NCBI GenBank assembly: GCA_018711655.1
Contig: DVIA01000015.1
Coordinates: 1 to 64,000 of the forward strand
Length of the DNA stretch: 64,000 bases
Origin: Candidatus Pullichristensenella avicola
GTDB taxonomy: Bacteria; Bacillota; Clostridia; Christensenellales; Aristaeellaceae
Direction of reading: 5' to 3'
Shown here: positions 1 to 64,000 of the stretch, one piece after another
How the letters are laid out: each line of letters opens with the position of its first letter
How positions within the stretch are numbered: position 1 is the first letter of the stretch
Translations under genes and position numbers: made by a program
Notes under the pieces: generated by a model
Told to the model about the DNA's origin: nothing
Databases searched by the model: none
What the model saw: the letters and a program-made list of their open reading frames with translations, nothing else

Positions 1-265
1 GCGCACATGCGGTGGAACAGGTTTTCGCGGGACAGGCGTATTGCAGACGGCTGCATTGGCCGCGCACATGCGGCGGCGCAGGTTTTCGCGGGGCAGACGT
101 TTTGCAGACGGCTGCATTGGCCGCGCACATGCGGCGGCGCAGGTTTTCGCGGGGCAGGCGTTTTGCAGACGGCTGCATTGGCCGCGCACATGCGGTGGAA
201 CAGGTTTTCGCGGGACAGGCGTATTGCAGACGGCTGCATTGGCCGCGCACATGCGGCGGCGCAGG
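1..265. repeat. 61-bp tandem repeat array, 4 full copies plus a partial fifth
   Basis: Copies begin at 1, 62, 123, 184 and 245, each opening with GCGCACATGCGG and containing TTTTCGCGGG and GCAGACGGCTGCATTGGCC. The array starts at the window edge, so it may continue to the left. Because 61 is not a multiple of three, each copy shifts frame, so the open frames across it are unlikely to be genes. Each unit holds two short inverted repeats (TGCAG/CTGCA and CCGC/GCGG). From 266 to 452 I see no gene or clear signal. Confidence 0.9.
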
Positions 266-452
266 ATCGGAAAGAGACGCCCGCCCGGGCGATGCAGGGA
301 ATGCCCCGCGCACGGCGGCATGGCCATTGCGCCGGAAGCCGGCGGCGTCCATCCGCGCCGGGAATGCCCCGCGCGCGGCGTCTGCCGATGAATCGGCCGC
401 CCGTCGATTGCAAATCCCCGCGCACAGCGGCGCGACGCGCCGGAAATGTCCA

Positions 453-489
453 CAAAAATCGCCCCCACATGCGCGCATGCGGGGGCGAT
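453..489 (-). terminator. Intrinsic terminator of the lysozyme gene
   Basis: A 9-bp stem (458-466 with 481-489, ATCGCCCCC/GGGGGCGAT) with further pairing inside the loop is followed on the minus strand by a run of T (the AAAAA at 454-458). It lies just past the lysozyme stop codon. Confidence 0.75.
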
Positions 490-517
490 CGTCCTGGCCG
501 GCTTCGCGGCGAAGGGC

Positions 518-1525
518 TCAGGCGTACCTCGGCCAGTAGGTGTCGCGGGCGGAGTTGCCGCGCGTGACGGAACGGCTGGCGCGGTTCGACGGGGCCTCAA
601 AGTGATAACAGAAGTAATAGCCCGCGTCGTATGCGCCCTGCGCGGTGTTGTCCACGGCGCGGATGTAATTCATCACTTTCGGGTAGTAGTTTTCCAGTTC
701 GTATTCCAGGAACTGCAACTGCGCCGTGAGGGTCGTGTAGTCCAGGCCGCGGTTGGCGCAGTAGTTCTGCAACCGCGTGCGGCGCGATCCCGTCCACTGG
801 CAGATGCCGTAGCTGCCGCCGCCGGAGCTGAGGGCGGTGGGCCGGAAAGAGGACTCCGCCTTGATGTTGGCCATCACGCCGCAGGCAGCGGCGGTGTTGA
901 GACCCGCCTCCTGCGTCAGATACAGGAAGGTAAGCTGCTCGTTGGAATAATTGCCGCTGGCGACGGCCTGGTCGAACGAGGTCGAGCCGCCCGAGGGCGT
1001 GGGAGTGGGCGTAGGCGTGGGGGTAGGCGTAGGCGTGCTCACGGAGCCGGTGGTGAGGCTGGAACGGGGGATGTAGGCGTACATGGAGCCGTTAAAGACA
1101 TAGGCCCAGGTGTCGTCGTAGGCGACGACGGTCAGCGCCATGCCGTAGGGAACGGGAATGCTGGCGGCGGAGGTGGAAGTCGTCGCGTAGACATAGGCGT
1201 TCTGCACGCAGACGGTGGCGGGGAACGTCTCGTAAACGACGTTGCTCTCCGGCGTGGGCGTGCTCACGGCCTGCAGGCCGGACGCAGACACATAGCCGCG
1301 CTGGCCGTTCCAGGTGATGGCCGCCACGCCGTTCGCTTCGTTGTGGACGGTTACAGAAGCGCCCTGATTGAGCGCGCCGATCCAGTTTGTAAGCGCAGCG
1401 TCCGCATATACGGGGATATAGGCGGCGCTTACCTGCGCGGCATGCTCGGAAAGAGCCGGCGTTCCCAGGACGCAGAGAAGCGCAAGCGCCAGCGCCAGAA
1501 CGCGGACCCAGCCTCGCGTGTGCAT
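518..1525 (-). CDS. Secreted SH3-domain phage-tail-type lysozyme
   Basis: A predicted exported cell-wall hydrolase of 335 residues. A signal peptide (about 1-26) is followed by two SH3-like wall-binding segments (about 34-86 and 97-158), a Thr-Pro repeat linker (about 163-178), and a C-terminal domain (about 183-335) resembling the phage tail lysozyme family. That domain carries an ESSF motif with likely catalytic Glu224 and SYGICQW at 238-244. The ATG is preceded by AAAGGAG at 8 nt. It has its own promoter and terminator, so it is probably a single-gene unit. No phage genes surround it, so a host role in wall remodelling or competition is inferred. Substrate specificity cannot be read from the sequence. 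Confidence 0.82.
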   Translation of the reverse strand: MHTRGWVRVLALALALLCVLGTPALSEHAAQVSAAYIPVYADAALTNWIGALNQGASVTVHNEANGVAAITWNGQRGYVSASGLQAVSTPTPESNVVYETFPATVCVQNAYVYATTSTSAASIPVPYGMALTVVAYDDTWAYVFNGSMYAYIPRSSLTTGSVSTPTPTPTPTPTPTPSGGSTSFDQAVASGNYSNEQLTFLYLTQEAGLNTAAACGVMANIKAESSFRPTALSSGGGSYGICQWTGSRRTRLQNYCANRGLDYTTLTAQLQFLEYELENYYPKVMNYIRAVDNTAQGAYDAGYYFCYHFEAPSNRASRSVTRGNSARDTYWPRYA

Positions 1526-1591
1526 GTGCAGGACTCCTTTCGTGCGACAAAATATTTCGAAAGTATGACATAAAAACGAATGCTGTTACAG

Positions 1592-1620
1592 ATTGTATCA
1601 CATTTGAAATATATTGTCAA
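1592..1620 (-). promoter_or_regulatory. SigA-type promoter of the lysozyme gene
   Basis: On the minus strand, TTGACA (1615-1620), a 17-nt spacer and TACAAT (1592-1597). This places the start about 60 nt upstream of the ATG. Confidence 0.8.
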
Positions 1621-1706
1621 CAATAAAAGGGAAGCAGAAACATTTTCGGCATTTGAAAGCCCGGATGCGGCGCGGTCGCGACGGGCTTCGAAGGAAGCTC
1701 TCATGC

Positions 1707-2165
1707 CAGGGGAAATGGCGAAACAAAGCGCGCCGCCATGCCGGTCGGTGGGGTCAGCCTTTCGCCAACGCGCAGGGCGCGGCCGCGGGCGGCGGGGAAC
1801 GTTTCTTGCATCCGTGCAAAAGGGGTTTCCCAGGGGAAATGGCAAAACAAAGCGCGCCGCCATGGTCGGGAGATCGCCCTTTCGCCAACGCGCAGGGCGC
1901 GGCCGCGGACAGCGAGGAACGCTATCCCATCGGGTCAAAGGGTTCCGCCAGAGGAAGCGGCGAAACAAAGCTGTGCCGCCATGGTCGGGGGATCGCCCTT
2001 TCGCCAACGCGCAGGGCGCGGTCGCGGGCGGCGGGGAACGTTTCTTGCATCCGTGCAAAAGGGGTTTCCCAGGGGAAATGGCAAAACAAAGCGCACCGCC
2101 ATGCCGGTCGGGGGATCGCCCTTTCGCCAACGCGCAGGGCGCGGCCGCGGGCGGCGGACGGAGGC
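1707..2165. repeat. Array of four ~120-bp repeats
   Basis: Copies start at 1707, 1831, 1949 and 2070 (periods 124, 118 and 121). Each opens with a variant of CAGGGGAAATGGCGAAACAAA. Each then carries CGCCCTTTCGCC...GCGCAGGGCG, which can fold into a hairpin, and GAACGTTTCTTGCATCCG in most copies. Copies differ by scattered substitutions and small indels, and every forward frame is broken differently, so I read this as non-coding repeat DNA. It fills the gap between the lysozyme promoter and the acetyltransferase stop; 1621-1706 shows nothing recognisable. Confidence 0.88.
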
Positions 2166-2178
2166 GCGGAAGGAAGGG

Positions 2179-2790
2179 TCAAAGGGTTTTGCTGTACAAA
2201 AAGCATCGCAGGGGAACGCGCTTTTTCCCCAGTTCGAGCACGATGTCCTTTTCGCCGGCGCGTTCAAAGCCGCGATGCTCGTAAAACTGGTAGGCGCAGC
2301 CGCTGTCCGTATACAGGTAAAAGCAGCGGTCCGGTTCCCGGCGCGCAAGCTCATTGAGCAATAGCGTGCCTACGCCGTTTCCCTCCAGGGCCGGGTCCAC
2401 GGCCAGAAAGGTGATCTCGCCGTCGGGCGCATGCGCGCGGCGATAGCGCGCGTACATTTCCCGGTTCGCCTGCGCGTAGGCGTCCGCGCCGCCGCGAAAG
2501 AAAAGCTCCTGGAAAGATTCGAACAGCCTTTTGTACAGCGTTCTTCCCAGGGAACGATTCGGCGTTGCTTCGCCGCGCGCTTCGGCCAGCAATACGCCCG
2601 CGAGATCGCGGCCGCGATACGCGGCGATCACCTGGGTGGCGCGGCCAAATTCCAGGCACCAGAAATAGCGTCCGTACAGATACAGCAGCAGCGGACTGTC
2701 GGCGTACCAGTCAAAGTGCATGCCCCGTCGGGCAAATTCGATCGCCCGCCGGCGGTCTTTCATGCGCAGGTCGCCCAGGCGAATGTCCAT
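2179..2790 (-). CDS. GNAT-family N-acetyltransferase
   Basis: A 203-residue cytoplasmic protein of the Gcn5-related N-acetyltransferase fold, which moves an acetyl group from acetyl-CoA to an amine. The C-terminal half carries the acetyl-CoA-binding signature, with FLAVDPALEGNGVGTLLL (a Q/RxxGxG/A-like loop) and then YTDSGCAYQFYEHRGF. The first half is unusually long and unlike common GNATs, so the acceptor is unknown. I chose the ATG at 2790 because GGAGG sits 5 nt upstream of it; an ATG at 2802 would add four residues but has poorer spacing. It lies downstream of the fucose-isomerase-like gene across a terminator, and its end abuts a repeat array. Confidence 0.8.
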   Translation of the reverse strand: MDIRLGDLRMKDRRRAIEFARRGMHFDWYADSPLLLYLYGRYFWCLEFGRATQVIAAYRGRDLAGVLLAEARGEATPNRSLGRTLYKRLFESFQELFFRGGADAYAQANREMYARYRRAHAPDGEITFLAVDPALEGNGVGTLLLNELARREPDRCFYLYTDSGCAYQFYEHRGFERAGEKDIVLELGKKRVPLRCFLYSKTL

Positions 2791-2805
2791 ACGCACCTCC
2801 ATGGC

Positions 2806-2839
2806 GAAAATATCCCTCCCGCCGCGCGGGCGGGAGGGA
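2806..2839 (-). terminator. Terminator after the isomerase-like gene
   Basis: An 11-bp GC-rich stem (2813-2823 with 2829-2839, TCCCTCCCGCC/GGCGGGAGGGA) with a 5-nt loop, followed on the minus strand by ATATTTT. Confidence 0.75.
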
Positions 2840-2854
2840 TGTGCAAAGCGCGCC

Positions 2855-4345
2855 TTACGCGAAGGGATTCTCCGCGGGATAGAGCACGCCCTTGGGCTGG
2901 TTGTAGCCGACCCAGTTCACGCCCAGCATCTTGAAAATGCTGAACAGGGCCTTGCCGTGATGGCCAAAAGCCACCGCGCCGTGGTGCGGATAGCCGCCGC
3001 CGATGAGCACATGGCGGTAGAAGCGGTTCATTTCCGGAATGGCGAACACGCCGATGCCGCCGAAGGACTCGGTGGCCACGGGCAGGATTTCGCCCTGGGC
3101 CACATAGGCCTGGAGCACGCTGTCCTTATTGGCCTGCAGGCGATAGAAGGTGATCGGGCCGGGGACGATGTCGCCCTCGAGGGTGCCGCGGGTGATGTCG
3201 GGCTCCGTATCCGGCTCCAGCGAGCGCTTCATGATCAGCTGATACTTCATCGTGCCCTTGGTCAGGCGGCACATCGGCGTATTGCCGCAGTGGAAGCCCA
3301 TGAAGGTCTCGTTGTGGCGGTAGGGGTACTTGCCCTCGATGGAGGCCTTGTACATATCCGCCGGCACGGAATTGTTGATGTCCAGCAGCGTTACGCTTTC
3401 GCCGGTCACACAGGTGCCGATGAACTCGGACAGCGCGCCGTAGATGTCCACCTCGCACGCCGTGGGGATGCCCATGGCGGTCAGGCGGGAGTTGACGTAG
3501 CAGGGCACGAAGCCAAACTCGGTCTGGAACGCGGGCCAGCACTTGTTGGCCATGGCCACGTACTTGGCGGCGCCCTTGTTGGCCTCCACCCAGTCAAGCA
3601 GCGTCAGTTCGTACTGCGCCAGGCGCGGCAGTATGCCGGGCATTTTGTTGCCCTCGCCCAGTTCGTCCTCCATCTCCTTGACCTTGGCGGGAATGCGGGG
3701 GTCGTCCTTGTGCGCCTTGTAGGCGGCCAGCAGGTCGAGTTCGGAATTCTCCTGGATGTTGACGCCCAACTGGAACAGCGGCGCAATGGGCGCGTTGCAG
3801 GCCAGGAAGTCGAACGGACGCGGGCCGAAGGTGATGATCTTCAGGTCTCTGAGGGCGATGAGCGTGCGGGCGATGGGGAGGAATTCTTCGATCATGTCCG
3901 CGCACTCCGCGGCGGTGCCCACGGGGTATTCGGGAATGTAGGCGTTGATGCCGCTCAATTTCAGGTTGTAGCTGGCGTTGAGCATGCCGCAGTAGGCGTC
4001 GCCGCGCTCGGAAGAAAGGACGGCGATGTTTTCTTCGGCCGCGGCCACATACATCACCGGGCCGCCGAACTTCTTGGCAATCAGTGTTTCGGGGCCTTCG
4101 GGGCCAAAGTTGCCCAGGAAAACGACCAGCGCGTTGACGCCGGATTTCTGAATGTCCTCATAGGCCTCCATGACGTTGCCGTCGATGCCGCCTTCGATGA
4201 TGACGGGGCATTCGTAGATGTCGTGCCCCTTGGCCTTGAACGCGGCGACCACGGCCTTGCGGCGCTTTTCGGACAGGGTGATGGGGAAGCAGTCGCGGCT
4301 GACGGCCACGATGCCGAGCTTGACCTGCGGAATGTTGGCAAACAT
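2855..4345 (-). CDS. L-fucose/L-arabinose isomerase family protein
   Basis: A 496-residue cytoplasmic protein resembling the L-fucose and L-arabinose isomerase superfamily, which interconvert aldoses and ketoses using a metal. Visible family features are the N-terminal Rossmann-like start (KLGIVAVSRDCFP), PVIIEGG, GTCVTGESVTLLDINN, and the C-terminal HHGAVAFGHHGKAL, whose histidines may bind metal. Length fits the family. The ATG at 4345 has GGAGGAG about 6 nt upstream; an in-frame ATG at 4393 is less likely because it lies close to the predicted transcription start. No kinase, aldolase or sugar transporter is adjacent, so the sugar is unknown. It is monocistronic with a near-consensus promoter. 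Confidence 0.83.
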   Translation of the reverse strand: MFANIPQVKLGIVAVSRDCFPITLSEKRRKAVVAAFKAKGHDIYECPVIIEGGIDGNVMEAYEDIQKSGVNALVVFLGNFGPEGPETLIAKKFGGPVMYVAAAEENIAVLSSERGDAYCGMLNASYNLKLSGINAYIPEYPVGTAAECADMIEEFLPIARTLIALRDLKIITFGPRPFDFLACNAPIAPLFQLGVNIQENSELDLLAAYKAHKDDPRIPAKVKEMEDELGEGNKMPGILPRLAQYELTLLDWVEANKGAAKYVAMANKCWPAFQTEFGFVPCYVNSRLTAMGIPTACEVDIYGALSEFIGTCVTGESVTLLDINNSVPADMYKASIEGKYPYRHNETFMGFHCGNTPMCRLTKGTMKYQLIMKRSLEPDTEPDITRGTLEGDIVPGPITFYRLQANKDSVLQAYVAQGEILPVATESFGGIGVFAIPEMNRFYRHVLIGGGYPHHGAVAFGHHGKALFSIFKMLGVNWVGYNQPKGVLYPAENPFA

Positions 4346-4395
4346 GCGTATCTCCTCCATGCGTTCGTGATAGTGCGGACCGGTTTCCTCCATAT

Positions 4396-4424
4396 ATTAT
4401 CATATTTTCGGCCATGGCTGTCAA
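4396..4424 (-). promoter_or_regulatory. Promoter of the isomerase-like gene
   Basis: On the minus strand, TTGACA (4419-4424), a 17-nt spacer and GATAAT (4396-4401), about 45 nt upstream of the chosen ATG. Confidence 0.8.
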
Positions 4425-4508
4425 GAAGCAATTTTGCGAAAAAAGGGTAGAATCCTTCGCCGCGCCGCGGTTCGGCGATTTTCTAACCTTAAGTTAGCCG
4501 GAAGGGTC

Positions 4509-4537
4509 TTGTAATCGCGGCGAAAATGTGTCATAAT
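4509..4537 (+). promoter_or_regulatory. Promoter of the CAT/E2-like gene
   Basis: TTGTAA (4509-4514), a 17-nt spacer and CATAAT (4532-4537), followed by the ribosome site AGAGGAG before the ATG at 4570. Confidence 0.7.
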
Positions 4538-4569
4538 AGTATGTATCAAATCGCAAAAGAGGAGATGCT

Positions 4570-5418
4570 ATGTTCGGCTACCGCCCCGACGGTCACCCCA
4601 TTCCCGAGTATGTGGATCCGATCGTGCAGTTTACGCCGTTTATCATGACCACGCGCAACGACGCGCAGAATTTCGTGACCTTCCCCGTAGAATACAAGCC
4701 GTTGGCCGACTACATCCGCGAGCATCGCGACGCGGAGGAACCCATCAGCTTTATGACCATCCTCATCGCCGCCTATGTGCGCGCCGTGGGCAAGCATCCG
4801 GAATTGAACCGCTTCGTGGTGGGCAAGCGCCTTTATGCCCACAAGGACATCAGCATCTCCTACATGGTGCTGCGCGAAACGAACGACGGCCGGCTGGACG
4901 AGGCGGCCATCAAGCTGCACCTTCTGCCTACGGACACCATTTTCGACGTCGCCCGCAAGCTGAACGAGCAGATTCGCATTGCCCGCAAGCCGCAAAACAA
5001 GAACGGCACGGTCGCTTTCGCGCGCCGTTTTCTGAAAATCCCGCTCGTGCCGTGGCTGCTGGTGGGGCTGATCAAGCTGCTGGATCGCTTTGGTTTCATG
5101 CCGGGCAAGATCATCGAGGTTTCGCCGTTCCACTGTTCGCTGTTTGTGACGAATATGATGTCGATCAACCTGCCCTCGATCTACCACCACCTGTACAATT
5201 TCGGCACCTGTTCCCTGTTTTTGTCGCTGGGCCGGCCGGAGCGGCAGGTGATCGCCAACAAGGAGGGCAAAGCCGTGCGCCAGCTGATGATTCCCGTCGG
5301 CGCCGTGACCGACGAGCGCGTCTGCGGCGGGGCGTCCTATGCGGTCGCCATGCGCACGCTGCTCAAATACATGCTCAACCCCAAAGCGCTGGAAACCCTG
5401 GAAGAGATGGAGGAGTGA
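4570..5418 (+). CDS. CAT/E2-fold acyltransferase-like protein lacking the catalytic histidine
   Basis: A 282-residue protein resembling the catalytic domain of 2-oxoacid dehydrogenase E2 subunits and chloramphenicol acetyltransferase. The fold is suggested by the N-terminal segment, the SFMTILIAAYVRAVGKHPELNR helix split around residues 60-81, and the C-terminal VTDERVCGGASYA at 246-258. In active enzymes that last motif reads DHRxxDG; here His is Glu249 and the second Asp is Gly253. No lipoyl domain is present and no E1 or E3 genes are nearby, so it is not part of a dehydrogenase complex. It may be a binding protein or use different chemistry. It is monocistronic with its own promoter and terminator. 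Confidence 0.75.
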   Translation: MFGYRPDGHPIPEYVDPIVQFTPFIMTTRNDAQNFVTFPVEYKPLADYIREHRDAEEPISFMTILIAAYVRAVGKHPELNRFVVGKRLYAHKDISISYMVLRETNDGRLDEAAIKLHLLPTDTIFDVARKLNEQIRIARKPQNKNGTVAFARRFLKIPLVPWLLVGLIKLLDRFGFMPGKIIEVSPFHCSLFVTNMMSINLPSIYHHLYNFGTCSLFLSLGRPERQVIANKEGKAVRQLMIPVGAVTDERVCGGASYAVAMRTLLKYMLNPKALETLEEMEE

Positions 5419-5440
5419 CCGGCCCGCGAACGGGCGTTTC

Positions 5441-5480
5441 AAAAAGGAGGGAGACGGTATCGCGCCGTCTCCCTCTTTTT
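5441..5480. terminator. Bidirectional terminator between convergent genes
   Basis: Stem GAGGGAGACGG/CCGTCTCCCTC (5447-5457 with 5465-5475) with AAAAA on the left and TTTTT on the right. It serves the acyltransferase-like gene on the plus strand and the permease gene on the minus strand. Confidence 0.88.
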
Positions 5481-5515
5481 GCGTGAACGCGCCAAGGGCG
5501 TTTGCCCGCGCCGCC

Positions 5516-6844
5516 TTACATGCCCCAAACCAGCCAGATGTAGATGTATCCCGCCAGCACGGCAGAAAGCGTGAAGGGCACGCCGATGCGCAGGAAATCG
5601 CGCAGGCCGACCGTTTCGCCGTTTTTGCGCAGAATGCCGATGGCGGCGATGTTGGCGCTGGCGCCGATGGGCGTCAGATTGCCGCCCAGCGTCGCGCCGG
5701 TGAGCAGGCCGAAGTAGAACACATAGGGCGGCATGCCCGCGCCGCCGTCCATCAGCGCCGCAATGCCCTGCACGACCGGCAGCATGGTGGCGACATAGGG
5801 AATGTTGTCAATGAACGCCGAGAGCAGCACCGAGGCAAAGACGATCAGCGTATACAGCAGGAAGGGATTGTCGCCGGAGACGCGGTAGAACAGGTCCGCC
5901 GCCGCGTCGATCACGCCCGCAGTGCGGATGCCCTCGATGACGATGAACAGGCCGAACAGCAACAGCAGCGTGTCCTTGTCCAGGTCCTTGAGAACGCGCA
6001 GGAACGTGCCGCCCGAATGCCGGCGCAAACAGTCGCGAACGATGCCGATCAGGCACAGCCCTACGCAGATCAGGCCGCTGCGCAGGTTGTAAACGGCCAG
6101 CAGCGTCGGGTTTTCCGGATCGGGCAGGAAGGAGGCGACGATGAGCAGGGCCACCGTGCCGATCATCAGCCAGGAGGGGACGTAGTCCGTCACCTTTGTT
6201 TCCACCACGGCGGAGATCTTCTGCGTGTCGCGGCGGAAAAGCACCAGCAGCGCCACCAGCGAGGCCAGCGCGCCCAACTCCACGCCCCAGAAGATGCCCG
6301 GACGGCCCTGCATCCAGAAGAAATCGAGGAAGTTCATGCCGGCAAAGCTGCCCAGGAGCATGCTGGTGGTGTCGCCCACCATCGTCGCCGCGCCCTGCAG
6401 GTTCGAGGAAACGGCGATGGCGATCAGCACCGGTACCGGAGAGATCTTCAATTTGCGGGAAATGGCCAGGCCCACCGGCGCGACCATCAGCACCGTGGCC
6501 ACATTGTCCACAAAGGCGCTGATCACGCCCGCGAACAGCGCCAGCGCCGTCACCGCCCACTTGACGTTGGGCACGCGCACGATCAGCTGTTCGGCCAGGT
6601 AGGCCGGCATGCGGCTGTCGATAAACAGCGTCACCAGGCCCATCGTGCCGGCGATCATCAACAGCACGTTGTAGTCCACCGCCGCCAGCGCGCCCAGCGG
6701 CGAGAGGTCGTATACGCCCAGAAGGCCCAAAACGACGAACACCGCCGCGCTGCTCAGCGCGATGATGGGACGGTATTTTTGCAGGGTGAGCATCAGCGCG
6801 TATGTCAGCAGGAAGATGCCCAGAGCCACATACATGGTAGACAT
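5516..6844 (-). CDS. SLC13/ArsB-type ion transporter permease
   Basis: A 442-residue polytopic membrane protein with about 11-12 hydrophobic helices, of the ion transporter superfamily that includes ArsB, NhaD and SLC13 carriers. The duplicated signature is visible: AFVDNVATVLMVAPVG in the first half and AFIDNIPYVATMLPVV in the second, and GGNLTPIGASANIAAIG near the end. These hairpins normally bind substrate and cation. Substrate could be arsenite, a dicarboxylate or a proton/sodium pair; with no arsR, arsC or carboxylate genes nearby I cannot choose. I took the ATG at 6844 because GGGAGGAAC precedes it; an upstream in-frame ATG would add 30 hydrophilic residues. Confidence 0.83.
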   Translation of the reverse strand: MSTMYVALGIFLLTYALMLTLQKYRPIIALSSAAVFVVLGLLGVYDLSPLGALAAVDYNVLLMIAGTMGLVTLFIDSRMPAYLAEQLIVRVPNVKWAVTALALFAGVISAFVDNVATVLMVAPVGLAISRKLKISPVPVLIAIAVSSNLQGAATMVGDTTSMLLGSFAGMNFLDFFWMQGRPGIFWGVELGALASLVALLVLFRRDTQKISAVVETKVTDYVPSWLMIGTVALLIVASFLPDPENPTLLAVYNLRSGLICVGLCLIGIVRDCLRRHSGGTFLRVLKDLDKDTLLLLFGLFIVIEGIRTAGVIDAAADLFYRVSGDNPFLLYTLIVFASVLLSAFIDNIPYVATMLPVVQGIAALMDGGAGMPPYVFYFGLLTGATLGGNLTPIGASANIAAIGILRKNGETVGLRDFLRIGVPFTLSAVLAGYIYIWLVWGM

Positions 6845-6956
6845 GTTCGTTCCTCCCAATTTTTCTCTTGCGCCTTCCGCGGCGGTCGCATGGGCGCAGA
6901 CGCCGCCGGAAGGATGCGCAGCGCCCCGCCGCACGGCGTTTGCGCTGCCGGCTTAC

Positions 6957-6966
6957 AGTATAGCAC
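6957..6966 (-). promoter_or_regulatory. Extended -10 promoter of the permease gene
   Basis: On the minus strand, TGCTATACT (extended -10, TGN-TATACT) about 110 nt upstream of the ATG; no good -35 is seen. Confidence 0.5.
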
Positions 6967-7075
6967 GTTCGCAATTAAGATGCTGCGAAGATTGAAAGGT
7001 CATGCGTAATATGTTTGCAAAGAGATCAATGCGCGCGCAAATACAGAAGGCGGATTTTCAGGAAAGCGCCGGCAA

Positions 7076-7107
7076 AACAGAAAAGCCCGCCGCCCAGGGG
7101 CGGCGGG
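7076..7107 (-). terminator. Terminator of the VanX-like gene
   Basis: Stem CCCGCCGCC/GGCGGCGGG (7086-7094 with 7099-7107), followed on the minus strand by CTTTTCTGTTTT. Confidence 0.8.
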
Positions 7108-7142
7108 ACGAGGGACGGCTGCTGCGGCGCTTTGCCAAAATT

Positions 7143-7745
7143 TCAGGCGAGCGGAAAGTCGAAATATGTGTCCGGATACGGCTCGCGCCGCAGGGAATAG
7201 TGCCACCATTCGTTTTTGTAGGGCGCAAAGCCGCATTCTTCCATGATCGCCTTCAAAAGCAGGCGGTTGCGCGCGGCCGGTTCCGCCACCCGGGCGCCGT
7301 GGTGCGAAATCTCATCCATGAGGTCGAAACCGCCGCCCATTTCAAGCGGAAGGCCGTCCGGGCGCGCCAGCGTCAGATCGACGGCGCCGCCGCGGCTGTG
7401 GCCGGAGCGCGCCGCCACATAGCCCAGCGGCACGATCTGCGCCTTGGAGATGTTGGGGTAGTGCCTTGCCTTGGTTCGGCCGTCCTCCGGGGCGGCGCAC
7501 CAGCGAAGGAAGCAATCCACGGCCCGCTGGGGCCGGTAGGCGTCCCACACGAGCAGGCGCAGGCCCTCCCGCCGCGCCCGTTGCGCGGCGCGGACAAGCC
7601 CCGCCGCCAGTTCCTCCGTGCCGGCGACGCGGTTGACGCCGTAGCCGTCCACCGCCGCGCCGGTGAAATTGTCGCTTGAGGCGTACTTTGCGTCCCAGAA
7701 CAGGGAAGGGACGGCCTCGTCCAGCCATACAAAACCTGCGTGCAC
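7143..7745 (-). CDS. D-Ala-D-Ala dipeptidase (VanX-like, M15D)
   Basis: A 200-residue zinc dipeptidase that cleaves D-alanyl-D-alanine. Diagnostic residues are present: SGHSRGGAVD (zinc ligands His116 and Asp123), EWWHY (base Glu179, zinc ligand His182) and DAYRP (Arg71). No signal peptide is seen with the chosen start, so it should be cytoplasmic. I chose GTG at 7745: AAAGGAG lies 8 nt upstream and the protein then starts where VanX does; a longer frame from an ATG at 7850 would add 35 unlikely residues. No vanH, vanA or vanB ligase genes are adjacent, so this looks like a chromosomal housekeeping or recycling dipeptidase and not a resistance cluster. Confidence 0.87.
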   Translation of the reverse strand: MHAGFVWLDEAVPSLFWDAKYASSDNFTGAAVDGYGVNRVAGTEELAAGLVRAAQRARREGLRLLVWDAYRPQRAVDCFLRWCAAPEDGRTKARHYPNISKAQIVPLGYVAARSGHSRGGAVDLTLARPDGLPLEMGGGFDLMDEISHHGARVAEPAARNRLLLKAIMEECGFAPYKNEWWHYSLRREPYPDTYFDFPLA

Positions 7746-7844
7746 GTCGAGCGCTCCTTTCAGGCGGCGCGTTTGCGCCCGCCCATGTGTAGCATACCAC
7801 CAGGCGCCGCTGCGCGCAAGCGCCGGCTTTTTACGTTCGCGGCC

Positions 7845-7872
7845 TTGCAAACGCGCCGCGCGCTGTTATAAT
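7845..7872 (+). promoter_or_regulatory. Promoter of the aldolase gene
   Basis: TTGCAA (7845-7850), a 16-nt spacer and TATAAT (7867-7872). Confidence 0.75.
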
Positions 7873-7911
7873 GGGGAGGGAATTTGGCAAATACGAAAGG
7901 ACGGATGCCAT

Positions 7912-8748
7912 ATGGCGCTTTATACGATGCGCGAACTGCTTGCCGACGCGCAGGCGCGCGGTTACGGCGTGGGATTTTTCAACGCGGTCAATCTGGAAAT
8001 GATTCGCGCCTGTGTGGAGGCGGCGGAGCAGTTGCGCTCGCCGATTATTCTTGGCACGGCGGAGGCGCTTTTGCCCGTCGCCCCGTTTGAATGGATCGTG
8101 CCGCCGATGCTGGAGGCGGCGCGGCGCGCGAAGGTGCCCGTGGCGGTGCATCTGGACCATACCTATCGCTTCGAAACGCTGATGCAGGCGCTGCGCGCGG
8201 GCTTTGGCTCCATCATGTACGACGGCTCGCGCGAGAGCCACGAAAACAACATTGAACACTCGGCGCAGATCGCCCGCGTCGCCCATGCCATGGGCGTGGG
8301 GCTGGAGTGCGAACTGGGCAGCGTCAGCGGCCTGACCGACGAGGCGGGCCATGAGGACGCAATGGTCTATACCGACCCCGCCGAGGCGGCGGATTTCCTC
8401 GAGCGCACGGGCGCGGACTTTCTGGCCGTGTCCATCGGCACGCAACACGGCGTGTACAAGGCCAAGCCCCGCCTGGACATTCCCCGGCTGAAGGCGATTC
8501 GCGCCGCGGTGGACGCGCCCCTGGTGCTGCACGGCGGCTCCGGCCTTTCGGACGAGGATTTTCGCGAAACCATCGCCGGCGGCATCGCCAAGGTCAACGT
8601 TTTTACCGACGTTATCCTCGCCGGCCGGCGCGCGCTTTGCGAGAATCCCGAGGCGAGCTACCCCGACGGCGTCAGCCTGGCGCGGGAGGCCATGACGCGG
8701 GCCGTGGCGGAAAAACTGCGCCTATTCGGCAGCGCGGGCCGGGCGTAA
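7912..8748 (+). CDS. Class II fructose-bisphosphate (ketose-bisphosphate) aldolase
   Basis: A 278-residue zinc-dependent aldolase that splits a ketose bisphosphate into dihydroxyacetone phosphate and an aldehyde. HLDHTY (catalytic Asp82, zinc ligand His83), GTQHG (His179) and VLHGGSG (His207) match the metal and phosphate sites of the family. Length is typical of the shorter FbaA/GatY/KbaY group, so the natural substrate could be fructose-1,6-bisphosphate or tagatose-1,6-bisphosphate. The ATG at 7912 follows GAAAGGA. It is a single-gene unit. Confidence 0.88.
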   Translation: MALYTMRELLADAQARGYGVGFFNAVNLEMIRACVEAAEQLRSPIILGTAEALLPVAPFEWIVPPMLEAARRAKVPVAVHLDHTYRFETLMQALRAGFGSIMYDGSRESHENNIEHSAQIARVAHAMGVGLECELGSVSGLTDEAGHEDAMVYTDPAEAADFLERTGADFLAVSIGTQHGVYKAKPRLDIPRLKAIRAAVDAPLVLHGGSGLSDEDFRETIAGGIAKVNVFTDVILAGRRALCENPEASYPDGVSLAREAMTRAVAEKLRLFGSAGRA

Positions 8749-9087
8749 GGGGTTCAGGAGCGAAGCGGGCGGTGTCCGCCCCGCCTGCGCGACGCAAGGC
8801 CGGCAAACGGCGGGCCGGATCTGGCGCGGAGGACGTGACGCGTTCATCCGAGCCGGACGCCGGCGCAAACGATCGCCTTCACGGGAAGAACGGTGAAGGC
8901 GATCGTTGCATTTCCCACGCCGGGCCCGGCGGCGCGGCGTTGCCCGCGGGCTTTGCACGAAACGCGCTGTCCGAAGGGGCGATGCCAACCGCGCGGCCAG
9001 GGCAAACGCGCGAACGGAAACGGGGGACGGCCTGCGAAGCGCCAAAGCCGGCCCCGGCGGATCGCGCGCGGGGGAGTTGGACGCATG
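8749..9087. other. Gene-free gap with a long perfect palindrome
   Basis: This 339-bp GC-rich gap lies between convergent genes. Its one clear structure is a perfect 15-bp inverted repeat, AACGATCGCCTTCAC at 8868-8882 and its complement at 8893-8907, with a 10-nt loop. No U-run follows on either strand, so it is a poor classical terminator, though it may still stop converging transcripts or protect RNA ends. Open frames here overlap no recognisable domain. Confidence 0.6.
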
Positions 9088-9600
9088 TTACGGCAGATCC
9101 CCAACCGCCCCGAACAGTTTTCGCCCCATGTCTACGCTCGCGGGGTCGTAGAGCACGAGGTAGACGGCCATGTCGTTTTTTTCACAGAAACGCCCGATCG
9201 TTCCCGCCGCCACGCGCAGCGCCGCTTCGAGGGGGTAGCCGTAAACGCCGGCGGAAATGAGCGGAAAGGCCGCGCTTTGGCAGCCGTTCTCTTCGGCCAA
9301 ACGCAGGCTGTTTTCGTAGCAGGCGGTCAAAAGCGCCTCCTCGCCGCGCGCGCCGCCGCGCCAGATGGGGCCGACGGTGTGGATGACGTATTTGCAGGGC
9401 AGGCGATAGCCCTTCGTCAGCTTCGCCTCGCCCGTCTCGCAGCCGCCCAGCGCGCGGCACTCGCGGAGCAATTCCGGCCCGGCGGCGCGGTGGATGCAGC
9501 CGTCCACGCCGCCCCCGCCGAGCAGCGTTTTGTTGGCGGCGTTGACGATGGCGTCCACGCGCATTTGGGTGATGTCCCCGCGCACGATCTTCAAGGGCAT
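9088..9600 (-). CDS. Macrodomain protein, likely O-acetyl-ADP-ribose deacetylase
   Basis: A 170-residue stand-alone macrodomain of the YmdB/MacroD type, which binds ADP-ribose and removes acetyl or ADP-ribosyl groups. The whole protein is the domain: [19 protein letters not shown], then [15 protein letters not shown] (catalytic loop), [20 protein letters not shown], and ISAGVYGYP. The ATG at 9600 has GGGGG upstream. No sirtuin or ADP-ribosyltransferase gene is adjacent. Its promoter faces away from the pyr operon promoter, so the two share an upstream region. Confidence 0.9.
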
Positions 9601-9631
9601 GCGCGCGCCCCCTTTCCATGGTTTTTTCCAA

Positions 9632-9660
9632 AGTATAGCACAGTTTGCGGCAAAGGGCAA
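9632..9660 (-). promoter_or_regulatory. Promoter of the macrodomain gene
   Basis: On the minus strand, TTGCCC (9655-9660), a 17-nt spacer and TATACT (9632-9637). Confidence 0.7.
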
Positions 9661-9696
9661 TGCGGCGAGCGCGTATGTAAAAGTTTCCGCCCGCCG

Positions 9697-9725
9697 TTGA
9701 CAGGCCCGGGGAATCGTGATAAAAT
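9697..9725 (+). promoter_or_regulatory. Promoter of the pyrimidine biosynthesis operon
   Basis: TTGACA (9697-9702), a 17-nt spacer and TAAAAT (9720-9725). The predicted start near 9732 leaves a leader of about 100 nt before pyrC. Confidence 0.85.
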
Positions 9726-9755
9726 TTTCGGGATGAATCGCGAAACCAGCATGAC

Positions 9756-9817
9756 CGGCAGGATGAGCGCCGCCGCGTTGGGGGGTCTGTTTCCTGCCGC
9801 AGGGCAGGTATTTTTTT
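9756..9817 (+). promoter_or_regulatory. Putative transcription attenuator in the pyr leader
   Basis: A terminator hairpin, CCTGCC/GGCAGG (9793-9798 with 9803-9808) followed by TA and seven T (9811-9817), ends just before the pyrC ribosome site. Its left arm, extended by one base (9793-9799), is also complementary to CGGCAGG at 9756-9762, so an alternative antiterminator stem is possible. This mutually exclusive pairing is the layout of an attenuator, as expected for pyr operons of Gram-positive bacteria controlled by PyrR or by UTP-dependent mechanisms. The PyrR RNA consensus is only weakly matched, so the effector is not established. Confidence 0.6.
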
Positions 9818-9834
9818 GCAAAGGAGGTCAGGGT

Positions 9835-11094
9835 GTGACGCTTGTTCTCAAAAATGCGCGCATCTACGCAAACGGGGCCTTTGCGCCTACGGACGCGCTT
9901 TTGGAAGACGGTCGCCTCGTGGCCATGGAGATGGGCATTCCCGTCCCCTCCCGGGCCGTGGTGTTGGAAAAACCGAATATCGTTCTTTTTCCCGGTTTGA
10001 TCGACGTGCATGTGCACCTTCGCGAGCCGGGATTTTCTTATAAGGAAACGATGGAAACCGGCACCCTGGCGGCGGCGCGCGGCGGCTTTACCCGCGTGTG
10101 CGCTATGCCGAACCTCGACCCCGTGCCGGACAGCCTTGAAGCGCTGAACGCGCAGCTTGACTGCATCCGCGCGGGCGCGAAGGTGCGCGTCTCCCCCTAC
10201 GGGGCCATCACTTGCGGCGAAAAGGGCGAGACGCTGGCCGATATGGCGGCCATGGCCCCCTTCGTGGCCGGCTTTTCCGACGACGGGCGCGGCGTGCAAA
10301 GCGAAGAAATGATGCGCGCGGCCATGCTGGAGGCCAGGCGTCTTAATAAGATCGTCGCCGCCCACTGCGAGGACATGGCCCTCGTGCGCGGCGGCTGCAT
10401 CCACGACGGGGCCTACGCCCGCGCCCACGCGCTTCCCGGCATCTGTTCGGAAAGCGAGTGGCGGCAGGTGGAGCGCGATCTGCGCCTTGCCGAAGAGACG
10501 GGCTGCAAATACCACGTCTGCCACGTTTCTACCAAAGAAAGCGTCGCCCTCATCCGCGCCGCCAAGGCCCGGGGCGTGGACGTGACCTGCGAGACGGGGC
10601 CGCATTACCTGACGCTGGACGAAAATTGCCTTCAGGACGACGGGCGCTTCAAGATGAACCCGCCCCTGCGCGCGAAGGAGGACCGGGAGGCGCTTGTCCA
10701 GGGCCTGCTCGACGGCACGGTGGACATGATCGCCACCGACCACGCGCCGCATTCCGCCGCGGAAAAGTCGCGCGGTTTGCGCTCGAGCCTCATGGGCGTG
10801 GTGGGGCTGGAGACGGCCTTTCCGGTATTGTACACGCATCTGGTCAGAACCGGCGCGATGACGCTGGAAGCGCTGCTTGCGCGCATGCGCGACAATCCCG
10901 CCGCGCGCTTTGGCTTTGACGACCAAAACGACTGGACGGCGTTTGACCTGGACAGCGCCTATGCCGTGGACCCGCGCGCGTTCCTCTCCCGGGGCCGCGC
11001 CACGCCCTTTGCCGGCATGGAAGTGTTTGGAGAATGCCTTTTGACGATCGTAGGAGGGAAAATCGCATGGCAACACCGTATGACCGCAAACTAG
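9835..11094 (+). CDS. pyrC: Dihydroorotase
   Basis: Closes carbamoyl-aspartate to dihydroorotate, the third step of UMP synthesis. The 419-residue class I enzyme shows the metal site: [10 protein letters not shown] (His59, His61), FSDDG, AHCED (His177), HVCHVS (His230) and TDHAPH (Asp302). GTG at 9835 is chosen because AAGGAGG lies 7 nt upstream; an in-frame ATG at 9733 would start almost at the predicted mRNA 5' end. It is the first gene of the operon, just behind the attenuator-like hairpin, and overlaps carA by 28 nt. Confidence 0.93.
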
Positions 11095-12164
11095 TGCTCG
11101 AGACCGGCGAAGAATTTTATGGCCGGGGCTTTGGCGACGCCCGCGAGAGCGTGGGCGAGGTGGTGTTCGACACCACCATGGTCGGCTATCAGGAGATTGT
11201 TTCCGACCCGGCCTACGCCTTTCAGATCGTGGTGATGACCTATCCGGTGATCGGCAACTACGGCATTTCCGACGACGATTTTGAGAGCCGCACGCCGCTG
11301 GCCGCCGGCCTTGTGGTGCGCGATTACAACGATCAGCCCTCCAATTTCCGCTACACGCGCACGCTGGCGGAGGTGCTGGAGGACAGCCATATCCCCGGCA
11401 TCTGCCAGGTGGACACGCGCCGCCTCGCCCGCCTCATCCGCGATGGCGGCAGCCGCCGCGCGCTTTTGACAAGCGCGGATACGCCCCTGGAGCGCGCCCT
11501 GGAAATCATTCGCCAAACGCCTGCGCGGCGCGACGCGGTGGCGCGCGTTTCCTGCAAAAAGCGCTGGTACTACCGCACCTCCAACCACCGCTTCAACGTG
11601 GTGGCCGTGGATCTGGGCATCAAACTGAGCGTGGTGCGCTGCTTGAGCGCCCGCGGCTGCAACGTCACGGTGGTTCCGTGGAACACCTCCGCCGAGGCCA
11701 TCCTCGCCATGAAGCCGGACGGCGTGCTCTTCTCCGGCGGCCCCGGCGACCCGCGCGATATTCCCGAAACCATCGAAACGGCGCGCGCCCTGCGCGGCAA
11801 ACTGCCCGTCTTTGGCACGGGCGCGGGCCATCTGGCGGTGGCGCTGGCCTACGGCGCGCGCGTGTATAAACTCAAAAGCGGCCACCACGGGGCCAACCAT
11901 CCGGTGCGCTGCCTGGAAACGGGGGAGACGGCCATTACCGCCCAAAATCACGGCTACGCCGTGGAGGCCGCCTCGCTGGAAAATACCGGATTGCGCCTTA
12001 CGCATGTAGACATACTCGACGAAACCGTAGAGGGCCTGGACTGCGAAACCGACCGCCTGATCACCGCCCAATACTGCCCGGAGAGCGCGCCCGGCGCGGC
12101 GAACGGCGATCGGCTCTTCGACCGCTTTGTACAATTCATGAAGGAGGCGGGAAACCATGCCTAA
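11067..12164 (+). CDS. carA: Carbamoyl-phosphate synthase small chain, glutaminase site degenerate
   Basis: In CarAB this subunit hydrolyses glutamine and passes ammonia to CarB. The 365-residue protein keeps the full fold: an N-terminal CPSase_sm domain ([16 protein letters not shown]) and a C-terminal class I amidotransferase domain. The active site is broken: the usual FGICLGHQ reads FGTGAGHL at 249-256, so the nucleophile Cys is Gly252, and the usual QYHPE reads QYCPE at 335-339, so the base His is Cys337. Glu339 remains. Glutaminase activity is therefore not expected, and ammonia-dependent synthesis is inferred. AGGAGG precedes the ATG at 11067. The gene lies within the operon and overlaps carB by 8 nt. 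Confidence 0.9.
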
Positions 12165-15100
12165 GCGCACGGACATCCACAAAATACTCGTCATCGGCTC
12201 CGGCCCCATCGTCATCGGCCAGGCCGCGGAATTTGACTACGCGGGCACGCAGGCCTGCCTCGCCCTCAAGGAGGAGGGCTACGAGGTGGTGCTGGTCAAC
12301 TCCAACCCCGCCACCATCATGACCGACACCGCCATTGCCGACAAGGTGTATATGGAGCCCTTGAAGCTGGAATACCTGGCCAAGATCCTCCGCTACGAGC
12401 GCCCGGACGCCATCGTGCCCGGCATCGGCGGGCAGACGGGCCTCAACCTCGCCATGCAACTGGAGCGCAAGGGCGTTTTGCGCGAGTGCCAGGTGGAACT
12501 GCTGGGCACGAACAGCACCTCCATCGAGCGCGCCGAGGATCGCGAACTGTTCAAGGAACTGTGCGAGGAACTGGGCGAGCCGGTGCTGCCCTCGCTCATC
12601 ACCCATTCCATGGAAGAGGGCGTGGCCGCGGCGGAGACCATCGGCTATCCGGTGGTGCTGCGCCCGGCGTTTACCCTCGGCGGCACGGGCGGCGGCTTTG
12701 CTTCCGATGAAGAAGAGCTGCGCGCCATTATGAAAAACGCCCTCAAGCTCTCCCCGGTGCATCAGGTGCTGGTGGAAAAGAGCATCAAGGGCTACAAGGA
12801 GATCGAATTCGAGGTGATGCGCGACAAAAGCGACACCGCCATCACCATCTGCAGCATGGAAAACGTCGATCCCGTGGGCATCCACACCGGCGATTCCATC
12901 GTCGTCGCTCCCTGTCAGACGCTCAGCAGCCGCGAATACGGCATTTTGCGCGACGCGGCGCTGCGCATCATTCGCGCGTTGAAAATCGAGGGCGGCTGCA
13001 ACGTGCAGTTTGCGCTCGATCCGGAATCCTTCCGCTATTATGTCATCGAGGTCAATCCCCGCGTGTCGCGCTCCTCGGCGCTGGCTTCCAAGGCCAGCGG
13101 TTATCCGATCGCGCGCGTGTCGGCGAAGATCGCCGTGGGCATGACGCTTTCCGAGATCCGCCTGGCCAATGTGCCCGCCAGCTTCGAACCGGCGCTGGAC
13201 TATGTGGTCGCCAAGATGCCGCGCTTCCCCTTTGACAAGTTTGCCACCGCCTCCAACAAGCTTTCCACGCAGATGAAGGCCACGGGCGAGGTGATGAGCA
13301 TTGGCCGCACGCTGGAGGAGAGCTTCTTAAAGGCCGTGCGCTCGTTGGAAATCGGCGTTTGCCATGTGCACATGCCCAAGTTTGACAAGACCCCGGATGC
13401 GGCGCTGCTTCAGTACGTCTCCATCGGCACGGACGACCGCCTCTTCGCCATCGCCGAACTTCTGCGCCGCGGCGTGGACGCGAGCACCATCTGCAACCAC
13501 ACGCAGATCGACATGCTCTTCCTCGATTGCGTGAAGAGGATCGTCGATTACGAGCGCGTGCTTTCCGCCCGCCCCGGCGACCGCGAATGCCTGCTTGCGG
13601 CCAAGCGCATGGGCTTTGCCGACAAGTATATCGCCAAACTGTGGAACACCGACGAGGACGAAATCTTCGCCCTTCGCAAACAGATGCGCCTTTTCCCCGT
13701 TTACAAGACCATCGACACCTGCGCCGGCGAATTTCCCGGGTATGTGCCCTATTTCTACTCCACATACGAGGAGGAAAACGAGTCCGTCGTCGAAAACCGC
13801 CGCAAGGTGATCGTGCTGGGCAGCGGCCCCATCCGCATCGGCCAGGGCGTGGAGTTCGACTATTCCACCGTGCACGCCGTCAAGACCATCAAGGAAAGCG
13901 GCTACGAGGCCATCATCATCAACAACAACCCGGAGACTGTGTCCACCGACTATACCACCAGCGACAAGCTCTATTTTGAACCCCTCACGCCCGAGGACGT
14001 GATGAACGTCATCGAACTGGAAAAGCCGGAGGGCGTCATCGCCTCGCTGGGCGGGCAGACGGCCATCAACCTGGCAGAACCCCTGATGAAGCGCGGCGTG
14101 CGCATCATCGGCACGGATTTTGAGGCCATCGAAAAGGCCGAGAACCGCGACGCCTTTGAAAAGGTGATGCAGTCCCTCGGCATTCCCCAGCCGCGCGGCG
14201 AGGCCGTGACCGACATCGAAGAGGGCGTGCGCGTGGCCGCGCAGATCGGCTATCCGGTGCTGGTGCGCCCCAGCTATGTGCTCGGCGGGCGCGCCATGCA
14301 GATCGTCTCCGGCGAGGAGATGCTGCGCGCCTACCTGAAAAACGCCGTGGAGATCAACGAAAAGCAGCCAGTGCTGGTGGACAAGTACATCGTCGGCCGC
14401 GAACTGGAAGTGGACGCCGTTTGCGACGGAAAAGAAGTGTTCGTGCCCGGCATTATGGAACTGGTCGAGCGCACGGGCATCCACTCCGGCGACTCCATCA
14501 GCGTCTATCCCACCTTCTCGGTGAGCGAAAAGGCCAAGAAGATCATCCTTGAATACACCCGCCGCCTGGGCCTGGCCATCGGCATCGTCGGGCTTTACAA
14601 CATACAGTTCATCGTCGATGCGCAGGAGAACGTCTACGTCATCGAGGTCAACCCCCGCTCCTCGCGCACGGTGCCGTTCCTCTCCAAAGCCAGCGGCTGG
14701 CAGCTTGCCGACATCGCCACCCGCTGCATCCTCGGAAAGAGCCTCAGGGAGCAGGGCATTTCCTGCCTCTACCCGCCGGAGAAGAAGCGCTGGTATGTGA
14801 AGGTGCCCGCCTTCTCGTTTACCAAGCTGGCGGGTCTGGACGCCTACCTCTCCCCGGAGATGAAATCCACCGGCGAGGCCATCGGTTACGACGACAGCAT
14901 GACCCGCGCCCTCTACAAGGCCCTGCAGGCCTCGGGCATGACGGTGATGAACTACGGCACCATCCTCGTCTCCCTGGCCGACCGCGACAAGGAAGAGGCG
15001 CTGCCGCTCGTCCGCCGCTTCTACAACCTCGGCTTCAACATCGAGGCCACCAGCGGCACCGCGGCCTTTTTGAAGAGCCACGGCATCCGCACGCGCGTGA

Positions 15101-15336
15101 AAAAGAAGATCAGCGACGGCAGCGAGGAAATTCTCGATTCCATCCGTCAGGGTTACGTCAGCTACGTCATCAACACGCGCGACATGAACTCGCTCGATCA
15201 ACTCTCCGACGGCTACGAGATCCGCCGCTGCGCCGTGGAAAACAACGTGACCATGTTTACCGCGCTGGACACGGTGAAAGTGCTTCTGGACGTATTGGAA
15301 GAGACGACCCTGACCATCTCGACCATCGACGCATAG
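12157..15336 (+). CDS. carB: Carbamoyl-phosphate synthase large chain
   Basis: Makes carbamoyl phosphate from bicarbonate, ATP and ammonia for pyrimidines and arginine. The 1059-residue protein has the expected duplicated structure: two ATP-grasp synthetase halves beginning [16 protein letters not shown] and [16 protein letters not shown], an oligomerisation region between them, and a C-terminal MGS-like allosteric domain where UMP and ornithine act in homologues. Both halves keep the NP(R/A) and EVNPR elements ([16 protein letters not shown] and [16 protein letters not shown]). Length is close to that of E. coli CarB (about 1070). It starts inside the carA stop region. Nothing suggests loss of the synthetase sites, in contrast to CarA. 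Confidence 0.95.
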
Positions 15337-15345
15337 GGAGGCGGC

Positions 15346-16080
15346 ATGAAAAAAGGGCTTTTTACCGTGATGGAAAACGCCAGCATCGCCGAGCGCACGC
15401 TGCGCATGACGCTGGCGGGCGACGCCTCGGCCATCGTGCGGGCGGGGCAGTTTGTCAACGTGGAAATCGAGGGCTTGTACCTGCGCCGGCCCATCAGCGT
15501 TTGCGACTGGGAGGCGGGCAGGGTAGTGCTCGTCTACAAGGTGGTCGGCGCGGGCACGCAGAAACTCGCCAGCCTGCGCCCCGGCGCGGCGCTGGATCTG
15601 CTCACCGGGCTTGGCAACGGCTTTGACGCCGGCGCTTCCGGCGCGCGGCCGCTGCTGGTGGGCGGCGGCGTGGGCGCGCCGCCCCTCTACGGGCTGGCAA
15701 AGCGCCTGATGGCGGCGGGCAGGCAGGTCACGGCGGCGCTGGGGTTCGGCAGCGCGCGCGAGGCCATTCTGGTCGATGAACTGCGCGCGCTGGGCGCGGA
15801 GGTGCGCGTGGCCACCATGGATGGAAGCATGGGGACGAAGGGGCTGGTCACAGATCTGTTTCCGGCGCTTGGCACGCCCACCTACTTCTACGCCTGCGGC
15901 CCGGAAAAGATGCTCGCCGCCGTGGAGCGCGCCCTGCCCTGCGATGGCGAAATGAGCTACGAAGAGCGCATGGGCTGCGGCTTCGGCGCCTGCGTGGGCT
16001 GCACCTGCCAGACGAAAAGCGGCCCCAGGCGCGTCTGCAAGGACGGGCCGGTGTTCAAAAAAGGGGAGGTGCTTTCGTGA
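15346..16080 (+). CDS. pyrK: Dihydroorotate dehydrogenase B, electron transfer subunit
   Basis: Carries FAD and a [2Fe-2S] cluster and passes electrons from PyrD to NAD+. The 244-residue protein has a ferredoxin-reductase-like FAD domain (LRRPISVCDWEAG), a nucleotide-binding domain with VGGGVGAPPLYGLAK, and a C-terminal cluster motif GCGFGACVGCTCQ followed by VCKDGP, which supplies the four cysteines. GGGAGG lies before the ATG. The next gene starts with GTG inside its stop codon (GTGA), so the two subunits are translationally coupled. Confidence 0.94.
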   Translation: MKKGLFTVMENASIAERTLRMTLAGDASAIVRAGQFVNVEIEGLYLRRPISVCDWEAGRVVLVYKVVGAGTQKLASLRPGAALDLLTGLGNGFDAGASGARPLLVGGGVGAPPLYGLAKRLMAAGRQVTAALGFGSAREAILVDELRALGAEVRVATMDGSMGTKGLVTDLFPALGTPTYFYACGPEKMLAAVERALPCDGEMSYEERMGCGFGACVGCTCQTKSGPRRVCKDGPVFKKGEVLS

Positions 16081-16991
16081 ATACGCAGGTAACGCTCTCC
16101 GGCTGGACGCTGGACAACCCCGTCATCCCCGCCAGCGGCACCTTCGGCTACGGCTATGAGTTTTCCGAGTGGTACGACATCAACATCCTCGGCACGTTCT
16201 CTTTCAAGGGCACCACGCTGGAAGCGCGCTTTGGCAACCCCACGCCGCGCATCGCCGAGGCGCCCTGCGGCATGCTCAACGCCGTGGGCCTGCAAAACCC
16301 CGGCGTGCAGGCCGTCGTCCGCGAGGAACTGCCCAAACTCAAAAAGGTGTTCCGCAAAAAGGTCATCGCCAACGTCAGCGGTTTTTCCGTGGACGAATAT
16401 GCCCGCACTTGCGCCATTTTGGACCGCGAGGAACAGGTGGGGCTTTTGGAAGTGAACATCTCCTGCCCCAACGTCCACGGCGGCGGCATGGCCTTCGGCT
16501 CGTCTCCGGAAATGGCCGCCAAAGTCACCGAGGCGGTCAAGGCGGCGACGAAAAAGCCTGTTTATATGAAACTTTCCCCCAACGCCGCCGACATCGCCGA
16601 AGTGGCGCGCGCCTGCGAGGAAGCGGGCGCGGACGGCGTTTGCCTCATCAACACGCTCCTGGGCATGCGCATCGACCCGCGCACGCGCCGGCCCATCCTC
16701 GCCAACACCTTCGGCGGCCTCTCCGGCCCCTGCGTGCTGCCCGTGGCGCTGCGCATGGTCTGGCAGGTGTACGAGGCCGTGAACATCCCCATCATCGGCA
16801 TGGGCGGCGTCGCAAGCGCCGCGGACGTGCTGGAAATGATGCTGGCCGGCGCCACGGCGGTGGAGGTCGGCGCCGCGAACCTGAAAAACCCCTATGCCTG
16901 CCGGGACATCGTCCGCGCCCTGCCTGCGGAAATGGCCCGCTGCGGCGTAGAAAACCTTACCGACATCATAGGAGGCGCGCACCATGGGTAA
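16077..16991 (+). CDS. pyrD: Dihydroorotate dehydrogenase B, catalytic subunit
   Basis: Oxidises dihydroorotate to orotate, the fourth step of UMP synthesis, using FMN. The 304-residue type 1B enzyme has [13 protein letters not shown] at the N-terminus, the catalytic cysteine in [17 protein letters not shown], and the phosphate-binding [13 protein letters not shown]. The presence of pyrK next door fits the NAD-linked class. The start is GTG at 16077 with GGGGAGG upstream. It overlaps pyrF by 8 nt. Confidence 0.94.
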
Positions 16992-17682
16992 AGACGTCAT
17001 CATCGCTCTGGACTTCCCGAACCGCGAGGAAACGCTTGCCTTCCTCGACCGCTTCACCGGCAAAAAGCCCTTTGTCAAGGTGGGCATGGAACTCTTTTAC
17101 GCCGAAGGGCCGCAGATCGTGCGCGAGATCAAGCGCCGCGGCCACAAAATTTTCCTGGACCTCAAGCTCTGCGACATCCCCAATACCGTCAAAGGCGGCA
17201 TGCGCTCGCTTTCGCAGCTGGACGTGGACATGACCAATTTGCACGCCTTCGGCACCATCGCCATGATGGAGGCCGCCATCGAAGGCCTGACCCGCCCGGA
17301 CGGCACGCGGCCCATGCTCATCGCCGTAACGCAGTTGACCAGCACCGACCAGATGCGCATGGAAAAGGAACTGCTCATTGAAAAGCCGCTTCCTGAAGTG
17401 GTGATGCACTACGCGCAGCTGGCCCGCGCCGCCGGGCTGGACGGCGTGGTCTGCTCGCCCCTGGAGGCGGGCGAGGTGCACGCGCGCTGCGGCGCGGACT
17501 TTGTCACCGTCACCCCCGGCGTGCGCTTCGCCGGCGGCGATACGGGCGACCAGAAGCGCGTCACCACCCCGGAAAAGGCCCGGGAACTCGGCTCGGACTA
17601 CATCGTCGTCGGCCGCCCCATCACCAAAGCGGAGGATCCCGTGGAGGCCTACGAGCGCTGCCTGAACGGCTTTGTCGGATAA
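16984..17682 (+). CDS. pyrF: Orotidine 5'-phosphate decarboxylase
   Basis: Converts OMP to UMP, the last step of the pathway. The 232-residue protein shows IALDFPN at the N-terminus, the catalytic [10 protein letters not shown] (the Asp-x-Lys-x-x-Asp array is intact; the more common His within it is Cys), [10 protein letters not shown] and the phosphate-binding VVGRPIT. It starts inside the end of pyrD, behind AGGAGG at 16972. Confidence 0.95.
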
Positions 17683-17694
17683 GGAGGGAAAACC

Positions 17695-18339
17695 ATGGAA
17701 CTGCAAGAAAGGATCGCCCGCGACCTGCTTTCCATCGGCGCGGTGTTCCTGCGCCCGCAGCAGCCCTTCACCTGGGCAAGCGGCATCAAAAGCCCCGTTT
17801 ACTGCGATAACCGCCTCACCCTCACCGCGCCGGAGGTGCGGCTGGACGTGGAAAACGGCCTTGCCGAAACCATCCGAAAAAATTACCCGGACTGCGAAGT
17901 GCTGATGGGCACCTCCACCGCCGGCATCGCCCACGCCGCCATCACCGCGCACATCCTCGGCCTGCCCATGGGCTATGTGCGCTCCGGCGCCAAGGACCAC
18001 GGCCGCGGCAACCAGATCGAGGGCAAATTGGAGAAGGGCCAGAAGGTCGTGGTCGTCGAGGACCTCATTTCCACCGGCGGCAGCGTCATCGAAGTGGTCA
18101 ACGTGCTGCGCGAGGCCGGCGCGCAGGTGCTGGGCATCGCCAGCATCTTCACCTACGGCATGAAGAAGGGCCTTGAGCGCCTCGCCGCCGCCAATGTCGG
18201 GAACATCAGCCTTTCCAACTTCGACGCCGTCTGCCGCGTGGCCGCGCAGGAGGGCTATATCCAGGAGGCGGACATCGAGCGTTTGCTGGCCTTCCGCGAC
18301 AATCCCTCGGATGAAAGCTGGATCGGAGGCGCAAAATGA
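17695..18339 (+). CDS. pyrE: Orotate phosphoribosyltransferase
   Basis: Joins orotate to PRPP to give OMP, the fifth step of the pathway. The 214-residue protein carries the PRPP loop [13 protein letters not shown] and the flexible loop [13 protein letters not shown]. Its ATG follows AAGGAGGGAAAACC. The stop overlaps the pyrB start as ATGA. Confidence 0.95.
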
Positions 18340-19253
18340 GGAGCCTGATCGACATTCTGGAACTTTCGGCGGAGGAGATCGCCGACCTTGTCGCCACGGC
18401 GGAGGACATCATTGCCAACCCGCAGAAATACGCCGAAGCCTGCCGCGGCAAAAAGCTGGCGACGCTGTTTTTCGAGCCGTCCACGCGCACGCGTCTCAGC
18501 TTCGAGGCGGCCATGTACGAACTGGGCGGGCAGGTGCTGGGCTTTTCCGAGGCGGCTTCGTCCTCGGCCTCGAAAGGCGAGAGCGTTTCGGATACTGTAA
18601 AGGTCGTCTCCTGCTACGCGGACATCATCGCCATGCGCCACCCCAAGGAGGGCGCGCCGCTGGTGGCCTCCATGAAGGCCGACGTGCCGGTGATCAACGC
18701 CGGCGACGGCGGCCACAACCACCCCACGCAGACGCTGGCCGACCTTTTGACCATCTGGCGCGAAAAGGGCAGGTTTACGGACCTGACCATCGGCCTGTGC
18801 GGCGACCTCAAGTTCGGCCGCACCGTGCATTCGCTCATCGCCGCCATGTCCAGGTACGCGAACGTGAAGTTCGTGCTTGTTTCTCCCGAGGAATTGAAAT
18901 TGCCCAGCTATGTCAAGAAGGACATCCTGCAAAAAAAAGGCGTTCCCTACGCGCAGACCACCGACCTGGAAAGCGTCATGCCCGAGTTGGACGTTCTGTA
19001 CATGACGCGCGTGCAGCGCGAGCGCTTTTTCAACGAGGACGAGTATGTCCGCCTCAAGGACAGCTACATCCTCACCCCGGAAAAGCTGAAAACGGCCAAG
19101 GACAGCCTTTCCATCCTCCATCCGCTGCCGCGGGTGAACGAGATTTCCGTGGCCATCGACGACGACCCGCGCGCGTGCTACTTCAAGCAGGCGCTCAACG
19201 GCAAGTACATGCGCATGGCGCTGATCCTGAAACTGCTGGGGGTGGAAGTATGA
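18336..19253 (+). CDS. pyrB: Aspartate carbamoyltransferase catalytic subunit
   Basis: Condenses carbamoyl phosphate with aspartate, the committed step of the pathway. The 305-residue protein contains the carbamoyl-phosphate loop [32 protein letters not shown] and the 80s loop SSSASKGES. Its length matches the class B enzyme that assembles with PyrI. ATGA overlaps join it to pyrE upstream and pyrI downstream. Confidence 0.95.
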
Positions 19254-19666
19254 ACATAGACGCAATCCGCAACGGCATCGTCATCGACCACATCCGCGCC
19301 GGCAAGGGCATGGAGATCTATCGCCTGCTGAACCTGGAGGCGCTGGACTGTTCGGTGGCGCTGATCAAGAATGCGCCGAGCGGGAAAATGGGCCGCAAGG
19401 ACATCATCAAGATCGACCGCGCGCTGGATGTGGACCTGAACGCGCTGGGGTATATCGACCCGGATATCACCATCAACGTCATCGTAGAAGGCGTGCTGAC
19501 CGAAAAGCGGCATCCCGAACTTCCGGAAACGATTACGAATATCATCCGGTGCAAAAACCCCCGCTGCATCACCACCACGGAGCAGGAACTGCCGCAGGTG
19601 TTCAAATTGACCGACCGCGAAAACCGCGTCTATCGCTGCCTTTACTGCGAAGGGCAGGCCAAATAG
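19250..19666 (+). CDS. pyrI: Aspartate carbamoyltransferase regulatory subunit
   Basis: Binds nucleotide effectors and docks on PyrB through a zinc domain. The 138-residue protein has an N-terminal allosteric domain ([18 protein letters not shown]) and a C-terminal zinc site formed by CKNPRC and CLYC. Its presence implies CTP/ATP control of the ATCase. It is the last gene of the operon; a strong hairpin follows. Confidence 0.94.
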
Positions 19667-19699
19667 CCCCGCAGCCCCGCCGGAGGCAACTGGGAGATT

Positions 19700-19742
19700 C
19701 TTAAGAACCTCAGGTTCTTAAGCGGGTCCGGGCAGCGCCCGG
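19700..19742 (+). terminator. Paired hairpins at the end of the pyr operon
   Basis: A 10-bp stem, CTTAAGAACC/GGTTCTTAAG (19700-19709 with 19713-19722), is followed by CCGGGC/GCCCGG (19728-19742). No T-run follows, so termination may be inefficient or Rho-linked. The rest of the gap to 19980 is GC-rich and shows no gene. Confidence 0.5.
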
Positions 19743-19980
19743 CGTCACCCCCGTTCTCCCGTCACCCCCGTTCCCCGTCCCCCGCGCGCCCGCCAACCCC
19801 GCATGGGCGCGCGGGGCTTCTTTTGCCCAAACTCATTCCTGCCCCATCCTCCCACAATCGGGCGCGCGTCCCCACCGCAGCGCCTCCTTGCCCCGGCGGG
19901 GCAAGGCAGCGTCGCCGCGCACCCCTCGCAGCGCCCCTTGCCGCAGGCAAGGCAGCGCCATCCAGCCTCCCGCGCCCCTG

Positions 19981-20009
19981 CTGACAACCGCTCCCTTTCG
20001 TGCTATAAT
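19981..20009 (+). promoter_or_regulatory. Promoter of the CGGC-domain gene
   Basis: CTGACA (19981-19986), a 17-nt spacer and TATAAT (20004-20009). Confidence 0.75.
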
Positions 20010-20046
20010 AGACCCATCCACACCCCACGAAAGCGAGGCGAACCCC

Positions 20047-20379
20047 ATGAAACTCGGCATCATCCGCTGCATGCAGACCGAGGACTACTGCCCCGGCACC
20101 ACGGATTTCCGCCTGCTCTCCGCCCGCGAAGGCGCGTTCCAGAACATTTCCGAGCCCATCGAGCTGGTCGGCTTTACAAATTGCGGCGGCTGCCCCGGCA
20201 AGCGCGCACCCTTGCGCGCCCGCCTGCTCGTCGAGCACGGCGCGGACGCCGTCGCCTTCGCCTCCTGCATCGGCAAGGGCACGCCCATCGGCTACCCCTG
20301 CCCCTTTTTCCGCAAAATGCTGGAACTGGTCAAACAGGAACTTCCCGAGGGCGCAAAGGTGTTTGAATACACCCACTGA
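20047..20379 (+). CDS. CGGC-domain protein
   Basis: A 110-residue protein of the CGGC family, thought to bind metal through conserved Cys and His residues. Visible motifs are GIIRCMQTEDYCPG, TNCGGCPGK (the naming CGGC), FASCIGKGTPIG and YPCPF. The start at 20047 has only a weak GAGG upstream. It is monocistronic, ending just before the operator region of the following two-component operon. No biochemical function is established for the family, so I give none. Confidence 0.82.
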   Translation: MKLGIIRCMQTEDYCPGTTDFRLLSAREGAFQNISEPIELVGFTNCGGCPGKRAPLRARLLVEHGADAVAFASCIGKGTPIGYPCPFFRKMLELVKQELPEGAKVFEYTH

Positions 20380-20388
20380 CGCCCGCCT

Positions 20389-20442
20389 TTAAGAATTTTT
20401 CAGAAAACCATGCGCCCGTTTTTCAGAATACCGAGCGATAAT
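20389..20442 (+). promoter_or_regulatory. Triple TTmAGAA operator and -10 of the first two-component operon
   Basis: TTAAGAA at 20389, TTCAGAA at 20399 and TTCAGAA at 20422, then GATAAT at 20437. The spacings (10, 23 and 15 nt between starts) are identical to those in front of the gene at 22524. Direct repeats near 10-11 nt are typical of OmpR-family binding sites, so self-regulation by the downstream response regulator is inferred. Confidence 0.6.
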
Positions 20443-20457
20443 GAGAAAGGAAGCATC

Positions 20458-21156
20458 ATGACCGCCACCATCCTTCTTGTGGACGACGACGCGGAGATAC
20501 GCGAATTGTTGGAACTGCTGCTTTCCGGCGAGGGCTACGCCGTTTTGCAGACGGAAAGCGGCGAGGCTGCGCTGGCCCTGCTCAAGCAGGGCGCAAACGT
20601 CGATCTTATCGTGCTGGACGTCATGATGCCCGGCCTGTCCGGCTACAAAACCTGCGCCCTGATCCGCGAGATTTCCAACGCGCCCATCCTCTTTCTCACC
20701 GCCAGGAGCATGGACACCGATCTCACCCTCGGTTTTTCCGCGGGCGGAGACGATTACCTTGCCAAGCCTTTTTCCAACGCGGAACTGCTCTCGCGCGTAA
20801 AAGCCCTTTTGCGCCGCTACCATGTCTACGGCGGCAAGGAGGAGGCCGCCGAGGCGGACGTCCTCGCCGCGCACGGCCTGCGCGTGGGCCGTCGCTTCAA
20901 CGAGGTCTGGAAAGACGGCCGGGAACTGTCGCTGACGGAACTGGAATACCGCCTTCTGCGCCTGATGATGGAATACCGCGGCAAGATCTTCTCCGCGCAG
21001 AACCTCTATGAAAGCGTCTGGGGCGAGCCGTATTTTTCCGTCAGCGCCAATACCGTCATGGTGCATATCCGCAAATTGCGCGCCAAGATCGAGGACGACC
21101 CGCAGGAGCCGCGCATCGTCAAAACCGTCTGGGGAAAGGGGTATCGCGTTGAATAA
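20458..21156 (+). CDS. OmpR-family response regulator
   Basis: A 232-residue transcription factor: receiver domain (about 4-115) with the acidic pair VDDD, phosphoacceptor Asp in IVLDVMMP, conserved Thr in LTARS and Lys in LAKPF, then an OmpR-type winged-helix domain (about 135-230) with ELEYRLLRLMM and VMVHIRKLRAKIE. It resembles VanR-like regulators. The ATG at 20458 follows GAAAGG. The kinase gene begins with TTG 8 nt before the stop, so the pair is translationally coupled. Likely targets are its own operon and the membrane genes at 22524, which share an operator. Confidence 0.92.
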   Translation: MTATILLVDDDAEIRELLELLLSGEGYAVLQTESGEAALALLKQGANVDLIVLDVMMPGLSGYKTCALIREISNAPILFLTARSMDTDLTLGFSAGGDDYLAKPFSNAELLSRVKALLRRYHVYGGKEEAAEADVLAAHGLRVGRRFNEVWKDGRELSLTELEYRLLRLMMEYRGKIFSAQNLYESVWGEPYFSVSANTVMVHIRKLRAKIEDDPQEPRIVKTVWGKGYRVE

Positions 21157-22447
21157 CGCCAGAAGCGAAAAAGCGCCGAAAATCGCTCTGCGGCATTCGC
21201 GCATCGGCATGCGGCTGCTGCTGGTGCTGCTTGCCGCCATGGTGCTTGGCGTCGCCGTGTATATGGGCGTTACGCGCCTGGGCGCCTGGGCGCAGGACAG
21301 CATTGTCTACGAGCGCCTCTTCAGCGAGGATTATAAGCAGAATATGCTGCGCGATTTGCAGAACTATGTTTCCGACAACCACATCAGTTCTTCGGATTAT
21401 ATGCAGATCAGCGTCTGGCTGACCAACAATGTCGGCATCGGCTTTTTCTACGACCAGAACGCGCCGGCGCAGGGCGATTATACCATTGCCTTTTCCGATC
21501 GCACCGTTTCCGTTCTTCCCTATGTCACCTCCAACGCCTACGATCAGCAGATCGCGCTTGTCGCCGCAGTGCTGGCGCTGGCGGCGGTGCTGCTTGTCAT
21601 CGCGCCTTTTGCGCGGCGCATTTCTTCGGATATCGCGCGCCTTTCCGCGGATATGGCCGTGATCGCCGGCGGGGACCTTTCCCGCGAAGTCAGGTTGAAG
21701 GGCAAAACGGAACTTGCGGAACTGGCCCAGAGCTTCGACCAGATGCGCCGCGCCATCGCCGCCCGCATGCAGCGCGAGAGCGAGGCTGTGCGCGCCAATC
21801 AGGAACTGGTCGCCGCGCTGTCGCACGATCTGCGCACGCCGCTAACCAAGCTGTCCAGCTATCTGGAACTGGCCATGGGCGACCGCTTCTGCAACGACGG
21901 GGCGGGCATGCGCGCCTGTGTGGAAAGGGCGGCCAAGGCGTCGCGCGAATTGAACGAGCGCACAGAGGAACTGTTTTCCTATTTTCTGGTCTTTTCCGGC
22001 GAGGCGGCCGAACCGCCCGTTCTGGAGGTGGTGGACGGCACGCGCGTTTTGAGCGCTCTTTTGGACGAACAGGCGGAATTTTTGCGCCTGCGCGGCTTTT
22101 CCGTGGAGCAGCAGGCCGTGCCCAAGGGCCTGCGCCTGCGCGTGTACCTGCCCGGGCTTTCGCGCGTATTTGACAATATGACCTCCAATATCCTGCGCTA
22201 TGCCGATTCGCAGCGCGCCGTGCGCACCTATGTGGTGGCCAATGGCGAGCGCGTTTTCGTTCATTTTGACAACAGCGTGCGCGAGGATGCGGACAGGCGC
22301 GAGGGCACCAACATCGGCTGCCGCTCGGCCGCGCGACAGGCGCGGCTGATGGGCGGCGAACTGCGCACCGAGCGCGCCGGCAACCGCTATTACGCCATTT
22401 TGGAACTGCCTGTGCCCGAAGCGGAGACCACGCGGGCGGCGCGTTAA
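21149..22447 (+). CDS. Sensor histidine kinase with degenerate ATP-binding boxes
   Basis: The 432-residue membrane kinase partner of the preceding regulator. It has TM1 about 20-40, a short extracytoplasmic sensor (about 41-133), TM2 about 134-153, HAMP about 154-207, and the H box ALSHDLRTPLTKL with His226. The N box (FDNMTSNILRYA) is recognisable. The G1 box, usually DxGxG, reads DNS, the ATP lid is short, and the G2 box reads GTNIG. Kinase activity may be weak or the protein may act mainly as a phosphatase; this is inference. The start is TTG at 21149 with AAAGGGG upstream; frame and overlap with the regulator support it. Confidence 0.85.
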   Translation: MNNARSEKAPKIALRHSRIGMRLLLVLLAAMVLGVAVYMGVTRLGAWAQDSIVYERLFSEDYKQNMLRDLQNYVSDNHISSSDYMQISVWLTNNVGIGFFYDQNAPAQGDYTIAFSDRTVSVLPYVTSNAYDQQIALVAAVLALAAVLLVIAPFARRISSDIARLSADMAVIAGGDLSREVRLKGKTELAELAQSFDQMRRAIAARMQRESEAVRANQELVAALSHDLRTPLTKLSSYLELAMGDRFCNDGAGMRACVERAAKASRELNERTEELFSYFLVFSGEAAEPPVLEVVDGTRVLSALLDEQAEFLRLRGFSVEQQAVPKGLRLRVYLPGLSRVFDNMTSNILRYADSQRAVRTYVVANGERVFVHFDNSVREDADRREGTNIGCRSAARQARLMGGELRTERAGNRYYAILELPVPEAETTRAAR

Positions 22448-22497
22448 GAACTTTTCAGAATTTTATCAGGCGCATTTTCAGATTTTTCCGCTATCAT
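22444..22497 (+). promoter_or_regulatory. Second copy of the TTmAGAA operator before the membrane genes
   Basis: TTAAGAA at 22444 (overlapping the kinase stop), TTCAGAA at 22454 and TTCAGAT at 22477, then TATCAT at 22492. The spacing equals that of the site at 20389. This suggests the two membrane genes are regulon members with their own promoter. Confidence 0.6.
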
Positions 22498-22523
22498 GCA
22501 ATTATGAACGGGAGGTATCTGAA

Positions 22524-23138
22524 ATGTCGGAGGTTCAAAATGTCGCCGCATATGCCGCGATTCGGGAGCGCGGCGCGCGTCAGGCGCGCAAAAACGCCGC
22601 CGTGCAGGCCGCTGCGGGCGGAATCCTGCTGATCGCAGGCTACTTTACGGCTGTTTCCGGCTATGGCGAAACCGTCGGAGCGGCGCATCCAGCCTGCGCG
22701 GCGCTGATCCTCGTCGGCGGCCTGTATCTGTGCGTGCAGGCCATGCTGGTGGTGTTTCGCGCGCTGCTGGCGCAATACGGGCACTTTGCCATGGCCGCGG
22801 AGGAAGCGGCTTTTTCACTGTATGAATTTCGCGTTTCGGCGGCCCTGATGCTGACGGGCCTGCGGCTGTTGTTGCCCTGGCGGGCCGGTCAGGCGCTATG
22901 CGAACTGGCGCTGGCGGCGATTCTGGGCTGGTGCGCTGCGGCGCGGCTGCGGACGGTGAACTGGCGCGCCTGGCGCACGGCGCTGTTCGGCGGCCTTGCC
23001 GCCGGCGGCGCGGCGGCGGCCCTGGCGCTGGCCGTGGGCGCGTTCGCGGGCTTTTCCTGGTCGCTGAGCGCGGGCCTGGCGGCGCTGGGCTTTGGCGTGG
23101 ACAGCCTGCTGTGCGCGCTGGAATCGCTCCGGCGCTGA
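22524..23138 (+). CDS. Unknown polytopic membrane protein
   Basis: A 204-residue hydrophobic protein with about six predicted membrane helices (near 27-45, 57-78, 95-112, 116-135, 149-170 and 176-196) and a short charged N-terminus. I recognise no domain. The ATG is preceded by GGGAGG. Its promoter carries the same triple TTmAGAA site as the two-component operon just upstream, so it is probably an output or accessory component of that system. Another membrane protein follows after 47 nt. Confidence 0.75.
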   Translation: MSEVQNVAAYAAIRERGARQARKNAAVQAAAGGILLIAGYFTAVSGYGETVGAAHPACAALILVGGLYLCVQAMLVVFRALLAQYGHFAMAAEEAAFSLYEFRVSAALMLTGLRLLLPWRAGQALCELALAAILGWCAAARLRTVNWRAWRTALFGGLAAGGAAAALALAVGAFAGFSWSLSAGLAALGFGVDSLLCALESLRR

Positions 23139-23185
23139 CGCGCTTTGCGAAAACCAAAGACGGGCTTCTGGAAAGGATGGATACG

Positions 23186-23851
23186 ATGCTTTCTGCGATC
23201 GAGCGCGACGAGCGCTTTCGCAAAATCACGCTGGCAACGGAGGCGCTTTACGCGCTGTTCAGCGTCTATCTGGTGATCAGCGGCGCGGCGCGCGGCGATA
23301 CATACCGCCTGGTAATGGCGCTGGGAACGTTTTTCCTCTACCCGCTGTTCTGGGCGTTTTACAGAATTTTCCGCTTCCGACGCGGGTATCAGATGGAATT
23401 CTGTGTGTTTGTGTTTACGTTTTTGGCCTATCCCCTGGGCGGCACGGCGGAGTTCTATCAGAAGATACAGGGCTTTGACAAGGTGGCGCATACGCTTTCG
23501 GGCGTGTTCGTGGCCATGCTGGCGCTGGCGCTGTATCTGTATCTGGAGCGCAAGCGCCCCCTGAAGGAGCACAGCGCGCCTACGGCGGTGCTGTTTGTGT
23601 TCTTTGCCTCCATGGCCGTGGCGGGCCTGTTCGAACTGTGCGAGTGGGCGGCCGCGGCGGCGACGGGGCGCGATTTGCAGCATGTGTTGGGCACGGGCGT
23701 AAACGACACCATGCAGGATATGCTGGTGTGCCTTGTCGGCACGCTGTTGTTCTGCCCGCTCATTCCGCGCTTTTACCGGGGCGGCTACGATCCGCTCACC
23801 GGCGCGGTGGCCGGTTTTCTGGAAAAGAACGGCGTCGGCGGCCGGGCATAG
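23186..23851 (+). CDS. DUF2238/YjdF-like membrane protein
   Basis: A 221-residue membrane protein with about six helices. It carries the polar pattern seen in the YjdF/DUF2238 family: FDKVAHTLSG, a Glu pair in AGLFELCEWAA, and NDTMQDMLVCLVG. The buried His, Glu and Asp residues suggest metal or proton chemistry in the membrane, but no function is established. The ATG at 23186 has GAAAGG 9 nt upstream; the ATG at 23177 abuts that ribosome site and is less likely. It is probably cotranscribed with the preceding gene. Confidence 0.72.
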   Translation: MLSAIERDERFRKITLATEALYALFSVYLVISGAARGDTYRLVMALGTFFLYPLFWAFYRIFRFRRGYQMEFCVFVFTFLAYPLGGTAEFYQKIQGFDKVAHTLSGVFVAMLALALYLYLERKRPLKEHSAPTAVLFVFFASMAVAGLFELCEWAAAAATGRDLQHVLGTGVNDTMQDMLVCLVGTLLFCPLIPRFYRGGYDPLTGAVAGFLEKNGVGGRA

Positions 23852-24060
23852 CGGCGCGTTTTCAACGCGTGACGGCGTGGGCCAGGCGGGCCGCACAGGC
23901 GACAAAAGGCGCGGCGAGGGCCGTCGGGCCCGGCAAAAGCCGGGGAAACGGAGAAGGGCTGTTTTTTGCCATTGGCGAAAAGCGGCCCTTTGCGCGTTTG
24001 CGGCTTTGCGCCGCCGGCCGTGGGGGAGGATTAGAAGCGCGTTAGAAGCGGCGGACGCGC

Positions 24061-24089
24061 TTGCGGGGCGAATCGGGACATGCTATAAT
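24061..24089 (+). promoter_or_regulatory. Promoter of the VanZ-RDD gene
   Basis: TTGCGG (24061-24066), a 17-nt spacer and TATAAT (24084-24089). Confidence 0.65.
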
Positions 24090-24116
24090 AAGCTACGAAA
24101 TCTGGAGGAAAGCAGC

Positions 24117-25274
24117 ATGTCGCATCTTGCCGAATACATCGGCCCCATTTCCACCGCCGTGTGGGTGTTTCCCTTTGTGGCGATGGTGTTTACGATCCCT
24201 TACGTCGTTTCGCGCTATCACAAATACGGCGCGGTGCTGTTTCTGCGCACGCTTCTGGTCTATTCGTTCATATTCTACCTGCTGTGCGTGTATTTCCTCG
24301 GCGTGTTGCCGCTGCCCAGCGTCGCGGAAGTCTCGCGCATGACCGGGGACTGGGCGCAACTGACGCCCTTTCGCGGCCTGCGCAACGCCCTGGCCGAGGC
24401 GCGCTTCGAGCCCGGCGAGGCGGCGAGCTGGCTGCGCGTGCTTTCCACGGACAACTTTTTCTACCTGGCGGCCAATGTGGCCATGCTCTTCCCGCTGGGA
24501 ATATACCTGCGCTACTATTTCCGCCAGAATTTTCTGCAAACGGCGCGCTGGGGTTTTCTGGTCAGCCTCTCCATAGAGCTTTTGCAGCTTACGGGCCTTT
24601 TCTTCATCTATCCGCGCCCCTACCGCCTGTTCGACGTGGACGATCTGATCGCCAATACGCTTGGCGCGGCGCTGGGCTATCTGGTCGCGCCCCTGCCGAT
24701 GAAGATTCTGCCTTCGCAGGAGCGGCTGGATCGCATCGCCTATCGCCGCGGCGAGCGCGTGTCCATCATGCGCGCGGCCGTGGCGGCGGGCATCGACTGG
24801 GGCGCGTGCGCGCTGGTCGCCGCGCCGGTTTCCGGGGCGTTGGGCGTGCGCGGGGGCGGGCGCATCCTGACGCTGTACGTCGCCTGCGTTCTGGTGTATT
24901 TCATCGTCGTGCAGTATCTGGCGCGCGGGCGCACGCTGGGCAAGGCCCTGTGCCGCGTGCGCCTGGTGCGCGAGGACGGCGGCCGGCCGCGGCTGTGGCA
25001 GGTGGCTGTGCGCTGCGTGTCCCTGTATCTGGTGCTGCTGGCCGCGCCCTATGCGGGCTTTTGCGCCTGGAACGCTATGATCGACGCCACGGGCTGGCGC
25101 TTTTTCGCCCTGGGGGCGGCGGCCGTCGTCTGTCTGGGCTTGTTTACGGCCTTTGTGTTTTCCTGCTTTGTCAACATGCTCACCCGCGCCTCGCGCCTGC
25201 CGCACGAGCGCCTCAGCCGCACGCGCAACCAGAGCACCGTGCGGCCGGAGCCGCCCGCCGGAGACGGCGAATGA
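24117..25274 (+). CDS. VanZ-RDD fusion membrane protein
   Basis: A 385-residue membrane protein combining two domains. The N-terminal part (about 20-200) is VanZ-like, with LLVYSFIFYLLCVYF, NVAMLFPLGIYL, SIELLQL and FDVDDLIANTLGA. The C-terminal part (about 215-355) is RDD-like, with the Arg and Asp residues AGIDWGACAL and RTLGKALCRVRLV. VanZ homologues are linked to low-level teicoplanin resistance and RDD proteins to transport, but neither activity can be assigned here. The ATG follows GGAGG. It lies downstream of the two membrane genes but has its own promoter. Confidence 0.83.
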   Translation: MSHLAEYIGPISTAVWVFPFVAMVFTIPYVVSRYHKYGAVLFLRTLLVYSFIFYLLCVYFLGVLPLPSVAEVSRMTGDWAQLTPFRGLRNALAEARFEPGEAASWLRVLSTDNFFYLAANVAMLFPLGIYLRYYFRQNFLQTARWGFLVSLSIELLQLTGLFFIYPRPYRLFDVDDLIANTLGAALGYLVAPLPMKILPSQERLDRIAYRRGERVSIMRAAVAAGIDWGACALVAAPVSGALGVRGGGRILTLYVACVLVYFIVVQYLARGRTLGKALCRVRLVREDGGRPRLWQVAVRCVSLYLVLLAAPYAGFCAWNAMIDATGWRFFALGAAAVVCLGLFTAFVFSCFVNMLTRASRLPHERLSRTRNQSTVRPEPPAGDGE

Positions 25275-25379
25275 GCATCGCCAAAAAATTTCTGCCAAAA
25301 TCGGCGAAAACTGGTTTTTTCTCATTTTCGTTTCATGTTTCCGGCGTATAATGGGTACATCGAAAGGAGCGATACAAAA

Positions 25380-26045
25380 ATGAAAAAAGTCATCATCACC
25401 ATGCTGCTCGCGGCCCTCGTGCTCGCCGCCGTTCCCGCCCTTGCCGAAATGAGCTTTACCGCCGCCCCCGGCGCCGCCGATTCTACCATGATCCAGCGCA
25501 CCGTATACGAAGGCTTCGGCTTTGTGGAAGTGGACTTTTTCCGCGATGTGAACTATGAAAACCCGAGCGTCTCCGTCACCGACGCCGCCGGCGCGCCCGT
25601 GACCGCCACCATCATCCAGCTCGACGACGACGATCTGACCTTCCAGATCTCCAACTTTGCCGCCGACGCCACCTACAATTACACCATTTCCGGCGTCCGC
25701 GTAGGCCGCACCGGCGCCTTCACCACCGCTTCCGGCAGCTTCATCGTGCCGCCCGAGGGCGCTACCGCCATCCAGAAGGTCGATTACGACCGCGACGACC
25801 GCGAAATCGAAGTGGAATTTACTACGCTGGTGCAGTATGAACAGCCCGCCGTACAGGTCATCACTGCCGACGGCGTCGCCATCAACGCGACCATTACCGA
25901 TTGGGACGAGGACAGCATCGAGGCGCGCCTGGACAGCCGCCTGGAACTCGGCGCCGAATATATGGTGACCGTCACCGGCGTGCGCACCGCGCAGGACGCG
26001 CAGTTCGGCTCCGCCAGCTTCACCTTCATCGCTTACGACGACTGA
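25380..26045 (+). CDS. Secreted protein with two tandem beta-rich repeats
   Basis: A 221-residue exported protein. A signal peptide (about 1-22, ending ALAEM) is followed by two related segments of about 90 residues (about 36-125 and 128-219). Both start TMIQRTVYEG or TAIQKVDYDR, continue with VEVDF or IEVEF, and end with TISGVRV or TVTGVRT before a closing strand. This looks like a duplicated Ig-like (bacterial Big or fibronectin-like) domain. I recognise no specific family. A TATAAT at 25347 and AAAGGAG upstream of the ATG support expression as a single gene. Confidence 0.72.
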   Translation: MKKVIITMLLAALVLAAVPALAEMSFTAAPGAADSTMIQRTVYEGFGFVEVDFFRDVNYENPSVSVTDAAGAPVTATIIQLDDDDLTFQISNFAADATYNYTISGVRVGRTGAFTTASGSFIVPPEGATAIQKVDYDRDDREIEVEFTTLVQYEQPAVQVITADGVAINATITDWDEDSIEARLDSRLELGAEYMVTVTGVRTAQDAQFGSASFTFIAYDD

Positions 26046-26064
26046 GCGCGCATCGCCCGCCCCG

Positions 26065-26086
26065 GCCCCTTCCTTCGGGAAGGGGC
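26065..26086 (+). terminator. TTCG-loop hairpin after the secreted protein gene
   Basis: A 9-bp stem, GCCCCTTCC/GGAAGGGGC (26065-26073 with 26078-26086), with a TTCG tetraloop. No U-run follows, so it may act as an RNA-stabilising or weak terminator structure. Confidence 0.5.
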
Positions 26087-26227
26087 TATGGGCGCGCAAA
26101 CGGCGGCTGTCGCAAAAGCGCCGCCGGCCGCCCGGGGCGAGCGGCGATCGCCGCTTTCGGCCCCTTCCCGCAAAGGGGTGGGATGGGGCTTTGCAAAATG
26201 CTGCGGGCCGACGCCCGCGGGGAGGGA

Positions 26228-26908
26228 ATGGCATTGCGCATACTGGTTGCCGAGGACGACAAAAGCATCGCCTCCGTGCTCAAGCGCCGCCTGGAGGCTG
26301 CGCATTACAGCGTGGACGTCTGCCACGACGGGGCCGCGGCCTATGATTACCTGCGGCTTACGGATTACGACGTGGCCATCATGGATATCATGATGCCCGT
26401 GGAGGACGGCCTCAGCGCCGTGCGCCGCGCGCGGGAGGCGGGCGTGCGCACGCCGGTGCTGTTCCTCACCGCCCGCGACGCCGTGGCCGACCGCGTCGAG
26501 GGATTGGACGCGGGCGGCGACGACTATCTTGTCAAGCCCTTTGCGCTGGACGAGGTCATGGCCCGCGTGCGCGCCCTTTCCCGCCGGGGAAGAAGCGAGG
26601 GCGGCGTCGTGCTGACGCTGGCCGACCTTTGCGTGGATACGGCGGCGCAAAAAGTCACCCGCGATGGCAAAACCATCGCCCTCACCGGGCGGGAATACGC
26701 GCTTTTGGAGTATCTGATGCGCAATCAGGGCGCGGTGCTCTCCCGCGAGCGCATTGAACAGAATATTTTCAGCTACGACTATGAGGGGGCGTCCAATATG
26801 GTGGACGTCTACATACGCTACCTGCGCAAGAAGATCGACGAGGGCTTTTCGCCCAAACTCATCCACACCGTGCGCGGCGCGGGCTATGTCCTGCGGGAGG
26901 AAGCGTGA
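26228..26908 (+). CDS. OmpR-family response regulator
   Basis: A 226-residue regulator with a receiver domain (VAEDD, phosphoacceptor Asp in AIMDIMMP, LTARD, LVKPF) and an OmpR winged-helix DNA-binding domain ending VDVYIRYLRKKIDEGF and HTVRGAGYVL. The ATG at 26228 follows GGGGAGG. The kinase begins with GTG inside its stop (GTGA), and a PepSY-type secreted protein follows the kinase. This arrangement resembles QseBC/PmrAB-like pairs. Confidence 0.92.
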   Translation: MALRILVAEDDKSIASVLKRRLEAAHYSVDVCHDGAAAYDYLRLTDYDVAIMDIMMPVEDGLSAVRRAREAGVRTPVLFLTARDAVADRVEGLDAGGDDYLVKPFALDEVMARVRALSRRGRSEGGVVLTLADLCVDTAAQKVTRDGKTIALTGREYALLEYLMRNQGAVLSRERIEQNIFSYDYEGASNMVDVYIRYLRKKIDEGFSPKLIHTVRGAGYVLREEA

Positions 26909-28275
26909 AACGGCTGTCGATCAAGGCGCGCGTGACCATCTGGTATACGCTGCTGGTTGCGCTTATCGCCCTGCTGGCCGCGGGCACGCTGTTTTTCAGC
27001 GCCCGGCGCATGATGCGCAATTATTATCAGGAGACGCTTGACAGCACTACGCAGCTGGCGCTGGACGATATCCGCATGGAGGATGGCGAACTGGACATCG
27101 ACCGCGATCTGGACGACCTGCCCAGCGTGCGCGTGGCGCTGTTTACCGAAGCCGGAGACCTGATCTACGGCCAGGTGCGTTTTGAACTGCCCTTTGCCGA
27201 GGGCGAAATGCGCTCCGCCACGGAGCGCTCCGGCGAGGAATGGTATGTGCTGGATACGCGCATGGAGTTTGACGGCGCGCAGAACGTCTGGCTGCGTTGC
27301 TATATTTCCGCTGACACGGCGATGAACCTCGGCGCGATCGGCCTGGAACTGGCGGCGCTGATTCTGCCGGCGCTGGTGATCCTGGCCGGCGTGGGCGGCT
27401 ACTGCATCGCCCGGCGCGCTTTTCGCCCGGTTGCGCGCATTACCCGCACGGCGGAGAGCATCATCGACGGAACCGACCTGAAAAAGCGCATTGCCCTCAA
27501 AGGCGCGCGCGACGAACTCTACCGTCTCTCGCGCGTGTTCGACGATATGCTCGACCGCCTGGAGCGCTCTTTCGAGCGCGAGCGGCGTTTTACTTCGGAC
27601 GCCTCGCACGAACTGCGCACGCCGGTGGCCGCCATTCTCGCCCAGGCGGACTTCGCCCTTTCCGACCTCGCCGCGGAGGCCGACCGCGTCGAGGCTCTGC
27701 GAGACATCCGCCTGCGCGCGGGGCAGATGTCCACGTTGATCAACCGCCTTCTGGCGCTTACGCGCATGGACGCCGGACAGACGCGCCTGGAATGGGAACG
27801 CGTCGATCTCGCCGACGTCGCCGAGGCGGCCGCCATGCAGATCGAGGATGGCGCGGCGGCGCGGGGCATGACGGTGGAATGCGCGTGCGAAGGCCCCGTG
27901 TGGGCGATGTGCGACCAGACCATGCTCACGCAGGCGCTGCTCAATCTGGCCGAAAACGCCGTCAAATACGGGCGAGAGGGCGGGCATGTCCGCATCCTTG
28001 CGCGCGCGCAGGCCGGAGAAAACATCCTCGGCGTGGAGGACGACGGGCCGGGCATCGCGCCAGAGGCCATGCCGCATATCTTCGAGCACTTCTATCAGGG
28101 CGATCGCTCGCGCCAGGCCGGCGGCGCGGGGTTGGGGCTTTCGCTGGTGCGGCTCATCGTCCGTTTGCACGGCGGACGCGTCGAGGCCGAAAGCGAGGTC
28201 GGCAGGGGAAGCCGCTTTATCATCGTGTTGCCGCAGCAGGCGGCGATGGACGCGCAAGCGGCGGAAAAGCCCTGA
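26905..28275 (+). CDS. Sensor histidine kinase
   Basis: A 456-residue membrane kinase. TM1 about 12-32, an extracytoplasmic sensor (about 33-150), TM2 about 150-171, HAMP about 172-225, and H box SDASHELRTPVAAI. The ATPase domain is complete: N box LLNLAENAVKYG, G1 VEDDGPGI, F box FEHFYQGD, G2 GGAGLGLSL. GTG start with GGGAGG upstream. It should phosphorylate the regulator it overlaps. Signal unknown. Confidence 0.92.
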   Translation: MKRLSIKARVTIWYTLLVALIALLAAGTLFFSARRMMRNYYQETLDSTTQLALDDIRMEDGELDIDRDLDDLPSVRVALFTEAGDLIYGQVRFELPFAEGEMRSATERSGEEWYVLDTRMEFDGAQNVWLRCYISADTAMNLGAIGLELAALILPALVILAGVGGYCIARRAFRPVARITRTAESIIDGTDLKKRIALKGARDELYRLSRVFDDMLDRLERSFERERRFTSDASHELRTPVAAILAQADFALSDLAAEADRVEALRDIRLRAGQMSTLINRLLALTRMDAGQTRLEWERVDLADVAEAAAMQIEDGAAARGMTVECACEGPVWAMCDQTMLTQALLNLAENAVKYGREGGHVRILARAQAGENILGVEDDGPGIAPEAMPHIFEHFYQGDRSRQAGGAGLGLSLVRLIVRLHGGRVEAESEVGRGSRFIIVLPQQAAMDAQAAEKP

Positions 28276-28722
28276 AAGAAGGGGGCTTCGATGGGCCGCC
28301 CGAAAAGCGGCGCCGCGCCCGGAGGGGAGCCGGCGCGCTTTGGGCGGCGCGGCGGCGGGCGTTCGCCCGCTGGGGCGCGGCTTCGAACGTCGCAGGCCGC
28401 GTCCGCGGCGTTTCCGGCGCGCTTTGAGCAGACGATCGCCGCGCGACTCGTTTTCGCGGGACGGACAAGCCCGCTCTGAAAAGCGCGCCGCACGGCCTGA
28501 ACGCCGGCCACGCGGGGCAAAATTGCGCTGCAGGCCGCGTCCGCGGCGTCGCCGCTTCGCGTACGCCGTTTCCGGGCGCGCGGGCGGAACGGACAACTTC
28601 GGGAAACGTAGTTGGATATTCCCTGAAAATCATCAAAATCGAGGCGAATCAAGAGGATTTTCCCTACGGAAAGGGAACAAGGGCGTTTGGACGCGGGGCC
28701 TGCCCCGGGAGAGGAGAAAGAC
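28276..28722. other. Gene-free GC-rich gap with a 20-nt direct repeat
   Basis: This 447-bp stretch separates the kinase gene from the PepSY-type gene. It contains the exact 20-nt sequence GCAGGCCGCGTCCGCGGCGT twice, at 28392-28411 and 28530-28549. Each copy has a self-complementary core. The last 100 bases are less GC-rich and could hold a promoter, but I see no convincing -35/-10 pair. Open frames here have no recognisable domain. Confidence 0.6.
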
Positions 28723-29346
28723 ATGCGGAAAATGCTGTTGCTGGCGCTATGCCTTTTGGTGCTGTTCATCCCGCGGGCGGCGCGCGCGCAGGCTGTTCCC
28801 GATGCGGCGCAGGCATGGCTGCCGCCGGGCGCGGCGCACTTGGGCGGGGAGAGCACAGATGCGGGCGCGACGCACGCCTATCAGGCCGGCGACGTCGTTT
28901 GGACGCTGACGCTGGACGGCGCGGGGAACGCGCTTTCCCTGCGAAGCGAAGCGGGAAGCGCGGGCGCGCTGGGCCGCGTCGAAGCGGAAACGGCGCTGCG
29001 TCGGGTGGACGAAAGCGCGCTGATTCTGCGCGCGGAGGAAACCGCCGCCGCAAGGCTGTATTTCGTGGCCGCGACTGCCGCGGGTTGGGCGGAGTTGGAC
29101 GCTTCAGGGAGCCTTGCCGCCGCGGAGATCGTCTTTGGGCAGTTTCTGCAAAACGGCGTGCTCACATTCGCCGGCGCGAGCCAGGCGTTGCGCACGCTGC
29201 GCCCCGGCGCGCAATTGGACAGCATGGAGATGGACGAGGACGACGGCTTCCTCCTCTACGAGGGCGACGCCTACCTGGATGGGCAGGAGTACGAATTTGA
29301 ACTCGACGCATATACCGGCCGCCTTCTGGAATGGGAGCGGGATTAG
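28723..29346 (+). CDS. Secreted PepSY-domain-like protein
   Basis: A 207-residue exported protein with a signal peptide (about 1-23, ending ARAQA). Its last 30 residues (YLDGQEYEFELDAYTGRLLE) fit the end of a PepSY domain, and an earlier segment (ETALRRVDESALIL) resembles the start of another PepSY unit. PepSY proteins are often encoded next to two-component systems and are proposed to inhibit peptidases or modulate the sensor. The ATG follows GAGGAGAAAG and a strong terminator follows the stop. Confidence 0.7.
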   Translation: MRKMLLLALCLLVLFIPRAARAQAVPDAAQAWLPPGAAHLGGESTDAGATHAYQAGDVVWTLTLDGAGNALSLRSEAGSAGALGRVEAETALRRVDESALILRAEETAAARLYFVAATAAGWAELDASGSLAAAEIVFGQFLQNGVLTFAGASQALRTLRPGAQLDSMEMDEDDGFLLYEGDAYLDGQEYEFELDAYTGRLLEWERD

Positions 29347-29357
29347 GAAGAGAGATG

Positions 29358-29394
29358 AAAGCGCCGTCCGTTTTGCCGCGGACGGCGCTTTTGG
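29358..29394 (+). terminator. Intrinsic terminator after the PepSY-like gene
   Basis: A 13-bp stem, AAAGCGCCGTCCG/CGGACGGCGCTTT (29358-29370 with 29379-29391), followed by a short T-run. Confidence 0.85.
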
Positions 29395-29414
29395 ATAAAC
29401 AGATATTTTGCCAG

Positions 29415-29645
29415 CTATAAATACATATCAAACGATTGTTTTGCCGCCTTTACAAGTTCTGCAATGATTCTGCTTTCCTTGGCGCTGCAGCGCTCCAGAA
29501 TGGCGATGATTTCCTCCATGGAACAATCGACGCTGCCTGCGGTGTAATCGTGCACGAGCGCGTCTGTTCGTACTTCCAGGGCCTGCGCGATGTCGATAAA
29601 CACAGACAGGCTCAACTTTGTGTTCGCCGTTTCGATATGGCTCAT
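29415..29645 (-). CDS. Truncated XRE-type regulator, probable remnant
   Basis: From the ATG at 29645 the product has 76 residues and begins MSHIETANTKLSLS, which is the middle of an XRE/Cro HTH domain. The same frame continues upstream without an ATG and reads YTLAETVGISVTH, the recognition-helix region, until a TAG near 29736. So helix 1 and a normal start are missing and a full HTH cannot be made from a standard start codon. The rest has the usual IDIAQALEV turn and a C-terminal helix. I read it as a 5'-damaged regulator gene. It sits at the edge of a lower-GC islet. Confidence 0.6.
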   Translation of the reverse strand: MSHIETANTKLSLSVFIDIAQALEVRTDALVHDYTAGSVDCSMEEIIAILERCSAKESRIIAELVKAAKQSFDMYL

Positions 29646-29765
29646 ATGCGTTACGGAAATGCCAACCGTCTCTGCAAGCGTATAGGCGCTTTGGATATAA
29701 TATAATAAACCATATGGGCTATTTATTGCCTATATAATTCAAAATTGCGCTGGAGGGGAATAACG

Positions 29766-30212
29766 GTGAAAAAGTGGATGGCAATGTTATTGGCGCTTGG
29801 CGCCCTGTTTCTTTTGACGGGATGCCAAAAAGAAGAACCCGATCCGGAACCGACGCTTACCCCGTATGACTGGTGGCAGATAAGCCAGATCTATCAGGAA
29901 CGCGGGGAGGAACAGGCCCTTTCAAAAGCGGCCTCGGATTTGAAGATATCGAATGTTCACGTCGAACGCTCCGGCAGCTCGACGGTATGCAAGGGGAGCG
30001 TAACGAACGAATCGGACTACACAACATACAAATTCGTCAAGGTAAAGGGCACGTTTAAGGATGCCACGGGAACCGTTGTGGATACAGACTGGTCATACGC
30101 CGTGGGCAGCGAAGGATTGGCTCCGGGGGAATCCTCCTCTTTTTCGATTTATGCGGATGCGATTTTGGTCAGAGATTGCGATGTGACCATTTTTGAAGCG
30201 GACGCTGAATAG
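29766..30212 (+). CDS. Lipoprotein with FxLYD-like domain
   Basis: A 148-residue lipoprotein. The lipobox LLTGC follows a short hydrophobic signal. The C-terminal half (SGSSTVCKGSVTNESDYTTY and KVKGTFKDATG) resembles the FxLYD domain found in many Bacillota lipoproteins. GTG start with GGAGGGG upstream; TATAAT-like sequences lie at 29696-29706. Lower GC than flanking genes. The function is unknown; membrane-anchored at the outer face. Confidence 0.72.
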   Translation: MKKWMAMLLALGALFLLTGCQKEEPDPEPTLTPYDWWQISQIYQERGEEQALSKAASDLKISNVHVERSGSSTVCKGSVTNESDYTTYKFVKVKGTFKDATGTVVDTDWSYAVGSEGLAPGESSSFSIYADAILVRDCDVTIFEADAE

Positions 30213-30265
30213 TCCCGCCTTTCCGGAATGGTTTGAGTTGTAAAACCATTGGAGCAGAAAGGGAA

Positions 30266-30838
30266 ATGAGCAAAATGAAAAGAATTGCCGCCATTGTTTT
30301 GATGCTCGCTCTGGCTTTGGCCGGTCCGGCCGCATGCGCAAGCGCAGAGGTGGATTTCAATTCCGCCGTTTATTTGCTTTCGGAGTTTCTTCCGTCTACG
30401 GGCATGACAAACTGGGATTGGTTCAGCGATGAAGAAGCGGCGAAGGCCATAGCCGGGGGCATGATTGGATATGGGTTGGAAAAGCCGGACGATATTATAG
30501 TCATTTCTGAAACGGCGCGGGAAAACGGGACAACCATTCTGGATTTGCTTCTTGATTCGAACGCGAGCGGGTACGAGGTTGTTTTGATATGCTATGATTT
30601 GCCTTCTTCGCAGGCGGGCGTGACTGGCCGCGGCAAGCTCGTACTGCTGATCAACTGCGGATACTATATCATCGAATTGACCTATTTTACGGAAAGCGGT
30701 CGCGCATTTGGCAGTATCCAAGATACAGACAGCACGTCCATGTTTGGTTTATACTTGTCTCATGCATACTATTCTTTGACTTATGAAGATTGTGGATTTG
30801 CAACAAAAGAATATACGCTTGGCGAGATTTTTGCATAA
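30266..30838 (+). CDS. Unknown secreted protein
   Basis: A 190-residue exported protein with a signal peptide (about 1-27, ending ACASAEV). I recognise no domain. The mature part has a central stretch rich in strands (GKLVLLINCGYYIIELTYF). It is preceded by AGAAAGGGAA, lies 53 nt after the lipoprotein gene, and shares its lower GC content, so the two are likely one unit of the same origin. A second ATG at 30275 is possible. Confidence 0.65.
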   Translation: MSKMKRIAAIVLMLALALAGPAACASAEVDFNSAVYLLSEFLPSTGMTNWDWFSDEEAAKAIAGGMIGYGLEKPDDIIVISETARENGTTILDLLLDSNASGYEVVLICYDLPSSQAGVTGRGKLVLLINCGYYIIELTYFTESGRAFGSIQDTDSTSMFGLYLSHAYYSLTYEDCGFATKEYTLGEIFA

Positions 30839-30866
30839 CCTGCCCCGTATGCGCTGGCGCGCGCGG

Positions 30867-30904
30867 ACAAACCTTGCCTTTTCAAGAGAAGGGGCAAGGT
30901 TTGT
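30867..30904. terminator. Hairpin between convergent genes
   Basis: A 12-bp stem, ACAAACCTTGCC/GGCAAGGTTTGT (30867-30878 with 30893-30904), between the unknown secreted gene and the MerR gene. The plus strand continues with a T-containing tail but no clean T-run. Confidence 0.55.
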
Positions 30905-30950
30905 TTGCATCGGGACTTCCCGTACCCAAAGGCCGGCGTCCCGCGCAAAG

Positions 30951-31775
30951 TCAGCCCAGCGGCCACGCCTCCCTTTCCTCCATCCGCACCTGCAATTCCG
31001 TAAAAAACTCCTCATCGCGCTTGGTGAAGCGGTTGTCGATGTGATAGATTTCCAGCACGTCGCCGGTGGGGAAAAGGTTTTGCCCGCGCACCCAGGAAAG
31101 CAGCGCGTTTATATGCTGGCCAAGGCGGCGATAGCTTCCCCGGTAAAACAGGCGCGCATAGCGGCCGCCGGGCAGCGTGAAATCGCCCGCGCCTTCGCCG
31201 TCCAGGAGGAAGAACACTGAGCGGTAGAGGCCGATCCTGCCCGCGCGCAAATCTTCCGGAGACATGCTGGCGCCGATTTTCTGACCGCCCAGGTCGCGGA
31301 TGCTGTCCGCATGGCGGCGGTGCAGGCGCTTGATGGCAAAGTCCATCTCTTCGTCGCGGGAAATATCGGCGTTGAGGCGCAGACAGGGGCGCGGCGGCAG
31401 GTCAACCAGGCTGGCTTCGCCCTCGCCCATATGCGCGTAGCGCTCCAGAACGCTTGCCCGCATACGGATGGCGCGCTCGGCGGCGCGCAAATCGCGGATG
31501 CGCGCGCGAATCAGTTGTCGTTCCTCTTCCAGAAGCTGGAGCGTGTTGGCGACGCTCAACCCCTGCAAATACTCGCCGATGCGCTCCATGGAAAACCCCA
31601 GCGAGCGCAGATCGCGGATGATGGTCAGGCGGTAGATGTCGTTCAGGTCGTAAATGCGGTAGCCGTTTTGCGCGCGCCGGGGGCGAATCAGCCCCAATCG
31701 CTCGTAGTAGCGCAGCGCGTCCGGGCCGACGCCGTACAGCGCGGCGATTTCGTGGATGGTGCAGATGTCTTTCAT
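30951..31775 (-). CDS. MerR-family regulator with effector-binding domain
   Basis: A 274-residue regulator. The N-terminus (IHEIAALYGVGPDALRYYE, then LIRPRR and NGYRIYD) is a typical MerR winged helix, followed by a coiled coil (about 75-120) and a C-terminal domain of about 150 residues that resembles GyrI-like ligand-binding domains of BmrR/BltR-type drug sensors. No MerR metal cysteines are seen. The ATG has GGAGGCGAAT upstream. It is divergent from a YitT gene and has an inverted repeat over its own -10, so autoregulation is likely. Confidence 0.87.
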   Translation of the reverse strand: MKDICTIHEIAALYGVGPDALRYYERLGLIRPRRAQNGYRIYDLNDIYRLTIIRDLRSLGFSMERIGEYLQGLSVANTLQLLEEERQLIRARIRDLRAAERAIRMRASVLERYAHMGEGEASLVDLPPRPCLRLNADISRDEEMDFAIKRLHRRHADSIRDLGGQKIGASMSPEDLRAGRIGLYRSVFFLLDGEGAGDFTLPGGRYARLFYRGSYRRLGQHINALLSWVRGQNLFPTGDVLEIYHIDNRFTKRDEEFFTELQVRMEEREAWPLG

Positions 31776-31809
31776 ATTCGCCTCCGAAAAAATAACACAT
31801 TGGCTCTTG

Positions 31810-31846
31810 ACCTTGGTATTGTACCAGGGTTTAAGCTGTTTGTAAA
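31810..31846 (-). promoter_or_regulatory. MerR gene promoter with overlapping operator
   Basis: On the minus strand, TTTACA (31841-31846), a 17-nt spacer and TACAAT (31818-31823). An inverted repeat, ACCTTGGTA/TACCAGGGT with a 3-nt centre (31810-31830), spans the -10, as expected for self-repression. Confidence 0.65.
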
Positions 31847-31902
31847 GGCTGCGCGCGGCGCGTTTGCGCGCGATGCAGCCGCTTTTAAGGAGGAGGATTC
31901 TC

Positions 31903-32538
31903 GTGTTTCGCGTCAAACGCCTTCTGCGCGAGGCGCTTTCCGCGCGCCGCGTGGCGCTGATCGCCCTGGGCATGGCCATCGCCACGTTCGGGCTGTTTAA
32001 CATCCACCGGCGCGTGGACGTCACCGAGGGCGGGGTACTGGGCATGGTGCTTTTGATCGATCACCACTTTGGCGTCCCCCCGTGGGCGCTGACCGCAGTG
32101 TTGGACACGACCTGCTATCTTCTTGGCTGGAAGGCGCTGGGCGCGCCCTTTCTCGTCCGTTCCGGCGTGGCCACGTTGTTCGGCTCGGCCTTTTTCCGCC
32201 TCTGGGAGTTCACGGGCCCTCTTTTGCCCGATCTCAGCGCCCAGCCGCTGCTGGCGGCGCTTCTGGGCGGAGTGTGCGTGGGCGTGGGCGTGGGGCTGGT
32301 GGTGCGCCAGGGCGGTTCCTCCGGCGGCGACGACGCCCTGGCGCTGGTCATCGCCCAGAAAACGGGCTGGCGGCTGTCGCGCGCCTATCTGTTTACGGAT
32401 CTGACCGTGCTGGCGCTGTCGCTGACCTATATCGCCCCCCTGCGCATCGTCTGGTCGCTGGTCACGGTGACGACTTCGTCCCTGCTGATCGACTTTGTCA
32501 AAAGCGCGGGCCGTAGCGAAAACCGCGAAAAGGCGTAA
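31903..32538 (+). CDS. YitT-family membrane protein
   Basis: A 211-residue membrane protein of the YitT/DUF161 family. It has about five helices and the family motif region GGSSGGDDALALVIA at the expected place, after VGVGLVVRQ. GTG at 31903 is chosen because AGGAGG lies 6 nt upstream. It appears to lack the C-terminal cytosolic DUF2179 domain found in longer YitT proteins. Function unknown. It is divergent from the MerR gene and may be its target. Confidence 0.82.
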   Translation: MFRVKRLLREALSARRVALIALGMAIATFGLFNIHRRVDVTEGGVLGMVLLIDHHFGVPPWALTAVLDTTCYLLGWKALGAPFLVRSGVATLFGSAFFRLWEFTGPLLPDLSAQPLLAALLGGVCVGVGVGLVVRQGGSSGGDDALALVIAQKTGWRLSRAYLFTDLTVLALSLTYIAPLRIVWSLVTVTTSSLLIDFVKSAGRSENREKA

Positions 32539-32549
32539 CATTTTCCGCG

Positions 32550-32578
32550 TTGTCATTGCGCTCGCGGGGCGCTATAAT
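32550..32578 (+). promoter_or_regulatory. Promoter of the PHP phosphatase gene
   Basis: TTGTCA (32550-32555), a 17-nt spacer and TATAAT (32573-32578). Confidence 0.8.
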
Positions 32579-32610
32579 GATGCCAGGACAGCGCGAAAGG
32601 AAAAATTTCC

Positions 32611-33327
32611 ATGAAAATACTTGTCGATACGCACACGCATACCATTGCTTCCGACCACGCCTATTCCACGGTGCTGGAAAACGCCGCCGCCGCGCAGCGC
32701 GCGGGCCTGGCCGCGCTGGGCGTGACCGACCATGCGCCGCCCCTGAGCGACGCGCCCAACAGGATGCACTTTCAGAACCTGCGCGTGCTCGACCGCGAGA
32801 TCGGCGGCGTGACCATCCTGCGCGGGGCGGAACTCAACATCTGCGACGCGAATGGCAGCCTCTATGTCGAAAAGGACGATATGCGCGAAATGGATTACTG
32901 CATCGCCAGCATCCATCCCAATCTATACGCCTCTTCCGACCCGGCGGAAAACCTGCGCGCCTATCTGGGCGCGATGGAGGACGGGCGCGTGAAGATTCTC
33001 GGCCATCCCGAGGACGGCCGCGCCCCGGTGGATTTTATGGCCCTCGCCCGCGCCGCGCGCGATATGGACGTGCTCATCGAGGTCAACAATTCCTCGCTGC
33101 GCCCCATCAGCTACCGGCGCAACACCCGCGAAAACATGATTGCCATGCTGCGCGCCTGCGAGGCCTGCGCGGCGCATGTCTGCCTGGGCACGGACGCGCA
33201 TTTCGCCACCGCGGTGGGGCGCTTTGACGAATCGCTCGCCCTGCTTGCGGAAATCCGCTTTCCCGAGGAACTGGTGGCCAATACGTCCCTGGAAAAATTC
33301 CTTTCCCATATCGCCCGAAGGGGATAG
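32611..33327 (+). CDS. PHP-family phosphatase (YcdX-like)
   Basis: A 238-residue metal-dependent phosphatase of the polymerase-and-histidinol-phosphatase superfamily. It carries the metal-site motifs in order: DTHTHT, GVTDHAPP, GAELNI, SIHPN, ILGHPEDG, EVNNSSL and GTDAHFA. This pattern fits E. coli YcdX and relatives. The natural substrate is unknown. The ATG has AAAGGAAA upstream. A single-gene unit. Confidence 0.87.
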   Translation: MKILVDTHTHTIASDHAYSTVLENAAAAQRAGLAALGVTDHAPPLSDAPNRMHFQNLRVLDREIGGVTILRGAELNICDANGSLYVEKDDMREMDYCIASIHPNLYASSDPAENLRAYLGAMEDGRVKILGHPEDGRAPVDFMALARAARDMDVLIEVNNSSLRPISYRRNTRENMIAMLRACEACAAHVCLGTDAHFATAVGRFDESLALLAEIRFPEELVANTSLEKFLSHIARRG

Positions 33328-33342
33328 CCTCGCCGATGGCGT

Positions 33343-33373
33343 CGAAAACCCGGCCCGCGCGGTCGGGTTTTCG
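33343..33373 (+). terminator. Terminator after the PHP gene
   Basis: A 10-bp stem, CGAAAACCCG/CGGGTTTTCG (33343-33352 with 33364-33373); the right arm itself contains TTTT. Confidence 0.7.
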
Positions 33374-33451
33374 CATGCCTCCAGGCCGCTTCGCCGCCGT
33401 TGCCGCAAAGGTTAAAAAGTTTACGCCCATGCTATCTTCTGGCAAAAAGGC

Positions 33452-33496
33452 TTGACATTTCCAGCCCCTGGCATTATGATTAATTAGCTTAATTAA
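33452..33496 (+). promoter_or_regulatory. Fatty acid operon promoter with MarR/FabT-type operator
   Basis: TTGACA (33452-33457), a 17-nt spacer and TATGAT (33475-33480). A palindrome, TTAATTA/TAATTAA with a 3-nt centre (33480-33496), begins at the last base of the -10 and covers the predicted start. Binding by the first gene product, a MarR protein, would block transcription. Confidence 0.8.
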
Positions 33497-33514
33497 TTGA
33501 TTTGGAGGCGCGCG

Positions 33515-33991
33515 ATGGACCCCTTTCTGGCCACGCTCAACGAGATGTTCACCACCACCTACCGGTCTGTGCTCAAGGTGGAGGAGGTCATGCTGCGCCA
33601 TTTGAGCAACAACAGCCTGACCATCAGCGAAATGCACATGCTCGAAAGCGTCGGCCGGCACGGCGGCGAAGCGGCGATTACCGATATTGCGCAGGATCTG
33701 GAGATCACCCCGCCATCGGTGACCATGGCCGTCAAGCGCCTGGAAAAGAAGGGCTACATCACCAAGGATCGCTCCAGCCAGGACGGCCGCCGCGTGCGCG
33801 TGCGCCTTACCGGGGACGGCCGCCGCGCCGAGACCGCCCATCGCTATTTCCATCGCCAGATGGTGCGCGCCGTGGCCGGCGATCTCAGCCAGGCGGAAAA
33901 GGACGCGCTGCTTTCCGGCCTGCAAAAGATGAATGAGTTTATGCGCCAGAAGGCCGAGGAGTATGCCGGCGCGAGGAGAGAAAACGCATGA
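33515..33991 (+). CDS. fabT: MarR-family regulator of fatty acid synthesis (FabT-like)
   Basis: A 158-residue winged-helix repressor. The MarR core is clear: LTISEMHMLESVGRHGG, ITDIAQDLEITPPSVTMAVKRLEKKGYI, and the wing RSSQDGRRVRVRLT. It heads the fab operon exactly as FabT does in streptococci, where acyl-ACP acts as corepressor; the same control is inferred from position and the operator at 33480. The ATG follows TTGGAGG and overlaps fabH as ATGA. Confidence 0.85.
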   Translation: MDPFLATLNEMFTTTYRSVLKVEEVMLRHLSNNSLTISEMHMLESVGRHGGEAAITDIAQDLEITPPSVTMAVKRLEKKGYITKDRSSQDGRRVRVRLTGDGRRAETAHRYFHRQMVRAVAGDLSQAEKDALLSGLQKMNEFMRQKAEEYAGARRENA

Positions 33992-34944
33992 GAATACTGG
34001 GAACCGGCAGCGCCCTGCCCGCGCATACCGTCACCAACGACGACCTGGCCAGGTTTTTGGATACCTCGGACGAGTGGATCCGCACGCATACGGGCATCCG
34101 CTCCCGCCAGGTCATCACCGACGAGACGCTTTTGCAGCTTGCCCGGCGCGCCGCCGAAGCCGCGCTGGAAAACGCCGGCCTGAGCGCTGCGGATATGGAT
34201 TATATTCTCTGTTCCAGCGTCCTGCCGGATACCATCACCCCTTCCCTCGGCTGCGTTTTGCAGGCGGAGATCGGCGCGCACTGCCCGGCGCTGGACGTCA
34301 ACGGCGCCTGCGCGGGCTTTCTTTACGCCCTGGATCTCGCCGACGCGCTCATCGCGTCCGGCAAGGCCGGGCGCGTGCTGGTGGTCTGCGCCGAGGGCAT
34401 GACCCGCATGGTCGATTGGACGGACCGCTCCACCTGCGTGCTTTTCGGCGACGGCGCCGGCGCGGCGGTGGTCGATGGGGGAGAGGGCCTCTTGGCCACG
34501 CACCTGACCAGCCAGGGCGACGCCGCGCACCTGAACATGTACCCGGACCCGGGCAATAGCCCCTTTGCCGCCCGGCGCGTTCCCGCGCGCGCGCTGCACA
34601 TGGACGGCCCGGAAATCTACAAATTCGCCGTTTCGCATTCGGTGAGCGACCTGCGCGCCGTGTGTGAAAAGGCGGGCGTGGCGTTGGAGGAGATCGACCA
34701 TTTCCTGCTGCACCAGGCCAACAAGCGCATCATCGACGCGGCGCGGGCGCGCCTCAAACAGCCGGCGGAAAAGTTTCCCATGAATGTGGAGGCCCGGGGC
34801 AATACCTCCTCGGCCAGCGTGCCCATCCTGCTGGACGAGATCCATCGCGCCGGCCTTCTGCGCGCGGGCGAATTGCTGGCCATGAGCGCCTTTGGCGCCG
34901 GCCTGACGACGGGCGCGTGCGTTCTTCGCTGGACGAAGGAATAA
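33988..34944 (+). CDS. fabH: Beta-ketoacyl-ACP synthase III
   Basis: Starts fatty acid synthesis by condensing acyl-CoA with malonyl-ACP. The 318-residue protein has the Cys-His-Asn triad: Cys108 in NGACAGF, His in FLLHQANKR and Asn in GNTSSASVP. The C-terminal SAFGAGLTTGA is the usual glycine-rich end. Translationally coupled to fabT. Confidence 0.94.
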   Translation: MRILGTGSALPAHTVTNDDLARFLDTSDEWIRTHTGIRSRQVITDETLLQLARRAAEAALENAGLSAADMDYILCSSVLPDTITPSLGCVLQAEIGAHCPALDVNGACAGFLYALDLADALIASGKAGRVLVVCAEGMTRMVDWTDRSTCVLFGDGAGAAVVDGGEGLLATHLTSQGDAAHLNMYPDPGNSPFAARRVPARALHMDGPEIYKFAVSHSVSDLRAVCEKAGVALEEIDHFLLHQANKRIIDAARARLKQPAEKFPMNVEARGNTSSASVPILLDEIHRAGLLRAGELLAMSAFGAGLTTGACVLRWTKE

Positions 34945-34951
34945 TTCCTTT

Positions 34952-34978
34952 TCCAAATACAAAACAGACATTTGGAGG
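34952..34978 (+). promoter_or_regulatory. Hairpin that may occlude the acpP ribosome site
   Basis: TCCAAAT at 34952-34958 is complementary to ATTTGGA at 34970-34976, with an 11-nt loop. The right arm overlaps the GGAGG (34974-34978) of acpP. A role in tuning ACP translation is inferred only from the overlap. Confidence 0.4.
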
Positions 34979-34986
34979 TTGACACC

Positions 34987-35211
34987 ATGATTTTCGAGAA
35001 GGTTGCAGCGCTGCTGGCGGATTACAAGGGCATCGACGTAAGCGCCATCACCCTGGATTCGAGCTTTGCCGAACTGGAACTGGATTCCCTGGACGTGGCC
35101 GATCTGGTCATGCAGATCGAGGACGAACTGGGCGTGAGCATTGAACTGGATCCGTCCGTCACCACCATGAAAGACCTCATTGCCAAGATCGAAGAGGCGA
35201 AAAACGCATGA
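34987..35211 (+). CDS. acpP: Acyl carrier protein
   Basis: A 74-residue acidic four-helix protein that carries acyl chains on phosphopantetheine. The attachment serine is Ser34 in ELDSLDV. GGAGG lies 8 nt before the ATG at 34987. The stop overlaps fabK as ATGA. Confidence 0.95.
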   Translation: MIFEKVAALLADYKGIDVSAITLDSSFAELELDSLDVADLVMQIEDELGVSIELDPSVTTMKDLIAKIEEAKNA

Positions 35212-36155
35212 TTCATACGGATGTCTGCGACCGCATCGGCATCGAATACCCGATTTTCCAGGGCGGCATGGCCTGGGTGAGCGAGCATATCCTCGCCGCG
35301 GCGGTTTCCAACGCCGGCGGCCTGGGCATCATTTCGGCGATGAACGCTCCCGGCGAATACCTGCGCAAGGAGATTCGCGCCTGTCGCGAAATGACGGACC
35401 GCCCCTTCGGCGTCAACGTCATGCTGATGAGCCCGCACGCCCCCGAGGTGGCCAGGGTCATCCTCGAAGAGAAGGTGCCGGTCGTCACCACCGGCGCGGG
35501 CCTGCCCGGCGTTTACATGAAGGAATGGGTGCCCGCCGGCATCAAGGTGGTGCCCGTAGTGCCTTCCGTGGCCATCGCCAAGCGCGTGGCGCGCGAGGGC
35601 GCGACCGCCGTCATTGCCGAGGGCTGCGAGTCCGGCGGCCACGTCGGCGAACTGACGACCATGGCGCTGGTGCCCCAGGTGGTGGACGCGGTGGACGTGC
35701 CCGTTCTGGGCGCGGGCGGCATCGCCGACGGGCGCGGCGTGGCGGCCGCGTTCATGCTCGGCGCCCAGGGCGTGCAGGTCGGCACGCGCTTCCTCTGCGC
35801 CAGGGAATGCCAGGTGCACGCCAACTACAAAAAGAAGATCCTCGCCGCGCGCGATATCGACACCGTGGTCACCGGCAAGCGCCTCGGCCATCCCGTGCGC
35901 TGCCTGAAGAACCCCTTTGCCCGCGCTTTTGCCCAGATGGAGTACAACTCCGAAATCACCAACGAGGAGATCGAAGCCTTTGGCGCCGGCTCGCTGCGCA
36001 AGGCGGCGGTCGAGGGCGATATGGAAAACGGCAGCATCATGGCCGGGCAGATCGCCGCGCTGGTGAAGGAGGAACAGAGCGCCGCGCAGATCATTCGCGA
36101 GATGTTTGCGCAGGCGGAGACGCTGCTTTCGGAGGCTTCGAAATGGGTAAAGTAG
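35208..36155 (+). CDS. fabK: Enoyl-ACP reductase II
   Basis: An FMN-dependent enoyl-ACP reductase of 315 residues that performs the last reduction of each elongation cycle. Family features: PIFQGGMAWVSE at the start, NVMLMSP, IAEGCESGGHVGE and LGAGGIADGRG. FabK replaces FabI in streptococci and many clostridia, conferring tolerance to triclosan-type inhibitors in known cases. Within the operon in the streptococcal position. Confidence 0.93.
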   Translation: MIHTDVCDRIGIEYPIFQGGMAWVSEHILAAAVSNAGGLGIISAMNAPGEYLRKEIRACREMTDRPFGVNVMLMSPHAPEVARVILEEKVPVVTTGAGLPGVYMKEWVPAGIKVVPVVPSVAIAKRVAREGATAVIAEGCESGGHVGELTTMALVPQVVDAVDVPVLGAGGIADGRGVAAAFMLGAQGVQVGTRFLCARECQVHANYKKKILAARDIDTVVTGKRLGHPVRCLKNPFARAFAQMEYNSEITNEEIEAFGAGSLRKAAVEGDMENGSIMAGQIAALVKEEQSAAQIIREMFAQAETLLSEASKWVK

Positions 36156-37057
36156 CATTTGTGTTCGCCGGCCAGGGCGCGCAGTTCCCCGGCATGGGCA
36201 GGGAGCTTTACGAGGCTTCCCCCGCCGCCCGCGCCGCCTTTGACCGCGCGGAAAGCCTGCGCCCCGGCACGCTGGAAACGTGTTTTTCCGGCCCTGCCGA
36301 GGTTCTGGCGCAGACGATCAACACGCAGCCCTGCCTGTTTGCCATGGACTACGCCTGCGCCGAGGCGGCGCGCGAGGCGGGCGTTTCGCCCGACTGCCTG
36401 GCGGGCTTTTCCCTGGGCGAAGTGGCGGCCATGGCCTTTGCCGACGTCATGGATTTTGACGCGGCCTTCCGCTTTGTGGTAAAGCGCGCCGAGGAAATGC
36501 AGGCCTGCGCCCAGAAGTACCCCGGGGCCATGGGCGCCGTGCTGCGCCTTGCGCCCAAACAGGTGGAGGATATCTGCCTGGAATTCCCGGGAAGCGCTTT
36601 TCCGGTCAACTACAACTGCCCCGGCCAGACGGTGGTCGCCTGCGCCGTGGAGGTATACGACGCCCTCGCCGCGCGCGTTGGAGAGGCAAGGGGCCGCATG
36701 GTGCGCTTGAACGTCAGCGGCGCTTTCCACACGCCGTGGATGAGCGAGGCCGGCGCCGCCCTGCGAACCTACCTGGAAAATGCGCAGACGCGCGCGCCGC
36801 GCCTGCCCCTTTACGCCAACGCCACCGCCCAACTTTACGCGCAGGACGCCGCCGAGCTTTTGAGCCGCCAGGTTTCCATGCCGGTGCGCTGGCAGGAGAT
36901 CATAGAGCGCATGACCGAGGCGGGCGTGGACGCCTTCGTCGAAGTCGGCGCGGGCAAGACGCTTTCCGGCCTCATTCGCAAAACCGTTTCCGGCGCGGCC
37001 ATTTTCAATGTGGAAAAGCCGGAGGATCTGGAAAAACTTTCGGAGGTGCGCGCATGA
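36143..37057 (+). CDS. fabD: Malonyl-CoA:ACP transacylase
   Basis: Transfers malonyl from CoA to ACP. The 304-residue protein has FVFAGQGAQFPGMG at the N-terminus, the nucleophile in GFSLGEV and the partner His in GAFHTPWM. GGAGG precedes the ATG at 36143, which lies 13 nt inside the fabK end. It overlaps fabG as ATGA. Confidence 0.94.
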   Translation: MGKVAFVFAGQGAQFPGMGRELYEASPAARAAFDRAESLRPGTLETCFSGPAEVLAQTINTQPCLFAMDYACAEAAREAGVSPDCLAGFSLGEVAAMAFADVMDFDAAFRFVVKRAEEMQACAQKYPGAMGAVLRLAPKQVEDICLEFPGSAFPVNYNCPGQTVVACAVEVYDALAARVGEARGRMVRLNVSGAFHTPWMSEAGAALRTYLENAQTRAPRLPLYANATAQLYAQDAAELLSRQVSMPVRWQEIIERMTEAGVDAFVEVGAGKTLSGLIRKTVSGAAIFNVEKPEDLEKLSEVRA

Positions 37058-37791
37058 ACGGCAAAATCGCCCTCGTTACCGGCGGCAGCCGCGGCATTGG
37101 CCGCGCCATTGCCCTGCAACTTGCCAAGGACGGCTGCGACGTAGCCGTTCTCTACGCCGGCCGCAGGGAGGCTGCGGACCAGACCGTTTCCCTTCTGGAG
37201 GCGGCCGGCGCGCGCGCCCTGGCCATCCAGTGCGACGTTTCCGACGGCGAAGCCGCCGCTGCGGCGGTCGGGGAGGTTGAAAAAACCCTCGGCCCCATTG
37301 CCATTTTGGTCAACAACGCCGGCATCATCCGCGACGGCCTGACCATGCGCATGTCCAGCGAGGACTTCCGCGCCGTTATCGACGTCAATCTCACCGGCGC
37401 GTTCCACATGATCCGCGCCTGTCTGCCCGGCTTTGTGCGCCGGCGCGCGGGCAGGATCGTCAACATCACCTCCGTTTCGGGCATGATGGGCAATCCCGGC
37501 CAGGCCAATTACGCCTCCAGCAAGGCGGGGCTCATCGGCCTGACCAAGACCGTCGCCCGCGAAGTCGCCTCGCGCGGCGTTACGGTCAACGCCGTGGCCC
37601 CGGGCTTCATCGAAACGGACATGACCGCCGGCATGAACGAAGCCGCCCTGCAAAAGGGCCTTTCCGCCGTACCCATGGGCCGCATCGGCAAGCCGGAGGA
37701 CGTGGCAAACGCCGTTTCCTTCCTGGCAAGCGACGCCGCCGGCTATGTCACCGGCTGCGTCCTCAAGGTGGACGGCGGCATGTATATCTGA
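37054..37791 (+). CDS. fabG: 3-oxoacyl-ACP reductase
   Basis: An NADPH-dependent short-chain dehydrogenase of 245 residues that reduces beta-ketoacyl-ACP. It has the cofactor loop TGGSRGIGRAIA, NNAG, and the Ser-Tyr-Lys site (NITSVSG, YASSKAG). The typical FabG end VLKVDGGMYI is present. Confidence 0.94.
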   Translation: MNGKIALVTGGSRGIGRAIALQLAKDGCDVAVLYAGRREAADQTVSLLEAAGARALAIQCDVSDGEAAAAAVGEVEKTLGPIAILVNNAGIIRDGLTMRMSSEDFRAVIDVNLTGAFHMIRACLPGFVRRRAGRIVNITSVSGMMGNPGQANYASSKAGLIGLTKTVAREVASRGVTVNAVAPGFIETDMTAGMNEAALQKGLSAVPMGRIGKPEDVANAVSFLASDAAGYVTGCVLKVDGGMYI

Positions 37792-37828
37792 CGCTTTCGC
37801 ACACAGAAGGCGCACGCAGGAGGTTGCT

Positions 37829-39061
37829 ATGAACAGAGTGGCCATTACCGGCCTGGGCGTTGTTTCGCCCGTCGGTTGCGATATTGAAACCGTCTTTGCC
37901 AATTTGCGGGACGGCGTTTGCGGCGTGGGCAGGATCACCCGCTTTGACCCCTCGGAAACGAAGATTTCCGTGGCCGCCGAGGTCAAGGATTTTGACCCCG
38001 AGGCCTTCGGCATTTCGCGCGGCGACACGCGGCGCATGGACCTGTTTACGCAGTACGCCATGGCTGCGGCCCAGCAGGCCGTGGAGGACAGCGGCGTCGT
38101 CGGCTCCGTCGCCCCCGAGCGCCTTGGCGTCTATGTGGGCAGCGGCATCGGCGGCATGAACACCTTTGTGGCCGAGTGCGACAAGCTCTTCAAGCGCGGG
38201 CCCAGCCGCATCTCGCCCCTGTTCATCCCCATGATGATCGGCAATATCGCCGCGGGCAACATCGCCATCCGCTTCGGCTGCAAGGGCCCGAGCCTGCCTG
38301 TGGTCACGGCTTGCGCCACTTCCACCAACACCATCGGCGAAGCCTTCCACGCCATCCGCTATGGCTATGCCGACGCCATACTCGCCGGCGGCAGCGAGGC
38401 GACGGTCAACGCTCTGGCCATCGGCGGCTTTGCCAACTGCAAGGCGCTGACCGAAGCGACCGACCCCGACGCCGCCTCCCTGCCCTTTGACCGGCGGCGC
38501 GCCGGCTTCGTGCTCGGCGAAGGCGCGGCCGTTGTCGTGCTGGAAAATTACGATCACGCCGTAGCGCGCGGCGCGCGCATCTACGCGGAGATATGCGGCT
38601 ATGGCAACACCTGCGACGCGCATCACATCACCGCCCCCGACCCGGAGGCTGAGGGCGGCGCGCGCGCCATTCGCCTGGCCTACGAAGAGGCCGGTTGCCC
38701 CGAGGGCCTTCTCTACATCAACGCCCACGGCACCGGCACGCCGCTGAACGATTCTTCCGAAACGCTGGCCATCAAAAAGGCGCTGGGCGAGGAAAAGGCC
38801 CGCGCCGCCATGGTCAGTTCCACCAAGTCCATGACCGGGCACATGCTCGGCGCGGCGGGCGCGTTTGAGTGCCTGGCCTGCGCGCTGGCGCTCTCGCGCG
38901 GCGTTATTTTCCCCACCATTCATCTTCAGGAGCCGGACCCCGCCTGCGATTTGGACTATGTGCCCAATCAGGCGCGCGTGGCGCGGGCCGAGGCGGCGAT
39001 TTCCGTCTCTCTGGGTTTCGGCGGCCACAATGCGGCGATCGCCCTGCGGAGGTGCGTATGA
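37829..39061 (+). CDS. fabF: Beta-ketoacyl-ACP synthase II
   Basis: Elongates acyl-ACP with malonyl-ACP. The 410-residue thiolase-fold enzyme shows the Cys-His-His triad: [20 protein letters not shown] and [16 protein letters not shown] lies upstream of the ATG at 37829. The stop overlaps accB as ATGA. Confidence 0.95.
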
Positions 39062-39501
39062 ACATAAAGCAGATTCGCGAACTTGCGCAGATCGCGCAGG
39101 AAAATGGCCTTAGCGCCATCGAGATTACCGAGGGCGACAGCCATGTGCGCCTTGAGCGCGCCGCCATGTCCGCGGCCGTCCCTGTCGCGCCCGCGGCCCC
39201 CACGCCCGTTGCGCCCGCGGTTTCGGCCCCCGCGCCGGCGGCGGAGACCAATGTGGATTTCAACCGCACGCGCGAGATCAAAAGCCCCATGGTCGGCGTG
39301 TTCTACGCCGCGCCTTCGCCGGACGCCAAGCCCTTTGTGGCGGTCGGCTCCAAGGTGAAAAAGGGCGATGTGGTCTGCATCGTCGAGGCCATGAAGCTGA
39401 TGAACGAAATCTCCGCCGAGTTTGACGGCGAAGTGGTGGACGTATGCGTCCACAACGGCGACGTGGTCGAGTTCGGCCAGACGCTGTTCAAGCTCTGCTG
39501 A
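39058..39501 (+). CDS. accB: Biotin carboxyl carrier protein of acetyl-CoA carboxylase
   Basis: A 147-residue carrier with a short N-terminal helix domain, an Ala-Pro-rich linker (about 38-63) and a C-terminal biotinyl domain with the biotin lysine Lys113 in EAMKLM. It shuttles carboxyl groups between AccC and AccAD. Confidence 0.95.
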
Positions 39502-39515
39502 GGGGGGCAAGATCC

Positions 39516-39926
39516 ATGAACCGTGAACAGATCATGCAGATCCTGCCCCACCGCGGCAGCATGCTGCTTCTGGACGAGGCCTGGCTGGACGAAAACGGCG
39601 CGGCCCACGGCAGGTATACCGCCCGCGGCGACGAGTGGTTTTTTGACGGCCACTTTCCCGGCAACCCGGTGATGCCCGGCGTGGTGCAGTGCGAAATCAT
39701 CGCCCAGGCTAGCTGCGTGCTTTTCGCCGACGCCCTGCAGGGGAAAACCGCCTACTACGCGGGCATTGACAAGGTGCGCTTCCGCCGCATGGTGCGGCCG
39801 GGCGACACCCTGGAGATCACCTCCACGCTTGTGCGCAGCAAGCTCAACGTCTATGTGGTCAAGGGCGAAGCGCGCGTGGAGGGCCAGGTGTGCGCATCCG
39901 GCGAGTTTTCCTTCATCGTTCCCTGA
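39516..39926 (+). CDS. fabZ: 3-hydroxyacyl-ACP dehydratase
   Basis: A 136-residue hot-dog-fold dehydratase. The catalytic region GHFPGNPVMPGVVQCE holds the His and Glu. N-terminal ILPHRGSMLLLD is typical. In some streptococcal-type operons one FabZ/FabM pair makes unsaturated acids; no fabM is seen here. Confidence 0.94.
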   Translation: MNREQIMQILPHRGSMLLLDEAWLDENGAAHGRYTARGDEWFFDGHFPGNPVMPGVVQCEIIAQASCVLFADALQGKTAYYAGIDKVRFRRMVRPGDTLEITSTLVRSKLNVYVVKGEARVEGQVCASGEFSFIVP

Positions 39927-39983
39927 GGCTGCCATTCGACACGCCGGAACGCTTTGCAAAACCGGCGACAGGAGGCTGTTGAC

Positions 39984-41315
39984 TTGTTTCCCAAACTGTT
40001 GATCGCCAACCGGGGCGAGATCGCCGTGCGCGTCATTCGCGCCTGCAAGGAGATGGGTATCTCCACAGTAGCGGTGTTTTCCGAGGCCGACCGCGACGCC
40101 TTGCATGTTTCGCTGGCCGACGAAAGCGTCTGCATCGGCCCGCCCAGCGCTTCGGGCAGTTACCTGAACATGCCCGCCGTGCTCTCTGCCGCGGTGCTCA
40201 CCGGCGCGCAGGCCATCCACCCCGGCTACGGCCTGCTTTCTGAAAACGCGCGCTTTGCCGAATTGTGCGCGCAGTGTCATATCAAGTTCATCGGCCCTTC
40301 GGCGGAGGTCATCCGCCGCATGGGCGATAAGGACGAGGCCCGGCGTACCATGCGCGCGGCGGGCGTGCCCGTCGTGCCTGGTTGCGACCTGGTGGAAAAC
40401 GTGGAACAGCTGCGCGCCGAGGCGGAGAAGATCGGCTATCCGCTTTTGATCAAGGCCCGCTCCGGCGGCGGCGGCCGCGGTATCCGCCGCGTGGACGGCC
40501 CGGAGGAACTGGAGCGCGCCTTTCTTTCCGCCACCGCCGAGGCCCAGAGCGCCTTCGGCGACGGCGCCGTGTACATGGAAAAGCTGCTGGAAAACGTCAA
40601 GCATGTCGAAGTGCAGGTGCTCTGCGATTCCCACGGCCATGTCGTCACCCTTGGCGAGCGCGAATGCTCCATGCAGCGCAAGCATCAGAAATTGATCGAG
40701 GAAAGCCCCTCTCCGGCGGTGGACGGGGCCCTGCGCATCAAGATGCTCGACGCCGCCGCCCGCGCCGCCCGCGCCGTGGGCTACGAGGGCGTGGGCACGG
40801 TGGAATTTCTTCTGACGAAGAACAAAGAGTTCTACTTCATGGAAATGAACACCCGATTGCAGGTGGAGCACCCCGTGACGGAACTGGTCACCGGCATAGA
40901 CCTTGTCAAGTGGCAGATCCGCGTGGCCGCCGGCATGGAGCTTCCCTTCCGGCAGGACGACATACAGATTTCCGGCCACGCCATCGAATGCCGCATCAAC
41001 GCGGAAAACCCCGCCGAGAACTTCCGCCCCTGCGCCGGCAAGGTCACGCTTCTGCATGTGCCGGGCGGGCCGTGGGTGCGGTTTGATACGGCGCTGTATC
41101 AGGACTATACCATTCCGCCGTTCTACGATTCCATGATCGCCAAACTCATCGTTCATGCGCCCACGCGCGCCGAGGCCATCCGCAAGATGCAGGCGGCGCT
41201 GTGCGAAATGGTCATCGAAGGCGTGGAACACACCGGCTGGATGCAGGCCGACCTGATTTCCGAGCGCGGCTTCGAGGACGGCAGTTACACCACCGACTAT
41301 CTCAGCGGGAGGTAA
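39984..41315 (+). CDS. accC: Biotin carboxylase of acetyl-CoA carboxylase
   Basis: ATP-dependent carboxylation of biotin on AccB. The 443-residue ATP-grasp protein has LLIANRGEIAVRVIRACKE at the start, HPGYGLLSENA, the glycine-rich KARSGGGGRGIR, and MEMNTRLQVEHPVTE. The start is TTG at 39984 with GGAGG 8 nt upstream; no nearer ATG fits. Confidence 0.94.
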   Translation: MFPKLLIANRGEIAVRVIRACKEMGISTVAVFSEADRDALHVSLADESVCIGPPSASGSYLNMPAVLSAAVLTGAQAIHPGYGLLSENARFAELCAQCHIKFIGPSAEVIRRMGDKDEARRTMRAAGVPVVPGCDLVENVEQLRAEAEKIGYPLLIKARSGGGGRGIRRVDGPEELERAFLSATAEAQSAFGDGAVYMEKLLENVKHVEVQVLCDSHGHVVTLGERECSMQRKHQKLIEESPSPAVDGALRIKMLDAAARAARAVGYEGVGTVEFLLTKNKEFYFMEMNTRLQVEHPVTELVTGIDLVKWQIRVAAGMELPFRQDDIQISGHAIECRINAENPAENFRPCAGKVTLLHVPGGPWVRFDTALYQDYTIPPFYDSMIAKLIVHAPTRAEAIRKMQAALCEMVIEGVEHTGWMQADLISERGFEDGSYTTDYLSGR

Positions 41316-41318
41316 CGC

Positions 41319-42185
41319 ATGCTCACCAGAAACCTCTTCCGCCGCCCGCGCATCAAACTGGAGGACGCGGGCGAGATCGACGCCCATCTTCCGGAGATCC
41401 CCGAGGAATTGTACACGGCCTGCCCGGTGTGCAAGGCCATGAGCGCGGCGGACGAACTGCGCAGAAACGCCAGCGTCTGCCCCAAATGCGGCCACCACTT
41501 CCGCATCAGTGCCCGCCGTCGCGTGGAACTGTTCTGCGATGAAGGCTCGTTCGGGGAGATGTGGGCGACGCTGCACGGCGAGAACCCCATCGGCTTTGAG
41601 GGGTACGAAAAAAAGCTCGCCCACGCCCGCGAACAGTCTGGCGAGATCGAGGCCGTTATCACCGGCGAATGCAGGATCGACGGCGAACCTGCCTGCGCCT
41701 TTTTCATGGAGCCGTCGTTCATGATGGCGTCCATGGGCACGGCCGTGGGCGAGAAGATCACCCGCCTGTTCGAATACGCAATGGAAAAGCGCCTGCCCGT
41801 GGTCGGCTTTTGCGCCTCCGGCGGCGCGCGCATGCAGGAGGGCATCCTCTCGCTGATGCAGATGGCCAAGACCACCGGCGCCATCAAGCGCCATTCGGAC
41901 GCAGGGAACCTCTTCATCGCCGTGCTGACCGACCCCACCACCGGCGGCGTCATGGCCAGTTTCGCCATGGAGGGCGATATCGCCATCGCCGAGCCGAACG
42001 CGCTGATCGGCTTTGCCGGCCCGCGCGTCATCGAACAGACCATCCGCCAGAAGTTGGCCCCCGGCTTTCAGCGCGCGGAATTTCTGCTGGAGAAGGGGTT
42101 TGTCGATATGATCTGCGACCGGCGGGAGATGAAGGAGCGCATCGGCGCCCTTCTGCGCCTGCATCGAAGGGGGGCGGAGGCGTGA
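41319..42185 (+). CDS. accD: Acetyl-CoA carboxylase carboxyltransferase subunit beta
   Basis: A 288-residue crotonase-fold protein. The N-terminal zinc finger is formed by CPVC and CPKC, and the active-site region GFCASGGARMQEG is clear. Starts 3 nt after accC and overlaps accA as GTGA. Confidence 0.94.
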   Translation: MLTRNLFRRPRIKLEDAGEIDAHLPEIPEELYTACPVCKAMSAADELRRNASVCPKCGHHFRISARRRVELFCDEGSFGEMWATLHGENPIGFEGYEKKLAHAREQSGEIEAVITGECRIDGEPACAFFMEPSFMMASMGTAVGEKITRLFEYAMEKRLPVVGFCASGGARMQEGILSLMQMAKTTGAIKRHSDAGNLFIAVLTDPTTGGVMASFAMEGDIAIAEPNALIGFAGPRVIEQTIRQKLAPGFQRAEFLLEKGFVDMICDRREMKERIGALLRLHRRGAEA

Positions 42186-42961
42186 AGGCGTATGAATGCG
42201 TGCAGGCCTCGCGCGCCAAGGGGCGGCCGACGGCGCTTGCCTACATCGCCGCCATGATCGACGGCTTTGTAGAAATGCACGGCGACCGCCGCTTCGGCGA
42301 CGATCCCGCCGTGGTGGCCGGCGTCGGCTACTTAAGCGGCAGGCCCCTCACGGTGGTGGGCATTGAAAAGGGCGGCGATACCGCCGAAAAGGTGCGCCGC
42401 AACTTTGGCTCCGCCAACCCCGAGGGCTATCGCAAGGCGCTTCGGCAGATCAAGCTCGCTGAAAAATTCCATCGCCCGGTTCTGTGCCTGGTGGACACTT
42501 CGGGCGCCTTTTGCGGCGTCGGCGCCGAGGAACGCGGCCAGGGCGAGGCCATCGCCGAAAACATGTACGAACTGATGACGGTAAAAACGCCGGTGATCAG
42601 CATTGTGATCGGCGAGGGCGGCAGCGGCGGCGCGCTGGCGCTGGCCGTGGCCGACGAGGTGTGGATGCTCGAGGACGCCTATTATTCGGTCATTTCGCCC
42701 GAGGGCGCGGCCAGCATCCTCTGGAAAGACGCGGGACGCGCCCGGGAGGCCGCGGAAAGCCTGCGGCTGACCGCGCAGGATCTGCTGCAGTTCGGCGTCG
42801 TTGAAAAGATCGTCGCCGCCGCCGATTCGCGGGAGAAGGGCATGCCGCGCCTGCAACAGGCGCTGACGGAGGCCTTTGCCCGCCTCGAAAGCCTGGACAC
42901 AGCGGCGCTGCTTGAAAAACGTTACCGCAAATTCCGCGATATAGGGGGTGGGGAAGCATGA
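42182..42961 (+). CDS. accA: Acetyl-CoA carboxylase carboxyltransferase subunit alpha
   Basis: A 259-residue partner of AccD. It has EMHGDRRFGDDPA, LVDTSGAFCGVGAEERGQ and GEGGSGGALALAVAD. It is a little short at the N-terminus relative to E. coli AccA (319 residues), which is usual for the streptococcal type. GTG start with GGGGCGGAGG upstream. Confidence 0.93.
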   Translation: MKAYECVQASRAKGRPTALAYIAAMIDGFVEMHGDRRFGDDPAVVAGVGYLSGRPLTVVGIEKGGDTAEKVRRNFGSANPEGYRKALRQIKLAEKFHRPVLCLVDTSGAFCGVGAEERGQGEAIAENMYELMTVKTPVISIVIGEGGSGGALALAVADEVWMLEDAYYSVISPEGAASILWKDAGRAREAAESLRLTAQDLLQFGVVEKIVAAADSREKGMPRLQQALTEAFARLESLDTAALLEKRYRKFRDIGGGEA

Positions 42962-43782
42962 TCGCAATCGTGACCGACAGCACGGCCTATCTCAATCACG
43001 ACGAAGCGGTGGAAATGGGCGTGGTGATCGTTCCCATGAGCTACTCCTTCGAGGGCGGCCCCGCTTTGAACGAGGGCTGTATCGAAAGCGACGACCATGC
43101 CGAACGGCAGGTGGCCGCGGGCATCGACCATGTCCATACCTCCCAGGCGCCGCTCTCGGGCTTTTTGAACGCATTTCGCAGGCTGCGGCGCGCGGGCTAT
43201 GAGATTCTCTGCCTGACGATCTCCTCGCGCCTGAGCGGCACCTATGCAAACGCCGTGCTCGCCGCAAAGGAACTGGGCGGCAGCCACATCGAGGTGGTGG
43301 ATTCGCTCACCACCTGCTCCGGGCTTTACCTGCTCATTCGCGAGGCGCGCATGCGCATTCGCGCGGGCGCAAAGCTCTCGGCGGTGGCCAGGGAAATGTG
43401 CGAACTGCGCAAACGCGTGCGCATGTGTTTTTCCGTGGACGACATGACGCCCCTGCGCCGCAGCGGGCGGTTGGGCAATGTGCGCATGTCCATTTCCACG
43501 GTGCTCAACATCAAACCCATTCTGGAACTGCGCGACGGAGCCATCGTGTCCTCCGGCCTGGCGCGCGGGCGCGTGGAGCAGGGGCGCAGGCTGTGCGCTT
43601 TCTGCGAAAACGTCGGCGGGCAGATCGTCGTCAACAGTTTTCTGGCCGACGAGGCGGCGGCGCGGCTGACCGTACAACTGGCCCGCGACGACCGCGAGAT
43701 CGAACGCCGGCGCGTCGGCCCGGTGTTGGGCGCGCACCTGGGCGCGGGCTGCGTGGGCGTGTGCTACATCGAGCGCGCGTAG
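42958..43782 (+). CDS. DegV-family fatty-acid-binding protein
   Basis: A 274-residue protein of the DegV/FakB family, which binds a fatty acid and presents it to the kinase FakA for phosphorylation. It has IVTDSTAYL at the N-terminus, HTSQAPLSGF, TISSRLSGTYANA and the RRSGRLG and NIKPILEL segments. ATGA overlap with accA makes it the last gene of the fatty acid operon, so uptake of exogenous acids may be co-regulated with synthesis. No fakA is in the window. Confidence 0.9.
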   Translation: MIAIVTDSTAYLNHDEAVEMGVVIVPMSYSFEGGPALNEGCIESDDHAERQVAAGIDHVHTSQAPLSGFLNAFRRLRRAGYEILCLTISSRLSGTYANAVLAAKELGGSHIEVVDSLTTCSGLYLLIREARMRIRAGAKLSAVAREMCELRKRVRMCFSVDDMTPLRRSGRLGNVRMSISTVLNIKPILELRDGAIVSSGLARGRVEQGRRLCAFCENVGGQIVVNSFLADEAAARLTVQLARDDREIERRRVGPVLGAHLGAGCVGVCYIERA

Positions 43783-43797
43783 ACAGGCGTCGTTTTC

Positions 43798-43829
43798 AAG
43801 CGGAGACCCGTCGGGCCTCCGCTTTTTTT
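43798..43829 (+). terminator. Terminator of the fatty acid operon
   Basis: Stem AAGCGGAG/CTCCGCTT with an inner ACCCGTCGGG loop, followed by a run of seven T. Confidence 0.85.
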
Positions 43830-43873
43830 GCGCGGTTCGCGCAGGTTTAACCGTTTATATACCCTTTATACGC

Positions 43874-43902
43874 TTGAACGCCGTCGCCTTTGATGTTATA
43901 TC
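43874..43902 (+). promoter_or_regulatory. Promoter of the binding-protein/sensor-channel locus
   Basis: TTGAAC (43874-43879), a 17-nt spacer and TATATC (43897-43902), about 65 nt upstream of the ATG. Confidence 0.6.
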
Positions 43903-43970
43903 CGAATTTGGAAATTATGTCCAAAAAGGTCGGATTTTACGGCGTTTTTGCGGCGGAAGGAGTCGAAAGC

Positions 43971-44762
43971 ATGAGAACACTGGCGAAAATGGCGAAAACG
44001 GCCCTGTGCGTGTTTGTGGCGCTGGCGCTGCTGGGCGCGGCGGCCGGCGCGGAAACGCTGCGCGTGGGCGTGCGCGACGACATCATCGACTTTGGCTTCT
44101 ACAACGAGACCACCGGCAAGTACTATGGCCTGGAGATCGACCTGGCGGCGGAATTGGCCGCGCGGCTGGGGTACGACGAGGTGGAGTATATCACCGTCAT
44201 GCCCGATACGCGCAAGGAGATGCTTTTGAACGGCGAGGTGGACGTGATCGTCGCCACCTATTCCATCGCCGACGGCCGCGAGGAAAACTTCGACTTTTCC
44301 GCCCCCTATTACGAGGACGAGACGGTCATCATGGTGGAAAAATCGACGATGTTTGACGACATTCACGACCTGCAGGGCATGAACATCGGCATCGTCAACG
44401 GCACCAACGCCGGCCCGCTGCTTGCGCAGAAACTCTACGACGAGGGCATCATCACCGACGTGGTGGTGGAAAACACCGACACCTTCACCCAGTACGAAGG
44501 CGCCTGCGTCACCAAGACCGAGCGCTATGCCGACCTGGATACGTTGCTGGAAACCGGCGAGATCGACGCCGCCTGCATGGACGCCTGCATCGCCGAAACC
44601 TATATGAACGACCAGCGCGAGTTCCTCAACGTCTCCATCGCCCATCAGGAATACGGCGTGGCCACGGTGAAGGATTCCGCCCTGAGCGCGCCGGTTGCCG
44701 AAGCCGTGCAGGCCATGCTGGACGACGGCACCATCGACCGCCTCATCGACAAGTGGAATTAG
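43971..44762 (+). CDS. Orphan amino-acid-type extracellular solute-binding protein
   Basis: A 263-residue exported binding protein of the SBP_bac_3 family (type used by polar amino acid ABC importers and by receptor modules). A signal peptide (about 1-27) has no lipobox cysteine, so it may be released or remain in the wall. Family signatures: LRVGVRDDIIDFGFYN, YYGLEIDLAAELAARLG, DTRKEMLLNGEVDVI, ENFDFSAPYYED and the C-terminal DDGTIDRLIDKW. No permease or ATPase gene is near. It lies 15 nt before a two-Cache sensor that continues into an MscS channel, so it may present a ligand to that protein. GGAAGGAG precedes the ATG. Confidence 0.88.
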   Translation: MRTLAKMAKTALCVFVALALLGAAAGAETLRVGVRDDIIDFGFYNETTGKYYGLEIDLAAELAARLGYDEVEYITVMPDTRKEMLLNGEVDVIVATYSIADGREENFDFSAPYYEDETVIMVEKSTMFDDIHDLQGMNIGIVNGTNAGPLLAQKLYDEGIITDVVVENTDTFTQYEGACVTKTERYADLDTLLETGEIDAACMDACIAETYMNDQREFLNVSIAHQEYGVATVKDSALSAPVAEAVQAMLDDGTIDRLIDKWN

Positions 44763-44777
44763 AAAGGGGGAGCGACT

Positions 44778-46955
44778 GTGACCGCAAGACTCAAGCGCAA
44801 GGCGGCGATCATGATCGCCGTGGAACTGATTTTTCTGGCGCTGGTCGGCGTGCTGCTGACCAACATGCAGACCGAGCTTTCCCTGGATGACCAGAGGACC
44901 GGCATCGCCGAAAAGCTCGAGGAAATGGACGAGCTTCTCCAGGCTGCGGACGCTTCGGGCGTGGAAATCACCGAGGCCTTTGACGAAGAAAACCGCGGCA
45001 AGGTCGGCAGCGTGGCCTTCATGTACCAGAACGGCGTGCTTGCCGGCTATACCCGCGCCAACATGCAGCTTGCCGGCGACCTTCTGGATGTGGACAACGT
45101 GCTCATTCTCGACACGCAGGGCCGCGTGATCGCCCAGGCCGGCTCTACTCCGGCGGATTTTACCCGCAGCCGCTACAACCAGCTGCGCACCGTGTTTGAG
45201 GATGGCCAGCCCTCCGCCGCCTTTGAGGTGGATTTCGGCGACGTCTGCTACCGCTACTACGGCGCGCGCATTGACGAAAGCGCCATGGTCGTGGTGGAAA
45301 AGAACGCAGAAACGCTCTATCACCGCCTGGAGGCCTCCTCGACGCTTGCCAGCGCCCTGAAAAACGTCACCGTCGGCCTCAACGGCTTCAGCTTCGCCAT
45401 TTCCGCCAAGGATTACACCTTCCTCTATTACCCGGACGAGACGGTGATCGGCCAGGACGCCATCAGCATGGGCCTTTCCGTCGCCACCCTGGAGGACGGA
45501 AGCTTCGGCTGGATGGACATTCACGGCGAGCGCCTTTACGGCGGCGCGACGCTGCTGGACGATACCTATATCCTCTGCGCGGTCACTTCCGACGAGATCC
45601 TCGCCTCGCGCAATACCACGGTGACCATCATCCTCTTTGCCGTGTTTGTGGCCTTGACGCTGGTGGTGGCCTACGCCTTCTTTATCCTCCACGACCTGCG
45701 CGAGGAAAAGAGCAGGCGCATCGTCGGCAAGCTCTGTTTCGGCACCTCCGTGGCCCGCAAACTGGCTTCGGTTTCGCTCATCGGCCTGATCGCCATTCTC
45801 GTCGTTTCCTTCTATATGCAGTCAATCTTCGCCCTCTCGCGCCAGTCCATGAGCAACAACCAGCGCCTGCAGGAGATTTCCCAGCGCATCGACCAGTACG
45901 CCGCCCAGCGCGATGAACTGGCCGCGGAGTATGACGAACTGTACCTCAACAAGGCGCACATCGCCGCCTATATCATTGACGCCAAGCCCGAACTTGCCGA
46001 CCGCGAAAAGCTGGCGGAATTGAGCGAGATCCTTTCGCTGGAATCGGTCAACGTATTCAACCAGGCCGGCGTACAGGTGGCGACCAATTCGCCCTACACG
46101 CGCTTTACCGTCAGCAACGACCCCGAGGATCAGTCCTACGAATTCAACAAGCTGCTCCTCGGCGTGGACAGCCTTGTGCAGGAGGCCCGCCCGGACGATG
46201 TTTCCGGCGATTTCCACCAGTACATCGGCGTGACCCTGCGCGATGAGGCGGACAACCCCAACGGCTTTGTGCAGATTTCCGTCATTCCCTCGCGGCTGAA
46301 GGTTACCGAGGAGAACATGGAGATCGGCAACATCCTCTCCGGCATCCGCATGGGCAACGAGGGCGTGGTTTCGGCCGTGGACAAGGCCGATGGAACCATC
46401 GCCTATCACCCCAACAGCCGCTACATCGGCCGCGACGCCTACGATTACGGCATCACCGACGAAGAACTCGTGGACGGCTACACCGGCTATGTCACCTTCG
46501 CGGGCACCCGCTATTTTGCCTCCACGCTGGAAACGGACAACTACATCGTCTTTGCCGCCGTGCCTGAGGCCAATATCGGCACCGCCCGCCTGCCGGTAAC
46601 GCTGGTGGCCGGCGCGGCCAGCCTGGTGGCGCTGCTGCTGGTCATCCTCATGCTCTGCCTCTACCGCGACCGGCCCGGCAAGGCTGTCACCAAGGATAAG
46701 GAAGAGAAGAAGTACGGCAAGACCATGGTGGACGTGGTCATGCCCGACGGCTCGGTGAAAAAGACCGAGGCCGCCGCCAGCCGCTGGCGCAACACCTTCA
46801 TCGGCTGGGAGGACAAGACGCCGGAGCAGAAGCTCTTCAGCGTGCTGCGCGGTCTGTTGGGCGCCTTTGCGGTGGTCATGTGCCTGGCGGCGCTGATGCG
46901 CGATCAGATCTTTGACGAAAGCTCCGTCGTCCTCTTCGTGCTGGATGGCAAGTGA
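44778..46955 (+). CDS. Two-Cache-domain membrane sensor, N-terminal part of an interrupted MscS channel
   Basis: A 725-residue membrane protein. Layout: TM about 10-29; Cache-like outer domain about 30-280; TM about 281-304; TM about 330-353; long helix then a second Cache-like domain about 356-604, with GTIAYHPNSRYIGRDAYD; TM about 605-628; linker; TM about 686-706. It ends at TGA 46953-46955. The same frame continues past that codon without another stop into the MscS gene at 47007, and the residue lost reads GK-stop-AHGLNIF, where Trp (TGG) would be a one-base change. I infer a single sensor-channel protein of about 1,019 residues, broken here by mutation or sequence error. GTG start with GGGGGAG upstream. 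Confidence 0.8.
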   Translation: MTARLKRKAAIMIAVELIFLALVGVLLTNMQTELSLDDQRTGIAEKLEEMDELLQAADASGVEITEAFDEENRGKVGSVAFMYQNGVLAGYTRANMQLAGDLLDVDNVLILDTQGRVIAQAGSTPADFTRSRYNQLRTVFEDGQPSAAFEVDFGDVCYRYYGARIDESAMVVVEKNAETLYHRLEASSTLASALKNVTVGLNGFSFAISAKDYTFLYYPDETVIGQDAISMGLSVATLEDGSFGWMDIHGERLYGGATLLDDTYILCAVTSDEILASRNTTVTIILFAVFVALTLVVAYAFFILHDLREEKSRRIVGKLCFGTSVARKLASVSLIGLIAILVVSFYMQSIFALSRQSMSNNQRLQEISQRIDQYAAQRDELAAEYDELYLNKAHIAAYIIDAKPELADREKLAELSEILSLESVNVFNQAGVQVATNSPYTRFTVSNDPEDQSYEFNKLLLGVDSLVQEARPDDVSGDFHQYIGVTLRDEADNPNGFVQISVIPSRLKVTEENMEIGNILSGIRMGNEGVVSAVDKADGTIAYHPNSRYIGRDAYDYGITDEELVDGYTGYVTFAGTRYFASTLETDNYIVFAAVPEANIGTARLPVTLVAGAASLVALLLVILMLCLYRDRPGKAVTKDKEEKKYGKTMVDVVMPDGSVKKTEAAASRWRNTFIGWEDKTPEQKLFSVLRGLLGAFAVVMCLAALMRDQIFDESSVVLFVLDGK

Positions 46956-47006
46956 GCGCACGGCCTCAACATCTTCGCCGTCACCGGCAGCCTCATCATC
47001 GTCTGC

Positions 47007-47837
47007 GTGACCAGCGTCGTCACCATGATCGTGCAGAAGCTGCTCACGCTCATGGCCCGCACCTTCGGGGCCAAGGGCGAGACGGTCTGCCGCCTGCTTA
47101 AGAGCCTTGTCAAGTACATCTCCGTCATTGCCATGCTCTACTTCTGCCTGGCGCTCTTGGGCATCGACACCGCCACGCTGCTGGCCTCGGCCGGTATCCT
47201 CACCTTGATCGTCGGCCTCGGCGCGCAGACGCTGGTTTCCGACATCCTCGCCGGCCTTTTCATCATCTTCGAGGGCGAGTTCCAGGTCGGCGACATCGTC
47301 ACCGTCGGCGACTGGACGGGCACCGTGGTGGAGATCGGCGTGCGCACCACCAAGATTCAGGACGGCAACCAGAACATCAAGGTCATCAGCAACAGCAACG
47401 TCAGCGGCGTCATCAACAAAACGCGCGACTACTCCTTCAGCAGCGTCGATCTGGGCATCGAGTACAGCGAATCGCTGGAGCGCGTGGAGAACATCCTCCA
47501 GAAGGAGTTCCCCAACATCCGCAAGCACCTGCCCAACATCATCGACGGCCCCTTCTACAAGGGCGTGGTCGCGCTGGCGGACAACAGCGTCATCCTGCGC
47601 ATCGTTGCGCTGTGTACCGAGGCCAACCGTGGGCAGATGGACCGGGACCTCAACCGAGAGATCAAGCTCATCTGCGACAAGTACGACATCAACATCCCCT
47701 TCCCGCAGATCGTCGTCAACCAGCCCACGGTCATCAAGCAGGCCAGCGAGTGGGAGAAGGAACAGGCGCGCAAGTTTACCGAGGAACAGCGCGAACTGTC
47801 TGCCAACATCATGAACGAGGACGAGGAAGAACACTAG
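47007..47837 (+). CDS. MscS-family mechanosensitive channel, C-terminal part of the interrupted gene
   Basis: Carries a typical MscS core: pore helix ASAGILTLIVGLGAQTLVSD, then LAGLFIIFEGEFQVGDIVTV and the beta domain WTGTVVEIGVRTTKIQD, with the mixed alpha/beta C-terminus. From the GTG at 47007 it would have 276 residues. No ribosome site precedes that codon, and the open frame extends back to the TGA at 46953, so independent translation is doubtful; it most likely belongs to the upstream sensor. A strong terminator follows. Confidence 0.78.
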   Translation: MTSVVTMIVQKLLTLMARTFGAKGETVCRLLKSLVKYISVIAMLYFCLALLGIDTATLLASAGILTLIVGLGAQTLVSDILAGLFIIFEGEFQVGDIVTVGDWTGTVVEIGVRTTKIQDGNQNIKVISNSNVSGVINKTRDYSFSSVDLGIEYSESLERVENILQKEFPNIRKHLPNIIDGPFYKGVVALADNSVILRIVALCTEANRGQMDRDLNREIKLICDKYDINIPFPQIVVNQPTVIKQASEWEKEQARKFTEEQRELSANIMNEDEEEH

Positions 47838-47847
47838 ACCAACCCCG

Positions 47848-47882
47848 CGCCCCGGAGAGCCAGCGCTTTCCGGGGCGTTTTT
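47848..47882 (+). terminator. Terminator after the MscS gene
   Basis: Stem CGCCCCGGA/TCCGGGGCG (47848-47856 with 47869-47877) followed by TTTTT. Confidence 0.85.
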
Positions 47883-48059
47883 GCGCTGAGGACACCGCGC
47901 CCGCGCGGATGGGTCGAGGCGATAGCGCCCCGGCGCGCCGGGAGCCCTGCGCGCGCAAAAAGCGACGGACAGCCGCCGGCCTGCCCGCCGCAGAGCGCTT
48001 GCAAGAGCCTCAAACGGCCCGTGGGCGTTCCCAACGCGCATATTCCGAGAAATGCGCGC

Positions 48060-48092
48060 AAAAACGGCGGACGGCTCACATGGCCGTCCGCC
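48060..48092 (-). terminator. Terminator of the malQ-glgP operon
   Basis: Stem GGCGGACGGC/GCCGTCCGCC (48066-48075 with 48083-48092), followed on the minus strand by CGTTTTTG. Confidence 0.85.
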
Positions 48093-48105
48093 AAATCGTT
48101 TTGCC

Positions 48106-50448
48106 TTACAGCTTCCAGATCTTCTCCGCATACTCCTGCACGGAGCGGTCGGAGGAGAACTTGCCGGCGTTGGCGATGTTGCGCAGGCACTTGAGGGCAT
48201 AGCCGCGCGGGTCCTCGCGATAATCGCGCATGGCGCGCAGCCGCGCTTCCTGGTAGGACATAAAGTCCTTGAGAATGAAGTAGTGATCCGGCGCATGCCA
48301 GCTCGCGCCGTCGAGCAGAGAGGCGCGCAGCTCGCCCAGGGAACCCTCGCGCCCCGCTTCCACGCCCGCGGGTTCTCCAAAGAGCGTCAACGCGTCCACG
48401 GCGCGGCGGATGCGCGGGTTTTCGTCGTAGAGCGCGCGCGGGCTGTAGCCCTGCATCTCGCGCAGTTCCTCCACCGTCGCGCCGAAAATGTAGTTGTTTT
48501 CCGCGCCGGCTTCTTCGACGATTTCCACGTTCGCGCCGTCATAAGTGCCGATGGTGGGCGCGCCGTTGAGCATCAATTTCATGTTGCCGGTGCCGCTGGC
48601 CTCGGTGCCGGCGGGCGAGATCTGTTCGGAAAGGTCGGCGGCGGGGATGATCTTTTCCGCCACGGAGCAGTTGTAATTCTGTACGAACACCACCTGCATC
48701 ACCCGGCGGGCCTCCGCGTCGGCGTTGATCATTTCCGCCAGGCGGTTGATAAAGTAAATGATGGCCTTGGCGCGCGCATATCCGGGCGCGGACTTGGCCC
48801 CGAAAATGAAGGCCGTGGGCGTAAACGCCGGCAAATTGCCCGCCTTGTACTCGCAGTAGAAATCGTAGATGGACAGGGCGTTCATCAGTTGCCGCTTGTA
48901 TTCGTGCAGGCGCTTGATCTGCACGTCGAACATGAAGTCCGGGTCAAGCTCCACGCCGTCGTGCGTGCGCACGAATTGGGCAAGCTGCTCCTTTTTTGCG
49001 CGCTTGACGCGGATAAACTCGTCCGCCATGCCATCAATATACGGCGCCAGCGCCTTGAGGGCGGTGAGATCGGTGGCAAAGCCCATGCCGATGCGCCCGG
49101 CGAGGAGGCGGGACAATTCGGGGTTGCACAAAAGCAGCCAGCGCCGCTGGGTGACGCCGTTGGTAACGTTGGTAAAGCGGTCCGGGTAGAGATCGTAAAA
49201 ACGGCGGAACACCGTGCGCTTGAGCAGCTCGGAATGGATCTGCGCCACGCCGTTGACCGCGTGCGTGGCATACGCGCAAAGCCGCGCCATATGCGCCTGG
49301 CCGTTTTCGACAACGGCGAGGCCGGCTGCGTCCACGCCGCGCTGGGCCAGTTCCCCGCGGAAAGTTTCGTCGATGCGCGCGATGATGCGGGCGATCTCCG
49401 GAACGACGCTGCGCAGAAGCTCCACATCCCAACGTTCCAGGGCCTCCTGCATCACCGTGTGGTTGGTGTAGGAAAACACGCGCCGGGCGATGTCCAGCGC
49501 CCTGGCAAAGCGCACGCCGCGCTTGCCCAGGAGGCGGATCAGTTCGGGGATGGCCATGGCCGGATGCGTGTCGTTCAACTGCGCGGCAAACGCGGCGGGG
49601 AGCGCGTCCACGGGCTTGCCCATCTGGTCGAATTGGCGCAGCATGTCCTGCAAACTGGCGCTGACCAGCATATACTGCTGTTTTACGCGCATCTGTTTGC
49701 CGGCGCGCAGCGTGTCGTTGGGGTAAAGCACCTTGGTGATATCCTCGGCGCGGTTTTTCTTTGCCGAAGCCTGCGCGTATTTTTGCGCGTTGAAGAGGGG
49801 GAAGTTCAATTCCTCCTCGCTCTCGGCCTGCCAAAGGCGCAGCGTGCCGATGTTGCGCCCATCCAGGCCGACGACGGGCATATCGTAGGGCACGGCGATC
49901 ACATCGCCCGTGCGCATCGGCACGACGACGGCCAGATCGTCGCGGCGAACGCTCCAGGCGTCGCCCCACTTTGTCCAGTCGTCCGGGACCTCCACCTGAC
50001 GGCAATCCTCAAACTTCTGGCGGAAAAGGCCGAACTTGTAGCGCAGGCCGTAGCCGTCCAGGGGGATGCCGTGGGTGGCGGCGCTGTCCAGGAAACAGGC
50101 GGCGAGGCGGCCGAGGCCGCCGTTGCCCAGCGCCATGTCCTCCACTTCCTCAAGGGCGTTCAAATCCACGCCCTTTTCGCCAAGAAGTTCGCGCGTCTCT
50201 TCCAGGACGCCCAGGGCCAGCAGGTTGTTAAACACCATGCGGCCAACCAGGTATTCCGCCGAGAGATAGAAGGCCCTGCGGCCCGCGGCGCGGCGGCGTT
50301 CGCTCGTCGCCCAGACGGGAGCGATTTCCAACATGCAGGCCTCGGCCAGCGCCGCGTGCAGCTGCTTGGGCGAAGCCTCGGCCAGCGTGCAGTGCGCGTT
50401 TTTGAGCAGTATTTTTTCCGTGTTTGCGATCAGTTCGCGTGCGTTCAA
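48106..50448 (-). CDS. glgP: Glycogen/maltodextrin phosphorylase
   Basis: Releases glucose-1-phosphate from alpha-1,4-glucan ends. The 780-residue GT35 enzyme has the AFYLSAEYLVGR N-terminal signature, ALGNGGLGRLAACFLDS, and the PLP-lysine region EASGTGNMKLMLNGA. The start is TTG at 50448: AAAGGAGG lies 8 nt upstream and the TTGA overlap couples it to malQ. The ATG at 50455 is in another frame. Confidence 0.93.
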   Translation of the reverse strand: MNARELIANTEKILLKNAHCTLAEASPKQLHAALAEACMLEIAPVWATSERRRAAGRRAFYLSAEYLVGRMVFNNLLALGVLEETRELLGEKGVDLNALEEVEDMALGNGGLGRLAACFLDSAATHGIPLDGYGLRYKFGLFRQKFEDCRQVEVPDDWTKWGDAWSVRRDDLAVVVPMRTGDVIAVPYDMPVVGLDGRNIGTLRLWQAESEEELNFPLFNAQKYAQASAKKNRAEDITKVLYPNDTLRAGKQMRVKQQYMLVSASLQDMLRQFDQMGKPVDALPAAFAAQLNDTHPAMAIPELIRLLGKRGVRFARALDIARRVFSYTNHTVMQEALERWDVELLRSVVPEIARIIARIDETFRGELAQRGVDAAGLAVVENGQAHMARLCAYATHAVNGVAQIHSELLKRTVFRRFYDLYPDRFTNVTNGVTQRRWLLLCNPELSRLLAGRIGMGFATDLTALKALAPYIDGMADEFIRVKRAKKEQLAQFVRTHDGVELDPDFMFDVQIKRLHEYKRQLMNALSIYDFYCEYKAGNLPAFTPTAFIFGAKSAPGYARAKAIIYFINRLAEMINADAEARRVMQVVFVQNYNCSVAEKIIPAADLSEQISPAGTEASGTGNMKLMLNGAPTIGTYDGANVEIVEEAGAENNYIFGATVEELREMQGYSPRALYDENPRIRRAVDALTLFGEPAGVEAGREGSLGELRASLLDGASWHAPDHYFILKDFMSYQEARLRAMRDYREDPRGYALKCLRNIANAGKFSSDRSVQEYAEKIWKL

Positions 50449-51956
50449 TCTTCATGCCTCCTTTGGGCGGGTCGTTCGCCGGCCATGCGGCCGGTGCGTT
50501 CGTTGAGGGCGCGGATGCGCGCAGCCAGCGCGTCGCTTGCCGCGCCGGGGCGCATGCGCCACAGCCAGTTGCCGCCCACCGTGCCGGGGAAATTCATGCG
50601 CGCCTCGCCGCCCAGGCCCAGGAAATCCTGCATGGGCACGATGGCCGTGTCGGCGACGGAGGCAAAGGCGCATTCGATCATCGCCTCGCAGATGGTTTCG
50701 GCCCCGGGGAGCGTTTTGCGGGCCAGTTCCTTCACCGGCTCCGCCGCCTTTTCCCACCAGCCGAGAATGGTGTCGTTGTCGTGCGTGCCGGTGTAGACGA
50801 CGCAGTTTTGGACGATGTTGCCCGGGAAGTGCGGGTTCGCCTCGTCGGAATCAAAGCCGAATTCGAGGACTTTCATGCCCGGATAGCCGAAGTGGTCGAT
50901 GAGCCTGCGCACGCGCGGGCCGACCTCGCCCAGGTCCTCGGCGACGATCCTCAGATCCGGCAACGCCTTTTCCACGCGCCTAAACAGCGCTTTGCCCGGC
51001 GCTTTGATCCACTTGCCCTCGCGGGCGGTAGGGCAGGCGGCGGGAATGGAGTAGTAGTTGGCAAAGCCGATAAAGTGGTCGATGCGCAGCCAGTCAAACA
51101 GCGCCGCTGCCGAATGCAGGCGGCGCAGCCACCAGCGGAACCGGTCGCGACGCATTCGCCTCCAGTCGTAAAGGGGATTGCCCCAGCGTTGTCCGTCGGC
51201 GCAGAAATAGTCCGGCGGCACGCCGGCCACGCGCAGGGGAGTGAAGTCCTTTCCAAGCTGGAAAAGCTCCGGCTCCGCCCAGGTATCGGCAGAATCCTCG
51301 GCCACATAGATGGGCATGTCGCCGAAAAGGACGATGCCCTTTTTCGCCGCGTAGGCACGCAACGCGCGCCACTGGCGGAAAAACAACCATTGGCAGTAGC
51401 GGTAAAAATCGGCGCTTTGCTGGAAGGGCGCGGCGTTCACGCGCCGCACGTCCTGATATTCCTTTGGCCATTTTGTCCACATTTCCCCGCCGCAGGCGTC
51501 CTTGATGGCGGCGTAGAGGGCGTAGGTGTCCAGCCAGTTGACGGCGCGCTTGCCGTCCGGCGACCAGGCCTGTCCGGCGGCAAAGGCGCGCACCTCTGCT
51601 TCCACGCGGGAAAAAGACTGTTGAAACGACAGGCGCAAAAGCTTCTCCTTTTGCGCGCGCACGGCGGGGAAATCGGCGCGGCCGGAGATGCCGTCCGCCT
51701 CCGGCAGATCCGCGTCCAGCAAGCCCTCCTCGCGCAGACGCTCCAGGTCGATGAGCATGGGATTGCCCGCGTGCGTGGAGGCGGATTGGTAAGGCGATTC
51801 GCCATAGCCGGTCGGGCCGATGGGCAGCATCTGCCACACGCGCAGCCCCGCCGCCTCCATAAAGTCGGCAAAAGCGTAGGCCTCGCGGCCCAGCGTGCCC
51901 ACGCCGCCCGCAGAAGGCAGCGAAGTGATGTGCATAAGTACGCCGCTTTGACGCAT
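50445..51956 (-). CDS. malQ: 4-alpha-glucanotransferase
   Basis: Disproportionates maltodextrins, feeding GlgP with longer chains. The 503-residue GH77 protein has SGVLMHITSLPS at the N-terminus, SPYQSAST, the catalytic region LRIDHFIGF (nucleophile Asp), VAEDLGEVG (acid Glu) and YTGTHDND. GGAGG precedes the ATG. It is the first gene of a two-gene operon with glgP. Confidence 0.93.
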   Translation of the reverse strand: MRQSGVLMHITSLPSAGGVGTLGREAYAFADFMEAAGLRVWQMLPIGPTGYGESPYQSASTHAGNPMLIDLERLREEGLLDADLPEADGISGRADFPAVRAQKEKLLRLSFQQSFSRVEAEVRAFAAGQAWSPDGKRAVNWLDTYALYAAIKDACGGEMWTKWPKEYQDVRRVNAAPFQQSADFYRYCQWLFFRQWRALRAYAAKKGIVLFGDMPIYVAEDSADTWAEPELFQLGKDFTPLRVAGVPPDYFCADGQRWGNPLYDWRRMRRDRFRWWLRRLHSAAALFDWLRIDHFIGFANYYSIPAACPTAREGKWIKAPGKALFRRVEKALPDLRIVAEDLGEVGPRVRRLIDHFGYPGMKVLEFGFDSDEANPHFPGNIVQNCVVYTGTHDNDTILGWWEKAAEPVKELARKTLPGAETICEAMIECAFASVADTAIVPMQDFLGLGGEARMNFPGTVGGNWLWRMRPGAASDALAARIRALNERTGRMAGERPAQRRHED

Positions 51957-52025
51957 AGACGTCCTCCGTTTTTCGGCAATGCCGTCAAAACGCCGCGCGT
52001 GCGCGGCTGTTTAACGTTCTCATCC

Positions 52026-52054
52026 ATTATACACGCGCCGAAGCGGTTTTGAAA
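52026..52054 (-). promoter_or_regulatory. Promoter of malQ-glgP
   Basis: On the minus strand, TTTCAA (52049-52054), a 17-nt spacer and TATAAT (52026-52031). Confidence 0.55.
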
Positions 52055-52140
52055 GTGAATTTTCAGGAAGGAACGGTTGAAAAATGTGGTTTTCTGCGCT
52101 GGATTTCGCGGCGAACGCGTGAAATGTTAACCGGGCTGTG

Positions 52141-52382
52141 CCGGCAGTGCCGGCGGCCAGAAGCTGCCGCGCCGGAGCGATGCGCATCCGCCCCAGGAGC
52201 AGGGGGCGGACGCGCAGGGTAGCGTTTCTGATGAGAGGGACATCATATTGGCGACGGCAGGCCGGCAGTGCCGGCGGCCAGAAGCTGCCGCACCGGAGCG
52301 ATGCGCATCCGCCCCAGGAGCAGGGGGCGGACGCGCAGGGTCGCGTTTCTGATGAAAGGGGCGTCATATTGGCGACGGCAGG
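52141..52382 (+). repeat. 121-bp repeat cluster, left orientation, 2 copies
   Basis: Copies at 52141-52261 and 52262-52382, nearly identical. Each contains CCGGCAGTGCCGGCGGCCAG, GCGCATCCGCCCC and TCATATTGGCGACGGCAGG. The same family occurs in inverted orientation at 52686-53172. Open frames read through it but lack domains, so they are not annotated as genes. Confidence 0.88.
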
Positions 52383-52695
52383 CTCACGAGCAGGAGCCTG
52401 CCGTCTGTGGTGAAAAAACCAGGGTTCTTGCAGCGGAGAAGAGAGACATGTGGGGATTCGACGACAAAGACGGCAGGACGCGTTTTTTGCAGACAGGGAG
52501 CGTCTGTGCGGCGAGGTATGACAAGGCAAGATCGCGCCAGAAGCCCAACGTTGCGCCTGGGTGAACGGTCTTGCCATTGTAAAAAAGCGAAGGCTGTATG
52601 GGCGTTTTCCCGTTTGCGGGCAACGCCGCGAGGATACGTCTCCATCAGGGCTTTAATGTCATAGACGGCAGGCTCCCGCTCGTGAGCCTGCCGTC
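52374..52695. other. Unique segment bounded by matching hairpins between repeat clusters
   Basis: The segment between the two clusters is closed at each side by the same hairpin, GACGGCAGGCTC/GAGCCTGCCGTC (52374-52405 and 52664-52695), with 8-nt loops. The 258 bp between (52406-52663) is unlike the repeats and is less GC-rich. I found no convincing gene or RNA in it. The symmetry suggests a mobile or inverting element remnant. Confidence 0.6.
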
Positions 52696-53172
52696 GCCGA
52701 TATGAATCACCTTTTGCCAGAAACGCAACCCAGAGCATCCGCCCCCCTGCGCGTGGGGCGGATGCGCGCCGCTTCAGCGCGGCAGCTGCTGGCCGCCGGC
52801 ACCGCCGGCCTGCCGTCGCCGATATGAATTACCTTTCGCCAGAAACGCAACCCAGAGCATCCGCCCCCTGCGCGTGGGGCGGATGCGCGTTGCCCATGAG
52901 CGGCAGTTGCAGGCCGCCGGCACAGCCGGCCTGCCGTCGCCGATATGAATCACCTTTCGCCAGAAACGCAACCCAGAGCATCCGCCCCCCTGCGCATGGG
53001 GCGGATGCGCGCCGCTTCAGCGCGGCAGCTGCAGGCCGCCGGCACCGCCGGCCTGCCGTCGCCGATATGAATCACCTTTCGCCAGGAACGCAACCCAGAG
53101 CATCCGCCCCCTGCGCGTGGGGCGGATACGCGCCGCCCATGAGCGGCAGCGTCTGGCCGCCGGCACAGCCGG
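52686..53172 (-). repeat. 121-bp repeat cluster, right orientation, 4 copies
   Basis: Copies begin at 52686, 52808, 52929 and 53051 with GCCTGCCGTCGCCGATATGA. Each holds AACGCAACCCAGAGCATCCG and the hairpin GCATCCGCCCC/GGGGCGGATGC, then ends in a GGCCGCCGGCAC palindrome. They are the inverse of the copies at 52141-52382. The last copy contains the argH stop codon. Confidence 0.9.
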
Positions 53173-54544
53173 CCCGGGCACAGCCGGCTCGGGCGTTGGC
53201 GATCTGGACGCGAACGGCTTCGGGGGCGGGGCCGCCGTAGACTTTGCGCTTGGAAACGCAGTTGGCAAGGTCGATGAAGGAATAGACGTCTGAATCGAAG
53301 GCGGGGTGCACCTTGCGGTACTCCTCGAGGGGCAATGTATCGAGGGTTTCGCCCTTTTCGACGCACAGGCGCACGAGACGACCGGAGATAGCGTAGGCGT
53401 CGCGGAAGGGGACGCCTTTGGAAACGAGGTAATCCGCGCAGTCGGTGGCGTTGAGGAAGCCTGCCGCGGCAGCGGCGCGCATGCGTTCGGGGAAGAAGGT
53501 TGCCGTTTTCAGCATCGGAGGCAGCACATCAAGGCAGAGATCCACCGTATCCAGAGCGTCGAACACAGCCTCCTTGTCCTCCTGCAGATCTTTGTTGTAG
53601 GCGAGCGGCAGGCCCTTGACCGCCGTCAGAAGCGTGGTCAGCGCGCCATAGACGCGGCCCGTTTTGCCGCGGATCAATTCTGCCAGGTCGGGATTTTTTT
53701 TCTGCGGCATGATGGAGGAGCCAGTGGAGAAGCGGTCGTCCAGCGCCATAAAACGGAATTCCCACGAGCACCACAGGCAGATTTCCTCTGCAAAGCGCGA
53801 AAGATGCGCCATGAGGATGGAAAAATCCGCGAGCAGTTCCAGCACGAAATCGCGATCAGCGACGGCGTCGAGGCTGTTTTCCGTCACGCCGTTCATGCCG
53901 AGTTGTTCGGCCACGAACTGCCGGTCGAGCGCGTAGCCCGTGCCGGCCAGCGCGCCGGCGCCCAGGGGCGAGGTCAGCGTGCGCGCGCGGCACTGGGCAA
54001 GGCGTTCGCGGTCGCGCAAAAGCATCTGCGCATAGGCCATGAGGTGGTGCGCCAGCGTCACCGGCTGCGCCCGCTGCAAATGCGTATAGCCCGGCATGAC
54101 GGTATCCAGATGCTTTTCCGCCACATCGCACAGGGCCTGGATGAGAAGAGCGCACTTTTCGCGCGTTCGTTCGATCTCGTCGCCGAGGTAGAGGCGCAGA
54201 TCCAGCGCCACCTGATCGTTGCGGCTGCGGGCGGTGTGCAGTTTCTTGCCCGGCTGGCCGATGCGCCGGGTTAGTTCGGCCTCCACAAAGGTATGGATGT
54301 CCTCGCAGGTCATATCGATCTGCAATTTGCCCGCGTCGATGTCGGCGAGGATGCCTTGCAGGCCGCCAACGATGGCGCTGGTCTCCTCCGGCGCGAGCAC
54401 GCCGATCTTGCCCAGCATGCGCGCGTGGGCGATGGAACCGGCGATGTCCTGTCTGTACATGCGCGCGTCAAAGCCGATGGACTGATTCAACCGGTTGAGG
54501 CGCTCGTCCACGTCGCCCGCGAGCCTTCCCTGCCAGAGTTTCAT
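53072..54544 (-). CDS. argH: Argininosuccinate lyase with repeat-derived C-terminus
   Basis: Splits argininosuccinate into arginine and fumarate, the last step of arginine synthesis. The 490-residue protein has LWQGRLAGDVDERLNRLNQS, HTARSRNDQVALDLRLYL, and the lyase signature GSSIMPQKKNPD. The family normally ends near residue 455, just after VYGGPAPEAVR. Here the frame runs on for about 37 residues (454-490) encoded by the last 121-bp repeat, ending at a TGA inside the repeat. The tail is unlikely to have a function, but the core is complete. It lies 338 bp downstream of argG. Confidence 0.93.
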   Translation of the reverse strand: MKLWQGRLAGDVDERLNRLNQSIGFDARMYRQDIAGSIAHARMLGKIGVLAPEETSAIVGGLQGILADIDAGKLQIDMTCEDIHTFVEAELTRRIGQPGKKLHTARSRNDQVALDLRLYLGDEIERTREKCALLIQALCDVAEKHLDTVMPGYTHLQRAQPVTLAHHLMAYAQMLLRDRERLAQCRARTLTSPLGAGALAGTGYALDRQFVAEQLGMNGVTENSLDAVADRDFVLELLADFSILMAHLSRFAEEICLWCSWEFRFMALDDRFSTGSSIMPQKKNPDLAELIRGKTGRVYGALTTLLTAVKGLPLAYNKDLQEDKEAVFDALDTVDLCLDVLPPMLKTATFFPERMRAAAAAGFLNATDCADYLVSKGVPFRDAYAISGRLVRLCVEKGETLDTLPLEEYRKVHPAFDSDVYSFIDLANCVSKRKVYGGPAPEAVRVQIANARAGCARAGCAGGQTLPLMGGAYPPHAQGADALGCVPGER

Positions 54545-54882
54545 AATTCTGCATTCCTCCAGACGCGCAAAAGATCTGTCCCGGGGGCTGCCCAGAGCGC
54601 TGAGAAGCCCCTAACCGCAAAAATTGCCCTGATAAAATGAAAATCAGTGGCAATTTTGCTTCCGGCGTCAGCCGCACTTGCCGCCTGCGGCCGCTTACGT
54701 CCATGTAAGCTCCCCTGGCGGCAAGTTTGCTTCCCTGGGTGGATTTGCCGGGCCCTTCGGCATCGTCAAATCCAGTCGCCCCTGGCGACAAATTTTGCCG
54801 CTGGCAAAATTTCCCGGACTGCAGGCTTTCCCAATCCCGAACTGTCCTGCGGGCAGATCTTTCGCATGTAGTCGATACGAAC
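54545..54882 (-). other. argG-argH intergenic region with a series of hairpins
   Basis: This 338-bp gap holds at least four strong inverted repeats: AAAATTGCC/GGCAATTTT near 54616-54657, CTTGCCGCC/GGCGGCAAG near 54678-54726, TGGATTTG/CAAATCCA near 54738-54776, and AAATTTTGCC/GGCAAAATTT near 54789-54811. The last resembles a terminator for argG on the minus strand. They may reduce read-through or shape differential argG and argH expression. No gene is seen. Confidence 0.6.
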
Positions 54883-56094
<1,212 letters not shown>

Positions 56095-56110
56095 CGGAAT
56101 GCCCTCCTGA

Positions 56111-56162
56111 ATGAATATGCGATTCATGGTGTATATTATACACTATATCGGCGAAAAATCAA
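56111..56162 (-). promoter_or_regulatory. argG promoter with two ARG-box-like operators
   Basis: On the minus strand, TTGATT (56157-56162), a 16-nt spacer and TATAAT (56135-56140). Two palindromes cover it: ATGAAT/ATTCAT with 5-nt centre (56111-56127) and GTGTATA/TATACAC (56129-56143) on the -10. Their form and tandem spacing match ArgR/AhrC sites, so arginine repression is inferred. Confidence 0.72.
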
Positions 56163-56272
56163 GGGCTTATACGCATAATTATGTATTTTGTTTGTTAAAA
56201 AGGCGCGCGGAACGGAAAATGGGACGCGGCGCGCGTCCGCGCCCATCCGTTCGGCGCGCCCAGGGCGGCGTT

Positions 56273-57127
56273 TCAGCGCCTGGCGGCCTCCAGGGCCTCC
56301 CAGATGCGCTGCAAATCGTCGGCGCTATAGTAGGAAATGATCAGCCGGCCGCGGTTTTTGTCGCCGTCGATTTTGGAACGGGTGCCAAACAGGGCGCGGG
56401 CCATATCCTCCAGTTGCACAAGTTCCGGATCGGGCCGTTTGGGGGCGGGGGCGGGCGCGACCGGCTGCGCGCAGATGCGCTCCATCTGGCGCACGGACCA
56501 GTTCTGCTGCACGGCGAGGTTGGCAAGCTGCACCTGCCGAGAGGGATCGACCGAAACCAGGGCGCGCGCGTGGCCGGCGGTGAGGCGGCCGTCCACGAGC
56601 ATTTTCTGCACTTCCTCCGGCAGCGTCAGAAGGCGCAGCAGGTTGGCGATCGCCGGGCGGCTCTTGCCCAGGCGTTCGGCCACGCGCTCCTGCGTAAGGC
56701 CGGCGGCCTCCATCAGCCGCTTGACGCCGGCGGCCTCCTCCATGGGGTTGAGGTCGTCGCGCTGCAGGTTTTCCACCAGCGCCGCTTCGAGTCGCTTTTG
56801 TTCGTCCCAGTCGCGCACAATGGCGGGGATCTCGTCAAGGCCCGCCAGGCGCGAGGCGCGATAGCGGCGCTCGCCTGCGATGATCTCAAAGCGCTCGCCG
56901 GTCTTGCGCACGATGATGGGTTGCAAAACGCCCACGGCGCGGATGGACTCGGCAAGCTCGCGCAGCGCCGCTTCGTCAAAGCGCGCGCGCGGCTGGCTGC
57001 GGTTGGGGTCGATGTCCGTCAGTTTCAGGGAGCGCACCTCGTCGCGGCTGACCGCGGCGTTTTCCGCCGCTTCGCCCAGAAGCGCCCCCAGGCCGCGGCC
57101 CAGGCCGCGCTGCACTTTTGCCGTCAT
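56273..57127 (-). CDS. parB: Chromosome-partitioning protein ParB (Spo0J-like)
   Basis: A CTP-dependent DNA clamp that loads at parS and helps segregate the origin. The 284-residue protein has GLGRGLGALLG, the ParB/Srx domain with GERRYRAS, VENLQRDDLNPMEEA and a HTH (LTQERVAERLGKSRPAIANLLR). The ATG at 57127 follows GAGGGGAAATAG. It follows parA with one base between. Confidence 0.94.
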   Translation of the reverse strand: MTAKVQRGLGRGLGALLGEAAENAAVSRDEVRSLKLTDIDPNRSQPRARFDEAALRELAESIRAVGVLQPIIVRKTGERFEIIAGERRYRASRLAGLDEIPAIVRDWDEQKRLEAALVENLQRDDLNPMEEAAGVKRLMEAAGLTQERVAERLGKSRPAIANLLRLLTLPEEVQKMLVDGRLTAGHARALVSVDPSRQVQLANLAVQQNWSVRQMERICAQPVAPAPAPKRPDPELVQLEDMARALFGTRSKIDGDKNRGRLIISYYSADDLQRIWEALEAARR

Positions 57128-57128
57128 A

Positions 57129-57899
57129 CTATTTCCCCTCATTTCTGCCGATCAGTTCTTTGGCCAGCGCCCGATAGGCCGCCGCGCCGTTGCAGCGCCC
57201 ATCGTAGCGGTGGATGGGCATGCCATAGCTGGGCGCTTCGCTCAAGCGCACGTTGCGGGGAATGAGCGTTTCAAACGCCTCCCTGGGGAAGTGATTGCGC
57301 ACCTCCGCCACGACCTGCGCGCCGAGGTTCGTGCGCGCGTCGAACATGGTCAGAACGATGCCCTCTACCTCCAGGGCGGGATTGAGCTTTTTGCGCACCA
57401 GTTTCACCGTGTTCATCAACTGGCCCACGCCTTCAAGGGCGTAGTATTCGCACTGAATGGGCACCAGGACGCTGTCGGCCGCGGTGAGGGCGTTGAGCGT
57501 GAGGAGCCCCAGCGAGGGCGGGCAGTCGATGAAGATATAATCGAACGCCTCCCGCAGCGGCGCAAGCGCCGTTTTCAAAAGCCCTTCGCGGCCCTCGAGG
57601 CCGACCAGTTCCACCTCCGCGCCAGCCAGTTCGATGCCGGCGGGGATGAGCATGAGATCGTCAAAGCCGGTATCGACGCAGGCGTCGGCGGCCGCGGCCT
57701 CGCCCAGCAACACTTCGTAAACCGTGGCGGCGCGCGCGCCCGCTTCCGCGCCCAGGCCGCTGGTGGCGTTGCCCTGGGGGTCGATGTCCACCAGGAGCGT
57801 CCGCTTTCCGGCTTCGGCCACGCAGGCGCTCAGGTTGACGGAGGTCGTGGTCTTGCCCACGCCGCCCTTCTGGTTGGAAATGGCGATGATTTTGCCCAT
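57129..57899 (-). CDS. parA: Chromosome-partitioning ATPase ParA (Soj)
   Basis: A 256-residue Walker-type ATPase with the deviant P-loop QKGGVGKTTTSVNL, the Walker A' DIDPQGNATSG, and DCPPSLGLLT. Works with ParB on the nucleoid. It lies between citramalate synthase and parB; no parS-like 16-mer was noticed nearby by eye. Confidence 0.95.
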   Translation of the reverse strand: MGKIIAISNQKGGVGKTTTSVNLSACVAEAGKRTLLVDIDPQGNATSGLGAEAGARAATVYEVLLGEAAAADACVDTGFDDLMLIPAGIELAGAEVELVGLEGREGLLKTALAPLREAFDYIFIDCPPSLGLLTLNALTAADSVLVPIQCEYYALEGVGQLMNTVKLVRKKLNPALEVEGIVLTMFDARTNLGAQVVAEVRNHFPREAFETLIPRNVRLSEAPSYGMPIHRYDGRCNGAAAYRALAKELIGRNEGK

Positions 57900-57931
57900 G
57901 TGCGTTCCGTCCTTCGTCCAATACTGTATAT

Positions 57932-59509
57932 TTATGCTTCGCCCGGCGCCGTGTGCATCAGCAGACAGTCAATGGAATCCGTCAGCGCGATGAAACTGGC
58001 CTCGATGACGTTGGTGGACACGCCTACGGTGGAGTAGACGTTTTTCCCGTCCGTGGAGTCGATATGCACGCGCACGGCGCTGGCCGTGCCGCTGCCGGAA
58101 ACGACGCGCACCTTGAAATCGCTCAGGCGCATGTTGCCCAGCGCCGGATAAAAGCGCGAAAGCGCCTTGCGCAGGGCAAGGTCCAGGGCGTTGACCGGGC
58201 CGTCGCCCTCGTCGGCGGTGATCTCCACGCGCTCGTCCACCGAGACTTTTACATAGGCCTGCGCGTTGAGGGGGCTGGGGTCCGGCCGGGAAAAGACGTG
58301 GAAATCCAGCACCTTGAAAAAAGCGGGACGGCGGCCGAGAGCTTCGAGGATGCGCAGGGTCAGAGAGCCGTCCGCGTCCTCGAAGGAATAGCCCTCCGCC
58401 TCCAGCGCCTTGATGTTTTCCAGGATACGGATGGTGGCCTCGCTTTCGCGCGTCAATTCCGGCGCGACTTTTCTAAGCCGCGTCAGAAGCGCGCTGCGGC
58501 CCGCCACTTCGCTGATGAGCAGGCGGCGGCGGTTGCCGACCAGGCGGGGGTCGATGTGCTCAAAACTGTCGCGGCGCTTGAGCACGCCGTCGATGTGCAT
58601 GCCGCCCTTGTGGGCGAAGGCGTTGCGGCCAACATAGGGCATGCTCTCGTCCATGTTGAGGTTGGCAAGCTCGCTGATAAAGCGCGCCGTATCGCACAGC
58701 AGGGAGAGGCAGCCGTCCGGCAGGGCGCGGACGCCCATTTTCAGTTCCAGATTGGGCAGAACTTCGCAAAGGTTGGCGTTGCCGCAGCGCTCGCCATAGC
58801 CGTTGACGGTGCCCTGCACCTGCATGGCCCCGGCTTCGACCGCGGCCAGCGTGCCGGCGGTGGCCAGCCCGGCGTCGTTGTGACAATGGATGGCCACCGG
58901 CACGCAGAAGCGATCGACGACGGCGCGCACCGCTTCCGCCAGCGCGCGCGGCAGCGTGCCGCCGTTGGTGTCGCACAGGGAAAGCCGCGCCGCGCCGCCG
59001 CGCACGGCGGCCTCCAGGGCGGAAAGGGCGTAGGCGGGATCCTCGCGGTAACCGTCGAAAAAGTGCTCGGCGTCGAAAAATACGCTCATGCCGCGCTGGG
59101 TGAGGAAGCGGGCCGTATCCTCGATCATGGAAAGGTTTTCCTCCGGGGTTACGCCCACCACATCGCGCGCCTGCGAAACGCTGGCCTTGCCGACGATGCT
59201 GGCAATGTGCGCGCCGCTTTCCAGCAGGGCGCGCAGCGCGGCGTCGTCCTCGGCGCGCACGCCGCTTCGGCGCGTCATGCCAAAGGCGGCGAGACGGGCG
59301 TTTTTCAGGCGCAGGTTGTCCCGCGCAAAGCGGAACAATTCCGCGTCCTTGGGGTTGGAAAAGGGGTTGCCGGCTTCAATATAGCTCACGCCCAATTTGT
59401 CCAGCGCGCGCACGAGCTTGATCTTGTCCTCCAGAGAAAAGATCACGCCCGCGGCCTGCACGCCGTCGCGCAGCGTCGTATCGAGAATCTCCACCGTGCG
59501 CTGGTTCAC
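57932..59509 (-). CDS. cimA: Citramalate synthase
   Basis: Condenses pyruvate with acetyl-CoA to citramalate, opening a threonine-independent route to isoleucine. The 525-residue LeuA-type protein has the N-terminal EILDTTLRDGVQAAG, HCHNDAGLATA, NGYGERCGNANL, and a C-terminal LeuA dimer/allosteric domain. Overall length and DTTLRDG...HNDAGLA order fit the CimA group (2-isopropylmalate synthase is an alternative). GTG at 59509 is chosen: GGGAGG lies 8 nt upstream. A promoter is seen at 59541. Confidence 0.88.
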   Translation of the reverse strand: MNQRTVEILDTTLRDGVQAAGVIFSLEDKIKLVRALDKLGVSYIEAGNPFSNPKDAELFRFARDNLRLKNARLAAFGMTRRSGVRAEDDAALRALLESGAHIASIVGKASVSQARDVVGVTPEENLSMIEDTARFLTQRGMSVFFDAEHFFDGYREDPAYALSALEAAVRGGAARLSLCDTNGGTLPRALAEAVRAVVDRFCVPVAIHCHNDAGLATAGTLAAVEAGAMQVQGTVNGYGERCGNANLCEVLPNLELKMGVRALPDGCLSLLCDTARFISELANLNMDESMPYVGRNAFAHKGGMHIDGVLKRRDSFEHIDPRLVGNRRRLLISEVAGRSALLTRLRKVAPELTRESEATIRILENIKALEAEGYSFEDADGSLTLRILEALGRRPAFFKVLDFHVFSRPDPSPLNAQAYVKVSVDERVEITADEGDGPVNALDLALRKALSRFYPALGNMRLSDFKVRVVSGSGTASAVRVHIDSTDGKNVYSTVGVSTNVIEASFIALTDSIDCLLMHTAPGEA

Positions 59510-59540
59510 ATCCTTCGCCTCCCATTTTCCATGTCCTTCT

Positions 59541-59569
59541 ATTGTAGCAAGTTTTGCGGGGAAAGGCAA
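59541..59569 (-). promoter_or_regulatory. Promoter of cimA
   Basis: On the minus strand, TTGCCT (59564-59569), a 17-nt spacer and TACAAT (59541-59546). It may also serve parA and parB. Confidence 0.65.
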
Positions 59570-59655
59570 GATGCAAACCGGGGCTTTTGCGTTCAGAAAG
59601 CTGTCACGCGCTTCTAATCCGGTTTTAATTTGCCGGCATGGCGCTTTAATGTTTG

Positions 59656-59664
59656 TGGTATACT
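59656..59664 (+). promoter_or_regulatory. Extended -10 promoter of the DUF4342 gene
   Basis: TGGTATACT (TGN-TATACT), 36 nt upstream of the ATG; no strong -35. Confidence 0.5.
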
Positions 59665-59699
59665 ATATTCGCGTTGGCAGGACGGAAGGAGGAAACAAA

Positions 59700-60251
59700 A
59701 TGACCAACTATGAAATGGTAGAACTGTTGCGCCAGAAGGCCAACGTCAGTTACGAAGAGGCCAAGGCCGCCCTGGAGGCGGCGAACTGGGACCTGCTGGA
59801 CGCCATCGTGCTTTTGGAACGGGAGGGCAAGGTGCCCGAAAACGACGCCCGCTTTTCCACCAAGGCGGAAACCGGAGCGAAAGAGGAGGAGCGCGACGCG
59901 CGCCAGAAGCGGCGCGACGGCGCTTTCCGGGACGGCGCGCGCACCGTGGGCGGCATTTTCCGCCGCATGCTCAATTACGGCAACCGCAATTTCATCGTCG
60001 CTTCGCGCGATGGAAAGGAAGTCGTCTCCCTGCCGCTGACGGCGTTCGTGCTGTTGCTGCTCATCCCGCCCATCACCATTTGGCTGATGCTCGTTCTTAT
60101 GATTGTCGGCCTGTTCTTCGGGTTGCGCTACTCGCTGCGCGGCGAACACCCCGCCAACGAAAAGGTCAACGAGTACATACACAAGGCCGAAAGCGCCGCC
60201 GAACGCGTCAAGGAAAGCTGGCAGGAAAAAGACGAGGACGCGTCGAAGTAA
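59700..60251 (+). CDS. DUF4342 membrane protein with UBA-like N-terminus
   Basis: A 183-residue protein. The N-terminal 45 residues (VSYEEAKAALEAANWDLLDA) form a UBA/TS-N-like helix bundle; a basic stretch follows, then one long hydrophobic segment (about 112-141). The C-terminal tail is charged. This is the DUF4342 arrangement seen in many Clostridia. Function unknown. GGAAGGAGG precedes the ATG at 59700. It lies upstream of a two-component system, separated by a GC-rich hairpin. Confidence 0.8.
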   Translation: MTNYEMVELLRQKANVSYEEAKAALEAANWDLLDAIVLLEREGKVPENDARFSTKAETGAKEEERDARQKRRDGAFRDGARTVGGIFRRMLNYGNRNFIVASRDGKEVVSLPLTAFVLLLLIPPITIWLMLVLMIVGLFFGLRYSLRGEHPANEKVNEYIHKAESAAERVKESWQEKDEDASK

Positions 60252-60258
60252 ACAGCGG

Positions 60259-60295
60259 CCCCCGGCCGCGGCGCGCGGGGCGGCGCGGCCGGGGG
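60259..60295 (+). other. GC-rich hairpin before the third two-component system
   Basis: An 11-bp stem, CCCCCGGCCGC/GCGGCCGGGGG (60259-60269 with 60285-60295), no T-run. It sits between the DUF4342 gene and the response regulator and may partly attenuate transcription between them. Confidence 0.5.
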
Positions 60296-60321
60296 AAACG
60301 CTCTGAAGGGGGTGCGAGGCG

Positions 60322-61008
60322 GTGGAGGAGAAAATACTCATCGTCGAGGACGAGGAAAAGCTGGCCCGTTTCGTTGAACTGGAACTCGTCCACGAGGGAT
60401 ATCGCGTGGATAAGGCCATGGATGGCCGCGACGGACTGGCGATGGCCGAAGAAGGCGATTACGATCTGCTGCTTCTGGACGTGATGCTGCCCGGCATGAG
60501 CGGCATGGAGCTTTTGCGCCGCCTGCGCCGCGCGAAGCAGACGCCGGTGATCATGGTCACGGCGCGCGACGCGGTAATGGACAAGGTCACGGGCCTGGAT
60601 ATGGGCGCGGACGACTATATCACCAAGCCCTTCGAGATCGAGGAACTGCTGGCGCGCATCCGCGCGGCGCTGCGCAAGCGCTCGGCGGCGACGGCGGGGG
60701 AAGGGCCGCTGGTCTCGGGCAGGCTTTCGCTGGACCCCGATCGCCACATCGTGCGTTACGGCGGAGAAGAGATCGCCCTTACCAGCCGCGAGTTCGATCT
60801 TCTGCAGGCGTTGATGGAGAACCGTTCGATCGTCCTTCGGCGCGAGCAGCTGCTTTCCAAGGTATGGGGCTACGATTATATGGGGGAAACCAACGTGGTG
60901 GACGTCTATATCCGCTATCTGCGCGCCAAGATCGACGAAAAATTCGGCGTAAAATTCATCCACACGGTTCGCGGCGTGGGCTATGTGTTCCGCGATGCGG
61001 AAGCATGA
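60322..61008 (+). CDS. OmpR-family response regulator
   Basis: A 228-residue regulator: receiver (VEDEE, LLLDVMLP, VTARD, ITKPF) and OmpR winged helix (LTSREFDLLQAL, VDVYIRYLRAKID, HTVRGVGYVF). GTG start at 60322; the kinase follows with an ATGA overlap. Confidence 0.92.
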   Translation: MEEKILIVEDEEKLARFVELELVHEGYRVDKAMDGRDGLAMAEEGDYDLLLLDVMLPGMSGMELLRRLRRAKQTPVIMVTARDAVMDKVTGLDMGADDYITKPFEIEELLARIRAALRKRSAATAGEGPLVSGRLSLDPDRHIVRYGGEEIALTSREFDLLQALMENRSIVLRREQLLSKVWGYDYMGETNVVDVYIRYLRAKIDEKFGVKFIHTVRGVGYVFRDAEA

Positions 61009-62309
61009 GCGAGAGCCGCCGCGTGACCTCCACGGCCCGAAGCATCCAGCGCTCGTGGCTGTGGAGGCTTTTCAAGTTGTATTTCTGGCTGGATCTGTTG
61101 CTGGCGCTGCTGGCCATGGGCTGCTTCTGTTTTTATGAGGAATTGTCCGCCCTTGGCGCGGCGTGGACGCCCGGCCTGGAGCGCACGGTGGAAATGGGCG
61201 CGCAGGGCGGGTTTTTCCAGCGCGTGAGGGACGCGGTCTACATCTTCTACGGCCCGGAGGGCGAGATGCACGCCGTGACCGTGAAGCCCTTTTTCAACGC
61301 CGCCCTGCCCGCCGCCTTTGCGCTGCTCGCCTTCGAGGCCATGTCGCTTCTGCGCCAGCTTCTCTTTGGCGGCCGCCGCGCGCGACGGCTTTTGCGGCCC
61401 CTGGACGAGATGGCCCGCGCCACCCGCGCCCTGCTTGAGCGCCAGCAGACCTTCGAACACGCGCCTTTGGACGACGAACGGCTGCACGACCTCGAGGCCC
61501 GCATCAAATCCATGCGCCCGGAGGAAACGCTGCGCACTGGCGACCGCGACCTGCGCGGCCTGGAGGACGCCGTCAACAGCCTGCTCGCCCGGCTGCACGA
61601 ATCCTATCAGCGCCAGGGCCAGTTCGTTTCCGACGCTTCGCACGAACTGCGCACGCCCATCGCCGTCATTCAGGGCTACGCCGCCATGCTCGACCGCTGG
61701 GGCAAGAGCGACGAAAAGATCCTGAACGAAGGCATCGCCGCCATCAAGTCCGAGAGCGAGTACATGAAAAAGCTCGTCGATCAGCTCCTTTTCCTCGCCC
61801 GCGGCGATATGGGGCGCAGCCGGTTGGATATGCGGCTTCTCAACGTTTCGGAACTGGTCAAGGAGGTCTACGAGGATTCGCAACTCATCGACCGCAACCA
61901 CGACTGGCGCATCGAAACCGAGGAAAACGTTGCGGCGCTGGCCGATCGGGACATGCTCAAGCAGTGCTGCCGCGTCTTGTGCGACAACGCCAGCAAATAT
62001 ACGCCCGCCGGGGGCGTCGTTCGCCTGCGCGCCCGCCGCGCCGCGGATGGCGGGGCGATGATCGAGGTGCAGGATTCCGGCATCGGCATCAGCCGCGAGG
62101 ATATTTCCCGCGTCTTTGACCGTTTCTATCGCTCGGATCCGGCGCGCGGGCGCAACAGCGGCGGCGCGGGGCTGGGCCTTTCCATCGCCCGGTGGATCGT
62201 CGAAAGCCATGGCGGCCACTTCGAAGTGCTTTCCCGCGAGGGCATCGGCACGCGCTTTACCGTGGTGCTGCCGCCGCCCAGGGCTGCCGCCGGCGCGGAG
62301 CGCGCCTGA
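61005..62309 (+). CDS. Sensor histidine kinase
   Basis: A 434-residue membrane kinase. TM1 about 27-45, a short outer loop, TM2 about 97-115, then a HAMP-like/linker region. H box SDASHELRTPIAVIQG, N box CRVLCDNASKYTP, G1 VQDSGIGI, F box FDRFYRSD, G2 GGAGLGLSIA. All catalytic boxes are intact. The signal is unknown. Probably works with the overlapping regulator. Confidence 0.92.
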   Translation: MSESRRVTSTARSIQRSWLWRLFKLYFWLDLLLALLAMGCFCFYEELSALGAAWTPGLERTVEMGAQGGFFQRVRDAVYIFYGPEGEMHAVTVKPFFNAALPAAFALLAFEAMSLLRQLLFGGRRARRLLRPLDEMARATRALLERQQTFEHAPLDDERLHDLEARIKSMRPEETLRTGDRDLRGLEDAVNSLLARLHESYQRQGQFVSDASHELRTPIAVIQGYAAMLDRWGKSDEKILNEGIAAIKSESEYMKKLVDQLLFLARGDMGRSRLDMRLLNVSELVKEVYEDSQLIDRNHDWRIETEENVAALADRDMLKQCCRVLCDNASKYTPAGGVVRLRARRAADGGAMIEVQDSGIGISREDISRVFDRFYRSDPARGRNSGGAGLGLSIARWIVESHGGHFEVLSREGIGTRFTVVLPPPRAAAGAERA

Positions 62310-62312
62310 GGC

Positions 62313-62508
62313 GGCCGCTCCTTGCGCGCCGGGAGCGGCCCTGCGCCCGCCGGTTTTCGCGGGGGCATGGCGCCTGAAGCCGCGCGCGTTTTCATGGATC
62401 ATTGCGCGGCCGTCGCTTTCGGCCCTGGAAGCGCCGGCGGCAACGGCGCGTTGACCGCCCGCCGATGCTTTTGCCGCGTTCAACGCCCCTTGCGCAAGGG
62501 GCGTTTTT
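62313..62508 (+). terminator. Two hairpins after the kinase gene, the second a full terminator
   Basis: First a GC stem GGCCGCTCC/GGAGCGGCC (62313-62321 with 62332-62340) without T-run. Then AACGCCCCTT/AAGGGGCGTT (62482-62491 with 62496-62505) followed by TTTTT to 62508, a clear intrinsic terminator. I see no gene between 62310 and 62648. Confidence 0.8.
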
Positions 62509-62614
62509 GCGCTGCGGACGGGGCGCATAAAGCCGGCGTAAACGCATGGCCGCGCATTTCACATGCGCGCCTGAAACAGTTTTCTTTTTAGACACAATTT
62601 TTTCCGCCGGACGT

Positions 62615-62623
62615 GGTATAATT
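62615..62623 (+). promoter_or_regulatory. Extended -10 promoter of the ABC exporter genes
   Basis: TGGTATAAT (TGN-TATAAT), 32 nt upstream of the ATG at 62655; no good -35. Confidence 0.6.
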
Positions 62624-62654
62624 ATATCGGCATAAAGGGTGGAGGCGGATGCAT

Positions 62655-63356
62655 ATGGCCTATGTCGAGTTTCGCAAGGTCAAAAAACAGTATCGCATGG
62701 GCGAGGTGACCATCGACGCGCTGCGCGATGTGAGCTTTGAAATTGAAAAGGGAGAAATCTGCGTCATCGTCGGCGCGTCGGGCGCGGGCAAGACCACGCT
62801 GCTGAACATTCTGGGCGGCATGGATACGCTCACCAAGGGCCATGTGCTGCTCGACGGGCGCGATATTTCCCATTATTCTTCCAAGGCGCTGACCAAATAC
62901 CGCCGCTACGACATCGGCTTTGTGTTTCAGTTTTACAACCTCGTGCCCAACCTGACGGCGTTGGAAAACGTGGAATTGGCGGCGCAGATCAGCCGGCGGC
63001 CGCTTCCGCCGCGCAAGGTGCTCAAACAGGTGGGGCTGGAGGGACGCATGCGCAATTTTCCCGCCCAGCTTTCCGGCGGCGAGCAGCAGCGCGTGGCCAT
63101 TGCCCGCGCGCTGGCCAAGAACCCGAAGCTGCTTTTGTGCGACGAACCCACCGGCGCCCTGGACTATAACACCGGCAAGGCCATTTTGAAGCTTTTGCAG
63201 GATACCTCGCGGGAAAAGGGCATCACCGTGGTCATCATCACGCACAATCAGGCCATTACCGCCATGGCGGATCGCATCATTGAGATCAAAAACGGCATGG
63301 TCGCGTCCATGCGCAAAAACGAACACATCGTTCCGGTCGAGGAGATCGAGTGGTAA
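62655..63356 (+). CDS. ABC transporter ATP-binding protein (MacB/LolD type)
   Basis: A 233-residue ATPase with Walker [11 protein letters not shown] loop [13 protein letters not shown], signature LSGGEQQR, Walker [13 protein letters not shown] and the His switch ITHN. This is the group paired with FtsX-type permeases. The ATG at 62655 has GGAGG 9 nt upstream; the ATG at 62649 is too close to it. The permease starts right after. It may be a target of the two-component pair upstream, though a terminator separates them. Confidence 0.93.
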
Positions 63357-63357
63357 T

Positions 63358-64000
63358 ATGAAAGCGCTGCAGAAAAGTTCTGTGCGGGAAATCCGCAAAA
63401 GCCTGGGGCGATATCTGGCGATTCTGGCAATCGTCGCCCTTGGCGTGGGCTTTTTTTGCGGCCTGTGCATCTGCCGCGACGCCATGGTCGAAACCGGCGA
63501 CGATTACCTCAACCGCCATAGCATGTACGACTATCGCCTGATCTCCACCCTCGGCTTCGACCGCGACGACGCTGCCGCCTTCGCCGCCGTCGAGGGCGTG
63601 ACCGCCGCCGCAGGCTCGGTAACGCAGGACGCCCTGGTGGAGATCGAAGGAACGGATACCTCCGGCGTTCTGGTCTTTCATGCGCTCACCGAAAACGTCA
63701 ACGAGATCAGCCTCACCGCCGGCCGCCTGCCCAACGCGCCGGACGAGATGGTTGCCGACGCCATGGTCTTTCCCGTGGAGAGCATCGGCCAGAGGGTGCG
63801 CATCGCCTCCGGCAACGACGAAGATACGCTGGATATGTTCGCCTGCGACGAATACACCATCGTCGGCCTGGGCAATTCCCCGACCTATATGAATTACGAA
63901 CGCGGCAGCACCTCGCTGGGCAACGGCACGGTGATGGGCTTTGCCTACATCCCCTACGAGGGTTTCGACTGCGATTATTATACCGAGATCTATGTCCGCC
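63358..64000 (+). CDS. FtsX-type ABC transporter permease, cut by the window end
   Basis: The frame opens with ATG at 63358 directly after the ATPase stop and is still open at the window end (at least 214 residues). The start (VREIRKSLGRYLAILAIVALGVGFFCGL) spans a first TM helix at about 18-38 and is typical of large FtsX-family permeases. The rest so far is the extracytoplasmic MacB-like domain, with ITAGRLP-like text (ISLTAGRLPNAPDEMV). It should form an export or mechanotransmission complex with the preceding ATPase. Confidence 0.88.
   Translation, partial: MKALQKSSVREIRKSLGRYLAILAIVALGVGFFCGLCICRDAMVETGDDYLNRHSMYDYRLISTLGFDRDDAAAFAAVEGVTAAAGSVTQDALVEIEGTDTSGVLVFHALTENVNEISLTAGRLPNAPDEMVADAMVFPVESIGQRVRIASGNDEDTLDMFACDEYTIVGLGNSPTYMNYERGSTSLGNGTVMGFAYIPYEGFDCDYYTEIYVR

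Follow-up and report, generated by a model that had tools for sequence, protein, structure and literature searches.

We analyzed a 64,000-nucleotide window of Candidatus Pullichristensenella avicola (contig DVIA01000015.1, positions 1 to 64,000), in which two adjoining genes lie on the forward strand, as do all features described below. The first is an orphan solute-binding protein (SBP) gene (positions 43971 to 44762) encoding a 263-aa member of the SBP_bac_3 (polar amino acid) family (Pfam E value, 6.9e-27), the product of which carries a signal peptide without a lipobox. The second, which begins after a gap of 15 nt, is a channel gene of 1,019 codons (44778 to 47837) that runs from a GTG at 44778 to a TAG at 47837, its sole break being a TGA at 46953 to 46955. 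The first 725 codons (44778 to 46955) make up a sensor part, and the last 293 codons (46956 to 47837), in the same frame, hold the MscS domains, with Pfam matches to MS_channel_2nd (PF00924; E value, 1.7e-15) and MS_channel_1st (PF21088; E value, 3.3e-5). The first-pass annotation of this DNA had bounded the unit by a shared promoter at 43874 and a terminator; the latter was recovered as an intrinsic terminator downstream of the unit at 47847 to 47883 (a hairpin of 14 bp followed by T5; -29.3 kcal/mol; z score, -5.3), whereas a sigma-70 scan did not find the former. Neither a riboswitch nor any other known RNA was found upstream of the unit, and a search for plasmid carriage of the locus gave no match. 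The window genome also has an MscL gene, and no other MscS-type gene was found in it.

The channel protein is arranged in the order TM-dCache-TM-TM-dCache-TM-cytosolic linker-four TM helices-MscS beta and C-terminal domains. For the search for relatives and for fold prediction only, the TGA was given a residue, and the resulting read-through protein was modeled by AlphaFold2 with 72 relatives at a mean pLDDT of 79. The N-terminal part of the model comprises a helix (residues 2 to 84), a dCache domain, a TM segment (271 to 306), another helix (323 to 402), a second dCache domain, and a further TM segment (604 to 627); the remainder comprises a poorly predicted linker, a TM helix (682 to 706), TM1 (732 to 762), TM2 (765 to 793), and the pore helix region (798 to 831), and it ends in the MscS beta and C-terminal domains. 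Hydrophobicity is consistent with eight TM helices, and a Foldseek search with the model placed TtMscS (E value, 4e-13) and EcMscS (E value, 4e-12) first and dCache receptors next. The MscS module as a whole (TM1-TM2-TM3, beta domain, and C-terminal domain) occupies positions 46971 to 47732, with the pore helix TM3 at about 47169 to 47270 and the beta domain at 47229 to 47423; the Pfam match of the C-terminal domain (PF21082; E value, 7.9e-4) falls just under the curated cutoff, and its alpha/beta elements are visible in the model.

The two dCache ectodomains, at residues 31 to 270 (44868 to 45587) and 349 to 598 (45822 to 46571), are homologous to each other (hhalign probability of 100 and E value of 2e-40 over 268 columns), indicating that a TM-dCache unit was duplicated. 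Pfam dCache_1 matched the second module in 36 of 41 relatives (best E value, 3e-12) and the first in 20 of 41 (best E value, 5e-8), both at an E value of 0.01 or lower, and the match of the window copy is weak and below the cutoff (E value, 1.6e-3). Modeled alone (pLDDT of 88), the first module adopts a double PAS-like fold with a long N-terminal helix, the top Foldseek matches of which were the dCache sensors PctB, PctA, Tlp3, and McpB (E values down to 6e-10). The cytosolic linker (residues 628 to 681; 46659 to 46820) was modeled with low confidence and carries the conserved motif AASRW..W...TPEQK. What the first-pass annotation had described as two extracellular Cache-like domains thus proved to be two complete dCache modules, as judged from both the dCache_1 matches and the fold, and the complete MscS pore and beta domain that it had placed in frame with them was confirmed by Pfam and Foldseek.

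A profile of the C-terminal half of the channel was scanned over 84,980 species genomes, which yielded 318 relatives, and the best 80 loci were kept. One uninterrupted full-length frame was present in 75 of these best 80 of 318, isolate genomes among them, so the fusion is real, and Cache domains and an MscS pore do share a single frame in homologues, as had been anticipated from the window. The remaining five are cut by contig ends (L048 and L120) or look broken (L053, L061, and L123). Among the best 80 of 318, the Clostridia are represented by Lachnospiraceae, Oscillospiraceae, and Christensenellales-like genomes such as 'Candidatus Pullichristensenella', and the Coriobacteriia by Gordonibacter, Eggerthella, Enteroscipio, Raoultibacter, Collinsella, and Olsenella. 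In two genomes of the same genus as the window genome, the channel frame is unbroken (91% identity) and the SBP gene precedes it by 15 nt.

The premature in-frame TGA (codon 726), which the first-pass annotation had already noticed and after which the frame resumes, stands in a column that is invariant in 71 aligned relatives. As it falls in an outer loop just before MscS TM1, translation would give a 725-aa product that retains the sensors but lacks the entire pore; taken literally, the window genome makes no channel although its SBP gene is intact. Recoding of TGA as a sense codon was considered and rejected, because 23 of the 50 long open reading frames in the window end in TGA, which is therefore in common use as a stop. 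The dN/dS ratio is 0.11 to 0.17 both upstream and downstream of the TGA, and since these parts of the frame are still constrained, the gene was either lost recently or is interrupted by an error in the sequence. Between 47100 and 47800, similarity to the two same-genus genomes is 0.96 to 0.99, compared with about 0.86, which could reflect recombination or assembly mixing.

We found that an SBP_bac_3 gene lies directly upstream of the fused channel gene, on the same strand, in 76 of the best 80 of 318 loci, in Clostridia as well as Coriobacteriia; two of the four loci without it are cut by contig ends. These SBPs are 38 to 87% identical to that of the window, and the gap to the channel gene is -13 to 20 nt in 74 of the 76 loci (median, 11 nt). 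A polar amino-acid ABC permease was found in none of the 76 (flanks up to 10 kb, shorter at contig ends), the only ABC genes nearby being those of unrelated ATPases (24 to 41% identity). Hence, both the adjacency of the binding protein and its lack of ABC partners, which had been read from one genome, hold in relatives. Besides, none of 27 control loci with Cache-less MscS relatives had this SBP gene beside the channel (flanks of about 1.5 kb), implying that the SBP goes with the dCache domains rather than with an MscS pore as such. Pairwise distances of SBPs and channels are correlated (Mantel r of 0.63, p of 0.001), 31 of 65 splits are common to the two trees compared with 0.1 expected by chance on relabeling, and the Coriobacteriia form one split in both, so that SBP and channel are co-inherited; dN/dS is about 0.14 for both genes, indicating purifying selection.

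Even a channel from another class (L138), only 30% identical to that of the window, is preceded by the SBP gene, and in L140 at least the C terminus of the SBP is present ahead of the channel. In L034 the neighbor is an NMT1-like SBP, a different SBP family, the start of which overlaps the channel stop codon. Some fusions of dCache with MscS that are more remote (L035, L036, L139, L141, and L142) lack an adjoining SBP gene, which shows that this architecture can occur without the SBP. Judged by sequence comparison, the dCache-MscS fusion with its SBP pairing is real and widespread in gut bacteria of two phyla.

The closest solved SBP to that of the window is PEB1a of Campylobacter, and, using a partly presumed list of PEB1a contacts, we predict an acidic-amino-acid site composed of R35, R81, T96, S98, R103, Y186, and D204. 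In GlnH of Mycobacterium tuberculosis, Ser164, Arg169, and Asp250 hold the aspartate backbone and Arg147, Trp232, and Thr162 its side chain, and the side-chain contacts are reported to be conserved among proteins of the same specificity (PMC6069109). When mapped via the PEB1a alignment and a numbering offset, S98, R103, and D204 of the window SBP correspond to S164, R169, and D250 of GlnH (alpha-amino and carboxylate contacts), and R81, Y186, and T96 to R147, W232, and T162 (side-chain carboxylate contacts). None of R35, R81, R103, Y186, and D204 varies among the 69 aligned SBPs. The position of T96, that of a side-chain contact in GlnH, does vary, being Cys in 46 and Ala in 10 of the 69; given these 56 replacements, the SBPs may not all bind the same ligand. 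The window SBP also gave weak sequence matches to GluA ligand-binding domains. R-x-W-Y is the amino-acid motif of dCache_1AA sensors, and the pattern R.W[YF] occurred in none of 72 dCache ectodomain sequences, which makes the SBP the likelier amino-acid reader. Its ligand is predicted from these residues to be an acidic amino acid, aspartate or glutamate.

Our preferred reading, to which we assign a probability of about 0.6, is that an acidic-amino-acid SBP acts on the MscS pore, tuning or gating it, by docking on the dCache domains; we infer gating, docking, and ligand alike. The SBP, secreted or lipid-anchored, would close on aspartate or glutamate outside the cell, and the ligand-closed form would dock on one dCache domain, from which a signal would pass via the TM helices and the linker to the TM1-TM3 bundle of MscS. 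The pore might then open, close, or have its tension threshold shifted, and the output would be a flux of ions and small solutes, possibly including glutamate itself as in MscCG-type channels, whereby turgor or amino-acid release would follow outside conditions. GlnH-GlnX and LuxP-LuxQ, in which an SBP acts through a membrane sensor, are precedents for such a mechanism. More tentatively, and at odds somewhat short of even, the unit may be an MscS channel that is ligand gated and has its Venus-flytrap co-receptor as a separate protein, with the acidic-amino-acid SBP opening a large solute pore via the tandem dCache domains. If true, this would be a split ionotropic receptor in gut bacteria that couples the sensing of amino acids to turgor and to the release of solutes.

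In 16 of the best 80 of 318 loci, from both phyla, the SBP-channel pair has an aquaporin gene no more than about 1.2 kb away, and in 14 of them the distance is within 300 nt; no aquaporin gene was found in the window genome. Aquaporin genes also lie beside the G012 and G008 homologues. The gene 3' of the G012 homologue (L033:6669-8027) resembled a sugar-type SBP, but it had no Pfam match and reached only an E value of 0.22 in PDB, so it is no more than a candidate. Glutamate is exported by MscS-type channels in Corynebacterium and Bacillus methanolicus (PMC6110860, PMC12541555), and this precedent and the aquaporin neighbors suggest that the unit is connected with osmotic balance or with the release of amino acids. 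The same observations, and the predicted acidic ligand, would also fit a plain osmotic valve or amino-acid exporter that is gated by tension only, with the SBP retrieving or buffering leaked amino acids and the dCache domains reading something unrelated. We consider this unlikely, because retrieval needs a transporter, yet no SBP-linked permease was found in the flanks (up to 10 kb) of the 76 loci, and because bare MscS relatives lack the SBP, which thus follows the dCache domains.

The ectodomains of the channel protein are conserved, and conservation is highest in the MscS beta and C-terminal region (mean, 0.77). Such conservation of the MscS region is expected of a working pore and argues against a nonconducting receptor in which the MscS part serves as a scaffold for an oligomer or relays a signal to a partner in the cytosol via the linker and the C terminus; the conserved linker motif would suit that role, but no conserved signaling partner gene was found beside the SBP-channel pair, and we regard the idea as quite improbable. 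It is highly improbable, too, that the SBP works for an amino-acid ABC transporter encoded far away and has nothing but its transcription in common with the channel. The closest SBP homologues outside the clade (G012 and G013; 37 to 39% identity) do sit within complete ABC operons, but adjacency without a permease in 76 of the best 80 of 318 loci from two phyla, the tree splits common to SBP and channel, and the substitution of an NMT1-like SBP in L034 all speak against it. That the fusion is limited to this genome or that the TGA is a meaningless sequencing or assembly error is barely credible as an account of the locus: the genome is a draft of 76 contigs with the unusually similar stretch at 47100 to 47800, and the constraint on the rest of the frame would fit an error in the TGA alone, but the 75 uninterrupted relatives stand against an artifactual fusion.

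MscS channels have mostly been described as emergency valves that open under membrane tension, and the large extra domains of so many superfamily members call for an explanation, for which the unit offers a concrete case. In the preferred reading, a sensor of known fold, a predicted ligand, and a dedicated SBP on an MscS pore make chemical gating directly testable, and the hosts are widespread and cultivable (Gordonibacter, Eggerthella, Enteroscipio, Collinsella, Blautia, and others). Chemical gating, if true, would connect the amino acids of the gut with turgor in bacteria or with their release of amino acids. No description of Cache plus MscS, SBP plus MscS, or matching MscS superfamily architectures was found in the open-licence literature searched, which is weak evidence of novelty, and a census of Cache domains does not mention MscS (PMC4822843). 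As far as the open literature searched shows, an MscS channel that pairs this novel sensory front end with its own binding protein is undescribed.

Among known systems, the MscS superfamily (EcMscS and TtMscS; also MscK, YbiO, and YnaI) has the TM1-TM3, beta, and C-terminal domains in common with the channel described here. Unlike EcMscS and TtMscS, the latter has a partner SBP gene, and its MscS part is preceded on the N-terminal side by two dCache ectodomains, the four TM helices that go with them, and one further TM helix as a connector. The bCNG channels also belong to the MscS superfamily, and both they and MscK are ligand modulated by domains other than dCache. From an ABC amino-acid importer the unit differs in the absence of a permease near the 76 loci, where the ABC genes are only unrelated ATPases. 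The GlnH-GlnX-PknG system of Actinobacteria likewise has a stand-alone Asp/Glu SBP of the same family, with the same ligand residues, encoded beside a membrane sensor (PMC6069109). The sensor domains of GlnX, however, are four-helix bundles, and its output goes to a kinase, whereas here dCache domains are fused to a channel. The LuxQ ectodomain is PAS/Cache-like. In LuxP-LuxQ, a periplasmic binding protein acts through the ectodomain of a membrane protein, as we propose here, but the output is a histidine kinase and the binding protein is of another family, in contrast to the channel and the SBP_bac_3 protein of this unit (PMC3376566). The dCache chemoreceptors and kinases (PctA, PctB, Tlp3, and McpB) have the same dCache fold with a long N-terminal helix; their output domain differs, and the ectodomains described here lack the R.W[YF] motif. 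Finally, ionotropic glutamate receptors and GluR0 couple an amino-acid-binding fold of the SBP_bac_3 type to a channel, as proposed for this unit. In those receptors the binding fold lies within the channel chain and the pore is K+-channel-like, whereas this unit has a stand-alone SBP and an MscS pore.

A lipobox, scored by a simple pattern, was missing in about one-third of the aligned solute-binding proteins (SBPs) (27 of 69, at least three of which look like missed lipoboxes), and those lacking it came from Oscillospiraceae-type loci and from the window. The bacteria carrying such proteins are presumably monoderm, and an SBP without an anchor would need a membrane partner to remain at the cell.

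At one dCache-MscS fusion locus (L034), the start codon of an NMT1-like lipoprotein SBP (6395-7453, minus strand) overlaps the fusion's stop codon (ATGA), and no ABC partners of this SBP were in view at the locus. This arrangement puts a second SBP family together with a channel of this type. Directly downstream of the fusion of genome G012 (L033) lies a secreted protein with likeness to sugar-type binding proteins (6669-8027, minus strand), for which no Pfam match was found. Genome G636 carries two facing Cache-MscS type genes (L141:1356-4232, plus strand, and 4348-7245, minus strand), neither with an SBP gene next door, and an additional copy on a separate contig.

In the window, nucleotide identity to two same-genus genomes is 0.96 to 0.99 at 47100-47800 and about 0.86 in both flanks; recombination, conversion, and assembly mixing are candidate readings of this jump. 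In L006 (G012), L007 (G008), L123, and L053, all from draft assemblies, the channel gene is interrupted as well, at differing sites, by a lone in-frame stop codon or by a frameshift.

Upstream of the pair in the window (39927-43782), genes whose translations resemble, by eye, biotin carboxylase, both acetyl-CoA carboxylase carboxyltransferase subunits, and a DegV-like protein run in one direction. Among relatives, an aquaporin (MIP) gene adjoins the SBP-channel pair at L049, L050, L052, L054 to L059, L071, L087, L089, L090, L099, L109, and L122, and likewise at L033 and L007, mostly upstream on the same strand and head to head in four Coriobacteriia; this adjacency suggests a common osmotic role.
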